64,000 nt of DNA from Lactobacillus sp. W8174 (GTDB lineage Bacteria > Bacillota > Bacilli > Lactobacillales > Lactobacillaceae): assembly GCF_016100975.1 (NCBI RefSeq), contig NZ_JACFRN010000003.1:186001-250000 (forward strand), in the 5' to 3' direction. The notes beneath the pieces are model-generated. The model was given only the letters and a program-made list of their open reading frames with translations. It ran no database searches and was not told where the DNA came from. This document shows positions 1-64,000 of this stretch, piece by piece; positions within the stretch are counted from its first letter, which is position 1, and each line of letters opens with the position of its first letter. The translations under genes were made by a program, and so were the position numbers.

Positions 1-1
1 A

Positions 2-559
2 ATGGTTGTTAAAGACGGCATTGAGAGTTTGACTGCTCGCAATATTGCCAAGGCTGGTCATTTTTCCACTCAGCCTTTATATCTTGAGTTTAATAGTATG
101 GAAGATTTGCGCAAAGAGGTTTTGCGTAAAATTGCGGACAACTTAAAGAATAATATTTTGCAAAAAAGTTATACTGGTAAACCATTAATAGATATGGATT
201 TATCATATATTGATTTTGCTAAGGAGCAGGAAAATCTTTTTAGAGCAATGTTTGTTGACGGTAAATTTGGTAGTAAAATTATCGCCGATACATTAATTAA
301 TTTTGGTATTGAAAAATTTAGAGAGCAGTATCCAGATAGTAATTATTCCGAGGATAGGATTAGAAGTGTTGTCATTGCTAACTGGATTACCACCAGTGGT
401 ATTGCTTCATTAATAGTTAATAAAATTGCAACATTTTCGCAAACACAAATTATAAATGTTTTAACAGCACAGATTAATGATGCAATCTTAAATGACTGGC
501 TAAGCAAGACAAGTAAAGTTTCTTTATTTGATACTAATGAAGACAAAGATAAGAAATAG
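2..559 (+). CDS. TetR-family transcriptional regulator (5' end cut by window edge)
   Basis: The visible protein starts inside a TetR-type helix-turn-helix (TARNIAKAGHFSTQPLYLEF, residues about 11-30), followed by a helical C-terminal ligand or dimer domain of about 140 residues. TetR proteins normally have 10-20 more residues before this point, so the real start is probably just outside the window, although an ATG lies at the very edge. It would act as a DNA-binding repressor. The ligand is unknown, because the C-terminal domain is not conserved enough to read. The downstream FMN reductase genes are a possible target only by proximity. Family call is firm, function is not. Confidence 0.75.
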   Translation: MVVKDGIESLTARNIAKAGHFSTQPLYLEFNSMEDLRKEVLRKIADNLKNNILQKSYTGKPLIDMDLSYIDFAKEQENLFRAMFVDGKFGSKIIADTLINFGIEKFREQYPDSNYSEDRIRSVVIANWITTSGIASLIVNKIATFSQTQIINVLTAQINDAILNDWLSKTSKVSLFDTNEDKDKK

Positions 560-655
560 ACTTTAATGCTCTATTAGCAAGGGAATGTTTGCTTGTGAGC
601 AGTTATTAAATTATTAAAACTATCTGAAACAAGGAACATGTTAAAAAGATACGGA

Positions 656-666
656 TATGCTATAAT
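656..666 (+). promoter_or_regulatory. Extended -10 promoter for the FMN reductase pair
   Basis: TGCTATAAT ends at 666, an extended -10 (TGnTATAAT), about 37 bases before the ATG of the first FMN reductase. No good -35 is seen 17 bases upstream. Confidence 0.5.
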
Positions 667-702
667 TAGTTTTGAAATTAGTTTTCCTGAAAGGTGGTTT
701 TT

Positions 703-1242
703 ATGAAAATCCTTGCATTATGTGGCTCAAATGCCAATAATTCATTTAATGAGGCATTGCTTAAATTTATTTCTAAGCATTTTGCCGACAAGTATGATTT
801 TAAGTTTGCAACTGTTAAAGGGTTGCCAATGTTTAAAGAGGGTGAAGATGCTCCAGAAGCAATCCAAACCTTGAGTAAAGAAATTGAGGACGCTGATTTG
901 GTTTTAATCGGTTCTCCTGAGCAACAACACTCTGTTACCAGTGCTTTAAGTAGCGCACTTGAGTGGTTATCTTGTGTAACTCACCCATTTAAGGGCAAGC
1001 CAGTTGCTATTGTGTCAACTTCACCAATGCCACAAGGTGGTTCTCGTTCACAAAGTCGTTTGAAGAGTTTGTTGACTGCACCAGGCTTTGGCGCTAAGGT
1101 CTTTAATGGTGATGAATTCATGATGGGTGTTGCACCAACTCAATTTGATGATAATGGTGACTTGAAAGATGAGTCAACTGTTAAATTCCTAGGTCAATTT
1201 TTCGATGAAGTTGATAGTTGGTACGCACAAGTAACTAAGTAG
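703..1242 (+). CDS. NAD(P)H-dependent FMN reductase family protein
   Basis: This flavodoxin-like protein of about 179 residues starts with [20 protein letters not shown], the FMN-phosphate-binding loop of the NADPH-dependent FMN reductase family. It also has the second conserved block ([20 protein letters not shown]) that contacts the isoalloxazine ring. It should reduce FMN, or a quinone or azo substrate, in the cytoplasm. The ATG at 703 is chosen because AAGGTGG lies 5 bases upstream. An in-frame GTG nine bases earlier overlaps that site. It is followed 11 bases later by a paralogue, so the two form an operon. Substrate cannot be read. Confidence 0.85.
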
Positions 1243-1253
1243 GAGGGTCGAGA

Positions 1254-1802
1254 ATGAAAATATTAGCAATTGTTGGTACAAATGCACCCTTTTCCTATAA
1301 TCGCTTTTTGGCACAATTTATTGCCAAGCATTATAGTGACAAAGCAGATATTGAAGTAAAAGAAGTCGATAAATTGACACCTTTCTGCAGAACAGAAATG
1401 GCTGATGACACTATTAAGGCTTGGATTGAAGACGTTAAGAGTGCTGATGGTATCATAATCACTACCCCTGAATATGATCATACTATTCCTGCTGCTTTAA
1501 AGAGCAGTCTTGAATGGCTTGGTTCACATGCAGGTCCTAATGTTATGAAGATGAAGCCAGTTGCTGTTGCTGGTGCATCATACGGTGCACAAGGTACTGG
1601 TCGCGCTCAAGAAGATATGCGTGAAATTTTGCTTTCACCTGATATGAGTGCAAATGTATTGCCAGGCAACGAAGTTTTAATTGGTCAGGCTCCAGATAAG
1701 TTTAACAAAGAAACTGGAGAATTGACTGATGAAGCTACTATCAAGCAGTTAGATGGCATGATGGATAACTTCTTCAAGTTTGTTGAGCAAGCACATAAAT
1801 AA
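1254..1802 (+). CDS. NAD(P)H-dependent FMN reductase family protein
   Basis: A second flavodoxin-fold FMN reductase of 182 residues, paralogous to the gene before it: MKILAIVGTNAPFSYNRFL at the phosphate loop and TTPEYDHTIPAALKSSLEWL at the flavin site. The TPEYDHTIP form is closer to the textbook family motif (PEYN.S.P) than the GSPEQQHS form of its neighbour, so the two probably differ in substrate. AGGAGGG lies just before the ATG. A perfect-stem terminator follows, closing a two-gene operon. Confidence 0.87.
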   Translation: MKILAIVGTNAPFSYNRFLAQFIAKHYSDKADIEVKEVDKLTPFCRTEMADDTIKAWIEDVKSADGIIITTPEYDHTIPAALKSSLEWLGSHAGPNVMKMKPVAVAGASYGAQGTGRAQEDMREILLSPDMSANVLPGNEVLIGQAPDKFNKETGELTDEATIKQLDGMMDNFFKFVEQAHK

Positions 1803-1831
1803 ACTTTTGCCAGTTTAACTGGTAGAGAGTA

Positions 1832-1872
1832 AAATAACCGGATAGGAGCATCCTATCCGGTTATTTTTGATT
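1832..1872 (+). terminator. Intrinsic terminator after FMN reductase pair
   Basis: A perfect 16-bp stem (1832-1847 with 1851-1866), GCA loop, then a T-rich run. It separates the reductase operon from the phosphatase gene. Confidence 0.92.
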
Positions 1873-1887
1873 TGAAAGGAAGTTGGC

Positions 1888-2679
1888 ATGACAAAACCTG
1901 TCGTTTTACCTGTAAAATCTGTTCGTAATCCCCGCGACTTGGGCGGCTATATTGGCCTGGGCGGCCATAAAATCAAAAGTTGGCGATTATTGCGCACTGG
2001 CAACATAAGTGAAATATCATTAAAAGATGAAAAATTTTTGCTTGCTAATGGTTTGACTAAAATTATTGACTTACGTTCACCAGCTGAGTGCAAGGCTAAC
2101 CCTGACCGAAATATACCAGGGGTTGCTCATTATGAATTCCCATTGTCAGCTGATGACAATACTGGTGGCAATGGCCTTGATAGGAGTATAGAATTTGAGC
2201 AATATCGCCATGATCAATATGCGGGTTTTTATACAATGTGCCAAAGATATCATGATCATGTCAGCAATAAATTTGCACAGAATAGCATTCACCAAATTGT
2301 CAGTTTAATTGCTGAAACGACTCATGGCTCAGTTTTATACCATTGCTCGGAAGGTAAAGACAGGACGGGATTGGTAACTGTAATATTGCTTCACATTTTA
2401 GGAGTAGATCTAGAGACGATTCGGCAGGATTATCTTTATTCCAACTTAATGCTCAACGATTACCGCAAGGTGCGTGATGAGCGCCTTAAAAGAGCTGGAG
2501 AAAATGATAAGTTCCGTGCCAACATGCGTATTTTGGGTTCGGTAGCCAATGCGTATATTGATACGAGCTTGATTACAATCAATGAAAACTATGGCGGCAT
2601 GGATTCTTATATTGACAACCAATTAAGAATCGATGAGCAGATGAAAGAAAAAATAAGAGAAAACTATTTGGAAAAGTAG
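1888..2679 (+). CDS. Protein-tyrosine phosphatase (Tyr_Phosphatase3 / IphP-like)
   Basis: Contains the P-loop HCSEGKDRTG (catalytic Cys about residue 153), which fits the HCxxGKDRT signature of bacterial IphP/MptpB-like dual-specificity phosphatases. The N-terminal block RNPRDLGGY and the strand LTKIIDLRSPAEC are also typical. Length (263 residues) is normal for the family. There is no signal peptide, so it should be cytoplasmic. It could dephosphorylate tyrosine or phosphoinositide substrates; the physiological target is unknown. The ATG follows GAAAGGAAG. The apbE gene starts 11 bases after its stop, so the two are likely co-transcribed. Confidence 0.87.
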   Translation: MTKPVVLPVKSVRNPRDLGGYIGLGGHKIKSWRLLRTGNISEISLKDEKFLLANGLTKIIDLRSPAECKANPDRNIPGVAHYEFPLSADDNTGGNGLDRSIEFEQYRHDQYAGFYTMCQRYHDHVSNKFAQNSIHQIVSLIAETTHGSVLYHCSEGKDRTGLVTVILLHILGVDLETIRQDYLYSNLMLNDYRKVRDERLKRAGENDKFRANMRILGSVANAYIDTSLITINENYGGMDSYIDNQLRIDEQMKEKIRENYLEK

Positions 2680-2690
2680 GGATAAAATCA

Positions 2691-3620
2691 ATGATTAAAA
2701 ATTTAACTTTAGAACAACAAGTGGGACAGCATCATGCTTTAGGCACATCAATAACCTTACAAATCTTTGGAGCGCGCGATAAAAATGTCATTAACGACTC
2801 TTTTAATTTGATTGACCATTATGAAGATTTATTAACAGTTAATCGTGATGAATCTGAAGTTATGGATGTAAATCATGCGGCTGGTAAACAGCCAGTGCAA
2901 GTTTCCAGTGGTACCTATGATTTGATCAAATTGGCGGTAGAAAAAAGCCGGGAAAATTTTGGCTTCAATGCTTTAATTGGTCCAGTCGTTAAATTATGGG
3001 CAATTGGCTTTAAGGGGGCCCATGTTCCAACTGCTGATCAGATTAAAGAAAGGATGAAGCTAATTGATCCTTTTAGTGTTGACTTGAATGACGCTGACCA
3101 AACCGTTTTTTTGAAAAAGTCAGGAATGGAATTAGATCTGGGAGGTATTGCCAAGGGCTGGATCGCGGATCGCATTAAGGACTTTTGGTTGGCCTACGGT
3201 GTTCATGCCGGAATTATTAATCTTGGCGGCAACATTTTACTTGTTGGCGACTCACCTAAAAGGACTAGCGGTCAGTGGTCAGTAGGAGTGCAAGATCCTA
3301 AAGAGCCTCGTGGCAATAATATTGCTTCGGTAATGGTGCCAGAATGTTCAGCGGTTACTAGTGGCACTTATGAACGCTACCTGGAAGTTGACGGCCATAA
3401 ATATCATCATTTAATTGACCCACGGACTGGTTATCCAGTTGAAACAAATTTAGCTGGAGTCACTACCTTTACCAAGTATTCAGTTGAAGCAGAAATCGAA
3501 TGCAAGAGACTGTTCTTTGCAGGAAAGCCGCTTGCTGGTTGGCATGATGATCCTGATCGCATTGGAGCTGTCTTTGTATATAATGATGAACACGTTGAGT
3601 ATGACAATTTTCAAAAGTAG
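2691..3620 (+). CDS. apbE: FAD:protein FMN transferase (ApbE family)
   Basis: ApbE-family flavin transferase of 309 residues that covalently attaches FMN from FAD to Thr/Ser residues of target proteins. Family blocks visible are GTSITLQIFG at the N-terminus, ELDLGGIAKGWIADRI in the middle (FAD and Mg binding) and the C-terminal SAVTSGTYERY with HHLIDPRTGYPV. No lipobox or signal peptide is seen, which is unusual for proteobacterial ApbE but common for cytoplasmic or short forms in lactobacilli. The flavinylation target (for example a fumarate reductase-like or Rnf/Nqr-type protein) is not in this window. A terminator follows directly. Confidence 0.9.
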   Translation: MIKNLTLEQQVGQHHALGTSITLQIFGARDKNVINDSFNLIDHYEDLLTVNRDESEVMDVNHAAGKQPVQVSSGTYDLIKLAVEKSRENFGFNALIGPVVKLWAIGFKGAHVPTADQIKERMKLIDPFSVDLNDADQTVFLKKSGMELDLGGIAKGWIADRIKDFWLAYGVHAGIINLGGNILLVGDSPKRTSGQWSVGVQDPKEPRGNNIASVMVPECSAVTSGTYERYLEVDGHKYHHLIDPRTGYPVETNLAGVTTFTKYSVEAEIECKRLFFAGKPLAGWHDDPDRIGAVFVYNDEHVEYDNFQK

Positions 3621-3655
3621 TAAATAAAAGTGCCGTGAAGGGCACTTTTTATTTA
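3621..3655 (+). terminator. Intrinsic terminator after apbE
   Basis: TAAATAAAAGTGCC pairs with GGCACTTTTTATTTA around a six-base loop. It begins directly at the apbE stop. Confidence 0.85.
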
Positions 3656-3736
3656 CAGTATGTTCTTATTCTTAAAAGGTAATGATAAGGGCGCTATTTA
3701 CAATTTTATTAAAAAACAGTTCTAAATTTAATTATT

Positions 3737-4273
3737 TTAAGCAGCTGTTCGACTAATGCTAAAAATGCTGTTAAACAAACCATTGGATAAACCGGGAGTG
3801 TTGTAAATAATGAAACGGATAAATGACGAATCAAGGGTCTGCTGGATAAACCACGGGTTTTGTAAAGCATTAAGCATTGACAATATAATATAAACGAAAA
3901 AGTAACTGGCAAAAAAGGATGCAAAAGCACCTAATACGCTATCAAGTAAATTGCCAAAATTAGTTGCATGAGGATTTTTATTTGGCACCCATCCTTTAAA
4001 AATCTTAACCACCATCTTGCCGATAAAGACAATAACAAAAAATGCTAAAAAACGGAAAAGCATTAAGTTGGTTCCAGGAGTTAGAGTGGTTTGAATATTC
4101 TGTCCCGTAATTTGACTGTAAAGCCAATTGCCAACAGGATTCTGAAAAAGGATTGCGGCAATGAAGACAATAGCAGAAAATACCAAATTGATGATTAGTC
4201 TGGTAAAGCCTGTTTGAAATCCTTTATAAGTTTTTAGTGCCAAATAAGCCAGAACAATTAGAGTAACAATCAT
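3737..4273 (-). CDS. CvpA family membrane protein
   Basis: A 178-residue protein with about four hydrophobic segments and the CvpA-type N-terminus (LIVLAYLALKTYKGFQTGFTR), including the conserved G-x-x-x-G patch after the first helix. CvpA proteins are inner-membrane proteins linked to envelope homeostasis and, in E. coli, colicin V export; the molecular role is not known. It is transcribed against its neighbours on both sides, sits convergent to apbE, and its ATG at 4273 is preceded by GGAG. Family assignment rests on topology and the N-terminal motif. Confidence 0.8.
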   Translation of the reverse strand: MIVTLIVLAYLALKTYKGFQTGFTRLIINLVFSAIVFIAAILFQNPVGNWLYSQITGQNIQTTLTPGTNLMLFRFLAFFVIVFIGKMVVKIFKGWVPNKNPHATNFGNLLDSVLGAFASFFASYFFVYIILSMLNALQNPWFIQQTLDSSFIRFIIYNTPGLSNGLFNSIFSISRTAA

Positions 4274-4430
4274 ATTAATCTCCTTTGACGATATTATAGC
4301 TTAATTTATGCGTTTAGACTTTGACGACAGTCGAAAAATATTTCATAATTAAAGGGATGCATTGACTTTACAATAAGCCATTTTTAGCGTTAAATTTAGA
4401 GGGTGTGAAACAAGGTTTCACGGGTGAAAA

Positions 4431-5153
4431 ATGAATCCTGAACAATTTGTCCAAGAATTATCAAAACGTAATTTTAAATTAAATGAAAATCAAATCAACC
4501 AATTTAACCAATACTTTACCAGTCTGATTGAAGCTAATAAAAAAGTTAATCTTACTCGCATAACAGAAAAAGATGATGTTTACCTAAAACATTTTTTCGA
4601 TAGTATTACGCCTCTTTTAATGTTTGGCGAAATATTTAAAAAGTCCCAGTCTTTGTGTGATGTTGGTGCGGGTGCTGGTTTTCCATCAATTCCGCTTAAA
4701 ATTATGTTGCCGGAATTGCAGGTAACGATCGTCGATTCTCTGGGTAAAAGGTTGAATTTTTTGCAAGGGTTAATCAGCCAGCTAAATTTAAAAAATGTTG
4801 CTTTAGTTCATGGTCGCGCTGAAGACGTGGGCCAAAACAAACAATATCGTGAGCAGTTTGATATTGTAACTGCCCGGGCTGTTGCCAACATGGCTGTGTT
4901 GAGTGAATATTGTTTGCCACTAGTTAAGAAAAACGGCAATTTTATCGCTCTCAAGGGACCAAAAGCTGAAGATGAATTAAAATCTAGTCAGAAAGCTTTA
5001 AAAACTTTAGGCGGCAAGGCAATTGCCATAAAAGAATTGCAACTGCCTCAAAGCAGTGAAGATCGCACGCTAATCTTGATAAAAAAAGTGCAGCCTACAC
5101 CCAAAAAATATCCGCGGCAGGCGGGTACGCCGCACCGCAAACCAATTCATTAA
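4431..5153 (+). CDS. rsmG: 16S rRNA (guanine-527-N7)-methyltransferase RsmG
   Basis: RsmG (GidB), 240 residues. It has the SAM-binding block [15 protein letters not shown], then [11 protein letters not shown] (ribose-binding acidic end of strand 2) and [12 protein letters not shown]. The C-terminus ends in a basic tail ([17 protein letters not shown]), as usual. It methylates N7 of G527 in 16S rRNA, close to the decoding site. It heads the rsmG-noc-parA-parB cluster that normally lies near the origin of replication in Firmicutes. The 16-base gap before noc suggests co-transcription. Confidence 0.96.
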
Positions 5154-5168
5154 ACAGGGGGACTCAAA

Positions 5169-6017
5169 ATGTCATTATTTTCTTCTTTGCGTCATCATGA
5201 AGAAATACCTAAAAATAAACAAGTTCAAGATATTGAACTAAGTAAAATTAAACCTAATTCATATCAACCACGACATGAGTTTTCTGAAGAATCAATTCGT
5301 GAATTAGCAACGACTTTAGATAAAGATGGTTTGCTTCAACCTATTATTGTGCGTGAAAAGGGTGATGATTATGAAATTATTGCTGGTGAGCGCAGATTGC
5401 GGGCCGCAAAGCATCTTGCTTGGGAAAAAATTCCGGCTATCGTTAACAATATGGATGATAGTCAAGCTGCTTCATTAGCTTTAATAGAAAACCTGCAAAG
5501 AGAAGATTTAAATCCGATTGATGAAGCACAGGCCTATAATAATCTCATGAAGTTAAATAATTTAACTCAAACAACTTTGGCCCAAAATATTGGCAAGTCG
5601 CAATCTTATGTAGCGAATAAGTTGCGCCTACTAAAGCTGACACCTAAGGTGCAGAGTTATTTGGCCAGTGGTGAAATTTCTCCTCGTCATGGTCGTTGTT
5701 TAGTCGGGCTTAGTGAAAAAGACCAGAGCCGCGTTCTCGATGAAATTTTGGCTCACAACCTTAATGTGAGTGATACCGAGAAAATCGTTAAAAATGTAGA
5801 GCAATATTTTGCCGACAAAAAAATTGAGGACAAAGAAAAAGAGCAGGCTGAAAAGACCAGACGAGCAGCTAATCGCATTCCCAAGGACTTAAAAGTACAG
5901 ATTAATACGATCAAAAAGGCAATAAAACTTGCACAGCAGTCTGGCATTAAAGTTAAGTTTAAAGAAAATAACGATCCTGATGATTATATGATTACGATTG
6001 AATTAAAAAGAAAGTAG
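5169..6017 (+). CDS. noc: Nucleoid occlusion protein Noc (ParB-like)
   Basis: ParB-family protein of 282 residues with the N-terminal ParB/CTPase block (KIKPNSYQPRHEF, IIAGERRLRAAKHL), the helix-turn-helix (TTLAQNIGKSQSYVANKLRLL) and a charged coiled C-terminus. It stands between rsmG and parA, with a second ParB paralogue after parA, which is the classical noc position. The short N-terminus (MSLFSSLRHHEE) fits the amphipathic membrane-targeting helix known from Noc. It binds NBS sites and blocks septum formation over the nucleoid. The start follows an AGGGGG site. Confidence 0.9.
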   Translation: MSLFSSLRHHEEIPKNKQVQDIELSKIKPNSYQPRHEFSEESIRELATTLDKDGLLQPIIVREKGDDYEIIAGERRLRAAKHLAWEKIPAIVNNMDDSQAASLALIENLQREDLNPIDEAQAYNNLMKLNNLTQTTLAQNIGKSQSYVANKLRLLKLTPKVQSYLASGEISPRHGRCLVGLSEKDQSRVLDEILAHNLNVSDTEKIVKNVEQYFADKKIEDKEKEQAEKTRRAANRIPKDLKVQINTIKKAIKLAQQSGIKVKFKENNDPDDYMITIELKRK

Positions 6018-6032
6018 GAAGGCATGGAAAAT

Positions 6033-6812
6033 ATGGTGAGTGTAATTTCGGTTGCTAACCAAAAAGGTGGCGTTGGTAAGACGACCACGACTATTAATTT
6101 GGCGGCTTCGATTGCAGAACGCGGTTATCAAGTCTTAATAGTGGATATTGATCCGCAGGGTAATGCCACTTCTGGCTTGGGAATTGAAAAGTCCGCAATT
6201 GATCAAGATATTTATAGCGTTTTGATTAATGATGTTCCGCTTAAAGATACGATTTTCCATACTTCGACTAATCGCCTGGATTTAGTTCCAGCAACTATTA
6301 ATTTGTCTGGTGCGGAAACAGAACTGATTAGTATGATGGCACGAGAAACGCGGTTGAAATCAGCTTTAGACTCAATTAGTGGCAATTACGACTTTATCTT
6401 TATTGATTGTCCGCCTTCTTTAGGTCAATTGTCTATTAATGCCTTTACAGCATCTGATTCAATTTTGATTCCGGTTCAAAGTGAGTATTATGCTATGGAA
6501 GGTCTTAGTCAGTTACTTAACACTATCCGCTTGGTGCAAAAGCACTTTAACAAAGACCTTGGAGTTGAGGGAGTTTTACTGACAATGCTAGATGCCCGGA
6601 CTAATCTGGGTGCTGAAGTTGTTAAAGAAGTACGTTCCTATTTTTCTGATAAAGTATATAAAACTATTATCCCCAGAATTACCAAACTGGCTGAAGCACC
6701 AAGTTATGGTCAAGCAATTACGGAATATGCGCCAAATTCTCGTGGTGCCGAAGTTTATGATGATTTAGCCAAGGAGGTGTTGAAGAATCATGGCAAGAAA
6801 CTCAAGAAATAA
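6033..6812 (+). CDS. parA: Chromosome-partition ATPase ParA (Soj)
   Basis: ParA/Soj ATPase of about 259 residues with the deviant Walker A KGGVGKTTT, Walker A' (VDIDPQGNATSG) and Walker B (FIFIDCPPSL). It acts with ParB bound at parS in chromosome segregation and DnaA control. The ATG at 6033 (MVSVISVANQKGG) is preferred: AGGAAGG lies 10 bases upstream of it but only one base before the alternative ATG at 6024. It overlaps parB by 23 bases, which points to translational coupling. Confidence 0.93.
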   Translation: MVSVISVANQKGGVGKTTTTINLAASIAERGYQVLIVDIDPQGNATSGLGIEKSAIDQDIYSVLINDVPLKDTIFHTSTNRLDLVPATINLSGAETELISMMARETRLKSALDSISGNYDFIFIDCPPSLGQLSINAFTASDSILIPVQSEYYAMEGLSQLLNTIRLVQKHFNKDLGVEGVLLTMLDARTNLGAEVVKEVRSYFSDKVYKTIIPRITKLAEAPSYGQAITEYAPNSRGAEVYDDLAKEVLKNHGKKLKK

Positions 6813-7680
6813 GGACACCAAAAAGCATGGTGGTCTCGGTCGCGGGATCGAAGCGCTGTTTGAAGACGAGCCGCAGATTGAAGACAATAATGAGGAAGAA
6901 ATTCAAGATTTAAACTTGGGCGATATCAGGCCTAATCCATATCAGCCTCGGAAAAATTTTGATGACAAATCGCTTAAAGAACTAGCTGATTCAATTAAAG
7001 AAAATGGTGTCTTTCAGCCTATAATTGTGCGTAAGTCTATTAACGGCTATGAAATTATTGCCGGTGAGCGTCGCTTTCGCGCCTCTAAATTAGCTAAGAA
7101 AACTACTATACCGGCAATTGTGCGTGACTTTAGTGAAAGTCAAATGATGGAAGTTGCGGTTCTGGAAAACTTGCAGCGTGAAGATTTAACACCGCTTGAA
7201 GAAGCCCAGGCTTACGAAATGTTGCAAAAAAACTTGGGTCTGACTCAAGAAGAAGTTTCAAAAAGAATGGGCAAATCCCGTCCTTATATTGCGAATTACT
7301 TGCGTCTGTTAACCTTGCCTAATAAGACCAAACATTTATTACAGCACGGTGATCTTTCTATGGGTCAGGCCAGAACACTTTTAGGTTTGAAAAACAAAGA
7401 CAAGATTGATGAAGTAGCAAAACAAGTAGTTAAAGAAGGGATGCCGGTGCGCAAAGTTGAGGCACTGGTCGCCAATCTTAATGCTAAAAAGCCCCGCAAA
7501 AAGACAGTGCAGAAGTCACCCTTTATCCGCGCTACTGAACATCAGCTGGCTAATAAATTGGGTTCAACTGTCAATATTTCTGAAAGCAAAAAGGGCAGTG
7601 GTCATTTATCTATCGGCTTTTCTTCAACTGCCGAATTAAACAGAATACTTGATGTACTGGGAGTCGATCTTGATGAATAA
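6790..7680 (+). CDS. parB: Chromosome-partition protein ParB (Spo0J)
   Basis: ParB of 296 residues: RGIEALF near the N-terminus (ParA-interacting region), IRPNPYQPRKNF and IIAGERRFRASKL (CTP and parS clamp motifs), helix-turn-helix LTQEEVSKRMGKSRPYIANYLRLL, and a dimerisation C-terminus. It binds parS and spreads along the DNA as a CTP-dependent clamp. AAGGAGG inside parA precedes its ATG. Paralogous to noc two genes upstream, and the longer N-terminal extension distinguishes it. Confidence 0.95.
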   Translation: MARNSRNKDTKKHGGLGRGIEALFEDEPQIEDNNEEEIQDLNLGDIRPNPYQPRKNFDDKSLKELADSIKENGVFQPIIVRKSINGYEIIAGERRFRASKLAKKTTIPAIVRDFSESQMMEVAVLENLQREDLTPLEEAQAYEMLQKNLGLTQEEVSKRMGKSRPYIANYLRLLTLPNKTKHLLQHGDLSMGQARTLLGLKNKDKIDEVAKQVVKEGMPVRKVEALVANLNAKKPRKKTVQKSPFIRATEHQLANKLGSTVNISESKKGSGHLSIGFSSTAELNRILDVLGVDLDE

Positions 7681-7948
7681 AGAAATTTCCTATAGTTTAG
7701 CGGACACGGTACTGATGAAAAAGCCTCATGCCTGTAAAACTAATGACTGGGAAGTCTTGCGCATAGGAGCAGATATCAGGTTAAAATGTATGGGCTGCGG
7801 CCACATCGTAATGATGCCGCGTTCAAAGTTTACGCATAACTTTAAAAAAGTTTTAACTAAGGCGAATGATCCGGTCAACACTAAAAATGAGCTTTATGTG
7901 CCTAAAAATGAAATAGCACAACCGCACTTTAATCAAGATAATAACTGA
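7673..7948 (+). CDS. DUF951 family protein
   Basis: A 91-residue protein whose core (ADTVLMKKPHACKTNDWEV followed by IGADIRLKCMGCGHIVMMPR) matches DUF951. The CMGCGH pair of cysteines could bind a metal or nucleic acid, but function is not known. The ATG at 7673 overlaps the end of parB by eight bases and has CTGGGAG upstream. An in-frame ATG at 7649 lies deeper in parB and is less likely. DUF951 between parB and ychF is a typical Firmicutes arrangement. Confidence 0.88.
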   Translation: MNKEISYSLADTVLMKKPHACKTNDWEVLRIGADIRLKCMGCGHIVMMPRSKFTHNFKKVLTKANDPVNTKNELYVPKNEIAQPHFNQDNN

Positions 7949-7973
7949 TTTTGTTTTAGAAAGAGGATAAAAA

Positions 7974-9074
7974 ATGTCACTAACTGCTGGGATTGTTGGG
8001 TTGCCTAATGTTGGTAAGTCGACTTTGTTTAACGCAATTACTAAAGCGGGAGCGGAAATGGCCAACTATCCGTTTGCTACGATTGAACCGAATGTTGGTA
8101 TGGTGGAAGTTCCAGACAAGAGACTTGCTAGAATTCAGGAACTAATTCCCGCTAAAAAAATAGTTCATACTACTTTTGAATTTACTGATATTGCCGGTTT
8201 AGTTAAAGGGGCTTCCAAAGGAGAAGGTCTGGGTAATAAATTCTTGGAAAATATTCGCCAAACTGATGCGATTATCCATGTTGTCCGTGCTTTTGAAGAT
8301 GACAATATTACTTCCGTTACCGGTAAAGTGGATCCAGAAGAAGATATCAATACTATTAATTTAGAACTGGCAATTGCCGATTTAGATGCTGTTAACCGCC
8401 GCATTAATAAGGTTAAAAAGATTGCCCAGCAAAATGACAAGGAAGCTAAAGCTGAATTTAACGTTTTGCAAAAAATTAAGCCAGTTCTAGAAGAGGGTAA
8501 ACCCGTGCGCTCAATCAAGTTTAATGAAGATGACCAAAAAATTGTTAAGGGCCTATTTTTGTTAACTGACAAGCCGGTTATTTATGTTGCTAATATTGCT
8601 GAAAATTCAATGGCCGATCCCGAAAAAGATCAATATTATCAAATTGTTAAAAAGCACGCTGAAAGTGAAAATGCTGAATGCTTAGGTATATCCGCAGCTA
8701 CTGAAGAAGAGATTGCTGGCTTAGATGACGATGAAAAAGCCGAGTTTTTAGAAGCTGAAGGGGTAACTGAGTCGGGTCTTGACCGTTTAATCCGGGCAGC
8801 CTACCATATTTTGGGACTAAGAACTTTCTTTACAGCTGGTGGTCCTGAGACTCGTGCCTGGACTTTCCATAAGGGCATGAAAGCACCACAAGTTGCCGGT
8901 GTTATTCACTCTGATTTTGAACGCGGATTTATTCGCGCGGAAGTAGTTTCATACACGGATTTAGACAAATATGAAACCATGCAGAAAGTTAAAGAAGCTG
9001 GTAGGTTGCGTCTTGAAGGGAAAGATTATGAAGTTCAAGATGGCGACATTATTGAATTTAGATTTAACGTTTAG
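7974..9074 (+). CDS. ychF: Ribosome-binding ATPase YchF (OLA1 family)
   Basis: OBG-family P-loop protein of 366 residues with G1 GLPNVGKSTLFNAI, G3-like DIAGLVKGASKGEGLGN and the C-terminal TGS domain (LRTFFTAGGPETRAWTF onward). In YchF/OLA1 the G4 motif NKxD is replaced by N-x-x-E, and here YVANIAENS shows this, so ATP rather than GTP is expected. It associates with ribosomes and acts in stress responses and translation from leaderless mRNA. AAAGAGG precedes the ATG. Confidence 0.97.
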   Translation: MSLTAGIVGLPNVGKSTLFNAITKAGAEMANYPFATIEPNVGMVEVPDKRLARIQELIPAKKIVHTTFEFTDIAGLVKGASKGEGLGNKFLENIRQTDAIIHVVRAFEDDNITSVTGKVDPEEDINTINLELAIADLDAVNRRINKVKKIAQQNDKEAKAEFNVLQKIKPVLEEGKPVRSIKFNEDDQKIVKGLFLLTDKPVIYVANIAENSMADPEKDQYYQIVKKHAESENAECLGISAATEEEIAGLDDDEKAEFLEAEGVTESGLDRLIRAAYHILGLRTFFTAGGPETRAWTFHKGMKAPQVAGVIHSDFERGFIRAEVVSYTDLDKYETMQKVKEAGRLRLEGKDYEVQDGDIIEFRFNV

Positions 9075-9083
9075 GAAATAATA

Positions 9084-9866
9084 ATGGCAGAAAAGAAAAC
9101 TGAAGCACAAGCTAAAATAGATACTAGCAAGCAGGAAAAACTAAAAGAAAAAGTAATCAATCAAAATATAGATGATGAAGTCAAACAAATGCAGCCTGCT
9201 GAATTGCGTAAACAACTCAGTAATAAAAATTCTGACTATGTTTTTCGCTTGCAAAAAGAACTTGAAACACAAGGCAAGATGAGTCATGAAGATGCTCAAA
9301 AGAAAGTAGATGAGCTTTTGAATGATTTAATAATCGCACAGCGTCATGGTCAACCGGCCAGTACATATTACGGCCTATCACCTAAATTAAAAGCTGCTGA
9401 TATGTTAAAGCCGAAAAAGCGGAAAGCTTCTGATATTCCGTTTTGGCAATATGCCACAGATAATGCTTTATTTTATGTTGCCCTTTTCTTTGGTCTTTTT
9501 GGCTTAATTGGTTTATTCCAAAAGAACAACAAATATAATTCAGAGATGGGTGCATTAACCTTACTGATTGTTGGTGCTGCATTAGGTGTTTTTATGACCA
9601 AGTATAATGAGTGGGTTTTACCTAATGGTGGTAAAAATCGTAAAATTCCCTGGTCAAAATTAATTTGGGGCTTCATTTTAATGATGGCATTGCTCTTTAT
9701 CTGTTTTGGCGTACTGTCTTTGCGGGCATTACAAATTATTAATCCAGTTTTACCAGGAATATATAATTTGATAATTGCTGCGGTGGCATACGGTATTCGC
9801 TGGCTTTTCCGCCGTCATTATCAGATCATTGGCTCTGCATTTTCACCAGCTGATAGGAGTAAATAG
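9084..9866 (+). CDS. DUF1129 family membrane protein
   Basis: 260 residues: a charged, Lys/Glu/Gln-rich cytoplasmic N-terminus of about 120 residues, then four hydrophobic segments (about 135-160, 162-180, 195-217 and 222-245). This matches the DUF1129 membrane proteins found after ychF in lactobacilli. No enzymatic motif is seen. It starts 10 bases after ychF and ends the partition-cluster operon before a terminator. Confidence 0.75.
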   Translation: MAEKKTEAQAKIDTSKQEKLKEKVINQNIDDEVKQMQPAELRKQLSNKNSDYVFRLQKELETQGKMSHEDAQKKVDELLNDLIIAQRHGQPASTYYGLSPKLKAADMLKPKKRKASDIPFWQYATDNALFYVALFFGLFGLIGLFQKNNKYNSEMGALTLLIVGAALGVFMTKYNEWVLPNGGKNRKIPWSKLIWGFILMMALLFICFGVLSLRALQIINPVLPGIYNLIIAAVAYGIRWLFRRHYQIIGSAFSPADRSK

Positions 9867-9913
9867 GTGCTTTTTGTCAAGAAAAGAGCTATACTTAGAT
9901 AACTATATATTTT

Positions 9914-9957
9914 AAAGGATAAATAGATTTACTATGAATCTATTTATCCTTTTTAAA
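9914..9957 (+). terminator. Intrinsic terminator after DUF1129 gene
   Basis: A perfect 16-bp stem (9914-9929 with 9937-9952), 7-base loop, then a T run. Confidence 0.92.
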
Positions 9958-10010
9958 CTGATACATATAAGAATTAAATAACGTTTTAACAAATTAGAAA
10001 GAGGTATTTA

Positions 10011-11735
10011 ATGATTAACACGTTGCGTAAGTCAATCAGGCAGTATAAAAAACTGTCTTTGCTGTCGCCACTCTTTGTCACTGGTGAAGTTATCATTGAA
10101 ATGTTAATACCATATTTGGTTGGTATTTTAATTGATAATGGCATTATGAAAGGGAACATGCCCTACATTACTAAAAGCGGTATTGTTTTATTGGTGTTTA
10201 CGGTTCTTTCACTTGTTTTGGGTTCTGGTGCCAGCTATGCCTCTGCTCATGCTGCAGCGGGGTTTGCAGCTAATTTGCGTAAAGACATGTTTTATCACGT
10301 GCAAGATTATTCTTTTGAAAATATTGATAATTTTTCTAGTGCCAGTTTGGTTACGAGAATGACGACTGACGTTAATAACGTTCAGATGTCTTATCAAATA
10401 TTAATTAGAATTGCAGTCAGAGCGCCAATGATGTTATTGGTTTCAATAATCATGTCTGTTATTGTCAGTCCCCAATTATCACTGGTATTTGTAGTGATTG
10501 CCCCAGTTTTTGTCATTCTGCTCGGTATCATTATTAAAAGTGCCAGCAAGTATTTTCCTAAGATTTTTAGGGGCTATGACCGCATGAACCAAGTAGTGCG
10601 GGAAAACATTCGTGGCATTCGTGAAGTTAAAACCTATGTGCAAGAAGAAGCACAAACAGTTAAATTTAAAAAATCTGCCGGCTTTATCTACAGACTATTT
10701 GCAACTGCACAAAAAATCATGTCATTGAACTCACTTGTGGTTATGGCAGTGTTAAATATTTCTAACCTGGCTATTTGCTGGTTTGGGGCCAAAGAAATTG
10801 TTGGTGGCAGTTTACAAACTGGTCAGCTTATTTCAATGTTTTCATATTCAAACTCTGTCTTAGGCAGTTTGAATATGTTGGCAATGATCTTTACTCAACT
10901 GGTTGTCTCTGCTGCTAGTGGTCACAGAATTGCTGACGTTATCAATGAAAAACCATCAATTGAAAATCCACGCAAACCTTTAAAGCATGTAAACAATGGT
11001 GAAGTAATTTTTGATCACGTTAATTTTAAATATGATCCAGATGATAAGAACCTGGCTTTAAACAATATCAATTTAACCATTAAACCGGGTGAGACAATTG
11101 GTATTATTGGGAAAACCGGGTCATCAAAATCAACCTTAGTATCAATGATTCCACGGCTTTATGATACGGATTCAGGAGCCGTTCGGGTATCAGGACACAA
11201 TGTAAAATCATATGATTTAAAAACACTGCGTGACAACGTGGCGATGGTTTTGCAAAATAATGTTCTGTTTTCAGGAACCATTAAGGAGAACCTTAAATGG
11301 GGTGACGAAAATGCCACTGATGAAGAAATTATTGCTGCTGCCAAAATTGCTCATGCAGATGATTTTATTCGTGAAATGCCTGACCAGTATGAAACTATGG
11401 TTGAACAAGGCGGGGCTAATGTTTCCGGTGGCCAAAAGCAAAGAATTACAATTGCAAGGGCATTGCTAAAGAGGCCTAAGATTTTAATTTTGGATGATTC
11501 TACTTCAGCGGTTGATACACAAACTGAGCGTCAAATCCGCGAAGCACTGGTAGAAAATATGCCGGATACCACTAAAATAATTATTTCGCAGAGGATCGTA
11601 TCCATTAAGGATGCAGACAGAATAATTGTCATGGATGATGGTAAAATTCAGGATATTGGTACGCATGAAGAACTGATGCAGCGCAATGACTTGTACAGCT
11701 CGATTGCCAAGTTTCAAGAAGAACAGAAGAAGTAG
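10011..11735 (+). CDS. Heterodimeric ABC exporter, subunit with degenerate ATP site
   Basis: Type IV ABC exporter half-transporter of 574 residues with six transmembrane helices and a nucleotide-binding domain. Walker A is GKTGSSKST (Ser where Gly is usual), the signature is VSGGQ, Walker B ends in LILDDSTSAVD with Asp instead of the catalytic Glu, and the switch His is Gln (IISQRIVSI). These changes mark it as the non-catalytic-site half of a heterodimer such as BmrCD or LmrCD. Together with the next gene it should export drugs or lipophilic compounds. AGAGAGG-type Shine-Dalgarno precedes the ATG. Confidence 0.92.
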   Translation: MINTLRKSIRQYKKLSLLSPLFVTGEVIIEMLIPYLVGILIDNGIMKGNMPYITKSGIVLLVFTVLSLVLGSGASYASAHAAAGFAANLRKDMFYHVQDYSFENIDNFSSASLVTRMTTDVNNVQMSYQILIRIAVRAPMMLLVSIIMSVIVSPQLSLVFVVIAPVFVILLGIIIKSASKYFPKIFRGYDRMNQVVRENIRGIREVKTYVQEEAQTVKFKKSAGFIYRLFATAQKIMSLNSLVVMAVLNISNLAICWFGAKEIVGGSLQTGQLISMFSYSNSVLGSLNMLAMIFTQLVVSAASGHRIADVINEKPSIENPRKPLKHVNNGEVIFDHVNFKYDPDDKNLALNNINLTIKPGETIGIIGKTGSSKSTLVSMIPRLYDTDSGAVRVSGHNVKSYDLKTLRDNVAMVLQNNVLFSGTIKENLKWGDENATDEEIIAAAKIAHADDFIREMPDQYETMVEQGGANVSGGQKQRITIARALLKRPKILILDDSTSAVDTQTERQIREALVENMPDTTKIIISQRIVSIKDADRIIVMDDGKIQDIGTHEELMQRNDLYSSIAKFQEEQKK

Positions 11736-11744
11736 GTGATTAAT

Positions 11745-13607
11745 TTGAATAAAGCAGTGGAAAAGCAAAATAACCAAATCTCTGGTAAACGTTCTACAAT
11801 ACTGTGGCGTCTGCTTAAATTAGTTGCCAGCACCAGTCCTTGGATGCTTATCAGTTCTACAGTTGCCATAATTCTCACGGCTGCTGCGAATGTTTTAGGT
11901 TCCTTGTTTATTGAACGCTTGATAAATACTTACATTATTCCGCTAACCAAAGAGGCCAGACCAGATTTTGGTCCACTTTTGCACGCAATTGCGGTAATGT
12001 TTGGCTGTTATGCTATTGGATTCATTTCTAATTATCTTTTTGCAATGTTAATGGCAGTTTTAGCACAAAAAGTCCAATTCAGAGTGCGGATGGAAATGTT
12101 TGAGCACATGGAAAAATTGCCAATTTCTTATTTCGATGAAAATGATTATGGCGACATCATGAGCTGTTATACTAACGACATTGATACGTTGCAACAAATG
12201 ATTTCTCAATCGATTCCACAGTTTATGAACTCAGCTTTAAACCTTATTTTTGTTTTGGGTGCGATGGTGATTTTAAGCTGGCAGCTAACTATTTTTACTT
12301 TAGTAGTCTTTGCCCTTTCTATTATCGTTGTCCGCTTTTTAACGATACGTTCAGCTCATTACTTTAAGCTGCAGCAAAAAGAATTAGGACAAGTTAACGG
12401 ATATAATGAAGAAATGCTTAATGGTCTTAAGGTAATTAAAGTCTTTAGCCATGAGCCTGAAGTTGAGCAAGATTTTAATGCTTATAACGATTCTTTGCAG
12501 GTAGCATCTGGCAAGGCTCATACTTACGCCACGATTTTATTTCCAATTATGGGTAACTTGGGCAACTTGCTTTATGTTTTAATTGCAGTTTTAGGTGGTG
12601 CGGTAGCCATCAACCATATTGCACCTCTTTCATTAGGGGTTATTGGTGCCTTTCTGCAATTATCAAAACAGTTTGCAATGCCGATAGCTCAGATTTCACA
12701 ACAGTTAAATTCTATCGTAATGGCTTTAGCCGGTGCGGAAAGAATTTTCGATTTAGAGGATCAGACAGTTGAAGTTGATGATGGTGATGTAACTATCACC
12801 AAAGACGAAGATGTAAAGGGTGCTTGGCACTGGAATGTACCGCAAAAAGATGGGTCAGTGAAGAAAGTTACTGTCAATGGTCATATTGTTTTTGATCATG
12901 TCAACTTTGGCTATTCGCCTAATAAACAAATTTTGTATGATATTTCGATTGATGCCAAACCGGGTATGAAAGTGGCACTGGTTGGTGAAACCGGAGCGGG
13001 TAAAACCACTATTTCCAATATGATTAATCGCTTCTACGAAATTAATTCTGGTACTATAACCTATGACGGTATTCCGATTAATAGAATTAAAAAAGATGAT
13101 TTAAGGCGGTCATTATCAATAGTATTGCAGGACACACACATGTTTACTGGTACAGTTATGGATAATATCCGCTTTGGTAATACCGAAGCAAGTGATGATG
13201 ATGTGTATCAAGCAGCGCATTTGTCGCATGCTGATGAATTCATTCATCACTTGGACGAAGGCTACAAAACCATTATCGATGGTAATGGCGGAGACCTGTC
13301 TCAGGGTCAAATGCAGCTTCTCAGTATTGCGCGGGCGATGATCGCTGATGAACCAGTCATGATTTTAGATGAGGCAACTTCCAGCATTGATACGCAAACT
13401 GAAAAGTTAGTGCAGGCTGGTATGGATAATCTGCTTGCAGGACGTACAAGTTTTGTTATTGCCCACCGTCTTTCCACAATTGTTAACTCGGACTTGATTT
13501 TAGTACTTGATCATGGTCATATTATTGAAGCCGGTAACCATGAGCAGCTTCTAAAGCAAAAGGGTTACTACTACGAGTTATATACTGGCAAAAAAGAAAT
13601 ACAGTAA
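11745..13607 (+). CDS. Heterodimeric ABC exporter, catalytic subunit
   Basis: Partner half-transporter of about 620 residues: six membrane helices, Walker A GETGAGKTT, signature LSQGQ (degenerate compared with LSGGQ), Walker B with Glu (MILDEATSSID) and a proper switch His (IAHRLSTI). The signature of the other subunit and this Walker set form the working ATP site. An insertion of about 35 residues (around 345-380, acidic then WHWNVPQKDG) precedes the nucleotide-binding domain. A TTG start at 11745 is preferred over GTG at 11736 because TAGGTGA would overlap the latter. It begins directly after the first subunit's stop. Confidence 0.92.
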   Translation: MNKAVEKQNNQISGKRSTILWRLLKLVASTSPWMLISSTVAIILTAAANVLGSLFIERLINTYIIPLTKEARPDFGPLLHAIAVMFGCYAIGFISNYLFAMLMAVLAQKVQFRVRMEMFEHMEKLPISYFDENDYGDIMSCYTNDIDTLQQMISQSIPQFMNSALNLIFVLGAMVILSWQLTIFTLVVFALSIIVVRFLTIRSAHYFKLQQKELGQVNGYNEEMLNGLKVIKVFSHEPEVEQDFNAYNDSLQVASGKAHTYATILFPIMGNLGNLLYVLIAVLGGAVAINHIAPLSLGVIGAFLQLSKQFAMPIAQISQQLNSIVMALAGAERIFDLEDQTVEVDDGDVTITKDEDVKGAWHWNVPQKDGSVKKVTVNGHIVFDHVNFGYSPNKQILYDISIDAKPGMKVALVGETGAGKTTISNMINRFYEINSGTITYDGIPINRIKKDDLRRSLSIVLQDTHMFTGTVMDNIRFGNTEASDDDVYQAAHLSHADEFIHHLDEGYKTIIDGNGGDLSQGQMQLLSIARAMIADEPVMILDEATSSIDTQTEKLVQAGMDNLLAGRTSFVIAHRLSTIVNSDLILVLDHGHIIEAGNHEQLLKQKGYYYELYTGKKEIQ

Positions 13608-13614
13608 TTTTGAT

Positions 13615-13652
13615 AAAATTTTCTCAGCATTATGGTGCTGGGAATTTTTTTG
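13615..13652 (+). terminator. Intrinsic terminator after ABC exporter
   Basis: AAATT..CTCAGCA pairs with TGCTGGGAATTT, followed by a T run. Confidence 0.8.
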
Positions 13653-13805
13653 CTTAAAAAGACCTGCAAGCAATAAATACTTACAGAACGCAAGTTTGTG
13701 TTATGGTAAGGTTTAAGAAATTAGCTGGGTCTAAAGCTATTAACAAAAATCTTTATGTAATTTAGGATAATTAAAAAATTGTCATAGACAAAAGGAATTA
13801 CGCAA

Positions 13806-15332
13806 ATGAATCAAATCATCCAAATTTTAAGTGAACGCCGAGGCGATTTAGGGATTGCATTGCTGCAGCATATACAGATATCATTAATTTCACTGCTGAT
13901 TGCTATGGTAATTGCAATGCCACTAGCTTTTTGGACTGTAAAACATGCCAAAGTAGCAGAATTTTTATTGCAAATTGCCAGTATATTACAAACTATTCCT
14001 TCTTTGGCACTTCTGGGTTTGCTAATACCCCTTGTCGGCATAGGAACAGTTCCTGCGGTAATTGCCTTGATAGTGTATGCTTTATTACCTATCTTTCAGA
14101 ATACCTATTTGGGATTAACAGAAATTGATCCAGCTCTGGAAGAAGCTGCAGATGCGTTCGGCATGTCGCGCATGCAAAAGCTGCTCAAAGTTGAATTACC
14201 TTTAGCTATGCCCACAATTATTTCTGGTATTAGGACAGCTTTAGTTTTAATTATCGGGACAGCTACCATGGCAGCATTAATTGGCGCAGGCGGACTTGGT
14301 AGTTTTATACTACTGGGAATTGACCGTAATAATACTGCTTTAATAATTATCGGCGCAGTTTGTTCAGGTGCCTTGGCTATTATTTTAAGTGCCTTGATCA
14401 AGTGGTTAGAACATGCTTCAGTTAAAACTGCTTTAGGAGTTTTAGCTGTCAGTGTTTTATTTTTGGCAGGCAGTGGTGTTTATGAAACTGTTGCTAATCA
14501 AAAAGAGACGATAACTGTTGCTGGTAAGCTAGGCTCTGAACCCGAAATTTTGATTAATATGTACAAAGAATTAATTGAACAGGGTGATGCGCACGTTCAA
14601 GTGACGTTGAAACCTAATTTTGGTAAGACTACTTTTCTCTTTAGTGCATTAAAAAACGGTAAGATCGATATTTATCCGGAATTTACGGGTACTATTTTAG
14701 AGACTTTTGCTAAAACTCCGGTAAAAACGACGGGTTTATCTGAAAAAGAAACTTATGCTAAAGCTAAAGAATTAGTGAATAAGCAGGATAAACTTACTTT
14801 ACTTAGACCAATGGCCTACGATAACACTTATGCTTTGGCTGTCAAAACCTCTTTTAAAAACAAAAATCATTTAAAGAAAATCAGTGATTTGGCTAATATT
14901 ACTAATCAGTTAAAGGGTGGTATGACTTTAGAATTTATTGACCGTGGAGATGGTTTTAAAGGAATTAAGAAACTATACAAAATTGATTTCCCAGTTAAAT
15001 CAATGGAGCCGGCTCTGCGCTATCAAGCAATAGACCAAAATAAGGTTAACATCGTTGATGCCTATTCAACTGACAGTGAATTGCGGCAGTATCACTTAAG
15101 TATTTTAAAAGATGACAAACATAACTTCCCTATTTATCAGGGTGCTCCTTTAATGAGTAACGACTTTGCACGTCGGCATCCCCAAGTGGTACACAGTTTA
15201 AATAAATTAGCCGGCAAGATCACTGAAAAGCAAATGCAGGAAATGAATTATGAGGTCAATATCAAAAATATGGATCCAGGCCAAGTGGCGCATCATTATT
15301 TAGTAAAACAGCATTTACTTAAGGAGAAATAA
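13806..15332 (+). CDS. Osmolyte/quaternary-amine ABC importer, fused permease and substrate-binding protein
   Basis: 508 residues made of an N-terminal MetI-like permease domain (about 1-215; five to six helices, EEAADAFGMS coupling loop typical of OpuC/ProW permeases) and a C-terminal OpuAC-type binding domain (about 230-505, starting ETITVAGKLGSEPEILINMY). The binding domain therefore sits on the outer face, tethered to the membrane. The family imports glycine betaine, carnitine or choline for osmoprotection; exact substrate is not readable. The ATPase gene follows after one base. The order permease/binding fusion then ATPase differs from the opuCABCD order with separate genes. Confidence 0.9.
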   Translation: MNQIIQILSERRGDLGIALLQHIQISLISLLIAMVIAMPLAFWTVKHAKVAEFLLQIASILQTIPSLALLGLLIPLVGIGTVPAVIALIVYALLPIFQNTYLGLTEIDPALEEAADAFGMSRMQKLLKVELPLAMPTIISGIRTALVLIIGTATMAALIGAGGLGSFILLGIDRNNTALIIIGAVCSGALAIILSALIKWLEHASVKTALGVLAVSVLFLAGSGVYETVANQKETITVAGKLGSEPEILINMYKELIEQGDAHVQVTLKPNFGKTTFLFSALKNGKIDIYPEFTGTILETFAKTPVKTTGLSEKETYAKAKELVNKQDKLTLLRPMAYDNTYALAVKTSFKNKNHLKKISDLANITNQLKGGMTLEFIDRGDGFKGIKKLYKIDFPVKSMEPALRYQAIDQNKVNIVDAYSTDSELRQYHLSILKDDKHNFPIYQGAPLMSNDFARRHPQVVHSLNKLAGKITEKQMQEMNYEVNIKNMDPGQVAHHYLVKQHLLKEK

Positions 15333-15333
15333 G

Positions 15334-16302
15334 ATGGCTTCAGCAATTAAATTTGAACATGTACAAAAAACTTTTGCCGGTAAAATAGTAGTAAACGATC
15401 TTAATCTTGATATTCAACAAGGTGAACTTTTTGTCCTAGTTGGCAACTCCGGTAGTGGGAAAACAACATCTGTTAAAATGATTAACCGTTTGGAAGACCC
15501 AAATTCTGGCCAGGTTTTAATTAATGAACGGCCTACTACAGAATACGATGTGCAAAAATTGCGCTGGCAAATTGGTTATGTGTTGCAACAAATCGCTCTT
15601 TTTCCGAATATGACCGTTGCCCAAAATATTACTCTCATTCCAGAAATTCAAGGGGTAAACGATAATCTGGAAAAATTGGCAGCCCAACTGCTGCAAAAAG
15701 TGGGTCTCAATCCGCAAGAATACGCTCAACGTTATCCCCAGGAACTGTCTGGTGGTGAACAACAAAGAATTGGCATTTTAAGGGCTATTGCATCAAAGCC
15801 TCCTATCGTGTTGATGGATGAACCTTTTAGTGCACTTGATCCACTTTCTCGAGCAAATTTACAAGAACTAGTTGTTGACTTGCATAAGCAACTGCATAAT
15901 ACTATTTTGTTTGTGACGCATGATATGAACGAGGCACTCCATTTAGCTGATAGAATTGGTATTATGAAGGATGGCCAATTGCTGCAGGTTGATCAGCCAG
16001 AAGAAATTTTACGGCATCCGGCTAATAACTTTGTCCGAGACTTTTTCAGAGGCAGCATAGGCAGCAACCTATATGAAACAACTTTGAAGCAAGCAGCTTT
16101 ATTGACTAAATTTAAACGGGCTGAATCTGGCTCACGGGCGGCAATGCCGTTAATTAATGTCGAGGACACAATTGCTAAATTGTTAACTCTTTTAAGTGAG
16201 CAAAATGAAGTGCTGGTACAAAATGCCAGTGGGGACTTTTTAGGCCTTGTTGATCGGCAATGGCTGGTTACATATCTGAATAATATTAATAGTTTAAAGT
16301 AG
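15334..16302 (+). CDS. Osmolyte ABC importer ATPase (OpuCA/ProV-like)
   Basis: ABC ATPase of 322 residues: Walker A GNSGSGKTT, Q-loop LQQ, signature LSGGEQQR, Walker B VLMDEPFSALDP, switch His in FVTHDMNEAL. ProV/OpuCA-type residues follow (LQVDQPEEILRHPANNFVRDFF). The C-terminal part (about 260-320) resembles one CBS-like unit only (LVQNASGDFLGLVDRQWL), shorter than the tandem CBS pair used for ionic-strength sensing in OpuA, so osmotic gating may be reduced or different. Forms a two-gene operon with the fused permease/binding protein. Confidence 0.92.
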   Translation: MASAIKFEHVQKTFAGKIVVNDLNLDIQQGELFVLVGNSGSGKTTSVKMINRLEDPNSGQVLINERPTTEYDVQKLRWQIGYVLQQIALFPNMTVAQNITLIPEIQGVNDNLEKLAAQLLQKVGLNPQEYAQRYPQELSGGEQQRIGILRAIASKPPIVLMDEPFSALDPLSRANLQELVVDLHKQLHNTILFVTHDMNEALHLADRIGIMKDGQLLQVDQPEEILRHPANNFVRDFFRGSIGSNLYETTLKQAALLTKFKRAESGSRAAMPLINVEDTIAKLLTLLSEQNEVLVQNASGDFLGLVDRQWLVTYLNNINSLK

Positions 16303-16307
16303 AAACT

Positions 16308-16332
16308 AAGCTGGAAAATCCGGCTTTTTTAA
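16308..16332 (+). terminator. Intrinsic terminator after osmolyte importer
   Basis: AAGCTGG pairs with CCGGCTT (one G-T pair) around AAAAT, followed by six T. Confidence 0.8.
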
Positions 16333-16378
16333 TAAAACAATAAAGTTATGCTTGAATATTAGTAGTTTGTTACAAAAT

Positions 16379-16396
16379 TGTCTAAAATATTAGACA
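16379..16396. promoter_or_regulatory. Inverted repeat upstream of two-component system
   Basis: TGTCTAA and TTAGACA flank a 4-base centre, a perfect 7-bp inverted repeat about 83 bases before the response-regulator ATG and next to likely promoter elements. Possible operator; the binding protein is unknown. Confidence 0.4.
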
Positions 16397-16478
16397 TAGA
16401 TTCTGCTACACTATATTTAGTAGAATATAAAAATAAAACGAATATAATCAATAAGTAAAAAGAAGGGAAATTAGCCCT

Positions 16479-17165
16479 ATGAAAATTTTAGTTGTTGACG
16501 ACGATAAAGAAATCGTCGAACTGTTAAGTATTTATCTTAAAAATGAAGGGTATACCCCAGTCGTTGCCTACAGCGGCAAAGAAGCAATTACAAAATTAAC
16601 TACCACTCCTGATATTGCATTAATGATTTTAGATGTCATGATGCCTAATATGAGTGGAATTGATGTTATTAAGGAAGTTCGTAAGGATTCAGACATTCCT
16701 ATTATTATTGTGTCTGCCAAAACTGGTGACATGGACAAAATCCAGGGTTTGATTACGGGGGCTGATGACTATGTGTCAAAGCCGTTTAATCCATTAGAGG
16801 TAATGGCACGGGTTCGTTCACTGTTACGTCGCAGTCAAAAGCAGGTCAAAGATGATGAACCTGACATTCTTGAGGTTGGGCCGCTTATTATTAACCGTGA
16901 TTCACATGAAGTAAAAACGATTGATGGCAAAGATATTCAGTTAACTGCTTTGGAATTCGGTATTCTGTATCTTCTCGCCAGTCACCCTAATCGCGTGTTT
17001 TCTGCAGATGAAATTTTTGAACGAGTTTGGCAACAGGAATCGATAGTTTCTGCCAAAACCGTTATGGTGCATGTTTCCCACTTGCGTGACAAGATTCAAA
17101 CGGCTACAGGCGGCGAAGATGTTATTCAAACAGTTTGGGGTGTAGGCTATAAAGTTGAGGCTTAG
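16479..17165 (+). CDS. OmpR/PhoB-family response regulator
   Basis: 228 residues: receiver domain with acidic pocket D7-D8, phosphoacceptor D52 (LMILDVMMPNMSG), Thr/Ser and Lys switch residues (IIVSAKTG, VSKPFNPLE), then a winged-helix DNA-binding domain ending in VIQTVWGVGYKVEA. It should be phosphorylated by the sensor kinase four bases downstream. Sequence resembles the VanR-like group seen in lactobacilli. An inverted repeat upstream may be an autoregulatory site. Regulon unknown. AGAAGGGAA precedes the ATG. Confidence 0.93.
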   Translation: MKILVVDDDKEIVELLSIYLKNEGYTPVVAYSGKEAITKLTTTPDIALMILDVMMPNMSGIDVIKEVRKDSDIPIIIVSAKTGDMDKIQGLITGADDYVSKPFNPLEVMARVRSLLRRSQKQVKDDEPDILEVGPLIINRDSHEVKTIDGKDIQLTALEFGILYLLASHPNRVFSADEIFERVWQQESIVSAKTVMVHVSHLRDKIQTATGGEDVIQTVWGVGYKVEA

Positions 17166-17169
17166 CTAG

Positions 17170-18324
17170 ATGAAAAAAGAAAGAGTCAAGCTGACAGCTG
17201 CTGAAAAAAGCGAGTTGTTTGCTGAAGGCGTTATAACGGTGATCTTGCTGTTATTGTTAAACCTATCGGTGATTATTTTAATCAACTTGACAATTTTACA
17301 AAATAAAAACCTGGTTAACGGTATTTATTTTTTAAAAAGAACCATTACTTTTGCTGGTGGACGTCACTTGTGGTCTTGGCAAAATACCTTTATCGTTTTT
17401 ATGGGTATTGGTGATTTGATCGTGCTTTATTGGCGCTTAATTCGGCGTTATCATCAAATGCAGTTAAGACACGTTATTTCTGAATTGCATTATATTGCCA
17501 AAGGACATTTTGATCATACAATTTCTTTTAAGGTTAAAACAGACCTGCAGAAAGTAATTGATTCGATTAACTCATTAGTGGATAGTACGGTCACCGCAAT
17601 TAATGAAGAAAAGGCGATTGAAAAGTCTAAAGATGAACTAATTAGTAATGTTTCTCATGATATCAGAACGCCTTTAACCTCTGTTATCGGTTATTTAGGT
17701 TTGCTTAAATCGGGGGTGTCGGATCCAGCAGATCAACAAAAATATCTTAATATCGCATATATGAAAGCAGAACAAATGAAGTCATTAGCTCATGATCTGC
17801 TTGAGTATACAACGTTAAAATCAACTAGTACCAAACTAAACTTGTCCTCTTTACATATTTTTTCTATGTTAGAGCAGGTGGCAGCAGGTTTTGAATTTGA
17901 GGGTCAGGAAAAAGGGATAGTATTTAACATAGAAGCAAGACCCAAAGATTTAACAATTCAAGCTGATGCAGAAAAGCTGGTACGTGTATACAATAATCTC
18001 ATCACTAACGCACTTAAATATGGTACAGGGGCAACGCAAATTAATTTAATTGCCAATTTGGTTAACAACAATGAAGTAGAACTGCGGGTAGAAAATAATG
18101 GTGCCCAAATTCCTGAAGAGTCGCTAAAGAAAATATTTGAACGGTTTTACAGAGTTGAAGGTTCTCGCAATACTAAAACAGGTGGTACTGGATTAGGTCT
18201 GTCAATTACCAAAAGCATTGTTGATCTTCATCACGGCAAGATTCGTTGTGAATCTGATAAAGATTGGACCCGTTTCATTATTTGTCTGCCTTTGAACCTA
18301 AAGAGTGAAAAAACTCCAGCATAG
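17170..18324 (+). CDS. Sensor histidine kinase
   Basis: 384 residues with two membrane helices (about 20-43 and 75-92) enclosing a short outer loop of about 30 residues, a HAMP-like linker, an H-box SNVSHDIRTPLTS (phosphorylated His about residue 163), N-box (NNLITNALKYG), and G boxes (KTGGTGLGLSITKS). The small extracellular loop suggests sensing within or near the membrane, as in intramembrane-sensing kinases for envelope stress. The gene lies directly before murE, which also concerns the cell wall, but a functional tie is inference. Confidence 0.93.
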   Translation: MKKERVKLTAAEKSELFAEGVITVILLLLLNLSVIILINLTILQNKNLVNGIYFLKRTITFAGGRHLWSWQNTFIVFMGIGDLIVLYWRLIRRYHQMQLRHVISELHYIAKGHFDHTISFKVKTDLQKVIDSINSLVDSTVTAINEEKAIEKSKDELISNVSHDIRTPLTSVIGYLGLLKSGVSDPADQQKYLNIAYMKAEQMKSLAHDLLEYTTLKSTSTKLNLSSLHIFSMLEQVAAGFEFEGQEKGIVFNIEARPKDLTIQADAEKLVRVYNNLITNALKYGTGATQINLIANLVNNNEVELRVENNGAQIPEESLKKIFERFYRVEGSRNTKTGGTGLGLSITKSIVDLHHGKIRCESDKDWTRFIICLPLNLKSEKTPA

Positions 18325-18368
18325 CTGTGGTATAATTTTGACTGAGATAATAAATAGAGGAGTATAGC

Positions 18369-19940
18369 ATGAGTATTTCTTTAAATACCTGTATTTTAAT
18401 TTTAAAAGAGCACCATCTGCTTAAATCGAGTGCTGTTCAGGACACCGTCCCGTCAAAAATGGAATATGTGTCATATGATTCACGGGATGTTCAAACCAAT
18501 ACACTGTTCTTTTGTAAAGGTGCTGGGTTTCGTCCTACATTTTTGTCAATGGCCAAAGCAAATGGTGCCAACTGTTATGTAGCAGAGCAACCATATCCAG
18601 AAGGCAAGGGAATGCATGCACTGATTGTGCGCAATGTTTCTAAGGCAATGGCTCTATTATCTGCAGCCTTTTTCCGCTTTCCTCAAGATGATTTATATTT
18701 AATTGCTATTACTGGTACTAAAGGTAAAACCACTACTGCTTATTTTCTAAAAGGAATGCTGGATCAAGTCAATGGTGGTAAAACTGCACTGATTTCTTCT
18801 GTCAACACAGTTGTAGGCCAGAAAAAAGATGATACTTTTAAATCCAGCTTAACCACACCAGAATCCCTTGACTTGTTCCGTGACATGCGAACAGCTGTGG
18901 ATAACGGCATGACGCACATGGTGATGGAAGTTTCCAGCCAGGCATATAAGAAAAACAGGGTGTTTGGACTAACTTATGACTTAGGCTTTTTCTTAAACAT
19001 TACGCCTGACCATATTGGCCCTAATGAGCATCCTAACTTTGCTGATTATTTGCATTGCAAACTGCAATTATTAGTTAATGCGCGCAAGTGTATTATTAAC
19101 GCTCAGACTGACCACTTTGACGAAGTTTATGCTGCTGCTACGACTACTACTGATCCAGACAGTATCTACTTATTTGCTGCTGAAAAATTTACTAATCCTA
19201 ACTTAAAACAGACCATTGATTTTCGTTTTGCAACCGAGGAACTTGATATGGCTCAGACTAAATTCCAGGTATTATGTGTTAGTGATAAAGCTAAGCAACT
19301 TAAAATAGCCGGTGATTACCAGTTAAAAATGCTGGGTGATTTTAACGAATCAAACGGTACGGCTGCAGTAATTGGAGCCGGACTGGCCGGAATGGATCAT
19401 GACGATGCTGCTAAAGGAATTGGTCAAGTAACTGTTCCGGGACGGATGCAGACAGAAGTGACCAAAGACCATGGTGTAGTGGTTGTAGATTATGCACATA
19501 ACGAAGCTTCCATGATGGCACTTATGGGCTTTATGCAGCGCGAATTTAATAATCCCAAAATTATTGTGGTTGTAGGAGCTCCTGGCGATAAAGGAATTTC
19601 TCGCCGTCCTGGTTTTAGCCACAGTTTAAATGCCTATGCTGATAAAGCCTATTTGACTACTGATGATCCGGGATTTGAAGATCCAAAAGAAATTGCCCAG
19701 GAGATTGATGCCGGCATTGATCATTCTAAAGTTGATGTGACAATAGAACTGGATCGTAAAAAGGCCATATATGATGCTATTAATATGTCAAATAAAGGAG
19801 ATATTGTTCTAATCTGTGGTAAAGGTGAGGACGGTTTTCAAAAAGTGCGCGGCGTAGATACACCTTATCCCTCTGATATTACAGTTGCACAACAAGCAAT
19901 TGATGAACTTGAAGGACAAAAAGAACACTTTAGAAGTTAG
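18369..19940 (+). CDS. murE: UDP-MurNAc-tripeptide synthetase MurE (probably L-lysine adding)
   Basis: Mur ligase of 523 residues: ATP-binding loop AITGTKGKTTTAY, central domain with SSVNTVVG and TTPESLDLF, and C-terminal block VVDYAHNEASM. The amino-acid selector is DDPGFEDP. The diaminopimelate enzymes carry DNPR here, and the missing Arg points to L-lysine, as in lactobacilli. It adds the third stem-peptide residue to UDP-MurNAc-L-Ala-D-Glu in the cytoplasm. GAGGAG precedes the ATG. A racemase gene follows 14 bases later. Confidence 0.93.
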   Translation: MSISLNTCILILKEHHLLKSSAVQDTVPSKMEYVSYDSRDVQTNTLFFCKGAGFRPTFLSMAKANGANCYVAEQPYPEGKGMHALIVRNVSKAMALLSAAFFRFPQDDLYLIAITGTKGKTTTAYFLKGMLDQVNGGKTALISSVNTVVGQKKDDTFKSSLTTPESLDLFRDMRTAVDNGMTHMVMEVSSQAYKKNRVFGLTYDLGFFLNITPDHIGPNEHPNFADYLHCKLQLLVNARKCIINAQTDHFDEVYAAATTTTDPDSIYLFAAEKFTNPNLKQTIDFRFATEELDMAQTKFQVLCVSDKAKQLKIAGDYQLKMLGDFNESNGTAAVIGAGLAGMDHDDAAKGIGQVTVPGRMQTEVTKDHGVVVVDYAHNEASMMALMGFMQREFNNPKIIVVVGAPGDKGISRRPGFSHSLNAYADKAYLTTDDPGFEDPKEIAQEIDAGIDHSKVDVTIELDRKKAIYDAINMSNKGDIVLICGKGEDGFQKVRGVDTPYPSDITVAQQAIDELEGQKEHFRS

Positions 19941-19954
19941 AAACGCAGGTATTA

Positions 19955-20701
19955 ATGAAACATTTTTTTAGTATTATTGGCGGTATGGGTACTATTGCAA
20001 CAGAGAGCTTTGTTCGCATGATTAATCACCGCATCAAAATTACTAAAGATCAGGACTATTTAAATTATATTTTGGTTAATGATGCCCAAGTTCCTGATCG
20101 CACGGCTTATATCAAAGATCATAGCAAACCTAATTTTTTCACTGCTTTGCGTGAGGATGTGCTCCAACAAGCCCAGCTAAAACCGGATTTTTTTGTAATG
20201 CCGTGTAATACAGCTCACTATTGTTATGATGATCTGGTAAAGCTAACAGACATTCCTTTTTTGCATATGATGCGCATTGCCGTGCATAAATTTATAACTG
20301 ATTATCCAGAAGAGAAAAAGATAGGTCTAATTGCTACCGAAGGGTCAATTTATGACCATCTGTACGAAGACGAAATTAAGCAGGTAGGTCGTGAAGTAGA
20401 GCTGGGTGGTCCTGAGATTCAACCAATGGTTACTGAGCTGATTTATTCCAACATTAAGGAAAAAGGCGTGGTGAATGGTGAACTTTACCACCGCATATTA
20501 CGCACAATGCATGAGCAATATGGTTGTAATGTAATTCTACTAGGCTGCACAGAATTGTCGCTAGCTCAGGAAAAAGCGCCAGATCATCCCTATAATGTCA
20601 TTGATCCCCAGGTGATCATGGCTGATGTGGCAATTGAATTAGAACTAAAAATTCGTGCAGGAATGGATCCGAAAACAGCCATAGAGAAATATATGTATTA
20701 A
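19955..20701 (+). CDS. Aspartate/glutamate racemase family protein
   Basis: 248 residues with GGMGTIATESF at the N-terminus and both catalytic cysteines of the Asp/Glu racemase fold: MPCNTAHY and LLGCTELSLA. The overall type is RacD-like aspartate racemase. The position next to murE fits supply of D-Asp for the lactobacillal peptidoglycan cross-bridge (D-isoAsn), but glutamate or other substrates are possible. A strong terminator follows. Confidence 0.88.
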   Translation: MKHFFSIIGGMGTIATESFVRMINHRIKITKDQDYLNYILVNDAQVPDRTAYIKDHSKPNFFTALREDVLQQAQLKPDFFVMPCNTAHYCYDDLVKLTDIPFLHMMRIAVHKFITDYPEEKKIGLIATEGSIYDHLYEDEIKQVGREVELGGPEIQPMVTELIYSNIKEKGVVNGELYHRILRTMHEQYGCNVILLGCTELSLAQEKAPDHPYNVIDPQVIMADVAIELELKIRAGMDPKTAIEKYMY

Positions 20702-20730
20702 TAAAATGTAAGTTTTACATATTAAATTAA

Positions 20731-20772
20731 AATAGACTAGTAATCAATTTGATTGTTAGTCTATTTATTTTT
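20731..20772 (+). terminator. Intrinsic terminator after racemase gene
   Basis: A 16-bp stem (20731-20746 with 20750-20765, two G-T pairs), 3-base loop, then a T-rich tail. Confidence 0.88.
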
Positions 20773-20853
20773 CTTAAAAAGGGTATTGACAATGTTGCCA
20801 TCAGGTAGTAGTGTATTAGAAAAGTAATACAGTTAAAAACAGGGAGACCCAAA

Positions 20854-21048
20854 ATGCTATACCTTTTATATATATTTATTGGCATACTGATAATTGTGAC
20901 TACTAATTTAGCAGTGACAGTAATTTTTAGTATTAGAGACGCTTATCGCAATCATCTTAAAGATCATTTGTCATTTGGCACTGCTTTTAGAAAATATTTT
21001 GGTAAAAACAATAATATCCCTCTCCATTTGTCTGATTGGAAGTTTTAA
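20854..21048 (+). CDS. Small single-pass membrane protein, function unknown
   Basis: 64 residues with one N-terminal hydrophobic helix (about 3-26) and a charged, aromatic cytoplasmic tail ending LHLSDWKF. Not recognised. It has a good AGGGAGA Shine-Dalgarno site seven bases before the ATG and a TTGACA -35-like hexamer at 20786, and it stands alone between a terminator and the riboflavin leader, so it is likely a real small gene. Confidence 0.6.
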   Translation: MLYLLYIFIGILIIVTTNLAVTVIFSIRDAYRNHLKDHLSFGTAFRKYFGKNNNIPLHLSDWKF

Positions 21049-21111
21049 GGAATAATTTTGATTAAGTTTAAGCTTATCATGTATATAATTATATAAAACA
21101 ATAAATTGCTA

Positions 21112-21140
21112 TTGCCGATAGGGCATAACTATATTATACT
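21112..21140 (+). promoter_or_regulatory. Promoter of riboflavin operon
   Basis: TTGCCG (-35), 17-base spacer, TATACT (-10), ending about 18 bases before the FMN aptamer. Confidence 0.65.
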
Positions 21141-21157
21141 AAAAATAGTTGAATACG

Positions 21158-21286
21158 GTTTCTTCGGGGCAGGGTGTAATTCCTTACCGACGGTGACAAT
21201 TGATAATTGAAGTCCGTGACCCGCGTTTTGCGGTGGAACTAGTGCAAGTCTAGTACCGACAGTTAAAGTCTGGATGGGAGAAGAAC
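21158..21286 (+). promoter_or_regulatory. FMN riboswitch (RFN element)
   Basis: Contains the conserved RFN blocks in order: TTCGGGGCAGGGTG, ACCGACGGTGA, AGTCCGTGACCC, GGTGGAACTAGTGC and TACCGACAGTTAAAGTC with TGGATGGGAGAAGA, closed by a P1 stem (GTTTCTT with AAGAAC). It binds FMN in the nascent transcript. An intrinsic terminator 74 bases downstream, before ribD, indicates transcriptional control of the riboflavin operon: FMN bound means termination. Confidence 0.98.
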
Positions 21287-21359
21287 AAACAAGATTAAAC
21301 AGAAAACTCGCGTCGTTATTAAACTTCGCTGAAATCTTATTTGATGAATATAAAATAAG

Positions 21360-21388
21360 CCTCGTTGATGGAATCAACGAGGTTTTTT
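21360..21388 (+). terminator. Riboswitch-controlled terminator before ribD
   Basis: A perfect 10-bp stem (CCTCGTTGAT with ATCAACGAGG), GGA loop, six T. It lies between the FMN aptamer and the ribD start, as expected for the expression platform. Confidence 0.93.
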
Positions 21389-21409
21389 AATGCTTAGGAA
21401 GTGAAATTA

Positions 21410-22471
21410 GTGCAGGATAAGGATTATATGCAAATGGCAGCCCAAGAAGCTGTGAAAGCAGAAGGGATGACTTGGACAAATCCCTTAGTTGGTGCGGTTT
21501 TAGTTAAAGATGATCAGGTTTTAGCAACTGGCTACCACCATCAATTTGGCAGAGAACATGCGGAAGTGAATACGCTGTCGCACTTAGCCGATCCTAAAGA
21601 GGCGCAAGGAGCAACTTTGTATGTCACTTTAGAGCCTTGCAGTCATTATGGCAAACAGCCACCTTGTTGCAAAAAAGTAGCCGAAGCTGGAATCAAAAGA
21701 GTAGTTATCGGTCAGGTTGATCCTCATCAAATTGTAGCAGGTAAGGGCATTAAATATTTAGAAAGTCATGGCGTTCAGACTGAAGTCATTGGTGGCACTG
21801 AAAATTTAAATGTTGCGTATAACTTTTTTTATCAACAAAAGAGACCTTTTGTGACACTTAAATATGCGATGTCTATTGATGGCAAAATTAATGCTGCGGG
21901 CAAAAGGAGAACACTGTTGACTGGGGATGCGGCTCAAGTGGATGTACAAAAATTGCGCCTGCAAAATCAAGCCATTTTAATTGGTGCAAACACATTACGC
22001 ATCGACAATCCGCTGTTAACTGTCAGAATAAAAAACTTACCACATCCACCTATTAGGATTGTGTTAACTAAGGATGCCAATCGGTTGGACTTTACCAGTC
22101 AAATGTTTAAGACTCGCGGTCAAATTTGGTTACTGAGTGAAACAAATTTAACTCAAAAGGTTAGAGAAAATGTGTGTTGCTATACTGCTAGCAAATGGAC
22201 ACCTGCAAAAGTAGTACAGCTGCTAGCTGAACATGAAATTCAATCGCTGTTAGTTGAGGGCGGCAGCAATATACAAGCTCAGTTTGTAGCAGCAGATTTA
22301 GTAGATGAAATTGTGGCATATGTTGCACCTATCGTTTTGGGTGGCACTGCCCTTCCAGCCGTGTTCGGACAGGCTTTAACAGAAATAAGTCACTACCAAT
22401 TATTGGATGTTAAAAGTTTAAACCAAGATGTAAGAATTCGCGTGAGGAGAAAAGAATGTTTACAGGAATAA
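21410..22471 (+). CDS. ribD: Bifunctional riboflavin deaminase/reductase RibD
   Basis: About 353 residues: N-terminal zinc deaminase domain (HAEVNTL and PCSHYGKQPPC, the zinc ligands) and C-terminal NADPH reductase domain (KYAMSIDGKIN, LVEGGSNIQAQF). It carries out the second and third steps of riboflavin synthesis on the GTP cyclohydrolase II product. A GTG start at 21410 is chosen since AGGAAG lies 8 bases upstream; the GTG at 21401 overlaps it. Its 3' end overlaps ribE by 16 bases. Confidence 0.94.
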   Translation: MQDKDYMQMAAQEAVKAEGMTWTNPLVGAVLVKDDQVLATGYHHQFGREHAEVNTLSHLADPKEAQGATLYVTLEPCSHYGKQPPCCKKVAEAGIKRVVIGQVDPHQIVAGKGIKYLESHGVQTEVIGGTENLNVAYNFFYQQKRPFVTLKYAMSIDGKINAAGKRRTLLTGDAAQVDVQKLRLQNQAILIGANTLRIDNPLLTVRIKNLPHPPIRIVLTKDANRLDFTSQMFKTRGQIWLLSETNLTQKVRENVCCYTASKWTPAKVVQLLAEHEIQSLLVEGGSNIQAQFVAADLVDEIVAYVAPIVLGGTALPAVFGQALTEISHYQLLDVKSLNQDVRIRVRRKECLQE

Positions 22472-23061
22472 TTCAAACAACAGGTACGATTACCCGTTTG
22501 GAAATTAGTGAGCAACATGCAAGACTAGGTATTTGTGCGCCAAAATTGATGCAAAAAGATTTGCCATTAGGAGCAAGTATCGCTGTTAATGGTATTTGTT
22601 TGACTGTTACCGATTGGAGCGATAATGACTTTGCAGTTGATGTAATGCCAGAAACAATGAAAAGAACTAATCTAGGCAATTTGCAAAAAGGCAGTTTAGT
22701 TAATTTGGAACCCTCACTATCACTGAACGGCAAACTTGATGGCCATATTGTTGCAGGACACATTGATACAACAGCCGAGCTCGTAAAACGAGTTGAAAAT
22801 GAAAATTCTATTGAATTGGAATTCGCAGTGCCACATAAGTATGATCCCTTTATTGTTGAAAAAGGATCAATTGCTATTGACGGCATCAGTTTAACCGTCA
22901 CGATGGCAGCAAATGATCATTTTGGCGTAAGTTTAATCCCTTATACCATCCAAAATACTACTTTAGCTCACTATCAAGTAGGCGATAAAGCAAATATTGA
23001 AGTGGATATGATTGGCCGCTATGCAGTTAAGCAGATTCAGGCTTGGAAAAAGGAATTTTAA
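22456..23061 (+). CDS. ribE: Riboflavin synthase alpha subunit RibE
   Basis: 201 residues in two homologous lumazine-binding barrels, each with the family pattern: MFTGIIQTTG with AVNGICLTV, and GHIVAGHIDTTAEL with AIDGISLTV. Converts two 6,7-dimethyl-8-ribityllumazine molecules to riboflavin and a pyrimidine. Length is normal. GAGGAGA inside ribD precedes the ATG, so translation is coupled to ribD. Confidence 0.95.
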   Translation: MFTGIIQTTGTITRLEISEQHARLGICAPKLMQKDLPLGASIAVNGICLTVTDWSDNDFAVDVMPETMKRTNLGNLQKGSLVNLEPSLSLNGKLDGHIVAGHIDTTAELVKRVENENSIELEFAVPHKYDPFIVEKGSIAIDGISLTVTMAANDHFGVSLIPYTIQNTTLAHYQVGDKANIEVDMIGRYAVKQIQAWKKEF

Positions 23062-23072
23062 TGGAGGAAAAA

Positions 23073-24299
23073 ATGACAGAAAAATTGAATGAAAAAATGC
23101 ATAAAGTATTGCAGCATATGCTAAAAGGCGGATTAGTTATTGTCGCTGATTCACCGCAACGCGAGTCTGAAGGGGATATGATTGGTTTAGCAGAAAAAGT
23201 CACGCCACAGGCGGTTAACATGATGATCACTAAGGCTCGCGGATTATTATGCGTGCCGATGAGCAAAGCTTATGCCGATCGTTTGCAGTTGAAACCAATT
23301 GAAACTGGTTCGAATGATACTTTTGGCACAGCTTTTACTCTTAGTGTTGATTCCACTGAGACCACAACAGGAATTTCAGCTTTTGATCGGGCAAAGACTA
23401 TTAAAAAATTGGCAGATCCTAATAGCCAATGGGCTGATTTTTACCATCCTGGACATGTTTTTCCGTTAGTAGCTAAAGAAGGTGGCGTGCTGGAGCGGAC
23501 TGGTCATACGGAAGCAGCCTTAGATTTGGCAAGACTAGCTGGCGTTGCTCCTGTTGGCTTTATCTGTGAGTGTATTAAAAAAGATGGGACGATGGCCAGA
23601 CGTAAAGATTTGAAAGCTTTAGCAGAAGGACTAGGCATTCCTTATTTGACCATTGAGGAGTTAATTGAGTACCGTAAAAATCAGGAAAACAAAGATTTGA
23701 GGATTGAATCTTTTACTAAGGTCGATTTTCCTACCAAGTACGGTCATTTCCAGCTTGAAGGGTTTAGAGATACCAAGCATCCCGAAAAGCAACCTACTTT
23801 GTTAATTAGCAAAGGCGAAATTAAAAAAGGTGAGCCCCTTTTATTGCGGCTTCACAGTGAATGCTTAACGGGAGATGTGTTTGGTTCTAAGCGTTGTGAT
23901 TGTGGCGCTCAACTTGCAGAAGCACTAACTAAAATTGAAGAAAATGGTTCAGGAGCGGTTTTATACTTGCGTCAAGAAGGTCGGGGAATTGGTCTGGAAA
24001 ACAAGTTACGAGCCTATAAATTGCAAGATGAGGGTATGAATACGGTAGAAGCTAACCAGCATCTAGGCTTGCCGGTTGATGCTCGTCGCTACAATGTCGC
24101 TGCTGAAATTTTAAGACAAAAGGGCGTTAACGAAGTTAAATTAATGACTAATAACCCGGATAAAGTAGCGCAATTAGAAAACTATGGCATTAAAGTTACT
24201 GAACGCATTCCAGTTGAAGTGGGCATGACTGAAGAAAATAAAAAATATTTGGCAACTAAAAAACATGAAATGAATCATATTTTAAATGAGGTGGATTAA
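23073..24299 (+). CDS. ribBA: Bifunctional DHBP synthase / GTP cyclohydrolase II RibBA
   Basis: About 408 residues. The N-terminal DHBP synthase domain has RESEGDM (retaining the Arg, both Glu and Asp of the REnEGD site) and ERTGHTEAALDLARLAG. The C-terminal GTP cyclohydrolase II has zinc ligands in CLTGDVFGSKRCDCGAQL and LRQEGRGIGL. It starts both branches of riboflavin synthesis. ATG at 23073 has GGAGG five bases upstream; ATG at 23061 overlaps the ribE stop and is an alternative. The usual DDED ahead of REnEGD is DSPQ here. Confidence 0.95.
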   Translation: MTEKLNEKMHKVLQHMLKGGLVIVADSPQRESEGDMIGLAEKVTPQAVNMMITKARGLLCVPMSKAYADRLQLKPIETGSNDTFGTAFTLSVDSTETTTGISAFDRAKTIKKLADPNSQWADFYHPGHVFPLVAKEGGVLERTGHTEAALDLARLAGVAPVGFICECIKKDGTMARRKDLKALAEGLGIPYLTIEELIEYRKNQENKDLRIESFTKVDFPTKYGHFQLEGFRDTKHPEKQPTLLISKGEIKKGEPLLLRLHSECLTGDVFGSKRCDCGAQLAEALTKIEENGSGAVLYLRQEGRGIGLENKLRAYKLQDEGMNTVEANQHLGLPVDARRYNVAAEILRQKGVNEVKLMTNNPDKVAQLENYGIKVTERIPVEVGMTEENKKYLATKKHEMNHILNEVD

Positions 24300-24301
24300 T
24301 T

Positions 24302-24775
24302 ATGAAAGAAATTAACGGAAACATTGCTCAAGGACAAGATAAAAAGATTGGGATTGTTGTTGCTCAGTTTAATGGTGTGGTCACAGACCGTTTGCTTTCT
24401 GGAGCAGTGTCACAATTAAAAAAATCGGGCGTGAAAGATGAAAATATTGTGATTGTGAGAGTACCTGGAGCCTTCGAAATTGCTCGTACCGTCAACTGCT
24501 TGGCAAAGAGTGGCAAAGTCGATGGCATCATTGCACTCGGAGCAGTAATTCGGGGCGAAACTGCTCACTTTACCTATGTTTGTGAAGGCACTACGTCGCA
24601 GCTGGCAGCAGCATCAGCAAATGGCACAGTACCAGTGATGTTTGGCGTGTTAATGACTGATACGGTGGCACAAGCTACGGATCGTGCCGGTGGTAAATCG
24701 GGCAATAAAGGTGCAGAATGTGCCACGGATGTACTAGAGGTTTTAAATATAGAAGAACAAATTAAACAATTATAA
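24302..24775 (+). CDS. ribH: 6,7-dimethyl-8-ribityllumazine synthase RibH
   Basis: 157 residues with AQFNGVVTDRL (substrate Phe site), VPGAFEIARTV, GAVIRGETAHFTYVCEG (catalytic His region) and a C-terminal GNKGAECATDVLEV. Condenses the RibA and RibB products to lumazine. It is the last gene of the riboswitch-controlled operon, two bases after ribBA, and is followed by a terminator. Confidence 0.96.
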   Translation: MKEINGNIAQGQDKKIGIVVAQFNGVVTDRLLSGAVSQLKKSGVKDENIVIVRVPGAFEIARTVNCLAKSGKVDGIIALGAVIRGETAHFTYVCEGTTSQLAAASANGTVPVMFGVLMTDTVAQATDRAGGKSGNKGAECATDVLEVLNIEEQIKQL

Positions 24776-24816
24776 TTTAATTAAGTGCATCATCGCTATT
24801 GGGCGCCACTAATAAC

Positions 24817-24853
24817 GAAAAAAGCCATCTCTAGAAATAGAGGTGGTTTTTTA
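24817..24853 (+). terminator. Intrinsic terminator after ribH
   Basis: AAAAAGCCATCTCT pairs with AGAGGTGGTTTTT around a six-base loop. A-runs on both sides suggest it may also serve the convergent MFS gene. Confidence 0.88.
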
Positions 24854-24872
24854 TACCTTCACTTCAATGCTT

Positions 24873-26066
24873 TTAATTAATCTCTTCTAAGCGGTACCGC
24901 TGCACATTATTGCCTAGAAGTATAAAAACAAGTAAAAGGGCAATTCCAGCAGCAAGTAAAGTAAGAGCTGGTTGGTGGCAAGCATTGGCAATTGCAGATA
25001 CTCCGACAGTAAAAAAGATATTCAAGAGAGCACTCCCCAACTGCAAAAAACTTGATTGCGAAGACTGGACCTCTTTACCGGTTCTTTTAATTCTGGTTTT
25101 ATTGCACCAATTAGCGATTGGTAAAGTTTCGCCATATATTAGTACGGTAATACCGCTCATAGTAACGATTGTTTGGTTTAAAAAGAAAATTCCTAAAGCC
25201 AGGGTGGTAATAAATACTAAAGTACTAAGTAGCCAAAATGTATTATCAAAGCGAATAAGAATAGCACCTAAGAAAAGTCCGCTGACTACTGCAATTAGTA
25301 GCCAGTAAACGTGACTGTAATTAGGATCAATCGCTTTCCAGAAATAGATCAGCAACCCGTTAAATACTGCTTGGAGAGCACTAGTGAAGATGGCGACAAT
25401 AATTGAGGCGCGTAAGCCTTTGCTAGCAGTTATGTTGTGCCAAACTGTCATGAGATGAGTTAAGGTTTTAAAACCATTTTGGCTTTTAGTAAAGTGCCTT
25501 TGGTGTAAAGCAACAGAGAGAAAGATATTTATAAAAAAGCCGCCACTTGCTACTAAGAGAAAAGACAAATAGTTGCGGGTAGTAAAAATTAAAACTGCCA
25601 TCACTGCCACACTGGCAATATTACCAATAAGTCCGGCAATGGAATTAAGGTTAATAGTTCGCTCCAGTGCATTATCAGTCAAAAGTGACTTTAAATTCCC
25701 AGTGAAAGATAACCCTTCTACTAAGCTAAACATTGTTATACAAAGGTCAACCATAATGTATAAAGGTACAAAGTATTTTTGCGGGAAAGTAAAGGGTAGT
25801 AATAAAAATAAACTTAGTAAAATGTACATCTGGATAAGCATGCGCCTCTTGTCAGTGTTATCGAGCTTGGAACCGATAAATAAAACACTCACAATAAGTG
25901 CTAACGAACTGATACTCGAAATTAAGCCGTTAATAATGATATTATCTGAATATTCACGGATAATTAGTGAACCGCCAATTCCAACCAAGATGCTGCTAAA
26001 ATTCGTCAAAAAATTGATTAAAGGTAATAATATTTGATTACGGCTGAGAAAGTTATTATTATTCAA
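24873..26066 (-). CDS. MFS-type multi-pass transporter
   Basis: About 397 residues with roughly 11-12 hydrophobic segments and MFS-like organisation, including a loop GSKLDNTDKRRMLI matching the loop 2-3 motif (G.lsDr.grr). Substrate unknown; related proteins in lactobacilli are annotated only as MFS transporters. A TTG start at 26066 is proposed because GAAAGGC ends 9 bases upstream; an ATG at 26108 has no Shine-Dalgarno site and a GTG at 26075 is too close to it. The gene is convergent to the riboflavin operon. Confidence 0.7.
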   Translation of the reverse strand: MNNNNFLSRNQILLPLINFLTNFSSILVGIGGSLIIREYSDNIIINGLISSISSLALIVSVLFIGSKLDNTDKRRMLIQMYILLSLFLLLPFTFPQKYFVPLYIMVDLCITMFSLVEGLSFTGNLKSLLTDNALERTINLNSIAGLIGNIASVAVMAVLIFTTRNYLSFLLVASGGFFINIFLSVALHQRHFTKSQNGFKTLTHLMTVWHNITASKGLRASIIVAIFTSALQAVFNGLLIYFWKAIDPNYSHVYWLLIAVVSGLFLGAILIRFDNTFWLLSTLVFITTLALGIFFLNQTIVTMSGITVLIYGETLPIANWCNKTRIKRTGKEVQSSQSSFLQLGSALLNIFFTVGVSAIANACHQPALTLLAAGIALLLVFILLGNNVQRYRLEEIN

Positions 26067-26140
26067 TTTTGCCACGCCTTTCGTTTGATTTAACGAAAAG
26101 CGTAACATGTAGCAATTTAGCAGACATCAAAAGTAACACA

Positions 26141-26176
26141 AAAGACCGTTTTGTTTGCGTAAAACGGTCTTTTTTA
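26141..26176. terminator. Terminator between DeoR regulator and MFS genes
   Basis: AAAGACCGTTTT pairs perfectly with AAAACGGTCTTT around an 8-base loop, with A and T tracts on the two sides. It ends the minus-strand DeoR gene transcript. Confidence 0.85.
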
Positions 26177-26217
26177 ATATACAAAATCTAATTTACATTC
26201 TGTTCTTCGAAAAATGC

Positions 26218-27000
26218 TTATTCATCTCTGAAACTATCTAAAATAACTTTCGTATGTTTACTTAGTCTTTTTATAAATCGCTCTTTTAAGTCATTATTAG
26301 TGATCACTCCTGTAACATTTTTCCAATCAGTAATTTCATAAAGACTTTTTCTTTCGAATTTTGTTGAATCTGCTAAAATATAACTCTTTTCACTATGCAA
26401 AATCATTTTTCTTTCAATTGCAGAATCAGAATATGAAGGTGTAGTTGGCCCAAAAAAGCCATGAAATCCGTCACTACCGATGAAAGAAATATCAACATTA
26501 ATTTGGTCAAGCGCTTCTTCTGTCCAACTCCCGTAAACTGAAGAGCTTTTTGGACGCAGCTTTCCACCCAAGAAATATATTTCATTATTTGAAGATTGCA
26601 AATAACTGACTGCAGGTATTAAATCAGTAATTATTTTTAAATTGTTTCTTAAGACTAGCAATTTTGCTAACTCATAAACTGTACTCCCAGTACCTAAAAT
26701 AATACTAGCTCCATTTGGTATTAAACTTAAAGCCTTTTTGGCAATACTTTGTTTCCTATCAATGTTTTCTTCTCTTTTTAATGTAAAAGGATTTTCAATA
26801 GAATTCTGATTTGAAATTGCCCCACCGTGACTTTTTACAAGTTGGTCTTTTTCTGCTAAATAATTCAGATCTTTTCTGATAGTTTCATATGACACGTTAA
26901 ATTTTTGAGACAAATCATGAACTGTAACGGTTCCATTTTTTAGCACCTCTTCAAGAATTTTCTTTCGTCTTTCTTCCATAATTGCCATTTCATTCACCAT
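26218..27000 (-). CDS. DeoR-family regulator of sugar-alcohol operon 1
   Basis: About 260 residues: N-terminal DeoR helix-turn-helix (VHDLSQKFNVSYETIRKDLNYL, preceded by EERRKKILEEVLKNG) and a C-terminal sugar-phosphate sensor domain of ISOCOT fold (SIILGTGSTVYELA, ILADSTKFER). Divergent from the PTS operon that begins at 27178, so it is the likely regulator of that operon, with a sugar phosphate as inducer. The start is uncertain: ATGs occur at 27000, 26988 and 26979, and GGTGA fits 26988 best. Confidence 0.88.
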   Translation of the reverse strand: MVNEMAIMEERRKKILEEVLKNGTVTVHDLSQKFNVSYETIRKDLNYLAEKDQLVKSHGGAISNQNSIENPFTLKREENIDRKQSIAKKALSLIPNGASIILGTGSTVYELAKLLVLRNNLKIITDLIPAVSYLQSSNNEIYFLGGKLRPKSSSVYGSWTEEALDQINVDISFIGSDGFHGFFGPTTPSYSDSAIERKMILHSEKSYILADSTKFERKSLYEITDWKNVTGVITNNDLKERFIKRLSKHTKVILDSFRDE

Positions 27001-27105
27001 TTCCTAATAAAAATGTAGTTTCCATTTATTTTACACCAAGACTTAGTTAAATGAATATTCTGTACAGCAAATTGGCTTTTATTGGCATTTAGTTAAAAAT
27101 TACTA

Positions 27106-27134
27106 TTGACTACAACTAAAACCAATTATATAAT
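27106..27134 (+). promoter_or_regulatory. Consensus promoter of PTS operon 1
   Basis: TTGACT, 17-base spacer, TATAAT. The -10 box sits at the centre of the long palindrome listed separately. Confidence 0.85.
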
Positions 27135-27146
27135 TGGTTTTAGTTG
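27113..27146. promoter_or_regulatory. 34-bp perfect palindrome (operator) over the operon 1 promoter
   Basis: The left half 27113-27129 (CAACTAAAACCAATTAT) is the exact reverse complement of 27130-27146 (ATAATTGGTTTTAGTTG). It covers the spacer and -10 of the operon 1 promoter, so a protein bound here would block RNA polymerase. The divergent DeoR regulator is the obvious candidate, although DeoR-family sites are often direct repeats. Confidence 0.75.
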
Positions 27147-27177
27147 GAAATGTAAATATATTAAAGGAGGAATTATT

Positions 27178-27699
27178 TTGAACAAAAAGATAGCGATTGC
27201 GTGTGACAATGTTGGATTCGAAAGAAAAGAAGAGATCAAAAAATACTTGATTGAACAAAAAGGCTATGAAGTTGTCTTTGATCCTGTGAAAAAGAAAGAA
27301 GATGGTATTCATACTTATGCCAAATTAGCTGATGAAATGGCTGAATTTATACAAAGAGATAAGTGTAGATTAGGTATTTATATTTGTGGAACTGGTATCG
27401 GTTTCACAATGCAGGCAAATAAGCACTGGGGAATTCGGGCTACGGCAGTAACCAATCCTTATTCAGCTAGAAGAGCAAGACTGAGCCAAAACGCACAAAT
27501 TATTGGTTTAGGGGTCAGAGTTAATGGCCTTCCTTATATGGAGATGGTTCTTGATGCTTGGTTAGATGAACCTTTTGACTTTGATAAGGCACGCGAAAAT
27601 TCTAAGGTAAATTTACTTGAAGCTAGGGCAGATGATGATCGCTTTCTTAAAAAGCCGGATTTTGTCGCGTGGAACATGGGCTTTGAAAGAGAAAGCTAG
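27178..27699 (+). CDS. RpiB/LacAB-family sugar-phosphate isomerase
   Basis: 174 residues: KIAIACDNVGFERKEEIKKY, the catalytic-Cys loop ICGTGIGFTMQANK, and ARRARLSQNAQIIGLGVRV, all of the RpiB/LacA/LacB family. It should interconvert aldose and ketose phosphates. The substrate His and Asp of typical RpiB (CDHAG) are changed to CDNVG, so it is not a plain ribose-5-phosphate isomerase. TTG start at 27178 with AAAGGAGG six bases upstream. First gene of a five-gene PTS operon, 11 bases before the IIC gene. Confidence 0.87.
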   Translation: MNKKIAIACDNVGFERKEEIKKYLIEQKGYEVVFDPVKKKEDGIHTYAKLADEMAEFIQRDKCRLGIYICGTGIGFTMQANKHWGIRATAVTNPYSARRARLSQNAQIIGLGVRVNGLPYMEMVLDAWLDEPFDFDKARENSKVNLLEARADDDRFLKKPDFVAWNMGFERES

Positions 27700-27710
27700 A
27701 GGTAATAAAT

Positions 27711-29060
27711 ATGGCGATGATAACACAATTTATCAATGATATTGGTAATTTTATATTTATTCCCGTAATTTTCCTATTTTTGATGAAAGCGTTGGGTAGA
27801 AGCTGGTCGGAAGCGACACAAGCTGCCATGAAAGTGGGTATTGGTTTCATTGCATTAAGCATGGTTGTTTCCTTTATGCTTGATAAAATGCAGCCTGCCA
27901 TTACCGGTCTTTCTCAAAAAACAGGTTCTTCACTGTCAGCAGTTGACGTTGGTGGTGCAGCAACGGCGGTCATGGGATTTGGTTCACCTGTTGGTGCAGT
28001 AGTAATCCCACTATGTGTAGGCGTTAATATAATTATGCTGATACTGAGGCTAACGGATTGTGTAAATGTTGATGTTTTTAATTTGCATCAAAATGCATCT
28101 ATGGGTGCCATTATGTATGCTTTTACTGGCAGTTTTTTTGATGGATTATTAACAGCAGCAATTTTCCATATGATTGCTCTAATTGGAGCAGACTTGGGTG
28201 CGAAAAATAATCACGACTTTTATGATTTGCCTGAAGGTGTGTCAATATCTCATCCAGTTGCAAATACTTATCTGTTCTTTGCATATCCATTTAACTGGTT
28301 GTTTAATCATATACCAGGTGTTAGAAATTGGAATGTAACGGCAAAAAGCATTCAAAAGAAATTCGGAATTTTCGGTGACCCAACAATGGTTGGTTTCATA
28401 ATTGGTTTATTTCTGGGATTAGCTGGATACAATTGGAATGATCCTTATCATGCAATTATTGATAGTGTTCAACTAGGCATGTATTTAGCTGCTATTATGC
28501 TCTTGTTGCCGAAAATGACTTCAATAATGATGGAAGGTTTAGTACCAATGTCCAATGCTGTACGTAAAAAGATGGTTAAGAAGTTTCCTGACAGACAAAT
28601 TACAGTTGGCATGGACACTGCTCTAATAGTTGGTGACCCATCAGTTATAGCACCAGCATTGTTACTGATCCCTGCTTTAGTTATTTTGGCAGTTTTACTA
28701 CCAGGAAATAAAGTATTACCTATGGGAGACTTATCATCATTAGTATTTTATGTAGCAGCAATGGTTCCTGTATTTAAGGGTAATATAATCCGCACATGGC
28801 TTTCATCCATTATTTTATTCGGTGGAGGATTATACATCGCCTCTTGGATGACTCCAGCTACAAACCAAGTCTTTCAAAAATTTGGTGCTGGTGCTAAGAG
28901 TGGCGTAATGTACTCATCTATTGATCCATCAGCTAACCCATTTACTGGATTATTTGCTTTAGCTTCTCGCATTGGCATAATCGGCTTTATTTTAATAGCA
29001 GTGCTTGTAGTACTTGTAGGTTACTGGCTTAAAAAAGTAGAACGAGCTAAGGTTGCTTAA
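27711..29060 (+). CDS. PTS galactitol-type IIC component (system 1)
   Basis: 449 residues with about 9-10 membrane helices and EIIC-GAT motifs: GKNNHDFYDLPEGVSISH-like loop, FGIFGDPTMVGFIIGLFLG and LVGDPSVIAPALLLIPALV, plus LLPGNKVLPMGDL. It would import and phosphorylate a hexitol, pentitol or related sugar together with the IIB and IIA proteins encoded next. The substrate is not readable from sequence; the two other IIC copies at 31.8 and 48.2 kb are clearly paralogous. Confidence 0.93.
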   Translation: MAMITQFINDIGNFIFIPVIFLFLMKALGRSWSEATQAAMKVGIGFIALSMVVSFMLDKMQPAITGLSQKTGSSLSAVDVGGAATAVMGFGSPVGAVVIPLCVGVNIIMLILRLTDCVNVDVFNLHQNASMGAIMYAFTGSFFDGLLTAAIFHMIALIGADLGAKNNHDFYDLPEGVSISHPVANTYLFFAYPFNWLFNHIPGVRNWNVTAKSIQKKFGIFGDPTMVGFIIGLFLGLAGYNWNDPYHAIIDSVQLGMYLAAIMLLLPKMTSIMMEGLVPMSNAVRKKMVKKFPDRQITVGMDTALIVGDPSVIAPALLLIPALVILAVLLPGNKVLPMGDLSSLVFYVAAMVPVFKGNIIRTWLSSIILFGGGLYIASWMTPATNQVFQKFGAGAKSGVMYSSIDPSANPFTGLFALASRIGIIGFILIAVLVVLVGYWLKKVERAKVA

Positions 29061-29087
29061 TAATTTGAATTTAGAGGAGAAATAAAA

Positions 29088-29372
29088 ATGAAAAAAGTTT
29101 TAGTAGTTTGTGGAAATGGTATTGCTTCTTCATCAATTATGTTGGCTGGATTAAAAGATTATTTAGACGAACAACATATTTCTGCAGATTTAGAAAAAGC
29201 TTCTTTGATGACTTGTTCTGATGATTTCTGCAATGATAAAGACCTAATTGTTTCGTCCACTAAACTTGATCGTCCAGGTATTAAAACTCCGGTCATTGTA
29301 GGTTCTGGTTTATTGACAGGAATTGGAGAAGAAGAAGTATTAGAGAAAATAAAAGAAGCCATTCTTAGCTAA
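29088..29372 (+). CDS. PTS galactitol-type IIB component (system 1)
   Basis: 94 residues. MKKVLVVCGNGIASSSIML holds the phosphocysteine (C8) and P-loop of the galactitol IIB family. It accepts phosphate from the IIA His and passes it to the sugar in the IIC. It lies between IIC and IIA genes, with a GAGGAG Shine-Dalgarno site. Confidence 0.92.
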   Translation: MKKVLVVCGNGIASSSIMLAGLKDYLDEQHISADLEKASLMTCSDDFCNDKDLIVSSTKLDRPGIKTPVIVGSGLLTGIGEEEVLEKIKEAILS

Positions 29373-29385
29373 TATTGGAGGAGTT

Positions 29386-29844
29386 ATGAAAAACAGAATT
29401 TTAGTTTCGGAAGCTAAAAATGAATCATTAAATTCTTATCAAGATGCTATCAAGGTTACTGGTCAGCAGTTTATTAACGAAAAAATGATACTGCCACAAT
29501 ATGTTGATGCTTGTATCGATAGAGAGAAAGAATATCCTACTGGGCTCGAGTTAAAAAATGGTATGGGTATAGCTATTCCACATGGAAATCAAAAATTTGT
29601 TAAAGAAAGCGGTATTAGTTTTTTACGACTTAAACAGCCCGTAAATTTTGGGTTGATGTCGGATGCAACAAAACAGGTTTCATGTAAATTTGTTTTTAAC
29701 TTAGCCTTGTTTGAGGGTGAGCAACAATTAAATATGTTAAGACAGCTGATGGGACTTTTTAGGGATGAAAAGTTTATAGATTTTATTAGCAAAAGTGATC
29801 TTAACTCCATTCAGAAGTTTCTGACACAAAAACTGGTTTTTTAA
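29386..29844 (+). CDS. PTS IIA component, fructose/mannitol/galactitol type (system 1)
   Basis: 152 residues of the PTS_EIIA_2 fold. REKEYPTGLELKNGMGIAIPHGN carries the phosphohistidine H66. Takes phosphate from HPr and donates it to the IIB. The single-domain form, next to its own IIB and IIC, matches galactitol systems. GGAGG precedes the ATG. Confidence 0.92.
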   Translation: MKNRILVSEAKNESLNSYQDAIKVTGQQFINEKMILPQYVDACIDREKEYPTGLELKNGMGIAIPHGNQKFVKESGISFLRLKQPVNFGLMSDATKQVSCKFVFNLALFEGEQQLNMLRQLMGLFRDEKFIDFISKSDLNSIQKFLTQKLVF

Positions 29845-29865
29845 ATAAGAGTGGTGCAAAACATA

Positions 29866-30462
29866 GTGAATAATACGATAAAAGATGTAATAATTAAAGA
29901 AAGTAAAGAATTAGAACACATAAGTAATACTCTTGACTATCAAAAAGTTACCGAACTTTGTGACCTATTGGTTAAATGTAAAGGCAACATTTTTATAACA
30001 GGGTGTGGTACTTCTGCTATGGCAGCCAAGAAGGCCGTTCATACTTTGAATGTGATTAATCAAAAGGCTTTTTATCTTAATCCATCTGATGCTGTTCACG
30101 GTGAATTAGGTGCTGTAAGTGCTAACGACATAGTAATTTTTATTTCTAAGGGCGGAAACACCAAAGAATTAACGTCGTTTATTAAAAACATTAAAGATAA
30201 GCAAGCTTACATGGTCGCAGTTACGGAGAATGAATCATCAGTAATAGCAAGTAATTCCAATCTAATTGTTAAGGTGAAAGTTGAATCTGAAGCTGATCAA
30301 TTTAATATGTTAGCAACATCAAGTACTTTAGCAGTTATTTCATTATTTGATGGAATTGCTGTAGCTTTGATAAACAAAGAAAAATTCAATAAAAAAGAGT
30401 TTTTAGGTAACCATCCGTCAGGAGCAGTTGGTGAAAGACTTAAAGAAGAAAATATGAAATAG
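29866..30462 (+). CDS. SIS-domain sugar-phosphate isomerase, KdsD/GutQ-like without CBS domains (paralogue A)
   Basis: About 198 residues, a single SIS domain: ITGCGTSAMAAKKAVHTLNV, LNPSDAVHGELGAV, FISKGGNTKELTSFI and the C-terminal NHPSGAVGERL, all typical of arabinose-5-phosphate isomerase-type (KdsD/GutQ) proteins but without their CBS pair. It probably isomerises the sugar phosphate made by PTS system 1. A very similar gene lies in operon 2 (34004-34600). GTG start; GTG codons at 29851 and 29854 are alternatives. Last gene of operon 1. Confidence 0.85.
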   Translation: MNNTIKDVIIKESKELEHISNTLDYQKVTELCDLLVKCKGNIFITGCGTSAMAAKKAVHTLNVINQKAFYLNPSDAVHGELGAVSANDIVIFISKGGNTKELTSFIKNIKDKQAYMVAVTENESSVIASNSNLIVKVKVESEADQFNMLATSSTLAVISLFDGIAVALINKEKFNKKEFLGNHPSGAVGERLKEENMK

Positions 30463-30520
30463 CTAAATAGATTTTAAATAAAAAACGCTTAATTTCTCAA
30501 TATCTTGTCGAAGGGATAAA

Positions 30521-30552
30521 AAGACCATTTCCATTAAGGAAATGGCTTTTTT
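30521..30552 (+). terminator. Intrinsic terminator after PTS operon 1
   Basis: CCATTTCC pairs with GGAAATGG around a five-base loop, then a T run. It lies at the 3' end of the convergent epimerase gene. Confidence 0.85.
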
Positions 30553-31195
30553 ATATATTTTTTAATGTTTGAATTTGTTTTTTAAAATCGCCTTTAAAAA
30601 TGTAAGAACCTGAAACTGCAATATCAAGTCCTGCTTTTTTAAGTTCATTAATATTTTGGTTGCTAATGCTGCCATCGGCTTCAATTCGATAATGATAATG
30701 ATTAATTTGTCTCAGATTATCCAGTTCTTTAACTTTGTTAATAGTATTAGGGATAAATTTGGCACCACTTGTTCCAGGATCAACTGACATGACCATAACT
30801 TGATCAACGAAATCGAGAACAGGAGTTATGGCATTGACAGGGGTACCAGGATTAATAATAACTTCGCTTTTTTTGCCTGCATGTTTAATTAATGATAGAG
30901 CACGATGAATATGCTGTGTTGATTCTACATGTATGCCAATTACTTTCGTAGTTTTACAACAATAGTGGTTAATTAATTTCTCTGGGTTATTTACCATCAT
31001 ATGAATATCAAGTGGGACTGAAGAGTAATCGCTTATTTCCTTAACCAGATTTTCGCCAAAATCAATTTCAGAAACAAAAGTACCATCCATTACATCAATA
31101 TGAAAATAATCAGCTCCTCCTTTTTCTAATAAAGTTAATGTTTTTGCTAGATTGATTTTAGGACCACTATGTAAAGATACGGCTACTTTGACCAT
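30551..31195 (-). CDS. Ribulose-phosphate 3-epimerase-like protein
   Basis: 214 residues of the ribulose-phosphate binding barrel. Metal and acid-base residues are visible: SLHSG near the N-terminus (the typical SILSAD is changed), HIDVMDGTFV, DIHMMVNNP, and IEADGSI in place of EVDGG.. . It should epimerise a ketose phosphate at C3 (ribulose-5-P or allulose-6-P). Encoded on the opposite strand between PTS operons 1 and 2, and preceded by AAGGAGG. The altered N-terminal motif suggests a substrate other than plain ribulose-5-phosphate. Confidence 0.82.
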   Translation of the reverse strand: MVKVAVSLHSGPKINLAKTLTLLEKGGADYFHIDVMDGTFVSEIDFGENLVKEISDYSSVPLDIHMMVNNPEKLINHYCCKTTKVIGIHVESTQHIHRALSLIKHAGKKSEVIINPGTPVNAITPVLDFVDQVMVMSVDPGTSGAKFIPNTINKVKELDNLRQINHYHYRIEADGSISNQNINELKKAGLDIAVSGSYIFKGDFKKQIQTLKNI

Positions 31196-31327
31196 TTTAT
31201 TTCCTCCTTAATATAACTTATAACCAGTGTGCCCTTTTATTGCAAAATAATTTTTGCCCCGTAAGAGTGAAAGCTATGCTCTTTTTATTTTCACCTTGAG
31301 GTGCAAAATTGCTTTTTCCTTTATTAA

Positions 31328-31341
31328 ATAAAGCGCTTAAT
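31328..31341. promoter_or_regulatory. Candidate catabolite-control (cre) site before PTS operon 2
   Basis: TAAAGCGCTTA surrounds the AAGCGCTT core of the CcpA box and lies 31 bases before the first ATG of PTS operon 2. It misses the outer TG/CA of the full consensus. Confidence 0.5.
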
Positions 31342-31371
31342 ATTGTGACATAAAGAAAGGCGGATGAAGGA

Positions 31372-31830
31372 ATGTTCTTCGATAAAAGAATAATCAAGCT
31401 AGATGTTGATGCACGAGATAGCACAGAAATAATTACCAAAATGGCTAAAGCACTGAAAGAAAGGGATGTAATTAAAGATAGTTATTTGGAACATGTTTTA
31501 AAACGGGAAACCGACTTTCCAACTGGGTTAGAACTTGAAGAGGGATTTGGAGTAGCAATCCCTCACACGGATTCGGCATATGTCAATACTTCACAGATAG
31601 CTCTAGCAACTTTAAAAAAACCCGTTCAATTTAAAAGCATGGTGAATAAATCTGTCAATGTCAAAGTTAACATTGTTTTTATGATTGCAATGAGCAAGCC
31701 GCATGAACAGGCGCAGTTATTAAGCAATTTAATGACTTTCTGCCAAAATAAAACGGCTATTAAAGAGTTGATGTCAGCATCTGAAATTGATCAAGCAGAT
31801 CAAATATTGAAGAAATACGGATTGAATTAA
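31372..31830 (+). CDS. PTS IIA component, galactitol type (system 2)
   Basis: 152 residues, PTS_EIIA_2 fold, with RETDFPTGLELEEGFGVAIPHTD carrying phosphohistidine H65. First gene of PTS operon 2, whose order (IIA-IIC-IIB) differs from operon 1 (IIC-IIB-IIA). Donates phosphate to the IIB encoded two genes on. GAAAGG-type Shine-Dalgarno upstream. Confidence 0.92.
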   Translation: MFFDKRIIKLDVDARDSTEIITKMAKALKERDVIKDSYLEHVLKRETDFPTGLELEEGFGVAIPHTDSAYVNTSQIALATLKKPVQFKSMVNKSVNVKVNIVFMIAMSKPHEQAQLLSNLMTFCQNKTAIKELMSASEIDQADQILKKYGLN

Positions 31831-31844
31831 AGGAGTGGTAAAAA

Positions 31845-33197
31845 ATGTTTGTACAGGCCATACATTGGTTCTTAAACTTAGGCTCAACAGTTGGTATACC
31901 AATTATTATCATTATTTTGGGTCTCATTGTCGGTTTAAAACCATCTAAAGCACTGATTTCTGGCTTGACCTTAAGTGCTGGTTTTATTGGAATGAACATG
32001 GTAGTTAACATGATGGCTACTAACTTGCAACCTGCAATTAAATTGATGGTTGCAAGATATCATTTGTCGTTAAGTATTATGGATGTTGGTTGTGGAGTCG
32101 GAGGTCCACTTGCCTTTTCAAGTTCTTTAGGTGTTTTGGCAATTCCACTAACTATTTTAATAAATCTGGTTTTAGTGTGGATTGGTTTAACGAGAACACT
32201 AAATGTTGATATTTGGAATTTATGGCAACCAACATTTATTGGTTTGCTGGTATGGGCAGTTTCAGGTAATTATGTATACGGCATAATTGCTTTAGCTGGT
32301 GGCTTTCTACTGGAATTGTTTTTAGCAGACTTGATGCAGCCAATTACGGAAAAGTTTTTCAATTTGCCTGGTATTGCTGTAACCCATACAATGGCTCTTT
32401 CAGCCACAATTTTAGCTGTACCGTTAAACTGGTTATTTGATAAAATTCCAGGATTTAGCAAATTAGATGCAAGTCCAGAAAAAATTCAAAAACGGTTTGG
32501 CGTTTTAGGTGATCCATTAGTTATTGGCTTTATTGTAGGAGTTGGTATCGGACTACTAGCTGGCTTTGATGTTTCAGGTATTTTGCAACTTGGAGTTGAA
32601 ATGGGCGCAACTTTGAAGATCATGCCAAAAATGATTTCAATGTTCATGGAAAGTTTAACCCCAATTTCTTCAGCAACCCAAGAGTTTACTAAAAAGCATT
32701 TACACGGTAAAAAAGTAAACATTGGTATGGATGCTGCTTTAACTGTTGGTCATCCAGCTGTGATCGCTATTAGTGTTTTAATGATTCCAATCTCACTGTT
32801 CTTAGCCACAATTTTACCTGGTAATAAAGTTTTGCCTCTAGGAGATTTAACACTTTATGTTTATGTATTTACTCTATTAGTTGGTGCTTTTAAAGGCAAT
32901 ATTATCAGAAGTTTGATAGGAGCAGTCATCTATTCGGTACCAATGCTGTATTTGTCTACTTGGCTTTCTCCATTAGTAATGAAGAGTTTCAAGTTGGCCA
33001 ATTACAGTATTAATACGAAAGGTGCGTTTTCGTTCGAACTGTCTGGATTATGGACAAATTCAATTTTCGTTTGGATGACGCAAAACTTCGGTGTTATTGG
33101 TTTGGGTGTTTTGATAGTTGTTTTACTTGGCCTTCTATACTACTTAAATGTAATTAAGAAATTTAATGCTGGTCCAAGTGCAGAGAAAGGTGAATAA
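31845..33197 (+). CDS. PTS galactitol-type IIC component (system 2)
   Basis: 450 residues with about 9-10 membrane helices and EIIC-GAT features: PIIIIILGLIVGLKPSKAL, FGVLGDPLVIGFIVGVGIG, LTVGHPAVIAISVLMIP (His where system 1 has Asp: GHP versus GDP) and LPGNKVLPLGDL. It imports an unidentified sugar alcohol with the IIA and IIB of this operon. AAAGGAGTGG precedes the ATG. Confidence 0.93.
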   Translation: MFVQAIHWFLNLGSTVGIPIIIIILGLIVGLKPSKALISGLTLSAGFIGMNMVVNMMATNLQPAIKLMVARYHLSLSIMDVGCGVGGPLAFSSSLGVLAIPLTILINLVLVWIGLTRTLNVDIWNLWQPTFIGLLVWAVSGNYVYGIIALAGGFLLELFLADLMQPITEKFFNLPGIAVTHTMALSATILAVPLNWLFDKIPGFSKLDASPEKIQKRFGVLGDPLVIGFIVGVGIGLLAGFDVSGILQLGVEMGATLKIMPKMISMFMESLTPISSATQEFTKKHLHGKKVNIGMDAALTVGHPAVIAISVLMIPISLFLATILPGNKVLPLGDLTLYVYVFTLLVGAFKGNIIRSLIGAVIYSVPMLYLSTWLSPLVMKSFKLANYSINTKGAFSFELSGLWTNSIFVWMTQNFGVIGLGVLIVVLLGLLYYLNVIKKFNAGPSAEKGE

Positions 33198-33199
33198 TC

Positions 33200-33490
33200 A
33201 TGAAAAAAATGTTAATTATGTGTGGTGCTGGACATGCTACTTCAACCATTGTCCACGCAAAAGTTAATGACTGGCTAAAAGAGAATGGCTTCGAAAATGA
33301 CGTTGAAATTAAGCAATCTGCTGTTAGTCAAGAAGTTGAGAACATTCAAAATGGTAATTATGATATTGTTATTTCAACTACGATAGTTCCTGATGAAATT
33401 AAAGACAAGGTAATTAATGGCGTAGCTCTTTTGACAGGCATTGGTACAGATCAAGTATGGGACAAAGTAAAGGCAGCTATTGAATCATGA
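33200..33490 (+). CDS. PTS galactitol-type IIB component (system 2)
   Basis: 96 residues with the phosphocysteine loop MCGAGHATST (C8) of galactitol IIB proteins. It begins two bases after the IIC stop and overlaps the YjbQ-like gene by four bases, so the operon is tightly coupled. Confidence 0.92.
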   Translation: MKKMLIMCGAGHATSTIVHAKVNDWLKENGFENDVEIKQSAVSQEVENIQNGNYDIVISTTIVPDEIKDKVINGVALLTGIGTDQVWDKVKAAIES

Positions 33491-34011
33491 GTTTCTATTT
33501 TGATGAATTAGAGCTAGAAACAGTTCAAGGCAGACCTTCCTATCATATGATTACGGAGCAAGTAAAGGACGCTGTTAGCAAAAGTAATATTGCTAATGGC
33601 ATTTGCTTAGTGCAAACAACGCATACAACATGTTCTGTCTACTTTGACGAGTATATGCATGACAAAAATTACTATGATGATGATTTCCTGCAAGTTGATC
33701 TAACTAATGTATTAGACAAGATAATTCCTCGTCAGCAGTCAGAGAATTATCCTTATCTTAGTCCTGGTCCAAAGCATATTGCTTATGGAATGAAAAAGAC
33801 TGATCCTAATTATCCGGCAGTTAAATGGACGATGTTAAATACAGATGGTCATTTGAGATCAGATTTACTTGGGTCAAGCGTTACCTTGGGAGTTAAGCAG
33901 CATAAACTACTTTTAGGTTCAGTTGGTCAGATCTTTTTTGCAGATTTTGACCAAACTAGAGCAAGAAAAAGAAAAATTGAAATCACAATTCTAGGTGAAA
34001 CAGATGAATAA
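33487..34011 (+). CDS. YjbQ/UPF0047 family protein
   Basis: 174 residues with the UPF0047 pattern: VQTTHTTCSVYFDEYM, TDGHLRSDLLGSSVTLGV and LLLGSVGQIFFADFD.TRARKRK. Purified YjbQ shows weak thiamin-phosphate-synthase activity, but the physiological role is unknown. Here it lies inside a PTS operon, overlapping IIB (ATGA) and the SIS gene. The usual family length is about 130-140 residues; this version has an insert of about 30 residues (YYDDDFLQVDLTNVLDKIIP region). A role in sugar-phosphate handling is inference from position. Confidence 0.82.
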   Translation: MSFYFDELELETVQGRPSYHMITEQVKDAVSKSNIANGICLVQTTHTTCSVYFDEYMHDKNYYDDDFLQVDLTNVLDKIIPRQQSENYPYLSPGPKHIAYGMKKTDPNYPAVKWTMLNTDGHLRSDLLGSSVTLGVKQHKLLLGSVGQIFFADFDQTRARKRKIEITILGETDE

Positions 34012-34600
34012 TTATTCGGCACTTTTCCAAGCTGAAGGCGAAGAAATTATTAAGCTTGGTCAAAGCATTAGTGAAGAAGATTTTACTCATTTACTAAAAA
34101 TCATAGAAAAAAATACTAATAATGTTTTTCTCACTGGTTGTGGTACTTCAGCAATGGCAGCCCGCAAAGCAACCCACACATTAAATGTTGCAGGTATCTC
34201 AGCTTTTTATCTTAATCCGTCAGATGCTGTTCATGGTGGCTTAGGACAAGTGAAAAAAGGCGATACTGTCATCTTTATATCAAAAGGTGGTTCTACTAAA
34301 GAATTAACTAGTTTTGTCCAAAATGTTAAAGAAAAACAGGCAAAGATTGTCACTGTAACTGAAAATGTTGATTCGATTTTGGCAAAAAATGCAGATTTGG
34401 TTGTAAAAGTCAAAGTTGAAAAAGAACTCGATGAGTTTAATATGCTGGCTACCACCAGTACTTTGGCTGTAATTTCTCTATTTGATGTTATAGCCACAAT
34501 ACTAATGAAAGATGAAAATTTTACCAAAAAAGCCTTTTTATTAAATCATCCTTCTGGTAAAGTGGGACAGCGACTAGCAAAGGATGTCAGAAATGATTGA
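34004..34600 (+). CDS. SIS-domain sugar-phosphate isomerase, KdsD/GutQ-like without CBS domains (paralogue B)
   Basis: 198 residues, very similar to the SIS protein of operon 1: TGCGTSAMAARKATHTLNV, LNPSDAVHGGLGQV, FISKGGSTKELTSFV, NHPSGKVGQRL. The ATG at 34004 overlaps the YjbQ stop and AGGTGA lies nine bases upstream. The clear paralogy suggests that systems 1 and 2 process chemically similar sugar phosphates. Confidence 0.86.
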   Translation: MNNYSALFQAEGEEIIKLGQSISEEDFTHLLKIIEKNTNNVFLTGCGTSAMAARKATHTLNVAGISAFYLNPSDAVHGGLGQVKKGDTVIFISKGGSTKELTSFVQNVKEKQAKIVTVTENVDSILAKNADLVVKVKVEKELDEFNMLATTSTLAVISLFDVIATILMKDENFTKKAFLLNHPSGKVGQRLAKDVRND

Positions 34601-35135
34601 CGAATTTGATCAAATTATTAGTGAACTTAGCAATATAAATTGTGATCTCACAAATAAAAAGGCTGACCAAATTTTAAGAATGTTTTTGAATGCCAAAAGT
34701 ATTTTTCTTTCGGGTGAAGGCAGAAGTGGCTTAATGATAAATGCTCTTGCAAATCGGTTAACGCAGTTTGGCCTTAGAGTACATCTAGTCACTGAGATAA
34801 CAGCACCGGCGATTGGCAAAGATGATTTATTAATTTTTAATTCTGCTAGTGGTAAATCATCAACTCTAATTTCGCAAGAAGAAAGTGCTAAAAAAGCAAA
34901 AGCAAAAATTATAGTTTTTACAGCTAATAAAAAGGCACCGCTTAATCAAAAAAGTGATGTGACTGTATTAATTGAGGCCCAAGACAAGGATACAGCTGGC
35001 TCTTCAATTCAGCCTATGGGAAGTTTGTATGAACAATCTTCTTTACTATTGTTTGACAGCTTGGTATTAAGAGCTCTTCATACTAATTTGGTTACAGCAA
35101 GTCAATTACGTTCAGTACACTCTAATCTTGAATAG
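34593..35135 (+). CDS. 6-phospho-3-hexuloisomerase-like SIS protein
   Basis: 180 residues resembling the PHI family: SGEGRSGLMINALANRLTQFGL, VTEITAPAIGKDDLLIFNSASGKSSTL, and the C-terminal QPMGSLYEQSSLLLFDSLV with HSNLE. PHI interconverts 3-hexulose-6-phosphate and fructose-6-phosphate in the ribulose monophosphate pathway. No hexulose-6-phosphate synthase is visible in the window, so it probably uses another 3-ketohexose phosphate supplied by PTS system 2. ATG at 34593 has AAAGGA nine bases upstream; ATG at 34584 would touch that site. Confidence 0.84.
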   Translation: MIDEFDQIISELSNINCDLTNKKADQILRMFLNAKSIFLSGEGRSGLMINALANRLTQFGLRVHLVTEITAPAIGKDDLLIFNSASGKSSTLISQEESAKKAKAKIIVFTANKKAPLNQKSDVTVLIEAQDKDTAGSSIQPMGSLYEQSSLLLFDSLVLRALHTNLVTASQLRSVHSNLE

Positions 35136-35147
35136 GTGAGGAGATAA

Positions 35148-36995
35148 ATGATGGGTGGCAACAGAGATTTATTAGATTTTTTACGACAAAATAATGAATC
35201 TTGGATCACTGCGAAAACTCTTGCAATGAAACTGGCAATTTCGGAAAGAACGGTGAAAAATAGAATAGCTCAGCTACGTCAAAACAATATTGAAATTGAA
35301 AGTGGACCAAAAGGCTATAAATTTAAAGGTTCCAATGAAACTCAGGTAAAAAATAGCAGCTTACCTATAACCGTCAATCAAAGAAGCTCGTGGCTAATAC
35401 GAAAATTGATTATGGCGGAAGAACCAATCAATATTTATGATTTGTCTGGTCAACTTTATATTAATGATGTGGAGCTAAGAAAAGAATTAAAAAATTTAAG
35501 CAATGAGTTTTCCAATTTTGATCTGAAATTAGTTCGTTCTGGTGATTTTTATCATGTTGAAGGAAAAGAAGAAAATAAAAGGAAAATATTGTCATCAATC
35601 ATATATCATGAATTGAACGGGACGCTGCTAAATGAAAAAGCAATTCAAGAATATTTTCCTGATGTTAAAGTTCATTTAATCAGCAGAATTTTAAGTCAAA
35701 GTATTACTGAAACTAAGACAAAATTAGATTCTTTTAATTTTAGCAATTTCTTATTACACCTGGTAATTATGATTGATCGTTCTGATGAAACAATAGAAAA
35801 GCCGGATGTTAATAAAATTGATAATGTTTTAGTACATCGACTTGTAGAAGAGATTAATAATAAAACTGACTATTGCTTATCCGCATATGATGTTAAGCAA
35901 CTGGTAAATATGTCGGAATTATTAATAGGGAATCATAAGATTGAAGTACCCGAAAAGTCACAAATTAATAAGTTATTTAAGAGAATCGTGTTGTTTGTGA
36001 GAAAAACCTATGACTTAGATCTCGACGAAGAATTATTTAAGAAAAGATTTTTGCCACATTTATTACGTTTAATAGATCGTTTTAAAAATAATGATACAAT
36101 TCATAATCCCTTGGCAAAAAATATAAAAAACTCTTCACCTACAATATATGAATGTGCTACTTTAATAGCATATGAAATAAATAATGTGTTAGGTATTTCA
36201 GTTAGTGAAGAAGAAATTGCTTTTATTGCTTTGCATGTAGGTAATATCGTTACCGAGCAGATCAGGAATGAAAATAAAGTTATCGGTCAGTTGTTTATGC
36301 CGGAATATCATGGTAATGCTAAAGATACTGTAGACATTATTGATCAAAAATTTAATAACGATATGGCTTTACTTAATACTATTACCGATGAATCCGATAT
36401 TTTAGATGAAACGCAACTGGTAATTGTAGCAGACTCAAAACAAATTATAAAAAATCATAATTTTGTGCAAATCTCTAGTTTTCTGTTACCTAATGACATT
36501 AATAAAATTCAAAAAGCAATTAAGCAGATTAAGGATGCAAATTTATCTCAAGAATTAAAACGTGGTCTGGCAAAATTTACATCTAAAAATAATTTTGTCA
36601 GAGAAAGTAGCAGTCGGAGTGCTTCAGAAATCATTCACTGTATTTCTACGCAATTTATTAAAGAAAAAATTGTTGGTCAGGATTTTGAAAAAAAGATTTT
36701 AGAAAGAGAAAAGCTTTCTAGTACAGCTTTTGGATCAGTTGCAATTCCGCACCCTATTGATTATGATGCCGAGAAGAGTCAGTGGTTTATTTATATTAAC
36801 CCTAAGGGAATAAAATGGGGAAATCAGTTAGTTTATTTAATTATTACGTTGGCTTCTAGCAAGAAGGATGAGAAGAAATTCCGTAAAGTTTTTGATGAAC
36901 TATCTGAGGTTATCATTAATGATAATAAAGTTTCTAAGTTAACTGCCAGTAAAACGTATGATGAATTTGTAAATGAAATTGTAAAAGTTGAATAA
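35148..36995 (+). CDS. PTS-controlled transcriptional activator (BglG/MtlR/LicR type) with PRD and EIIA domains
   Basis: 615 residues: two N-terminal helix-turn-helix regions (first: WITAKTLAMKLAISERTVKN), two PRD domains (about 200-400; conserved LVHRLVEEINNKTDY and IAFIALHVGNIV), a region around 400-470 where the galactitol IIB-like domain normally sits but no Cys loop is seen, and a C-terminal EIIA_2 domain (FGSVAIPHPIDYD, with the phospho-His). It ends the second PTS operon and probably controls it through phosphorylation by HPr and the PTS. A terminator follows. Confidence 0.88.
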   Translation: MMGGNRDLLDFLRQNNESWITAKTLAMKLAISERTVKNRIAQLRQNNIEIESGPKGYKFKGSNETQVKNSSLPITVNQRSSWLIRKLIMAEEPINIYDLSGQLYINDVELRKELKNLSNEFSNFDLKLVRSGDFYHVEGKEENKRKILSSIIYHELNGTLLNEKAIQEYFPDVKVHLISRILSQSITETKTKLDSFNFSNFLLHLVIMIDRSDETIEKPDVNKIDNVLVHRLVEEINNKTDYCLSAYDVKQLVNMSELLIGNHKIEVPEKSQINKLFKRIVLFVRKTYDLDLDEELFKKRFLPHLLRLIDRFKNNDTIHNPLAKNIKNSSPTIYECATLIAYEINNVLGISVSEEEIAFIALHVGNIVTEQIRNENKVIGQLFMPEYHGNAKDTVDIIDQKFNNDMALLNTITDESDILDETQLVIVADSKQIIKNHNFVQISSFLLPNDINKIQKAIKQIKDANLSQELKRGLAKFTSKNNFVRESSSRSASEIIHCISTQFIKEKIVGQDFEKKILEREKLSSTAFGSVAIPHPIDYDAEKSQWFIYINPKGIKWGNQLVYLIITLASSKKDEKKFRKVFDELSEVIINDNKVSKLTASKTYDEFVNEIVKVE

Positions 36996-37010
36996 TTAAT
37001 CAGTAATATA

Positions 37011-37049
37011 AAAATGTATTGTTATTTCGGATAGCAGTACATTTTTTTG
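37011..37049 (+). terminator. Intrinsic terminator after PTS operon 2
   Basis: A 15-bp stem (37011-37025 with 37031-37045, two G-T pairs) and TTCGG loop, then a T run. Confidence 0.85.
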
Positions 37050-37145
37050 TTGGCAATTTTAAAAATTTACTTTCGCACTGTATAACTAAACCTTTATAAT
37101 TAAGATACTACGCTTTTTAATCAATTTATTAAGTTGGGAGAACCT

Positions 37146-37322
37146 ATGGTTACAATTACTGGTTTGCGTGGCGTACCCGTAATTTCTAAAGTTTGTGACT
37201 TGCTGGCAGCAGCTGCGGGGTTAGTAATAGGACAACGTGGTGTCAATATGCCTCCAGCCTGCATTCATGGGCTTGAATATGAAAAAGTTACGGCTTGTGG
37301 TATTGGCGATACCGTGAATTAG
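37146..37322 (+). pseudogene. Internally deleted CofE-like (F420 ligase family) gene remnant
   Basis: 58 codons with ATG and a good GGGAG Shine-Dalgarno site. The first residues (MVTITGLRGVPVI) resemble the N-terminus of coenzyme-F420 gamma-glutamyl ligase-like proteins (..GLPLI..GDDLA). The rest (VCDLLAAAAGLVIGQRG then PACIHGLEYEK) resembles their C-terminus (VADELAAAA.L.MG...G.P.VVIRGL). About 200 central residues are missing, as if an internal in-frame deletion joined both ends. Lactobacilli do not make F420, so the parent gene had some other role. Could still be translated, but no catalytic core remains. Confidence 0.5.
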
Positions 37323-37395
37323 AATTAATCCGACTTTTCAAACTTAAAAACAAAGATTACCAATTTTTTATAAGCAAGAATAGGAGAGATAAAAA

Positions 37396-38385
37396 GTGAA
37401 AATTATTTGTTATGGTGTAATTAAGATGGAAGAAAGCATTATTGAAAACTGGGCACAAAAAAATCAAGTTGAAATAAAAATCGTCCACGATGACTTGTCT
37501 GCAGATAATGCTGATTTAGCACAAGGTTTTGACGGAGTGAGTTCTGAAGGAAATCTTCCAGTCGGAGCCAGTGTCTACGAAAAATTTAAGGAATATGGTA
37601 TTAAGCAATTATCCGTGCGGCAGGTTGGAGTTGATAACCAAGATTTAGCAGCCGCAAAAAAGAATGGTATTAAAATTACAAATGTTGCAGCGTATTCACC
37701 AAGGGCCATTGCCGAACTCGGTGTAACTGATGCAATGTATTTACTGCGTAAAATTGGGATTTATCAAGACAGAATGGACCATGGTGATTTTACTTATGAT
37801 AAAAGTACAATTAGTACTGAAATTTTTAATTGCACTGTCGGTATAATTGGCGCCGGTCATATTGGTGGAGCCAGTGCACATCTATACAGCGCATTGGGCG
37901 CTAAAGTTTTGGCTTGTGATCCGGTTTATGACGCATCTCTGGAACCTTACCTCACTTATACCGACTTTGATACGATTCTTGCTGAATCCGATATTATTTC
38001 TTTGCATACGCCATTATTAGCAAGTACTGAAAACATGATTGACAAAACTGCTTTTGATAAAATGAAGAAAAAGCCTATTTTGATTAACGTAGCTCGTGGG
38101 GGCTTGGTTGACACACAAGCTTTAATTGCGGCTCTTAAAAATGGACAAGTTTCTGCTGCAGCTTTAGATACTCTAGCCAATGAAACAGATTTTTATGATA
38201 AAAAGAATATGCTGAATTCACTGCCGGAAGATTATAAAGAACTAAAAGCAATGCCACAGGTATTAATTACTCCGCATATTGCTTTCTTCACAAAATTAGC
38301 TGTTAAAAACAGTATTGAAATTGCTTTGAACGATGCTAAAACAATTATTTCCGGAGGAGAAGTGACTAGCGTAGTTAACTTGTAA
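37396..38385 (+). CDS. D-2-hydroxyacid dehydrogenase (D-lactate dehydrogenase type)
   Basis: 329 residues of the D-isomer-specific NAD-dependent family: GIIGAGHIGGASAHLYSALGAKVLACDP (Rossmann loop and Asp for NAD), catalytic Arg in NVARGGLVDT, Glu in LDTLANETDFY and His in LITPHIAFFT. Reduces pyruvate or branched 2-oxo acids to D-hydroxy acids. D-lactate and D-hydroxyisocaproate dehydrogenases cannot be told apart safely here. GTG start with AGGAGAG upstream. It stands alone, convergent to the LacI gene, with a shared terminator. Confidence 0.92.
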   Translation: MKIICYGVIKMEESIIENWAQKNQVEIKIVHDDLSADNADLAQGFDGVSSEGNLPVGASVYEKFKEYGIKQLSVRQVGVDNQDLAAAKKNGIKITNVAAYSPRAIAELGVTDAMYLLRKIGIYQDRMDHGDFTYDKSTISTEIFNCTVGIIGAGHIGGASAHLYSALGAKVLACDPVYDASLEPYLTYTDFDTILAESDIISLHTPLLASTENMIDKTAFDKMKKKPILINVARGGLVDTQALIAALKNGQVSAAALDTLANETDFYDKKNMLNSLPEDYKELKAMPQVLITPHIAFFTKLAVKNSIEIALNDAKTIISGGEVTSVVNL

Positions 38386-38452
38386 ATAGATAGTGAAAAT
38401 ATTTTGGCGTAAATGTCGTTATAACAATAAAATAGCACAACACTTTTAAACA

Positions 38453-38482
38453 AAAATAGCTAAGTTTTTACTTAGCTATTTT
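38453..38482. terminator. Bidirectional terminator between dehydrogenase and LacI genes
   Basis: AAAATAGCTAAG pairs with CTTAGCTATTTT around a 6-base loop. It overlaps the last bases of the minus-strand LacI gene. Confidence 0.85.
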
Positions 38483-39462
38483 GTGGTTTCTCTAATTATT
38501 AATTTAGTTGGAATTAGAAATTGACTTCCTTTTTCATTTTGTTTATTGATGGCATGCATCATGCTGGTAACAGCTGTTTGTGCAATTTTTCTGGTATTTT
38601 GCTGGATAGTCGTTAATTTTGGTGTAACCAGATTGGCAGCAGGCACATCGTCGAAACCTACAACTTGAATTTGTTGTGGAACTTGGTAACCAAGATTTTT
38701 AAGATATTTAAGTAATTCTATTGCAATCCCGTCATCGACCGCAAATAAACTGTCAGTTTTGTGGTTTTTTTGCAAAAATTTGGCGAATGAAGATTGACTT
38801 TGCAACTTAAGCTCATGGCGCGACTTGACGAATTTAAGAGAATGATTTTTCAAACTTTCTTTAAAACCGTCAATTCTAGATTTAACTGAGCTACTAACCT
38901 TTTTGACTACGACCACAGGAGATTCTGCTCCTTTTTGAAACAAATAATTAGTTGCATCCAGGGCGCCTTGATAGTGATTAGAGGAAATAAAAACTGTATT
39001 ATGAAAATTTTCTGGTTCACGATCAATACAAATGTAGGGAATTTCTTTTAGAGAACTTTGAAATTTAAAGCCATGTTGATAAGATCCAGATATTACAATA
39101 ATGCCATCAACCTTTTTGTTTTCAAGCATACGTAAGTATGCTTTTTCTTTTTTTTCATTTTTATCAGTATTACAAATAATAGTGGAATAGTTTTCGAAAA
39201 AAAGTAATTCTTCAATTTTTTGAACCAAGTCGGCAAAGAATGGATTTTTAATGTCTGGAACCAGGATTCCGATAGTGAATGTAATATTCGTACGCAAACT
39301 ACGGGCATTGTTATCGATTTTATAGCCGGTTTGCTTAATAGCATCTAAAACCTTTTGCCTGGTTTTTTCAGAAAACCTGCCATTATTATTAATTACCCGT
39401 GAAACTGTTGCAGTTGAAACATTACATAATTTTGCAATGTCTTTAATTGAATATTGCTTCAT
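38476..39462 (-). CDS. LacI-family transcriptional regulator
   Basis: 328 residues: LacI helix-turn-helix with hinge (SIKDIAKLCNVSTATVSRVINN, then GYKIDNNARSLRT) and a periplasmic-binding-protein-like effector domain (FTIGILVPDIKNPFFADLV, VVGFDDVPAANLVTPKLTTI). It is divergent from the epimerase/RpiB pair at 39644-40833. The intergenic region contains at least two near-identical LacI-type operators, so it should repress that pair and itself. Confidence 0.93.
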   Translation of the reverse strand: MKQYSIKDIAKLCNVSTATVSRVINNNGRFSEKTRQKVLDAIKQTGYKIDNNARSLRTNITFTIGILVPDIKNPFFADLVQKIEELLFFENYSTIICNTDKNEKKEKAYLRMLENKKVDGIIVISGSYQHGFKFQSSLKEIPYICIDREPENFHNTVFISSNHYQGALDATNYLFQKGAESPVVVVKKVSSSVKSRIDGFKESLKNHSLKFVKSRHELKLQSQSSFAKFLQKNHKTDSLFAVDDGIAIELLKYLKNLGYQVPQQIQVVGFDDVPAANLVTPKLTTIQQNTRKIAQTAVTSMMHAINKQNEKGSQFLIPTKLIIRETTK

Positions 39463-39525
39463 TACTTACTCCTTCATTTATTGCCTAATTATATCATTAA
39501 AAGAAAAAATTAAGTTCTTTTTATA

Positions 39526-39540
39526 GTTAAACGATTGCTC
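39526..39540. promoter_or_regulatory. Candidate LacI-type operator O1
   Basis: GTTAAACGATTGCTC shares the AAACGATT core with the palindromic operator at 39612-39629 and lies about 64 bases upstream of the LacI gene start. Confidence 0.55.
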
Positions 39541-39560
39541 TATTTATAGTGTATTATTTA

Positions 39561-39576
39561 GAAAAACGTTTACAAA
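39561..39576. promoter_or_regulatory. cre-like site or second regulator operator
   Basis: GAAAAACGTTTACA matches the right half of the CcpA box (CG.T..CA) and also the AAACGTTT-type core of LacI operators. Which protein binds is undecided. Confidence 0.4.
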
Positions 39577-39611
39577 ATAAAATTTAAGTGCAATAATATC
39601 AGTATGTTGTA

Positions 39612-39629
39612 TGAGTAAACGATTACTCA
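39612..39629. promoter_or_regulatory. Palindromic LacI-type operator O2
   Basis: TGAGTAA-ACGA-TTACTCA, a perfect 7-bp inverted repeat around a central CG, just upstream of the AAGGAGGAG Shine-Dalgarno site of the epimerase gene. Good position for repression. Confidence 0.75.
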
Positions 39630-39643
39630 AGAAGGAGGAGAAA

Positions 39644-40300
39644 ATGTCTTTAATACTAAGCCCGTCAATGATGTGCGCAGATTTTAGTAATTTAAAACAA
39701 GAAGTTGAAAAGCTGAATAACGCTGGAGTCGATATGTATCACATGGATGTAATGGATGGTAGATATGTTCCGAATTTTGCATTAGGACCAGAAGATTATC
39801 AAACAATCCGTTCCTTGACGAAAAAGCCTATGGATGCTCATTTGATGATTGAAAATCCTCGTTCTTACATTAAATTCTTTAGTGATTTGGGAGCAGACAT
39901 TATTTATTTTTGTCCAGATGCTGAAAAACAACCTGCGAGGACAATTGATGATATTCACGCTTTGGGTAAAAAAGCTGGAATTGCAGTAAATACTGGTACA
40001 TCTTTTATGACAGTTCAGGAGCTTTTACCTAATGTGGATTATGTTTTAGTAATGACTGTTCATCCGGGATTTGCAGGACAGCCATTTCAAGATTTTGTAA
40101 TGCCAAAGCTGGACCAGTTTATTGCAGCTAAAGAAAAGTATAAATTTGTTTTAGGAATTGATGGAGCCGTTTCGAGAGAAAAGATTAAGGGGCTGTATCA
40201 AAAAGGTGTTGATAATTTTATTCTCGGAACTTCGGCACTATTTAACAAGCCAGTTTCTTATCAGGAAACAATTGCTCAAATTAGAAAGGAAAATCAGTAA
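39644..40300 (+). CDS. Ribulose-/allulose-phosphate 3-epimerase (Rpe/AlsE family)
   Basis: 218 residues of the Rpe fold: LSPSMMCADF, YHMDVMDGRYVPNF, DAHLMIENP, MTVHPGFAGQPF and GIDGAVS with GTSALF. MTV.PGFAGQPF and GTS.LF resemble D-allulose-6-phosphate 3-epimerase (AlsE) more than standard Rpe. It lies 2 bases before an RpiB-family gene, the same pairing (epimerase plus aldose isomerase) as in D-allose breakdown. ATG with AAGGAGGAG upstream. Probably under control of the divergent LacI protein. Confidence 0.88.
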   Translation: MSLILSPSMMCADFSNLKQEVEKLNNAGVDMYHMDVMDGRYVPNFALGPEDYQTIRSLTKKPMDAHLMIENPRSYIKFFSDLGADIIYFCPDAEKQPARTIDDIHALGKKAGIAVNTGTSFMTVQELLPNVDYVLVMTVHPGFAGQPFQDFVMPKLDQFIAAKEKYKFVLGIDGAVSREKIKGLYQKGVDNFILGTSALFNKPVSYQETIAQIRKENQ

Positions 40301-40302
40301 AA

Positions 40303-40833
40303 ATGGTTGCAAAGAAAATAAAAATAGCTTTTGGATCAGATCATGTCGGCTTAGAACTGAAGCCTACAATTATGGAATATGTTAAAAGCTTGGGCTATGA
40401 AATTTATGATTTTGGGACTAAGAGTAATGAGCGAACTGATTACCCTATTTATGGTCAAAAGGTTGGTAAAGCCGTCGCTAATGGGGATTATGATCTGGGA
40501 ATCGTAATTTGTGGCACTGGTGTAGGCATTTCCTTAGCAGCCAACAAAGTAAAAGGTATTCGTGCCTGCGTATGCAGTGACTGCTATTCAGCTAAGCTCT
40601 CGCGAATGCATAACAATACAAATGTATTAGCTTTCGGCTCTCGCGTAGTTGGACCAGAGTTAGCCAAGATGATCGTTAAAAATTGGTTAGAAGCCAAATA
40701 TATTGGCGGTCGTCATGAAAGAAGGGTAGAAGAATTAGCAGCAATTGAAAGTGATGATGAACAAAAGTTTGTAGAATTGGAGAATTCCAAAGAATTTGAT
40801 GGCAAAGAAAAATTTGAAGATCAATCACTGTAA
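40303..40833 (+). CDS. RpiB-family sugar-phosphate isomerase
   Basis: 176 residues: IAFGSDHVGLELKPTIMEYV (SDHVG, close to the CDHAG of RpiB), catalytic Cys in VICGTGVGISLAANKVKGIRACVC and LSRMHNNTNVLAFGSRVVG. It should interconvert ribose-5-P/ribulose-5-P or allose-6-P/allulose-6-P. More canonical than the isomerase of operon 1. Two-gene operon with the epimerase. Confidence 0.9.
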   Translation: MVAKKIKIAFGSDHVGLELKPTIMEYVKSLGYEIYDFGTKSNERTDYPIYGQKVGKAVANGDYDLGIVICGTGVGISLAANKVKGIRACVCSDCYSAKLSRMHNNTNVLAFGSRVVGPELAKMIVKNWLEAKYIGGRHERRVEELAAIESDDEQKFVELENSKEFDGKEKFEDQSL

Positions 40834-40840
40834 GGGGTAG

Positions 40841-40969
40841 GTGAGAAAAGCAGGTTATGATTGCTCTACTGTCGTCATTGTTATGAATACTAAAGATTAT
40901 CAAAGTGTTGAACTACTAAATGCAGGGAAAAATGTTCATGGCAGTGCCACTTTGAAGGTACAAGTGTAA
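40841..40969 (+). CDS. Short 42-codon reading frame after rpiB-like gene, probable remnant
   Basis: A GTG-initiated frame of 42 codons (VRKAGYDCSTVVIVMN through GSATLKVQV) starts 8 bases after the isomerase stop with AGGGG nearby. Not recognised. It has no membrane segment or signal. It may be the 3' remnant of a lost gene or a small protein; too short to decide. Confidence 0.25.
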   Translation: MRKAGYDCSTVVIVMNTKDYQSVELLNAGKNVHGSATLKVQV

Positions 40970-40993
40970 ATAAAAAATTCAAAATAATATAAG

Positions 40994-41034
40994 AAATGAG
41001 TCTCGAAAGGTTAGATCACTTTCGGGACTCATTT
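40994..41034. terminator. Bidirectional terminator between isomerase operon and ABC importer
   Basis: AAATGAGTCTCGAAAG pairs with CTTTCGGGACTCATTT (one G-T pair) around a 9-base loop, with A- and T-rich flanks. Confidence 0.88.
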
Positions 41035-41061
41035 AATGTTTTTTAAAGTAATATTTTACTC

Positions 41062-41865
41062 TTATGCCAGCAAGATAGCGTCATCTTCAAGCCCCGAACC
41101 AACATGCTTTTGGAATAATTCCATCAGTTTAGGCACCGTCAAGTTTTGTTTATCTTCACCGGCTAAGTCAATTGCCACGCGACCTTGGTGCAACATGATT
41201 AAACGATTACCGTAACGAATTGCATCTTCCATGTTATGGGTAACCATAAAAGCTGTTAAATGCTGTTCAGATATTAACTTTTCAGTTAATTGCATGACTG
41301 TTATCGAGGTTTGCGGATCAAGAGCCGCAGTATGTTCATCCAGTAAAATCAAGTCTGGTCTCTGCAAAGTCGCCATTAAAAGAGTAATGGCTTGTCTTTG
41401 ACCACCGGAAAGAAGTCCAATTTCAGTTTCCAGACGATTTTCCAAATTTAAATTAAGTTGTGCTAACTGCTTTTTGAAAAATTTTCTATCTTGTTTTTTA
41501 ACGCCAGGACGAAAACCGCGTCGTTGGCCTCGTTTCATGGCTAAAGCCAAATTTTCTTCAACTGTTAATCTGACCGCTGTTCCCATTTTAGGATCTTGAA
41601 ATACACGACTAATATTTTTTGCTCTTTTAGTAACAGGCATTTTTGTAATATCGGTGCCTTTTAAAATAATCTGACCCTCTTGAATAGGCAGTGTACCAGC
41701 AATACTATTGAGCAGGGTAGACTTACCGGCACCATTACTACCAATGATAGTCACAAAATCCCCGGCTTCTAAATTAAGGTCAATACCACGTAAAACACGG
41801 TTTTCATTGACAGTTCCTTGTTCAAAAGTTTGATGCAAATTTTTAATTTTTAGTACTTCTGGCAT
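41062..41865 (-). CDS. ABC importer ATPase (TrpZ-like, aromatic amino acid candidate)
   Basis: 267 residues: Walker A GSNGAGKSTL, signature LSGGQRQA, Walker B LILLDEHTAALDP (DEHTAALDP is typical of this family) and switch His in MVTHNMEDAI. It energises the permease encoded upstream, with which it overlaps by 23 bases. Family members are annotated as tryptophan/tyrosine or general amino acid ATPases. Third gene of a lipoprotein-permease-ATPase operon under a leader-peptide attenuator. Confidence 0.9.
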   Translation of the reverse strand: MPEVLKIKNLHQTFEQGTVNENRVLRGIDLNLEAGDFVTIIGSNGAGKSTLLNSIAGTLPIQEGQIILKGTDITKMPVTKRAKNISRVFQDPKMGTAVRLTVEENLALAMKRGQRRGFRPGVKKQDRKFFKKQLAQLNLNLENRLETEIGLLSGGQRQAITLLMATLQRPDLILLDEHTAALDPQTSITVMQLTEKLISEQHLTAFMVTHNMEDAIRYGNRLIMLHQGRVAIDLAGEDKQNLTVPKLMELFQKHVGSGLEDDAILLA

Positions 41866-42760
41866 TTTGCTTTCCTCCTTTAAGATTGCGTGGTAAGTGG
41901 AAATTCGGCAAAGTTAAGCACACAACTAAAACTAAAGCTGAAGCTAATTTTGCATCAGATGGTTCTACATTCATCTGGAACACTAGGGCTAAAATCAGCC
42001 TATAAATGATGGCACCTACAACTAAAGTAAGTAAACGACCGCCAATTGGCAGATTCCTGATAAGTACTTCTGCAATAATAATTGAAGCTAATCCAATAAC
42101 CAGAGTACCAACACCAGAGTTAAGATCGGCAAAGCCGTTATTTTGTGCTAAAAGTCCACCTGACAGGGCAATGCAGCCGTTAGAAATCATATAGCCTAAA
42201 ATTTTCATTCCTTGAGTTTTGATACCATTTGCGGCACTCATTTGCGGATTGTCGCCTGTAGCTCTCATAGCTAGGCCAATTTCAGTTTTGAAAAATACGA
42301 CTAATAATAGTATAACCAAAAGTGCAATTATCAATCCCATCGCAATTACTGCATTGTTCCGACTTAATCCCCAATTTTGCGCAATTGTAAAAACTGTATC
42401 TTTGCCCAGTAATGAAACATTAGCAGCGTTTTGCATTACTCTGGAAGTAATGGAGTACAAGCCAGTCATTGTAATAATTCCTGCTAGTAAGGAAGGAATA
42501 CGCAATTTGGTGTTCAAAATACCAGTAACTAAGCCAGCAATCAAACCACCAACAAATGCGGCAATAGTTGCTAAAATAGGATTAATTCCCTTAATAATGC
42601 ACATCGTTGCAACGGCTCCCCCTAATGGAAAGCTGCCTTCAGCTGTCATGTCGGCTAGATCTAATATCCGAAAAGTTAAGTAAACACCGATTGCCATTAA
42701 TGACCAAAGTAATCCTTGAGAAGTAGATGAAAGTAATAACTCCCAAAATGTATTCAACAT
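41843..42760 (-). CDS. ABC importer permease (TrpY-like)
   Basis: 305 residues with eight or nine membrane segments; matches the BPD_transp_2 permease type (LIV/TrpY-like): LTFRILDLADMTAEGSFPLGGA near the N-terminus and NGCIALSGGLLAQNNGFADLNSGVGTLVIGLASIIIAEVL-like conserved block in the middle. It forms the membrane channel for the substrate delivered by the lipoprotein encoded just upstream. Substrate most likely an aromatic amino acid, judged from the family and the tyrosine-rich leader peptide. Confidence 0.9.
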   Translation of the reverse strand: MLNTFWELLLSSTSQGLLWSLMAIGVYLTFRILDLADMTAEGSFPLGGAVATMCIIKGINPILATIAAFVGGLIAGLVTGILNTKLRIPSLLAGIITMTGLYSITSRVMQNAANVSLLGKDTVFTIAQNWGLSRNNAVIAMGLIIALLVILLLVVFFKTEIGLAMRATGDNPQMSAANGIKTQGMKILGYMISNGCIALSGGLLAQNNGFADLNSGVGTLVIGLASIIIAEVLIRNLPIGGRLLTLVVGAIIYRLILALVFQMNVEPSDAKLASALVLVVCLTLPNFHLPRNLKGGKQNARSTKN

Positions 42761-42790
42761 AACTATTGATTCACGCTGCCTTTCTTTAAT

Positions 42791-43759
42791 TTACTTAGGT
42801 GCTTTAATTGAAGCAGGATCAATTCCAAGTGCCTTTGCCATTTTCTTGTTAACCACCAATTTCAAATCAGTTGCCCTTTCAACAGGCATATCTTTAGGTT
42901 TAGCTTTACCGTCTAAAATCTTAGCAGCCATTTTACCGGTTTGTTTACCAAGCGCCTCATAATCTATTCCAATAGAAGCCAAGCCTCCAGTTTTAACCTG
43001 GTCAGTTGAACCGGCTACCAGTGGGATTTTCTTTTCCTTAACAACTTTACCAATAATTGAGGAAGCAGAAGCAAATGTGTTGTCTGTTGGTACGTAAATT
43101 CCTTGTACTTTTCCAGCTAAAGTTTCAGTGACTTGCTGGACATCATTAGTAGTGTTGGCTGTCTTAATTAAAACTTTAACGCCGGCTTTTTTAAGTGCTT
43201 TGACAGCTAGATCCGCTTGAATTTTAGAATTGGCCTCACCGGCATTGTACATGATGCCAATTGTTTTAGCTTTAGGCACTATTGATAATAACAATTTTAT
43301 TTGTTTATCAATTGAAACCATGTCAGTAGTTCCGGTGACATTTCTGCCAGGTTTTGCATCTGAATTTACTAATTTAGCAGCTTTTAGATCAGTCACTGCA
43401 GTTACTACAATAGGAATATCTTGGGTTGCATTAGCTACGCTTTGCGCTGCCGGTGTAGCAATTCCTAAAATTAAATCTGATTTTTCATTAACTAGTTTTT
43501 CACTCATACTTTTCAGATTGTCTTGGCTATTTTGGGCATTTTGATAATCAATTTTTAGATTCTTGCCTTCAACGTAGCCATTTTCTTTTAAGCCTTCTTT
43601 GAAACCTTTGTTAGCCTCATCTAATGAGGGATGCTGCACCACTTGCAATATACCCACATGTTTGACAGTTGCTGTACTTCCAGATTTCTTGTTGTTGCAG
43701 CCACTAAGCAGCAACAGACTAGTTAAAGCCATTCCCATAATAATTTTCTTGATTCGCAT
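42791..43759 (-). CDS. Substrate-binding lipoprotein of ABC importer (TrpX-like), copy 1
   Basis: 322 residues starting MRIKKIIMGMALTSLLLLSGC, a lipoprotein signal with lipobox LLSGC. The mature part is of the ABC_sub_bind (TrpX) family: GILQVVQHPSLDEANKGFKEGL, LILGIATPAAQSVANAT, VTGTTDMVS, IGIMYNAGEANS, VPTDNTFASA. The ATG at 43759 has GGAGG nine bases upstream. An in-frame ATG at 43801 lies in the attenuator terminator and is not used. Family members bind tryptophan, tyrosine or similar. Paralogue of the gene at 44234-45202. Confidence 0.92.
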   Translation of the reverse strand: MRIKKIIMGMALTSLLLLSGCNNKKSGSTATVKHVGILQVVQHPSLDEANKGFKEGLKENGYVEGKNLKIDYQNAQNSQDNLKSMSEKLVNEKSDLILGIATPAAQSVANATQDIPIVVTAVTDLKAAKLVNSDAKPGRNVTGTTDMVSIDKQIKLLLSIVPKAKTIGIMYNAGEANSKIQADLAVKALKKAGVKVLIKTANTTNDVQQVTETLAGKVQGIYVPTDNTFASASSIIGKVVKEKKIPLVAGSTDQVKTGGLASIGIDYEALGKQTGKMAAKILDGKAKPKDMPVERATDLKLVVNKKMAKALGIDPASIKAPK

Positions 43760-43788
43760 TTTCGTTCCTCCGTAATCCTGCTGACCGT

Positions 43789-43819
43789 AAAAAATATCCA
43801 CTTATTTCTAAGTGGATAT
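43789..43819 (-). terminator. Attenuator terminator (segments 5:6) before copy 1 lipoprotein gene
   Basis: On the minus strand ATATCCACTTA-GAAA-TAAGTGGATAT forms a perfect 11-bp stem followed by a T run, 30 bases before the lipoprotein ATG. Its left arm can instead pair with the upstream segment TTCTAAGTGG (antiterminator). Confidence 0.9.
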
Positions 43820-43975
43820 ACAAGAATTATTAGTAATAATCATTTGTGATTAGCCACTTAGAAGCCATGTGGCTAACCGCAATTAAAGGACTTTAGCCAT
43901 CATAGATAAATTCAAAACTTGAGTCTGGTTTGAATTCATCTAGATGAACCCAAACCTTATCTAAAATAGCTAAAG
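43794..43975 (-). promoter_or_regulatory. Six-segment attenuator, copy 1
   Basis: Segments in transcript order by plus-strand position: 1 = 43957-43975 (last codons of leader peptide), 2 = 43891-43909, 3 = 43864-43878, 4 = 43848-43863, 5 = 43809-43819, 6 = 43794-43804. Possible helices: 1:2 (16 of 19 Watson-Crick plus 2 wobble), 2:3 (10 bp with one bulge), 3:4 (10 bp), 4:5 (10 bp), 5:6 (11 bp, terminator). A ribosome stalled over segment 1 would favour 2:3 and 4:5 (read-through). Free RNA favours 1:2, 3:4, 5:6 (termination). Confidence 0.75.
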
Positions 43976-44022
43976 TAATAACGGTTATTCAGTTGTGAGA
44001 CTCGTATTAGATTACATTTCAT
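43957..44022 (-). CDS. Tyr/Phe-rich leader peptide, copy 1
   Basis: A 21-codon frame begins with ATG at 44022, has GGAGGT eight bases upstream and ends in QLNNRYYFSYFR before TAA. Three Tyr and two Phe lie among the last seven residues. The second leader (45392-45457) has the same length and the same QLNNRYYxSYxR end although its N-terminal half differs. This pattern (conserved aromatic end, variable start, strong Shine-Dalgarno, overlap with attenuator segment 1) indicates a regulatory leader peptide that senses charged tRNA-Tyr or acts as an arrest peptide. Confidence 0.78.
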   Translation of the reverse strand: MKCNLIRVSQLNNRYYFSYFR

Positions 44023-44051
44023 AAAACTTTACCTCCAACCTTAATGAGAAG

Positions 44052-44080
44052 ATTATAAAAAACAAAGAAGAAAAAGTCAA
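44052..44080 (-). promoter_or_regulatory. Consensus promoter of copy 1 leader and ABC operon
   Basis: Read on the minus strand: TTGACT, 17-base spacer, TATAAT, 30 bases before the leader-peptide ATG. The same hexamers and spacer occur in copy 2. Confidence 0.88.
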
Positions 44081-44143
44081 GAAATAATAAATTTAGCTTG
44101 TAAAAATAATAATATTTATGACCACTTAAAGCAAAAGCTAAAT

Positions 44144-44219
44144 AAAAAGGTCACCTGTTTGAAATAAGCAGAAAAGCTTTTCGCTTTTGCTATTTATTTC
44201 ACTGTTCAGTGGCCTTTTT
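44144..44219 (-). terminator. Long hairpin terminator after orphan lipoprotein gene
   Basis: AAAAAGGCCAC and GTGACCTTTTT form the base of a long imperfect hairpin whose tip contains GCGAAAAGC (minus strand), 14 bases after the copy 2 stop. It separates the orphan gene from the copy 1 promoter. Confidence 0.8.
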
Positions 44220-44233
44220 ATACCAACTTAAAA

Positions 44234-45202
44234 TTATTTAGGTGCTTTGATTGATTTAGGATCAATTCCCAGTGCTTTTGCCATGCTCTTATTAACAACT
44301 AATTTCATATCATGTGCTCTTTCAACCGGCATGTTAGCTGGCTTAGCTTTTCCAGATAAGATTTTTGCAGCCATTTTGCCAGTTTGTTCTCCTAATAGTT
44401 CGTAATCAATTCCGATTGAGGCCAAACCACCTGTTCTAACTTGATCAACGGAACTTGCTACCAGGGGAACTTTCTTTTCTTTGACTACTTTTCCAACTAC
44501 AGAAGCAGCTGAATCGAAAGTATTATCGGTAGGAACGAAAATACCGTCAACTTTAGACGCAAGCGTTTCAGTTACTTGCTGGACATCGTTAGTCGTATTT
44601 GCCGTTTTAATTAAAACTTTCACTCCTGCTTTTTTCAGTGCAGCTGTAGCTAAATCGGCCTGTATTTTAGAGTTCGATTCACCAGCGTTGTACATGATAC
44701 CGATAGTTTTAGCTTTCGGAACAATTGACAGGAGCAGTTTGATCTGGCGTTTAATTGAAACCATATCTGTTGTTCCCGTAATGTTTCTGCCAGGTTTAGC
44801 ATCTGAATCAACTAACTTAGCCGCTTTCAAGTCAGTTACAGCAGTAACAACAGTTGGTATTTTTTGGGTCGCATTAGCAACGCTCTGTGCAGCCGGAGTG
44901 GCAATGCCCAAAATCAAATCTGATTTTTCATTAACCAGTTTTTCACTCATACTTTTCAGATTGTCTTGATTGTTTTGCGCATTCTGGTAGTCAATTTTAA
45001 GATTTTTACCCTCAACAAAACCACTTTCTTTTAGTCCCTTTTTAAAGCCTTTGTACGCCTTATCTAAAGAAGGGTGCTGCACTACTTGTAAGACACCAAC
45101 ATGTTTAACCTCAGGCGCCTTGCCAGCTTTTTTGCTGCTGCAGCCTCCCAATGCCATTAATCCGACAATACTAATTCCTGTGATCAATTTCTTAAAATGC
45201 AT
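44234..45202 (-). CDS. Orphan substrate-binding lipoprotein (TrpX-like), copy 2
   Basis: 322 residues starting MHFKKLITGISIVGLMALGGC, a lipoprotein signal with lipobox ALGGC. The mature sequence is highly similar to copy 1 throughout (LQVVQHPSLDKAYKGFKKGL, ILGIATPAAQSVANATQ, NITGTTDMVSIKRQIKLLL, VPTDNTFDSAASV). It has no permease or ATPase of its own and a terminator closes the transcript, so it probably feeds the importer encoded downstream. GGAGG lies seven bases before the ATG. A gene duplication that included the leader explains the arrangement. Confidence 0.92.
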   Translation of the reverse strand: MHFKKLITGISIVGLMALGGCSSKKAGKAPEVKHVGVLQVVQHPSLDKAYKGFKKGLKESGFVEGKNLKIDYQNAQNNQDNLKSMSEKLVNEKSDLILGIATPAAQSVANATQKIPTVVTAVTDLKAAKLVDSDAKPGRNITGTTDMVSIKRQIKLLLSIVPKAKTIGIMYNAGESNSKIQADLATAALKKAGVKVLIKTANTTNDVQQVTETLASKVDGIFVPTDNTFDSAASVVGKVVKEKKVPLVASSVDQVRTGGLASIGIDYELLGEQTGKMAAKILSGKAKPANMPVERAHDMKLVVNKSMAKALGIDPKSIKAPK

Positions 45203-45216
45203 TTTTCTGCCTCCAT

Positions 45217-45246
45217 AAAAAATACCCACTTACTTCTAAGCGGGTA
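45217..45246 (-). terminator. Attenuator terminator (segments 5:6) before copy 2 lipoprotein gene
   Basis: On the minus strand TACCCGCTTA-GAAG-TAAGTGGGTA (one G-T pair) followed by six T, directly before the GGAGG of the gene. Confidence 0.9.
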
Positions 45247-45410
45247 CACAAAAATTTTCATTGCCAAAAACGATTGAATGTGGTCAGCCACTTAGAAAGC
45301 TATGTGGCTAACCAAACTAAAAGAGCCTTAGCCATCATAGATAAATTCAAACTTGTGTTTAGTTTGAATTCACCTAGATGAACCCAAACTCTTATCTATA
45401 GTAGCTAAGA
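45223..45410 (-). promoter_or_regulatory. Six-segment attenuator, copy 2
   Basis: Segments by plus-strand position: 1 = 45392-45410, 2 = 45327-45344, 3 = 45299-45313, 4 = 45282-45298, 5 = 45237-45246, 6 = 45223-45232. Helices 1:2 (15 of 18 plus 2 wobble), 2:3 (12 bp, one bulged A), 3:4 (10 bp, one wobble), 4:5 (10 bp, one wobble), 5:6 (terminator). All five alternatives of copy 1 are preserved despite base changes in the arms, including paired changes in the terminator (ATATCC/GGATAT versus TACCC/GGGTA). Confidence 0.77.
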
Positions 45411-45457
45411 TAATAACGATTATTCAGTTGATTTTCTTTTTGACTAAACTCAATCAT
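45392..45457 (-). CDS. Tyr-rich leader peptide, copy 2
   Basis: 21 codons from ATG at 45457, with GGAGGT seven bases upstream, ending QLNNRYYLSYYR before TAA. Four of the last seven residues are Tyr, using both TAT and TAC. Compared with copy 1 the two Phe become Leu and Tyr, which favours Tyr rather than Phe as the sensed residue. The stop codon lies inside attenuator segment 1. Confidence 0.78.
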   Translation of the reverse strand: MIEFSQKENQLNNRYYLSYYR

Positions 45458-45485
45458 TATCCTTACCTCCAACTTCGATAATCGA

Positions 45486-45514
45486 ATTATAAAAAAATAA
45501 GAAATTAAAGTCAA
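45486..45514 (-). promoter_or_regulatory. Consensus promoter of copy 2 leader and orphan lipoprotein gene
   Basis: Minus strand: TTGACT, 17-base spacer, TATAAT, 29 bases before the leader-peptide ATG. Confidence 0.88.
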
Positions 45515-45569
45515 GGCTTAATTTAATTTTATTGTTAGTGATAATTCGGTAAAGTAGGTAAAAAGTGTG

Positions 45570-46523
45570 TTAATCAGTAATTCGTTCAATTTTAATAGTC
45601 TTGATAACTTCGAGAACTTTGCTGAGCTGAACAAAACCAGTTTTGGTTTCCATTGCGTTAGCAGTTCCAGATGCAATTGCCCACTTAATGGCTTCTTCAA
45701 AATCATAGTTTTTGCCTAAGGCATATAAAAGGCCACCAACAAGTGAATCTCCTGACCCTTCTGTGTTAACTACTTTTACTGGTTTTAATTTAATACTATA
45801 AAAATCGTGTTCATGCTTAAAAAGTGCTCCCTTTTCTCCTAAAGAAACAATTATATTTGGGATTTTTATCAGTTTGCTTGTTAATATCTCTTTTTTAAGT
45901 ATGCTGTAGTCTTTAGTAACAGGAAAAGCTAATAATTCTGCAACTTCAGTTTCGTTGGGCTTTATGAAATCTGGTAAGTTGTCGCTGTTTAAAACTTCAG
46001 CTAGAGAATTGCCAGAAGTATCCAGCACAATTTTAACGTCTGGGTTAAGATCACGAATTTTGGCGATTATTTGGGGATAAAAATTATGAATCTCACTAGG
46101 AGGGAGACTACCATTTAGAGAAATTGCCGCAACTTTATTTTTAGTAATTAATTGTTCTATAGTTTCTAGCAACTGGTTGAAATATTGTAGTGGAATATGG
46201 TCTCCATATTCATTTATTTCTGTTTTTTCCCCGTTATTTTGAATTATAGTGTAACAATTTCTTGTATTACCGTTAGTTTCAATAAAGTTACATTTATACT
46301 GGTCATTTTTAGCTTGTTCTAAAATATATTTGCCATTTGAACCAGCCAAAAATCCTGTAGCTACTGTTTTGGCTCCAAGGTTGGCAGAGACTCTGGCAGC
46401 ATTTATGCCTTTGCCGCCAACCATTTTTTTGATCAACTGAACTCTATTTAACTGTCCTACTTTGAGTTTCTTTAACTCGTATAAACGATCTACTGAAGGA
46501 TTGACTGTAACTGTAATTTCCAT
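45570..46523 (-). CDS. PfkB-family sugar-phosphate kinase (FruK/LacC-like)
   Basis: 317 residues: MEITVTVNPSVDRLYEL (1-phosphofructokinase/tagatose-6-phosphate kinase N-terminus), KMVGGKGINAARV (substrate loop), PNETEVAELL and the anion hole NTEGSGDSLVGGLLYAL with catalytic Asp. Phosphorylates a ketohexose phosphate, giving a bisphosphate for aldol cleavage. It lies 20 bases downstream of a DeoR gene and divergent from PTS operon 3 with its aldolase, so it probably works with that system. Confidence 0.9.
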   Translation of the reverse strand: MEITVTVNPSVDRLYELKKLKVGQLNRVQLIKKMVGGKGINAARVSANLGAKTVATGFLAGSNGKYILEQAKNDQYKCNFIETNGNTRNCYTIIQNNGEKTEINEYGDHIPLQYFNQLLETIEQLITKNKVAAISLNGSLPPSEIHNFYPQIIAKIRDLNPDVKIVLDTSGNSLAEVLNSDNLPDFIKPNETEVAELLAFPVTKDYSILKKEILTSKLIKIPNIIVSLGEKGALFKHEHDFYSIKLKPVKVVNTEGSGDSLVGGLLYALGKNYDFEEAIKWAIASGTANAMETKTGFVQLSKVLEVIKTIKIERITD

Positions 46524-46543
46524 TTTTATTCCTAATCTATAAG

Positions 46544-47317
46544 TTAATGAATGATTTTGATATATTTTGAGTATTTTTTAACATCATCAGGAGAAACTCT
46601 TGGATCCGTCACCAGAAGATCAAATTTATCGAGATCACGAAACGTGATGATATCAGAATGATTCAGTTTGGTATGATCCGCCACTATGAAAGACTTTTTT
46701 GCATGAGCAATTGCTATGTTTTGAATATTTCCTTCAGGTATTGTACTAGTAGTTACACTATTCTCACTGATTCCGTTAGTTGAACACAATGCATAGTCAA
46801 AATTCAGGCCCTCAAAGATATTTTCAGCTTTTTCACCTAAAAATTCTTCAGTGTTCCTATGCAGTTCTCCACCTGTCAAAAATAAGCGACATTTACTTTT
46901 ATTAATTTCGTTAAATGCAGGTAAACTATTGGTTACAAAAGTAAGATTTTTCGAAAGTAATAAAGGAACAGACATCAATAAAGTTGTACCAGCCCCTAAA
47001 AAAATTGTTGAATTATTAGTTATTTGCTTTGCTAATAATTTGGCAATCTCTTTTTTTTCGGAAATATTTTTTTGTAATTTTTCATTTGTTGTTGACTCGG
47101 TTTGATAGTTACTCTGAGCGCCGCCATAAATTCTCGTAATTTTTCCTTGCTCTTCTAGACGCTTTAGGTCACGTCTTACAGTCATAGAAGAAACATTTAA
47201 ATTTTTAGCAATGTCTACTGTCGTCATAAAACCAGTTTTACGTAACAGAATGTTTATCTCTGTTAACCTTTTTTCTTGTAAACTCAAATAATCACTTCTT
47301 TTTACCGATTTTATCAT
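46544..47317 (-). CDS. DeoR-family regulator of PTS operon 3
   Basis: About 257 residues: helix-turn-helix TVDIAKNLNVSSMTVRRDLKRL after EKRLTEINILLRKTGFM, RIYGGAQ hinge, and a sugar-phosphate sensor domain (TIFLGAGTTLL, FIVADHTKLNHSD). Divergent from PTS operon 3 and co-directional with the PfkB kinase. The ATG at 47317 gives an N-terminus about 12 residues longer than usual; a TTG (LSLQEKRLTE) with an AGAAGTGA-like site nearby is an alternative start. Confidence 0.87.
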   Translation of the reverse strand: MIKSVKRSDYLSLQEKRLTEINILLRKTGFMTTVDIAKNLNVSSMTVRRDLKRLEEQGKITRIYGGAQSNYQTESTTNEKLQKNISEKKEIAKLLAKQITNNSTIFLGAGTTLLMSVPLLLSKNLTFVTNSLPAFNEINKSKCRLFLTGGELHRNTEEFLGEKAENIFEGLNFDYALCSTNGISENSVTTSTIPEGNIQNIAIAHAKKSFIVADHTKLNHSDIITFRDLDKFDLLVTDPRVSPDDVKKYSKYIKIIH

Positions 47318-47362
47318 GACTTTAGTAGTATATCAAACATTTTATAACATATAAAGTTCAAG

Positions 47363-47380
47363 TTTGTTAATCTTTGTTAA
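47363..47380. promoter_or_regulatory. Direct-repeat operator candidate for DeoR regulator
   Basis: TTTGTTAA occurs twice, one helical turn apart (47363 and 47373), just upstream of the operon 3 -35 box and between the two divergent genes. DeoR-family regulators often bind such repeats. Confidence 0.5.
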
Positions 47381-47387
47381 ATTAAGG

Positions 47388-47416
47388 TTGACATTGTTCA
47401 AACTTAGTATTATATT
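47388..47416 (+). promoter_or_regulatory. Promoter of PTS operon 3
   Basis: TTGACA, 17-base spacer, TATATT. Confidence 0.82.
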
Positions 47417-47449
47417 GAAAACGTATTCAAAGTGAAAGGAGGTCTTGTA

Positions 47450-47908
47450 GTGTTTTATCAAAAATTAATTGATTTAAATATTTCAGTTGAAACAGAAGAA
47501 CAACTTTTTGATTTAGTTGGTTCTCGTGCAATTAAACTTGATTTCGCCAGAATTGGATATATATCAAATTTGGAAAAGAGGGAGCTTTCATATCCAACTG
47601 GACTTAAATTTCCACAGATTTCATTAGCCTTACCACATGTTGATCCCCAATATGTTGAAAACCCATTTATTTATATTGGTCGTACCATTAAACCATTAAA
47701 ACTTAAACAAATGGGAGATGATGCAGACATGGAAGCTAAAGATTTCTTATTCTTAGGCCTTAAAAACGGGTCAAAACAACCTGAACTGTTAGCTCAAATA
47801 ATATCTGCATTCCAAGATAAGGATTTTGTTAAACATTACATGGAAACAGAAAACACTATAGATATGCTTCAAATTGTCAAAAATAAGTTTAAAGAGGTAA
47901 TAAAATGA
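47450..47908 (+). CDS. PTS IIA component, galactitol type (system 3)
   Basis: 152 residues of the EIIA_2 fold; KRELSYPTGLKFPQISLALPHVD carries phosphohistidine H63 (LALPHV replaces the usual VAIPH). GTG start at 47450 with AAAGGAGGT six bases upstream. Overlaps the IIB gene by four bases (ATGA). First gene of PTS operon 3. Confidence 0.92.
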   Translation: MFYQKLIDLNISVETEEQLFDLVGSRAIKLDFARIGYISNLEKRELSYPTGLKFPQISLALPHVDPQYVENPFIYIGRTIKPLKLKQMGDDADMEAKDFLFLGLKNGSKQPELLAQIISAFQDKDFVKHYMETENTIDMLQIVKNKFKEVIK

Positions 47909-48225
47909 AAACAATTTTGGTTTGTTGTGGAACGGGTGTTGCCACCAGTCCCCAAGTAGCGAATAAAATTAATGATTATTTAGCAGAAAATGGTTTAGAT
48001 CAATTGGCAAAGGCAACACCTGAGCCGATTGGTGAGGCCAAAACAACAATTGAAAATGACAGTAGTGTCATTGTTTATGTTGGTATAGCACAAGCTGATG
48101 CTGAACTGCAGGAAGTGCTTGATGCTAATAATGTTGTAGGAATGGTGGGCTTGCCCTGGTTAACTGGAATGGGGCAGGAAGAAGCCAATCAAAAAGTGGC
48201 GGATATTGTCAAACAGGCAGAATAA
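47905..48225 (+). CDS. PTS galactitol-type IIB component (system 3)
   Basis: 106 residues with LVCCGTGVATSPQVANKIND, the phosphocysteine P-loop closest to the classic GatB motif (CGTGVATS) among the three IIBs of this window. Passes phosphate from the IIA to the incoming sugar. Confidence 0.93.
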   Translation: MKTILVCCGTGVATSPQVANKINDYLAENGLDQLAKATPEPIGEAKTTIENDSSVIVYVGIAQADAELQEVLDANNVVGMVGLPWLTGMGQEEANQKVADIVKQAE

Positions 48226-48247
48226 TCCATAAATAGAGGTGAGTTAA

Positions 48248-49600
48248 ATGGATTGGAACGGTATAGTTCAAGGAATTTTGGGAGTTGGTGCTCAGGTTTT
48301 GATTCCAATTTTAATTATAATTTTGGGATTAATCTTTGGGATGAAGCCATCTAAAGCAATACTTTCAGGTCTTTATTTAGGTACCGGATTTATTGGAATG
48401 TCAATGGCCATAAATCAGTTGACTGAAACTGTTAGTCCAGCGGCTAAAGCATTGGCTAAATATACTGGTATTAATCTGCCAGCAGTTGACTTTGGCTGGA
48501 CTGGCGCTGCAGCTATTACCTGGAGTTGGACATTAGCTTTTCTGTTTTTTGCAGTAGAAATTGTAGTTAATCTGGTCATGCTATTGGCTAAAATGACAGA
48601 TACAATGAATGCAGATATGTGGAATGTATGGGGTATCGCCCTAACTGGCTATATGGTTTATCAAATTTCTGGCAGTTTAATCTGGGGTTTCATCTGTGGT
48701 GCTATCCAAGTTGTAATTTGTTTGAAATTAGGTGATATGTGGAGTAAAGAAATTGCCAATATGCTTGGCTATGAGGGTGTTACTGTAACCCACATTGAAG
48801 CGTTTACGGCAATTATTATGTCTCCTATTAATAAATTAATGGATTATATCCCGATTTTTAATCGTGAGTGGGATGCTTCTTCATTAAAACGTAAAATTGG
48901 TGTATTTAGTGAACCGGTGACAATGGGAGCAATTATTGGATTAGTTCTCGCATTAGCTGGTCGTTACAGCATAGGTGACGCACTCAATCTTTCCGTAACT
49001 GTAGGTGCTGTTATGGCTATTTTCCCAGTTATGGCAAAATTTTTCATGGATGCCTTAACTCCATTTGGTTCTACTATGAGTGACTTTATGAAAAAGCACG
49101 TTAAAGGTAGAACATTCTCAATCGGACTAGATTGGCCTATTTTAGGACAGAGTACTGAATTGTGGGTAACTATGGTTTTGATGATCCCAGTATCAATTGT
49201 TTATGCAGCCATTTTACCTGGTAATACTATTCTCCCAATTGCAGGTGTCATCAATTACTGTATAGGTGTAGGTGGATTGCTTCTCACTGGTGGCAATCTT
49301 TTGAGAATGCTTGTTTTAGGTGTAATCTATGAACCTGTTTTTCTCTACGGTGCTTCATACTTTGCTAATATCTTTACAAAATTAGCCAAATCCAGCACTT
49401 CTATTAAAGTACCTGCAGGATCACAAGTATCATGGAGTTCAATTGAAGCTCCAGAATTAAGATTTGTCATGGCATGGGCAGGAAAAGGTAATATTTGGGC
49501 AATTATCGGCTTAGTTGCACTTCTTGCTCTTTTCTGGTTATTGTATCGTTCATTTAAGAAAGATCCAATTCCAGCCTTGAAATACAGCAAATTAAAGTAG
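48248..49600 (+). CDS. PTS galactitol-type IIC component (system 3)
   Basis: 450 residues, EIIC-GAT: QVLIPILIIILGLIFGMKPSKAI, GVFSEPVTMGAIIGLVLAL (in place of FGDP of system 1) and LDWPILGQSTELWVTMVLMIP. Imports an unidentified sugar or alditol. It shares PIIIIILGL.GMKPSKA-like N-terminus with system 2 and is the most distant from system 1. GAGGTGAG precedes the ATG. Confidence 0.92.
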   Translation: MDWNGIVQGILGVGAQVLIPILIIILGLIFGMKPSKAILSGLYLGTGFIGMSMAINQLTETVSPAAKALAKYTGINLPAVDFGWTGAAAITWSWTLAFLFFAVEIVVNLVMLLAKMTDTMNADMWNVWGIALTGYMVYQISGSLIWGFICGAIQVVICLKLGDMWSKEIANMLGYEGVTVTHIEAFTAIIMSPINKLMDYIPIFNREWDASSLKRKIGVFSEPVTMGAIIGLVLALAGRYSIGDALNLSVTVGAVMAIFPVMAKFFMDALTPFGSTMSDFMKKHVKGRTFSIGLDWPILGQSTELWVTMVLMIPVSIVYAAILPGNTILPIAGVINYCIGVGGLLLTGGNLLRMLVLGVIYEPVFLYGASYFANIFTKLAKSSTSIKVPAGSQVSWSSIEAPELRFVMAWAGKGNIWAIIGLVALLALFWLLYRSFKKDPIPALKYSKLK

Positions 49601-49609
49601 GACTGAATA

Positions 49610-49822
49610 ATGGATAAATTAATGAACAAAAAAGTCTTTTGGACTTGTTTAAGTTTTTTGACATTTGGTTTATTCAGTTATGCAATTATTTCTAAAACTT
49701 ATTGGATAAATGTCTTCGTTATTATTTTAGGATTACTAATTAATAAGAAGGGAAGTGATACCCTTTTTACCAAAAAAAGTATGTCCACTAAAAATAAAAT
49801 GAGGAGGAAAAATAATTTATGA
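49610..49822 (+). CDS. Small two-helix membrane protein, function unknown
   Basis: 70 residues: two hydrophobic segments (about 8-28 and 30-45) and a basic tail (KKSMSTKNKMRRKNNL). Not recognised. It fits tightly between the IIC gene (9 bases) and the aldolase gene (4-base overlap), so it is very likely translated as part of the operon. It could assist the IIC in the membrane; that is speculation. Confidence 0.6.
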   Translation: MDKLMNKKVFWTCLSFLTFGLFSYAIISKTYWINVFVIILGLLINKKGSDTLFTKKSMSTKNKMRRKNNL

Positions 49823-50589
49823 AATATCCTGCAGGAAGAATTCCATTTGAATATGAACGGAATGATTTAGCAAAAGTTGTCCGTGAAGTAATGGAACGCA
49901 GAGACACTAACATTGTTGGTGGCAATATCAGCATTAAGGTTCAAGACGAAACTGGAAAATTCTTTTATGTGATGACACCAACGATGATGTCAGAAGCTTA
50001 TATGGGTTACTTGAATGCAGATCAGATCCTTGTCATTGAGCCTCATACACGCAAAGTGATTTCTGGCACTGGTAAAGTTACCAGAGAAATTAATATGCAT
50101 GAAGCAATATATGATGCCAATCCTGAAATTAAGTGTGTTTTTCACTCACATGCCGATCAATGTATGTTCTGGGGTACTAGTGGCTTAAATATGCCAAATG
50201 TAACCGAAGCAACTCAGAAGTTAAAAGAAATTCGCACTTTAAATTGGCATCCAATGTGTACTGAAGAACTGGCAGAATATGTTTCCGCTGAAATAAAGAA
50301 ATTAGGTGCTAAAGCTTTAAGAAATGGATTCATTTTAAATTCTCACGGTACTTTATTTACCTCCGGTGGTAAGGACATGGATCCATTGACTGCTCTGCAT
50401 AAATCTTTAGCAGATGTTGATATTACCGAATATAATGCTAAAGTTGCTTATAAGCAGACTGTTTTCCAACAAATAGGTGTGCTAGACGGTTATTACTCAG
50501 AAGGAACCAAAATTGGGACTTGGGAAGATGTTAAAGCTGGTAAAGCCCTCTATAATAAAAAAACAGCGCAAAATAAAAAGGGTGACTAA
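49819..50589 (+). CDS. Class II aldolase/adducin family protein (fuculose-phosphate aldolase-like)
   Basis: 256 residues of the AraD/FucA zinc aldolase family: NIVGGNISIKV (phosphate loop), HEAIYDANPEIKCVFHSHAD (catalytic Glu region and two zinc His) and LNSHGTLF (third zinc His). It should cleave a ketose 1-phosphate or similar to dihydroxyacetone phosphate and an aldehyde. It ends PTS operon 3. Together with the divergent PfkB kinase it gives a possible route: PTS import, ketose phosphate, optional second phosphorylation, aldol cleavage. GAGGAGG lies before the ATG. Confidence 0.88.
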   Translation: MKYPAGRIPFEYERNDLAKVVREVMERRDTNIVGGNISIKVQDETGKFFYVMTPTMMSEAYMGYLNADQILVIEPHTRKVISGTGKVTREINMHEAIYDANPEIKCVFHSHADQCMFWGTSGLNMPNVTEATQKLKEIRTLNWHPMCTEELAEYVSAEIKKLGAKALRNGFILNSHGTLFTSGGKDMDPLTALHKSLADVDITEYNAKVAYKQTVFQQIGVLDGYYSEGTKIGTWEDVKAGKALYNKKTAQNKKGD

Positions 50590-50680
50590 ATAAATAGTAC
50601 CCTTCTTACAAAGTTTGACCACTTTGACAATATAATACTTTTGCGTTGAATGCAACTATTATTCAAGATTTTTGTGTAAG

Positions 50681-50706
50681 CCTGATCATTTTGATCAGGT
50701 TTTTTG
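50681..50706 (+). terminator. Intrinsic terminator after PTS operon 3
   Basis: CCTGATCA pairs perfectly with TGATCAGG around TTT, then six T. The remaining 160 bases to rpoN hold only an AT-rich promoter-like TATAAT near 50822. Confidence 0.9.
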
Positions 50707-50867
50707 GTTAATGTAACATTCTAGAAGAAGGTCATAAATAGAAACACCAAAAGGGTAAACATTAATTGGGTAATGCTAGGCATATTTGTATTATCAATCT
50801 TTTTAGGACTGATAGGTGTAGTATAATTAAATAGACAGTCATTCTTAAGTAAGAGGAGGAAAAGCCG

Positions 50868-52139
50868 ATGACACGATTGCAAAAAATGGTATTAAAGCCA
50901 AAAGAGCAGTTAGTGACACGGCTTTTTTTGTCACCAAAATTAAAGCAGAATTTAACCGTTCTTTCCTACAGTACTCATGACTTAATAAATGCCATGAAGG
51001 AAATGAGTGCTAGTAATCCCTTTGTGACTTTGAAAGAACCTAAAGGCGAGATGCAGAATTTAGAATGGCTGCGTTCGCCTGAAACAGAGAATTTAATAGA
51101 TCATTTATTGATGCAAGTGGATTTAAGCGACTGGCACAGTTGGGAAAAAAGTGCGGTCAAAGCTTTGATTTACCATCTTGATGAAGATGGCTACTTAAGA
51201 ATTGATTTGGCTAAAATTGCGGAACAAACTGAGTTTACGCTTGCAAAATTATTAAGGGCAAAAAGTCTGCTTCAAAGTCTTGATCCGTGTGGGATCGGGG
51301 CTGCGAATCTGGCCGAATGTCTGGCGCTTCAGGCAAAACAAAAAGACAACTTTAATCCTGTAGCCCTTGAAATTTTACTTAATAATCAGTTGGAAATGCT
51401 GGCCGATCCTAAAAAATGGTCTAACTCTAGGTTTTCAATATCCGAATTAAATGATGCATTGGCCAGCATCCAAACACTGAACCCGACTCCAGCCAGCGAT
51501 TACGTAGTCGACAGTAATGTTCAATATTTGTTACCCGATTTGATTTACAAGGTAACAGATGGACGTATAACGGTAGAAAACTTTCAAGCGCAAATACCAG
51601 AAATGGTTTTTGATGAAAAATCATATCGTGAATTAAAAGATCAGTCTAATGAAAGTAAGTATTTTTCGGAGCAAAAGCAGCGTTTTCTTGAAATGAAAAA
51701 TGCGATAGTGGAGCGTCAGAAAACTATCATGAGATTGGGTGAATATGTGGGCCAGTTTCAACATGGTTTTTTAACTACAATGCAAAAGCAGAAATTAAAG
51801 CCACTTGGTTTAAAAGAAACCGCTCAGGCTTTGGGTCTGGCACCAAGTACAATTAGCAGGGCGATTAAAGATAAATACGTTCAGTGCCAAAATAAGGTTT
51901 TCAGTTTGAAGATGCTTTTCCCACGTAAAGTAACAACGGATTTATCTCAAGCGCGTATAGAATACGACTTGCAACAGATCATAAAAAAAGAAGATGTCCG
52001 TGCTCCCTTAAGTGATCAGCAATTAGTAGAAATTTTTGCGGCGCATGATGTAACTTTAAGTCGGCGAGTGATTGCTAAATATCGTAAAAAGCTCAATATA
52101 CCTAATAGTTATAGCAGAAAAGCCAAAGTAACAGATTAA
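50868..52139 (+). CDS. rpoN: RNA polymerase sigma-54 factor RpoN
   Basis: 423 residues: Gln/Leu-rich region I (LSPKLKQNLTVLSYSTHDLINAM), core-binding region with LDPCGIGAANLAECL and YLLPDL, helix-turn-helix TAQALGLAPSTISRAIKDKY and the RpoN box SRRVIAKYRKKLNIP (usually ARRTVAKYR). It is a little shorter than the E. coli protein (477) but complete. In lactobacilli sigma-54 serves mainly LevR/ManR-activated mannose-class PTS operons, none of which is in this window. GAGGAGG precedes the ATG. Confidence 0.95.
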   Translation: MTRLQKMVLKPKEQLVTRLFLSPKLKQNLTVLSYSTHDLINAMKEMSASNPFVTLKEPKGEMQNLEWLRSPETENLIDHLLMQVDLSDWHSWEKSAVKALIYHLDEDGYLRIDLAKIAEQTEFTLAKLLRAKSLLQSLDPCGIGAANLAECLALQAKQKDNFNPVALEILLNNQLEMLADPKKWSNSRFSISELNDALASIQTLNPTPASDYVVDSNVQYLLPDLIYKVTDGRITVENFQAQIPEMVFDEKSYRELKDQSNESKYFSEQKQRFLEMKNAIVERQKTIMRLGEYVGQFQHGFLTTMQKQKLKPLGLKETAQALGLAPSTISRAIKDKYVQCQNKVFSLKMLFPRKVTTDLSQARIEYDLQQIIKKEDVRAPLSDQQLVEIFAAHDVTLSRRVIAKYRKKLNIPNSYSRKAKVTD

Positions 52140-52150
52140 ATTTAACCAAA

Positions 52151-52183
52151 AAAATCCTAACGCAAAATTGCGCTAGGATTTTG
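52151..52183. terminator. Bidirectional terminator between rpoN and aldo/keto reductase gene
   Basis: AAAATCCTAACGC pairs with GCGCTAGGATTTT around a short loop; A and T tracts on both sides. Confidence 0.85.
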
Positions 52184-52200
52184 GTGTTATCAGCTAATTT

Positions 52201-53142
52201 TTAAGGCAAATCATTACCTGCAGCAAGATAAATATCATACCATTCCTGAGCAGTAAGTGAAATATCTGCTCCCTTGGCACTGTCGATGATATGAGCTGGT
52301 GTCATTGTACCGATAATAACTTGTGTATTTGCCGGATGCCTTAAAATCCAGGCAGCAGCAACAGCATTTTTAGAAACACCTTTTTGATCAGCTACTTTTT
52401 GCAAGGCATCATTAACCTCTGGAAACTTTGGATTACCAATGAAATTGCCTTCAATTTGACCGTATTGGAAAGGCGACCATGCCTGAACGGTCATGTTGTG
52501 CAAGCGTGAGTAATCTAAAACGCCACGGTCATGATCAATACTGCGCTCATCCGTCATATTAGTGTGAATATTGAAATCAATTGGACCAGTGTGCATGACG
52601 CTTAATTGCAGTTGATTAATCAACAGTCTTTGACTAACGCCACTCTGCAGTAAATCAACTTGCATCGGGTTAAAGTTGGAAACTCCAAAGTGACGCACTT
52701 TACCGTCTCTTTGTAATTCATCAAAGGCAGCAGCAATTTCTGCAGGATCCATCAGAGCGTCCGGTCTGTGCAGGAGCAAACTGTCTAAGTAATCAATTCT
52801 CATGCGAGAAAGAATGCCATCTACGGCATTAATCAGATATTTCTTAGAAAAATCATACCTAGTAGTCTTGTAATCTAACTTAGGATTTTCATAAATTCCA
52901 GTCTTTGATTGAATGTAAAAATCGTCGCGAGTTAATGATGACTTTTGAAAAGCAGCTCCGAAAATTTCCTCAGATTTGCCGTGACCGTAAATATCAGCTG
53001 AATCAATATAATTAATTCCTGCTTCGTGTGCAGTTTCCAATGCTTTAACAGCTTCATCAACCGTCAGTTTATTCATACGCATAATCCCGAGTGCAATAGC
53101 TGACCCGGTAAAGTTAGTGTTGCCAATTTTAATTTGTCTCAT
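52201..53142 (-). CDS. Aldo/keto reductase
   Basis: 313 residues: catalytic tetrad Asp and Tyr in INYIDSADIYGHGKSE, Lys in FYIQSKTGI and His in LDSLLLHRPDAL; NADPH-binding block near the C-terminus (VIIGTMTPAHI). Resembles the YdhF/oxidoreductase group of the AKR family. It is monomeric and cytoplasmic in known relatives and reduces aldehydes or ketones; the physiological substrate is unknown. AGAGAGGAGG precedes the ATG. Confidence 0.92.
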   Translation of the reverse strand: MRQIKIGNTNFTGSAIALGIMRMNKLTVDEAVKALETAHEAGINYIDSADIYGHGKSEEIFGAAFQKSSLTRDDFYIQSKTGIYENPKLDYKTTRYDFSKKYLINAVDGILSRMRIDYLDSLLLHRPDALMDPAEIAAAFDELQRDGKVRHFGVSNFNPMQVDLLQSGVSQRLLINQLQLSVMHTGPIDFNIHTNMTDERSIDHDRGVLDYSRLHNMTVQAWSPFQYGQIEGNFIGNPKFPEVNDALQKVADQKGVSKNAVAAAWILRHPANTQVIIGTMTPAHIIDSAKGADISLTAQEWYDIYLAAGNDLP

Positions 53143-53328
53143 AATGTACCTCCTCTCTTTAGTATACGCTCTCTTAGAGGCAAAAATTTAAAAATAGGTG
53201 AGTTTTAATTTATATTTAGCAATACCAGTAAAAAACCTAATATTTTTTTAAAAATAATTTTATTTTTATCGTTATTTTGTATATAATAGATATTACATAA
53301 TTTTGAAAAACAAGTAGGAGGGAAAATT

Positions 53329-54237
53329 ATGAGTAATAAAATAGGAGTTATCGGTGACGGTCACGTTGGCAGTACGGTAGCGCAGCAGTTAATATTAACA
53401 GGTTTAGTAGATGACCTCGTTATGATTGATGTTAATGAAGCAAAGGTTAGAGCAGATCAGCTTGATTTTCAAGACGCGATGGCAAATTTGAAGCATCACA
53501 CTACTATTACGATCAATGATTATTCCGCCCTCAAGGATGCAGACATTGTCATTAGTGCTTTTGGAAATATTGAGTTGGAAGCAGGCGGCGAGCGTTTTGC
53601 AGAATTGAATTATAACCGTGAGCGAATTGGAGACATTGCGGATTCAATCAAGAAGAGCGGTTTCAATGGTATTTTGGTTGCCATTACCAATCCAGTTGAT
53701 GCAATTACTAATATGTATCAAGAGCTAACAGGTTTACCGCGCAAGCACGTCATTGGTACCGGTACTCTATTAGACACAGCCCGTATGAAGCGTGCTGTTG
53801 GTGAACGGATGAATGTAGATCCTCGTTCAGTTGAAGGTTTTAACTTGGGTGAACACGGTAATTCACAATTTACTGCTTGGTCAACTGTTAAAGTTTTGGA
53901 AAAACCAATTACTGAAGTAGCTGAAGCAAAACACCTTAAGCTAGAAGACTTAAACGATGAAATTAAATTTGGTGGTCAAACAGTATATAAGGGTAAGCAA
54001 TATACTAACTATGGTATTTCAGCTGCTGTGACTCGTTTGGTAGAAACTATTGAAAGCGATGCTCATACTGAAATGCCAGTTTCAAATTACCAGGAAAAAT
54101 ATGGTACTTACTTATCTTACCCAGCTATTGTTGGTCGTGATGGTATTGTCCAAACCGTTGAATTGACACTAACAGATGAAGAAGAAAAGAAATTACAAGC
54201 ATCTGCAGAAACAATTAAAGAAAAAGCAAATAAATAG
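53329..54237 (+). CDS. L-2-hydroxyisocaproate dehydrogenase-type L-lactate/malate dehydrogenase family protein
   Basis: 302 residues: Rossmann loop IGDGHVGSTVAQQL, DVNEAKVRADQLDFQDAMANL, ITNPVDAITNMYQELTGLP, IGTGTLLDTARMKRAV and catalytic His in NLGEHGNSQF. The DFQDAMANL and RYDLSYPAI-like (TYLSYPAIVGRDG) blocks match L-HicDH of lactobacilli more than ordinary L-LDH. It reduces branched 2-oxo acids to L-hydroxy acids with NADH. Stands alone with TATAAT at 53282, AGGAGGG before the ATG and a terminator after. Confidence 0.9.
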   Translation: MSNKIGVIGDGHVGSTVAQQLILTGLVDDLVMIDVNEAKVRADQLDFQDAMANLKHHTTITINDYSALKDADIVISAFGNIELEAGGERFAELNYNRERIGDIADSIKKSGFNGILVAITNPVDAITNMYQELTGLPRKHVIGTGTLLDTARMKRAVGERMNVDPRSVEGFNLGEHGNSQFTAWSTVKVLEKPITEVAEAKHLKLEDLNDEIKFGGQTVYKGKQYTNYGISAAVTRLVETIESDAHTEMPVSNYQEKYGTYLSYPAIVGRDGIVQTVELTLTDEEEKKLQASAETIKEKANK

Positions 54238-54253
54238 TTCTAGTTTATTTAGT

Positions 54254-54287
54254 AAAAATGATGGTCACAAAGATCATCATTTTTTTA
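54254..54287 (+). terminator. Intrinsic terminator before cas9
   Basis: AAAAATGATGGTC and GATCATCATTTTT around a short loop, then a T run. Confidence 0.85.
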
Positions 54288-54364
54288 TTATATGAAAAAG
54301 ATAGTGAATTCTACTGTTATATGGGGTATTCTTATAGTAATGAATACTTAGAAGGGGAAAAATC

Positions 54365-57300
54365 ATGAGCAAGATTAATGAAGATTATATTTTAGGTCTC
54401 GATATCGGGACCAACTCTTGCGGCTGGGCCGTGACTGATAAGAAAAATAATTTATTAAAGCTCAGAGGAAAAACAGCAATTGGCTCACATTTATTTGAAG
54501 AAGGACATACTGCTGCTGACCGACGGGGATTTAGAACTACTAGAAGACGGCTCAAGCGCAGAAAGTGGCGCTTAAGATTGCTGGAAGAAATATTTGCGGA
54601 ACCGATGGCTAAGGTAGATCCGGGATTTTTTGTGCGCCTGCATCAATCATGGGTTTCACCGCTGGATAAAGATCGCAAAAAGTATCATGCAATTGTGTTT
54701 CCAACAGCTAAGGAAGATCAGGCATTTTATCAAAAATATCCTACGATCTATCATTTGCGTGACGCACTGATGACGCAAGACCGTCAGTTTGATTTACGTG
54801 AAATATTTTTGGCAATACACCACATTGTTAAGTATCGTGGTAATTTTTTACAAGATACTTCTGTTAAAGATTTTGAAGCTTCCAAAATTGAAGTAGCACC
54901 CATTTTAACAAATATTAACAATGCTTTTGCGGAAAAGATAGTTGAAGATCAAGATCCCATTGAATTAAATGTCGCAAACGCTGCCGAGATTGAGGCTGTT
55001 ATACGTGGTAAAGATGCAGAAAAGACCGTTTATAAGATGGACAAGGTCAAAAAAATTGCCAAGTTATTAACTGATTCAACTGCTAAGGAAGAAAAAAATG
55101 TAGCCAAGCAGATTGCTAACGCCATCATGGGCTACAAAACTCAATTTGAATCTATCTTAGGCAAAGAAATCGATAAAAGTGACAAGGCGCAATGGGAATT
55201 CAAGCTGACTGATGGAGATGCAGATGATAAGCTTGATGCGTTGCTGCCAGATCTTGATGAAACTGATCAGACTATTATTGCCGAAATTAAAAAGCTGTTT
55301 AGTGCAATTACATTGAGCACAATAGTAGATGAAAACAAGAGTTTATCACAGTCAATGGTGGCCAAGTATGACAAACATCATCAAGATTATAGGTTGTTAA
55401 AAGCTTATGTCGACACTTTGCAGGATCGCAGTATAGCTAAAAAATTGCTTTTAGCCTATGATTTATACGTTAATAACAGACATGGCCATTTGCTGGAAGC
55501 TAAAACAGAATTTAAGCAGGATGGAACTTTAACTAAAGAAGATTTTTATAAAACTATTAAAAATAATCTGAATGATTCTGAGCTGGCTCGCAAAATTGCG
55601 CAAGAAATAGCAACGGATAACTTCATGCCTAAGCAGCGAACAAACAGTAATGGTGTAATTCCGTTTCAGCTGCATCAAATCGAACTGGATAAGATTATTG
55701 CTAATCAAAGCAAATATTATCCATTCTTAGCTACAGAAAACCCAGTAGAAGATCACCGTAAACAAGCACCTTACAAGTTAGATGAACTGGTTAGATTCAG
55801 AGTACCTTATTATGTAGGTCCGATGATTACAGCTGATGAACAGGAAAAAACTTCCGGTAAGAGCTTTGCCTGGATGGTCAGAAAAGAAGATGGCCAGATC
55901 ACACCCTGGAATTTTGAACAAAAAGTAGACCGGCAAGAATCTGCCAACAAGTTTATTAAGCGCATGACTATTAAAGATACTTATCTTTTAGGTGAAGATG
56001 TTTTGCCTGCTAATAGTTTGCTTTATCAAAGATTTGAAGTTTTAAATGAGCTTAATAATATTAAGGTTAATGATAGGAAAATCAGTATAGGCCTCAAGCA
56101 ACGAATTTTTAACGATCTTTTCAAAGAGAATAAAAACGTTAAAAGTGATCAATTAATCAATTATTTAAAAAATAATTGGCATTTGCCAACTGTAGAAATT
56201 AAGGGGCTGGCGGATCCAACTAAATTTAATTCAAGTCTTGCGAGTTATTATCACCTCAAAAGCTTACATGTGTTTGATAAGGAATTAGCAGATCCACAAT
56301 ATCAAAAAGACTTTGAAAAAATAATTGAGTATTCATCTATTTTTGAAGATAAAAAGATCTTTCAAGATAAGTTGCATGCTGAATTTAAATGGTTAACACC
56401 TGAACAGTTTAAAGCTATTTCAACTTGGCGCTTGCAAGGCTGGGGCAGATTATCGCGCAAATTGCTAATAGAATTGCATGACACAAAAGGCCATAACATT
56501 ATGGATAAACTATGGACTAGTCAAAAGAATTTTATGCAAATTGTGACAGAACCAGATTTTAAAGATGCAATTGCTAAAGAAAACCAGGATGTTACTCAGG
56601 AAAATGGTATTGAAGAGATTTTGGCTGACGCCTATACTTCTCCAGCTAACAAAAAAGCTATAAGGCAGGTCGTCAAAGTAGTAGCTGATGTTGTAAAAGC
56701 AGCAGGTGGCAAGAAACCTGCACAATTTGCGATTGAATTTACACGAGAACCACAAAGGAATTTACAGCTATCACATATACGAGGTACTAAGCTGCTTAAA
56801 ACTTATGAAGAAACTGCTAGCGAATTGGTAGACCAGAATCTAACTGACAAATTAGAAGAATATACAGTTAACCGTAAGTTACTTAAAGATGAATATTTCC
56901 TATATTTCATGCAGGCAGGTAGAGATGCATATTCAGGCGAAAAAATAGATATAGATGATATTCCTAAAAATTATCAAATAGATCATATATTGCCAAAGAC
57001 AATGATTAAAGATGATTCATTTAATAATCGTGTACTAACTAGAACTCAATTAAATCAAAAAAAGGGTAATCGGTATGCTCTTAAAGTGTTTGGGACTGAT
57101 GTTGCAGCTGGTTCAAAAATGCTTATTCCAGAAATGTGGAAAATGTGGTATGCAGATAGACTAATTAATGAACAAAAATTAAATAATTTGCTATTTAATC
57201 CTGGGAAAGATATTGATAAGCAGAAAAAACATTTTATTAACAGACAGCTGGTAGAAACTAGTCAAATTATTAAGTTAGTATCAGTTATTTTACAAAATAA

Positions 57301-58552
57301 ATATCCAAATGCAGAAATCATTACAGTTAAAGCTGGTGACAACTCCGCTCTGCGTCAGCGTTTAGATTTATACAAGAGTCGTGAAGTTAATGATTATCAT
57401 CATGCAATTGATGCCTATTTAACTATAGTTTGTGGGAATTTTCTATATCAAGTGTATCCTAACCTTCGGCCATATTTTGTATATGGGCAGTTTAAAAAAT
57501 TTAGTCAAGACAAAAATTTGGAAAAAGATATTCTTAAAAATCTAAAGTTACAAAATTTCTTGTGGCCTTTACTGCAAAAAGATAATTCTGAGGGTAAAGC
57601 CCTAGAAGAAATTAGGGAAAATGTTAGCCATCGGATAGTCTTTTACAAGCACCCAGACATTTTTGACAAATTACGTAAAGCATATAATTATAAATACATG
57701 CTAGTCTCAAGAGAAACTACGACTGAAAATAGTAGTATGTTTAACATGACTGTTTATCCTCGCGGAGAGCGTGATCGTAAGAAAACTAGAAAGCTAATTC
57801 CGAAAGGTAACGGACTTGATCCGAAAATTTATGGTGGGTACAGCAGCAACACTGATGCATATATGGTAATTGTCAAGATTGAGAAAGCAAAAGAATCCAC
57901 TTATAAAGTTATTGGCGTTCCGATGCGCGCTCTTGCAAGCTTAAATCAGGCTAAAAAACAAGGGAATTATAGGGAAGAACTACGCAAAGTGCTTGAGCCT
58001 CAGATCATGTTTGATAAAAATGGTAAACCTAAGCGAGGCGTTAAAAGTTTTAGAGTAGTAAAAGACCATGTTCACTTTAAGCAACTAGTTTTAGACGGTG
58101 ACAAAAAATTTATGTTATATTCTGCGCGTTATTTTGCCAATGCTAAGCAATTAACACTTTCTCATGAAACTATGAAAGTAGTGACAGATAATCTAGAAAA
58201 AGAGGATTATAAAGATGAAAATCAACTTCTTATAAATGCTTATGATGAAATATTACAAAAAGTCGATCAATATTTGCCCTTGTTTGATGCCAATAAGTTT
58301 AGAGCAGGCCTTCATAATGGTAAAGCTAAATTTATTGATTTGACTGTTAAGGATAAAAAAATTGTTTTAAGTAAAGTATTAGACGGGTTACATGATAATA
58401 TGGTTAATCCAGATTTGAAGAACTTGGGAATTAAAACCCCATTTGGCAAAATGCAGTCATCATCTGGTATAACTTTGTCATCTAATGCAGTATTAATTTT
58501 CCAGTCACCAACAGGACTTTTTGAAAAACGAGTTAAGATAGCCGATTTGTAA
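54365..58552 (+). CDS. cas9: CRISPR-associated endonuclease Cas9 (type II-A)
   Basis: 1395 residues. RuvC-I Asp in LGLDIGTNSCGWAV (D13), Arg-rich bridge helix FRTTRRRLKRRKWRLRLL, RuvC-II Glu in FAIEFTREP (E791), HNH core YQIDHILPKTMIKDDSFNN (H874) and RuvC-III YHHAIDAYL (H1013, D1016). All catalytic residues are intact. The C-terminal PAM-interacting region is present; the PAM itself cannot be read. Large size and the cas1-cas2-csn2 companions define subtype II-A. With tracrRNA and crRNA it cuts matching double-stranded DNA. AAGGGGAA precedes the ATG. Confidence 0.98.
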   Translation: MSKINEDYILGLDIGTNSCGWAVTDKKNNLLKLRGKTAIGSHLFEEGHTAADRRGFRTTRRRLKRRKWRLRLLEEIFAEPMAKVDPGFFVRLHQSWVSPLDKDRKKYHAIVFPTAKEDQAFYQKYPTIYHLRDALMTQDRQFDLREIFLAIHHIVKYRGNFLQDTSVKDFEASKIEVAPILTNINNAFAEKIVEDQDPIELNVANAAEIEAVIRGKDAEKTVYKMDKVKKIAKLLTDSTAKEEKNVAKQIANAIMGYKTQFESILGKEIDKSDKAQWEFKLTDGDADDKLDALLPDLDETDQTIIAEIKKLFSAITLSTIVDENKSLSQSMVAKYDKHHQDYRLLKAYVDTLQDRSIAKKLLLAYDLYVNNRHGHLLEAKTEFKQDGTLTKEDFYKTIKNNLNDSELARKIAQEIATDNFMPKQRTNSNGVIPFQLHQIELDKIIANQSKYYPFLATENPVEDHRKQAPYKLDELVRFRVPYYVGPMITADEQEKTSGKSFAWMVRKEDGQITPWNFEQKVDRQESANKFIKRMTIKDTYLLGEDVLPANSLLYQRFEVLNELNNIKVNDRKISIGLKQRIFNDLFKENKNVKSDQLINYLKNNWHLPTVEIKGLADPTKFNSSLASYYHLKSLHVFDKELADPQYQKDFEKIIEYSSIFEDKKIFQDKLHAEFKWLTPEQFKAISTWRLQGWGRLSRKLLIELHDTKGHNIMDKLWTSQKNFMQIVTEPDFKDAIAKENQDVTQENGIEEILADAYTSPANKKAIRQVVKVVADVVKAAGGKKPAQFAIEFTREPQRNLQLSHIRGTKLLKTYEETASELVDQNLTDKLEEYTVNRKLLKDEYFLYFMQAGRDAYSGEKIDIDDIPKNYQIDHILPKTMIKDDSFNNRVLTRTQLNQKKGNRYALKVFGTDVAAGSKMLIPEMWKMWYADRLINEQKLNNLLFNPGKDIDKQKKHFINRQLVETSQIIKLVSVILQNKYPNAEIITVKAGDNSALRQRLDLYKSREVNDYHHAIDAYLTIVCGNFLYQVYPNLRPYFVYGQFKKFSQDKNLEKDILKNLKLQNFLWPLLQKDNSEGKALEEIRENVSHRIVFYKHPDIFDKLRKAYNYKYMLVSRETTTENSSMFNMTVYPRGERDRKKTRKLIPKGNGLDPKIYGGYSSNTDAYMVIVKIEKAKESTYKVIGVPMRALASLNQAKKQGNYREELRKVLEPQIMFDKNGKPKRGVKSFRVVKDHVHFKQLVLDGDKKFMLYSARYFANAKQLTLSHETMKVVTDNLEKEDYKDENQLLINAYDEILQKVDQYLPLFDANKFRAGLHNGKAKFIDLTVKDKKIVLSKVLDGLHDNMVNPDLKNLGIKTPFGKMQSSSGITLSSNAVLIFQSPTGLFEKRVKIADL

Positions 58553-58598
58553 GCTAAAATAGGGAAACGTAATAATCCGATTCCCTATTTTTGTGCAT

Positions 58599-58732
58599 AA
58601 AAAAACCTCCGCTATAGAGCTGAGGCAGGACGGTAATAATACCGCGTTGAAACTTAGTATCAAAGATACATTGTTTGATTTTAAATCTGGTTGTTAGATC
58701 AATAATGATTAGATCGTTGGTAGCTAACCAAC
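58599..58732 (-). ncRNA. tracrRNA, transcribed opposite to the cas genes
   Basis: The plus strand at 58688-58713 matches 24 of 26 repeat bases (TGTTAGATCAA core), so the minus strand carries the anti-repeat. Minus-strand order: promoter TTGTAT-16-TATACT (58739-58766), anti-repeat, a middle part with hairpin CGGTA-TTAT-TACCG (58631-58644), and a terminator (CCTCAGC with GCGGAGG, then seven T at 58599-58605). This fits a tracrRNA of about 130 bases. It pairs with pre-crRNA, is processed by RNase III and is held by Cas9. Confidence 0.88.
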
Positions 58733-58738
58733 AACTAT

Positions 58739-58766
58739 AGTATAACATTTATTTTTAAAAATACAA
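58739..58766 (-). promoter_or_regulatory. tracrRNA promoter overlapping the cas1 ribosome-binding site
   Basis: Minus strand TTGTAT, 16-base spacer, TATACT. The -35 side abuts AAGGAGG of cas1 (58765-58771) on the other strand. Confidence 0.65.
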
Positions 58767-58775
58767 GGAGGAAAT

Positions 58776-59687
58776 ATGGGATGGAGATCAGTAATCATCA
58801 CACAGCACGCCAAATTGACATATTCGATGCAAATGATGATTGTACAAACTCGTGATGGCATAAACCAAATACCAATTGAAGATGTTAATTTATTGCTCGT
58901 TTCAACCACACAGGCAGTGATTACAAGTGCCCTCATTAGTAAGTTGGCTCAGAACCAAACCAAAGTTATATTTGTTGATGAAAAAGGAAATCCAGTAGTC
59001 GAAACTGCTGTTTATTATCCGGGAACAAGGAATATGGCTAAATTAACGCAACAATTTAATTGGGATGATCATTTAAAAGAATTACTATGGACAAAGATTG
59101 TTAGTCAAAAGATCAAAAATCAGATTGCAGTTTTAGAGAATTATCATTTGGATAAAGATGATGTTCAAATTGAACTAGATCAGCTGGAAATTAATGATGA
59201 AAGTAATCGGGAGGCAATTGCAGCGCGTAAATACTTTATGCTTTTATTTGATAAAAATTTTGTTAGGCGTGATACCAGTGCAGTCAATGCAGCATTAGAT
59301 TACGGCTATGCCATTTTGCTTTCTAGTTTTAACCGTGAAATTGTAATGAATGGCTATCTGACATATTTTGGCATTCACCACTGTTCACAGGAAAACCAAT
59401 TTAATTTAGCCTCGGATTTAATGGAACCCTTTCGACCATTTGTTGATTATTGGGTTAAAGCCCACGAAAAAATTAAGGAACTAACTCCAGATATTAAGTA
59501 TGGTTTAGTTGAACTTTTAAGTTTAGAAATAAAGTTTAATGGTAAAAAAACGCTTTTGACAAATGCTATTACAGTTTATGTGCGAGAATGTCTAAAATTT
59601 CTAAGTGGGGATAGTAAGGAATTGCCAGAAATGGAGATGAGTTTGACCAATGAGGTACCGAATAATGCGCTTAATGATAATGTTTGA
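58776..59687 (+). CDS. cas1: CRISPR integrase Cas1 (type II-A)
   Basis: 303 residues, type II Cas1: MGWRSVIITQHAKLTYSMQMM at the N-terminus, DVNLLLVSTTQAVITSALI, and the catalytic region with LDYGYAILLSSFNREIVMNGYL and the His/Asp part FGIHHCSQENQFNLASDLMEPFRP. With Cas2 it inserts new spacers at the leader end. AAGGAGG four bases before the ATG. It overlaps cas2 by 38 bases. Confidence 0.97.
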   Translation: MGWRSVIITQHAKLTYSMQMMIVQTRDGINQIPIEDVNLLLVSTTQAVITSALISKLAQNQTKVIFVDEKGNPVVETAVYYPGTRNMAKLTQQFNWDDHLKELLWTKIVSQKIKNQIAVLENYHLDKDDVQIELDQLEINDESNREAIAARKYFMLLFDKNFVRRDTSAVNAALDYGYAILLSSFNREIVMNGYLTYFGIHHCSQENQFNLASDLMEPFRPFVDYWVKAHEKIKELTPDIKYGLVELLSLEIKFNGKKTLLTNAITVYVRECLKFLSGDSKELPEMEMSLTNEVPNNALNDNV

Positions 59688-59970
59688 TTTACCAACAGAA
59701 ACGGCAGAAGAACGAAAAGAATATCGCCAATTTCATAAAAAGTTGATTAATGAAGGTTTTTTAATGGTGCAATTTTCAGTATATGTTCGAGTCTGTGTTA
59801 CTAGACAAACCGCTAAGTTTTTGGAAAATCGTATTAGGAAGTTTTTACCTCACGGGGGATTAGTACAATCCTTAATGGTTACGGAAAAGCAGTATAATGA
59901 CATGCACTTTTTAGTTGGTAAGCCAATTGATGATGTGCGTAATACTTCAGACAGGACGGTAATTTTATGA
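59650..59970 (+). CDS. cas2: CRISPR-associated protein Cas2
   Basis: 106 residues: MRYRIMRLMIMFDLPTETAEE with the conserved strand and Asp, FRKxLINEGF-like FHKKLINEGFLMVQFSVYVRV and VTEKQYNDM near the end. Structural dimer at the centre of the Cas1-Cas2 integration complex. Start at 59650 agrees with the family N-terminus (M.YR.MR). The stop overlaps the csn2 ATG (ATGA). Confidence 0.96.
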   Translation: MRYRIMRLMIMFDLPTETAEERKEYRQFHKKLINEGFLMVQFSVYVRVCVTRQTAKFLENRIRKFLPHGGLVQSLMVTEKQYNDMHFLVGKPIDDVRNTSDRTVIL

Positions 59971-60635
59971 TTTTAACCTATGCGACCCATAAAAAATGGG
60001 TATTTAAAAATCCGGGAATAAAAGTTATTGGATTGCAAAGCCCAATTGCATACCGTGATATAATTCAAGGCTTTCAAGGAAGAAACAAGATGTTAATTTG
60101 TTCGGAGGATGATTATAGTCCCCTTGATGTAAGTAAAACTTTTGATTTTATTGGCGATCCACTACTTAGTGGTGATATTACCAAAAAGTATATGCCTCAT
60201 ATTGTAAGTAGTTACCTAAAAAATTTAGATGAAGAGAATCGTAATAAGGTGATGAAGTCTTTTTATAATCTAGAGTCAACCTTGCAGGACTCACTTTTAC
60301 TTGAAGATTTACCCTTAGCAATTAATTTTGATGAAGACTTAAAAAAACTACTTAAGTTCACGGAAATTCATTTTGATAAATCAATGTTGTTTAGTATATA
60401 TGGTACAATAGAAACAGTTTTAAAAATTCACCAGATGTGTAATTTAAAATCTGTTCCTGTTATCTGTAATGTAGCTCATTACTTGGAAGAACAGGAGTGG
60501 CAAGAGTTAGCTAGTCTTGTTACGGAAATGAATTTAATTTTGATTGTAATTGAATTCACGACGAAAGAAAATTTGGCAATATCTAAAGACATACCTTTTT
60601 ATTATATTGATAAAGATCTAATCGATTGGTACTAG
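59967..60635 (+). CDS. csn2: CRISPR-associated protein Csn2
   Basis: 222 residues, typical Csn2 length. Visible blocks are IKVIGLQSPIAYRDIIQGFQG at the N-terminus, TFDFIGDPLLSGDITKKYM and the C-terminal DLPLAINFDEDLKKLLKFTEIHFD with an ISKDIPFYYIDKDLIDWY end. Csn2 forms a calcium-bound tetrameric ring that slides on DNA ends and is needed for spacer acquisition in II-A systems. It lies 32 bases before the first repeat. Confidence 0.95.
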   Translation: MILTYATHKKWVFKNPGIKVIGLQSPIAYRDIIQGFQGRNKMLICSEDDYSPLDVSKTFDFIGDPLLSGDITKKYMPHIVSSYLKNLDEENRNKVMKSFYNLESTLQDSLLLEDLPLAINFDEDLKKLLKFTEIHFDKSMLFSIYGTIETVLKIHQMCNLKSVPVICNVAHYLEEQEWQELASLVTEMNLILIVIEFTTKENLAISKDIPFYYIDKDLIDWY

Positions 60636-60667
60636 CAACAATATTAAAATCAGATTATAAAACATCG
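60636..60667 (+). other. CRISPR leader end
   Basis: Only 32 bases separate the csn2 stop from the first repeat. The sequence is AT-rich and ends ACATCG before the repeat. Any leader promoter must reach into csn2; TATGGTACAAT around 60400 is a possible element. Confidence 0.5.
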
Positions 60668-63542
60668 GTTTTAGATGATTGTTAGATCAATGATGATTAG
60701 AACTTAGCAGATACTTAAATTGTTCTTTAGTGAGTTTTAGATGATTGTTAGATCAATGATGATTAGAACAAGGTAGGTTGTCTCGCTGGGAAAATAATAG
60801 TTTTAGATGATTGTTAGATCAATGATGATTAGAACAAGTTTACATGGGAGTTATGCGCAATATTGGTTTTAGATGATTGTTAGATCAATGATGATTAGAA
60901 CAATAGTATTGCTCCCACAACACACATACTCGTTTTAGATGATTGTTAGATCAATGATGATTAGAACTTTCCATTTCTTTTCTAAATGTTTCTTTATGTT
61001 TTAGATGATTGTTAGATCAATGATGATTAGAACTCAAAAACCCACAAACAGGCACAATGTTTAGTTTTAGATGATTGTTAGATCAATGATGATTAGAACC
61101 AGCACTTAAGCTACCTCTTCTTTGTTTAGGTTTTAGATGATTGTTAGATCAATGATGATTAGAACACATCTGGGTTTGCGGATTATCACCATCAAGTTTT
61201 AGATGATTGTTAGATCAATGATGATTAGAACCTAAAAAGCCGCCTAAAAAGTTCTGGTCATGTTTTAGATGATTGTTAGATCAATGATGATTAGAACGAA
61301 GCATGGTTTAGCATTAGCACACCGTCAGTTTTAGATGATTGTTAGATCAATGATGATTAGAACCGATAATTAGATATTATGTTGATCGGTTAGGTTTTAG
61401 ATGATTGTTAGATCAATGATGATTAGAACCAGCTGAAGGAATGATTGAGAAAGCTTACCGTTTTAGATGATTGTTAGATCAATGATGATTAGAACCCAAA
61501 ATTAGAGCTATTGATCGATTTGATGGTTTTAGATGATTGTTAGATCAATGATGATTAGAACTTGTGTTAATAATGAAAAAATATCAGAGTTGTTTTAGAT
61601 GATTGTTAGATCAATGATGATTAGAACTTTTCGGAGCCGTTGTCAGTTTCTTAAATAGTTTTAGATGATTGTTAGATCAATGATGATTAGAACTAACTGG
61701 CCAGAAGTTTTCTTTGTGTACCTGTTTTAGATGATTGTTAGATCAATGATGATTAGAACCTTTACGCTAATAAATAGAGGCAAAGCAAAGTTTTAGATGA
61801 TTGTTAGATCAATGATGATTAGAACTATAATAGCGCCCTACCGTACCTTTCTTGCGTTTTAGATGATTGTTAGATCAATGATGATTAGAACTTAACATAT
61901 TTAGGTATAACTTATCTGGCAGTTTTAGATGATTGTTAGATCAATGATGATTAGAACGATCAATTAAGTTTGGAGTATGTACAATGAGTTTTAGATGATT
62001 GTTAGATCAATGATGATTAGAACACTTGTTTTAATTGATATTCTTCTTCTTCAGTTTTAGATGATTGTTAGATCAATGATGATTAGAACATAATCGTGTG
62101 AGATTGCAACAAGACGCAGGTTTTAGATGATTGTTAGATCAATGATGATTAGAACCTATAATATCATGCTCGTAATGATCAATAAGTTTTAGATGATTGT
62201 TAGATCAATGATGATTAGAACGCCAAACGTAAAGCTAGGTCTAAACATATAGTTTTAGATGATTGTTAGATCAATGATGATTAGAACAATAATAATATTG
62301 AATGTTTTAGTGACATTGTTTTAGATGATTGTTAGATCAATGATGATTAGAACACTATAATGAAGAAGAAAATTATGACCTAAGTTTTAGATGATTGTTA
62401 GATCAATGATGATTAGAACAGCTACAACCATTACCGCAACTAATTTTTTGTTTTAGATGATTGTTAGATCAATGATGATTAGAACGCGCAGGTGCTATTA
62501 TGGGTAAAATGACTGGTTTTAGATGATTGTTAGATCAATGATGATTAGAACTGGAAGTATTAGGAAATGCTGCGATATCCTGTTTTAGATGATTGTTAGA
62601 TCAATGATGATTAGAACTGAAACATTAAGAGCTCGAGTAATTTACGAGTTTTAGATGATTGTTAGATCAATGATGATTAGAACTTAAGAAAAACATTGCA
62701 CAGACGGACATGGTGTTTTAGATGATTGTTAGATCAATGATGATTAGAACAATACTTTGCACAAAGTGCGTTAGCTACTAGTTTTAGATGATTGTTAGAT
62801 CAATGATGATTAGAACTGCAGGCTAATCAAAACTCACCTTTTCAAAGTTTTAGATGATTGTTAGATCAATGATGATTAGAACTCAGTAACTGTATATAAT
62901 AAAGATTATGAAGTTTTAGATGATTGTTAGATCAATGATGATTAGAACAATTCCCGGTTAGGAATAAACTTCTGCCCTGTTTTAGATGATTGTTAGATCA
63001 ATGATGATTAGAACTCAAAAATGAACAATTTAGAAACCATTTTAGTTTTAGATGATTGTTAGATCAATGATGATTAGAACAAACCTGAAACCTGTGTTAA
63101 CATTTTCCACGTTTTAGATGATTGTTAGATCAATGATGATTAGAACTTGAACTTAGTGAATAATTTAGTTTTTGTAGTTTTAGATGATTGTTAGATCAAT
63201 GATGATTAGAACTGAATGATTTATCGGAAACATTAGCTCACAGTTTTAGATGATTGTTAGATCAATGATGATTAGAACGCGAGCGCGGCTATCATATCTA
63301 TGACAACTGTTTTAGATGATTGTTAGATCAATGATGATTAGAACATATAATCCAATCGACCCAGACAACATCACGTTTTAGATGATTGTTAGATCAATGA
63401 TGATTAGAACACTTACTTATTGTTTTCAAACTCATCATCAGTTTTAGATGATTGTTAGATCAATGATGATTAGAACAAACATGACTTTGAAAAATTGGTT
63501 TACCTTGTTTTAGATGATTGTTAGATTAATAGTGATTAGAGC
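60668..63542 (+). CRISPR. Type II-A CRISPR array, 44 repeats and 43 spacers
   Basis: 36-base repeats beginning GTTTTAGATGATTGTTAG and ending ATGATGATTAGAAC recur every 66 bases from 60668, with 30-base spacers. All starts were checked: the period is exact except for spacer 31 (62684-62714), which has 31 bases. The first 43 repeats look identical. The last (63507-63542) differs at four positions in its 3' half, marking the leader-distal end. No two spacers are identical by eye. The repeat strand is the same as cas9 and the leader is on the csn2 side. Confidence 0.99.
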
Positions 63543-63576
63543 ATAATTAATTGGGTTAAGGAAAGAGCAATTTAAA

Positions 63577-63729
63577 ATGAAAAAGTCAGTCAAATTAAAG
63601 AAATAAGGCAATTCTAGGGCGGCTATTATTCCTAGAAAAGTGCTGAAAGAAATAAACCCAGATGAGCTATTTACAGAGTTTGCAATAGACTTCGATAAAG
63701 ATAAGCAGTCTATTACGCTAAAAAATTGA
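63577..63729 (+). pseudogene. AbrB/MazE-type antitoxin pseudogene
   Basis: The frame from ATG at 63577 reads MKKSVKLKK, a TAA stop at codon 10, then GNSRAAIIPRKVLKEINPDE through DKDKQSITLKN and TGA. This is the SpoVT-AbrB/MazE swapped-hairpin domain (KxGNSxAxxIPKxxL). The stop replaces what was most likely CAA or AAA. GAAAG upstream could have been the Shine-Dalgarno site. No toxin gene follows. Restart after the stop would lose the first strand, so the protein is probably not functional. Confidence 0.75.
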
Positions 63730-64000
63730 AAGCCAAATATAATTTCTTTAATAAAGTAATTGCGCAATATATTACGTTACTATAACAAAGAAAGAATTAA
63801 GGAAAAACTGAATGACTGAGTCCGAGAGAATATCTAGCTCATGCCTTAAAGAAATGACATTGACTTTTGGTTACTCAGTACATACTACTTTTAATACTTT
63901 AAGAAATTGACACTAATAAAGAAGGGTTACTATTTGTTCAAATGCAAAACATACTAAAAAGTAACAACAACAAACTATACCTTTTGTCAGTGATCACCGA
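63730..64000. other. Non-coding or decayed sequence at right edge
   Basis: No convincing gene in the remaining 271 bases. A 32-codon frame (MTESERISSSCLKEM...) starting at 63811 has no clear Shine-Dalgarno site and is not recognised. The region looks like gene debris, in line with the antitoxin pseudogene before it. Confidence 0.5.

Follow-up and report, generated by a model that had tools for sequence, protein, structure and literature searches.

The window considered here is a stretch of 64,000 nucleotides from Lactobacillus sp. W8174, and all positions below count from its first letter. Its minus strand carries an ABC importer operon preceded by a short leader with its own promoter (leader 1), and a second full attenuator copy (leader 2), absent from an earlier sequence-only reading of this DNA, occupies 45514-45222 (-) and precedes a paralogous lipoprotein gene. 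The features of the two leaders and of the genes behind them are as follows.

44080-44052, minus strand: promoter of leader 1, sigma-70-type, TTGACT-17-TATAAT, 11/12 matches
44036-44032, minus strand: GGAGG ribosome-binding site of leader 1
43957-44022, minus strand: leader 1 peptide frame, MKCNLIRVSQLNNRYYFSYFR and then TAA, 21 codons, ATG at 44022, stop at 43959-43957, aligned in 25 Lactobacillus leaders
43957-43976, minus strand: segment 1, formed by the last codons of the frame (F S Y F R stop), partner of segment 2
43927-43956, minus strand: inner hairpin between segments 1 and 2, 13 pairs, -13.9 kcal/mol
43890-43908, minus strand: segment 2, partner of 1 or 3
43865-43878, minus strand: segment 3, partner of 2 or 4
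43848-43863, minus strand: segment 4, partner of 3 or 5
43806-43819, minus strand: segment 5, terminator 5' arm running into the loop, partner of 4 or 6
43794-43804, minus strand: segment 6, terminator 3' arm with a U run behind it
42791-43759, minus strand: substrate-binding lipoprotein, ABC_sub_bind (PF04392), ATG at 43759, 337 bits with NCBIfam ABC_SBP_TrpX
41843-42760, minus strand: ABC permease (BPD_transp_2), the next gene on the same strand
41062-41865, minus strand: ABC ATPase, the next gene on the same strand
45486-45514, minus strand: promoter of leader 2, TTGACT-17-TATAAT, read by eye
45392-45457, minus strand: leader 2 peptide, MIEFSQKENQLNNRYYLSYYR
45240-45408, minus strand: attenuator copy 2, 52 bits with Rfam RF02863 (below its gathering score) and 70 bits with our model R1 (see below)
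45222-45247, minus strand: terminator hairpin of leader 2
44234-45202, minus strand: paralogous substrate-binding lipoprotein gene, 331 bits with NCBIfam ABC_SBP_TrpX

A long inverted repeat with A and T runs was seen by eye 3' of the second lipoprotein gene, at about 44217-44143; it is perhaps the terminator of that gene, in which case the two leaders would drive separate transcripts. The window also holds an FMN riboswitch (RF00050, 106.7 bits) at 21156-21289 on the plus strand.

The promoter, the 21-codon frame with its Shine-Dalgarno site, the six pairing segments and the terminator before the lipoprotein gene, all described in the sequence-only reading, were each located on the minus strand. 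The terminator 5:6 consists of 11 pairs and a U run (43819-43794), 2:3 of 12 pairs with one bulged A, and 3:4 and 4:5 of 10 pairs each, and the helices fall into two alternatives, a 1:2/3:4/5:6 set and a 2:3/4:5 set. The whole fold of leader 1 has a z score of -7.39, with none of 200 shuffles equally good, and its five successive helices were all matched in strength by none of 2000 dinucleotide shuffles; the places compared in the latter test were taken from the window's own structure, a bias that favours the window. A chance origin of the fold and its helices is rejected on these values.

The Rfam family RF02863 (sRNA_2410, "Enterococcus sRNA 2410") matches 43781-43973 (-) with 68.8 bits against a gathering score of 61, and the match begins with the last codons of the leader. 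Across Lactobacillales the family matches 163/295 genomes at E<=0.01, in 51 of 74 genera, and exceeds its gathering score in 72 of the 295; among the genomes listed in this order-wide search, 3 of 14 of the genus Lactobacillus are represented. The statement of the sequence-only reading that leader-peptide attenuation is rare in Lactobacillales does not stand against a family present in 163 of 295 genomes. A pattern derived from the leader found 60 stretches in named genomes, belonging to Enterococcus, Tetragenococcus, Vagococcus, Lactobacillus and one metagenome-assembled "Lactobacillales bacterium". The Lactobacillus species among them are huangpiensis, bombicola, kimbladii, helsingborgensis, melliventris, laiwuensis, kullabergensis and apis, which are bee-gut species; that the window belongs to this group as well is a probable inference. 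We read 132 loci, namely the 32 returned first, the next 80 by score and 20 chosen for spread. Their first downstream gene encodes a TrpX-type lipoprotein in 80, AroE in 45, AroF in 4, and PheA, a TrpY-type permease and a family-3 solute-binding protein in one each, the last (L114) being the sole locus without an assigned aromatic gene; one aroE locus, traced further, has the order aroE-aroF-aroB.

Both pairing sets are conserved. In the 25 Lactobacillus leaders the terminating set (1:2, the inner hairpin, 3:4 and 5:6) has 96.7% of cells paired and covaries at 11 pairs, with 44 cells changed on both sides, which none of 500 shuffles reached; the number of its further pair types was unremarkable (71 of 500 shuffles). 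The read-through set (2:3 and 4:5) has 98.0% of cells paired and covaries at 2 pairs, with 3 cells changed on both sides, values reached by 26 and 2 of 500 shuffles, so that within Lactobacillus its support rests more on conservation than on covariation. In the copy of Lactobacillus kimbladii (L150:1180-1499) the inner hairpin is missing and segments 1 to 6 are retained.

Order-wide, the helices could be compared at 104 loci, that is 130 less 5 without a terminator, 14 with a weak or misplaced one and 7 duplicates. Helix 4:5 has a mean energy of -14.6 kcal/mol against -7.3 in shuffles and exceeds every one of 40 shuffles at 80 of the 104. For 1:2, 2:3 and 3:4, the number of loci above all 30 shuffles is 94, 49 and 70, and the number within the best 10% is 104, 96 and 102, respectively. 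With segment 5 swapped in from other genera the mean of 4:5 weakens to -10.3, and on average 14% of the swaps equal the locus's own segment, which is the best in only 17/104 loci; this test is weak because the segments are alike across genera. Among the outcomes that the sequence-only reading had named as able to refute it was a lack of conservation of the frame or its alternative helices in relatives; both are kept in the 25 Lactobacillus leaders and across the order.

The leader is open in 131/132 loci and ends in or near QLNNxYFSYFR; a script detected the motif [SGH][YFV][FYL]R close to where the match begins in 130, and L076 was added by eye. At L127, before aroF, a stop lies within the leader frame (about 3400-3500, oriented) and the downstream scaffold is still RF02863-positive. 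Gaps within the frame of the 25 distinct Lactobacillus leaders aligned are of 6 or 9 nt, and single-base gaps were noted only outside it. Tyr and Phe together make up 25% of the residues of 130 leaders. No Trp codon occurs in the 130 Lactobacillales leaders tallied, which rules out tryptophan as the signal for them. Tyrosine starvation had earlier been inferred as the inducer from the sequence alone; sensing of tyrosine alone is not shown by the leader codons, because Tyr and Phe codons are mixed and because two of the 130 leaders (L061 and L122), like that of the genus relative L226, have no Tyr at all.

Codon usage differs along the frame. With the conserved Ser as position 0, codons whose bases pair with segment 2 show almost no silent variation (AGC for 127 of 128 Ser, TTT for 124 of 124 Phe at -1), and Leu at -6 is encoded in four ways (CTG 56, TTG 22, TTA 8, CTA 5). 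Upstream of the paired codons, 87, 91 and 106 of 130 leaders retain Gln at -7, Leu at -6 and Asn at -5, respectively, a conservation which codon sensing does not need and which it leaves unexplained on its own. The same residues, with a Leu kept through four codons, are what could be expected if the QLNN..FSYFR peptide, in the manner of TnaC, arrested the ribosome on a small molecule and the RNA switch read that stall. We nevertheless consider such nascent-chain arrest unlikely, given that QLN occurs in only 2/17 leaders of family f5, 0/7 of family f4 and 9/26 aroF leaders outside the order, where the aromatic codons are retained, and that the genes controlled serve uptake or synthesis, so that shortage should be the inducer.

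The Rfam name implies a different function, that of a trans-acting small RNA of about 200 nt whose position before the importer would be incidental. Rfam types RF02863 as sRNA, and the accessible part of the E. faecium study describes Putative_sRNA_2410 of strain Aus0004 as a 195 nt RNA with two transcripts on a Northern blot and a rise with daptomycin of 2.3-fold by RNA-seq and 4.1-fold by qPCR (PMC5593968); the strings "attenuat" and "leader" do not occur in the main text of that paper. That RF02863 was built from this RNA is inferred from its name and length. The gene next on the same strand, however, serves aromatic import or synthesis in 131/132 loci, the first possible start lying a median of 44 bases past the RF02863 match (range -37 to 215), and both the leader frame and the alternative pairings are conserved. 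A terminated leader would be expected to give such a band as well, and we infer that the E. faecium Northern RNA is one. A side role in trans is not excluded, but an independent small RNA as the primary function seems very unlikely to us. A riboswitch or T-box, with a ligand or protein bound by the leader and the short frame not acting as sensor, is hardly tenable despite the strong conserved structure and the 15 T-box matches in the genome (5 above the gathering score), since the T-box model RF00230 has no covariance-model match in 43600-44300 at E<=1, which rejects a T-box for leader 1, the inner hairpin as the main helix outside the segment chain is the one missing in L. kimbladii, and the gaps of 6 or 9 nt keep the frame. 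The T-boxes of the genome stand before other genes, for example pheS (101.5 bits) and tyrS (59.2 bits, below the gathering score of 93).

We read the element as a cis-acting, ribosome-mediated transcription attenuator of six-segment (his-operon) topology that senses shortage of Tyr and Phe, and hold this to be very probable. The earlier proposal of a ribosome-mediated attenuator before an aromatic-type ABC importer is supported by the conserved frame, the pairings and the gene context; these, together with their conservation and the pocket type discussed below, were established by computation. The start site, translation of the leader, the step from stalling to read-through and limitation of Tyr or Phe as signal are inferred, without starvation data behind them. 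Transcription would start a few bases past 44052, and a ribosome would enter the 21-codon leader. With charged tRNA-Tyr and tRNA-Phe plentiful, it would finish the frame and leave, upon which 1:2, then 3:4 and then 5:6 would form and transcription would end before the importer gene. With Tyr or Phe short, it would wait at the Y-Y-F codons and cover segment 1; 2:3 and 4:5 would then form, the terminator would come too late, and the importer would be made. Throughout Lactobacillales the same device would govern both the uptake of Tyr/Phe and the synthesis of aromatic compounds, and related copies outside the order have a Phe or Trp codon where Tyr stands here.

Folding the leader with and without segment 1 masked, as had been suggested with the sequence-only reading, did not make the switch visible at equilibrium, as the full leader with segment 1 masked still forms the terminator. 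Equilibrium folding is accordingly discarded as proof, and the switch must be kinetic. We modelled partial transcripts with a ribosome placed on the frame. When the inner hairpin is forced and the ribosome stands on leader 1 at Tyr-3, Tyr-2, Phe-1 or Ser-0, helix 2:3 reaches 0.92-0.98 before segment 4 emerges, and 2:3 together with 4:5 reaches 0.5-0.77 just before segment 6 emerges; 3:4 is favoured at the lengths in between, so 2:3 would have to persist kinetically. With the ribosome stalled and the hairpin not forced, 2:3 is 0.83 and then 0.67 at the first lengths, and 4:5 does not follow. With the ribosome at Phe+2, 2:3 is 0.39-0.52; with it at Arg or the stop, unforced, 2:3 does not exceed 0.03 and the inner hairpin is open; and without a ribosome, 4:5 briefly reaches 0.8 at lengths 262-266. 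The hairpin was imposed at ribosome places -3 to 0 but left free at the later ones, so the two groups of rows are not like for like.

With nothing forced, the 104 loci have on average 2.8 expected 2:3 pairs before segment 4 without a ribosome, 9.7 with the ribosome stalled at -2 and 4.8 with it at the stop, and at least 5 such pairs are expected in 19, 80 and 52 of them, respectively. The stalled ribosome gives an excess of at least 3 pairs over the stop in 60/104 loci, and the reverse holds in 3, including leader 2 of the window (L002), for which 0.0 pairs are modelled when stalled at -2 and 8.3 with the ribosome at the stop. In this model the second copy, unlike copy 1, does not follow the stalling scheme. 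That the inner hairpin acts as a gate, telling a starved ribosome apart from one that has reached the stop, remains a suggestion of the modelling only.

What the importer carries can be approached through its lipoprotein. Both window proteins fall short of the curated cut-off of NCBIfam ABC_SBP_TrpX (NF041285), with 337 and 331 bits against 390. The best-scoring solved structure is the tyrosine binder CD0873 of C. difficile (6HNI, 274 bits), and the Trp binder SP1069 (3LFT) scores lower, at 209 bits. According to the part of the structural work available, Tyr-279 of CD0873 corresponds to Gln-284 of SP1069, and Glu-263 of CD0873 holds the hydroxyl of the bound Tyr (PMC6816091). We mapped these places ourselves onto 82 leader-bearing rows, made up of 80 loci and a second count of the two window proteins. 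The Gln-284 place is Tyr in 81, including both window proteins, Phe in 1 and Gln in none; it is Tyr in 24/24 close members of the genus, and among 6 distant leaderless rows of the genus it is Gln in 5 and Tyr in 1. At the Glu-263 place, Ser stands in 71/82 and Glu in 2/82 leader-bearing rows, which leaves Tyr versus Phe as substrate undecided. Judged by these residues the pocket is of the Tyr/Phe type and not of the Trp type, and tyrosine or PHENYLALANINE, not tryptophan, is the expected substrate, with no binding data for either statement. The TrpX label as a guide to substrate is weakened by the scores below cut-off, by CD0873 as best match and by the absence of the Trp-type Gln.

A homologue of the lipoprotein occurs in 68/75 genomes of the genus at E<=1e-40. 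In a census of 30 such loci the leader precedes 24/24 close homologues (L208-L231, one of them the window itself) and 0/6 distant ones; the pattern recovered 21 of the 24, and L218, L220 and L226 were added. The leader at L226, SFFSFFR, has Phe and no Tyr, and the lipoprotein gene behind it has one internal stop codon. At L232 a match to the trpB ncRNA motif (RF04312, 52.7 bits, below the gathering score of 59) lies at 1280-1377, 5' of a distant TrpX-type gene that has no leader. Neither PF00793 (DAHP synthase, type I; present in 11 of 14 controls) nor PF00800 (prephenate dehydratase; present in 14 of 14 controls) has a match in the host genome, so import should matter; the host should need external Phe and Tyr, with the reservation that other types of DAHP synthase were not sought.

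The scaffold is not confined to the order. Model R1, which covers the leader end and helix 1:2 and was built from 88 sequences, matches 35/398 genomes of the class (E<=0.001), including 5 from other orders, and 4/398 genomes of the phylum, including one from another class. In the families of three such genomes it matches 30/33, 14/26 (14/15 in one genus) and 9/39 at E<=0.01. Helix 4:5 was tested at 67 loci outside the order (78 less 2 without a terminator and 9 duplicates or too short); at 39 of them it exceeds every one of 40 shuffles, and at 56 it ranks within the best 10%. Further downstream genes outside the order encode transketolase, an MFS transporter, an aminotransferase and permeases. 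Several copies outside the class apparently end after 3:4, in a trp-like four-segment form, as judged by eye. The copies outside the class at L276, L326-L332, L334 and L335 precede symporters and TrpY-type permeases, and some of these copies seem to have the four-segment layout. Leaders with YYFGWF or close variants stand before transketolase, an enzyme that would provide the aromatic pathway with erythrose-4-phosphate, at L306-L312, L322 and L323 (at L307 and L309 the first long frame is elsewhere or cut short).

The residue two before the conserved Ser changes with the gene downstream. It is Tyr at 33/34 aroF loci, the exception being the broken frame of L127, and Phe at 16/17 pheA loci, the one Tyr belonging to L085, the only pheA locus inside the order. 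At the sodium:neurotransmitter-type symporter loci of one family it is Trp in 4/4; the leaders concerned (NIWYSYR; L243, L348, L350 and L351) are built on the same scaffold. In the family outside the class, Tyr predominates at this position in the leaders before symporters. The Phe codons before pheA alternate between TTT and TTC. A script had tallied 28 Y, 1 N and 1 uncalled for aroF and 12 F, 1 Y and 1 N for pheA; for the totals the N rows L288 and L343 were re-read by eye, and L238-L240 and L303 (aroF), L244, L245 and L342 (pheA) and L243 (symporter) were added. The gene classes rest on Pfam for examples only, and as the rows are related there may have been only one swap to Phe and one to Trp. 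We put forward, as a possibility short of an even case, that one homologous scaffold has spread through Bacilli and another class as an aromatic attenuator in which the sense codon is swapped to suit the gene (Tyr for aroF, aroE and importers, Phe for pheA, Trp for the symporter), much as specifiers are swapped in T-boxes, with the inner hairpin gating the starved against the stop-codon ribosome.

In the open-licence literature searched, RF02863 or sRNA_2410 is named nowhere but in PMC5593968, no mention of the leader peptide strings was found, and further topic searches of titles and abstract starts returned nothing on the family; term look-up in the accessible parts of PMC3166299, PMC11109978 and PMC2494555 likewise found nothing on it. 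What Rfam holds as a small RNA would be an order-wide leader-peptide attenuator. An aromatic regulon was reportedly treated by Panina et al. in 2003. If our reading is true, the RNA seen on the E. faecium Northern blot gains a likely origin, signal and set of target genes, the expected substrate of many TrpX-type proteins changes, and a set of related leaders on one scaffold, differing at a single codon (Tyr, Phe or Trp), lends itself to testing how the codon determines specificity.

Leader-peptide attenuation is a textbook mechanism in enterobacteria, and the attenuator of their his operon has the six-segment topology. The element described here resembles it in its leader peptide, six segments, two exclusive pairing sets and a last hairpin that is the terminator, and by this analogy, with no kinship implied, it may work in the same way. 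It differs in having Tyr and Phe codons rather than His codons, in belonging to a different phylum, in preceding import and aromatic-synthesis genes, and in serving several operons with one scaffold. RF02863 is the same RNA family as the window copies (68.8 and 52 bits), which Rfam and the accessible part of the E. faecium study treat as a small RNA (PMC5593968). The T-box of Streptococcus suis trpXYZ also brings about transcription attenuation before a TrpX-type importer operon in response to an aromatic amino acid but reads uncharged tRNA-Trp directly (PMC9382623), whereas the window has a Tyr/Phe frame and a lipoprotein without the Trp-type glutamine. A predicted upstream frame with Phe beside a terminator, uORFC-13-1, precedes aroF in Acholeplasma; its 24 representatives come from Acholeplasma and environmental sequences only, according to the part of the source consulted (PMC8632094). 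The histidine leader peptides of hisS and hisZ in bacilli are a further case of leader-peptide attenuation in Firmicutes, with His codons and other genes, and the accessible part of that 2010 survey states that, erm-type leaders aside, none had been known outside Proteobacteria and Actinobacteria before its own hisS cases (PMC2965389). The mechanism is known, and what is new, as far as the literature searched shows, is the family, its spread under the label of a small RNA and the exchange of codons on one scaffold.
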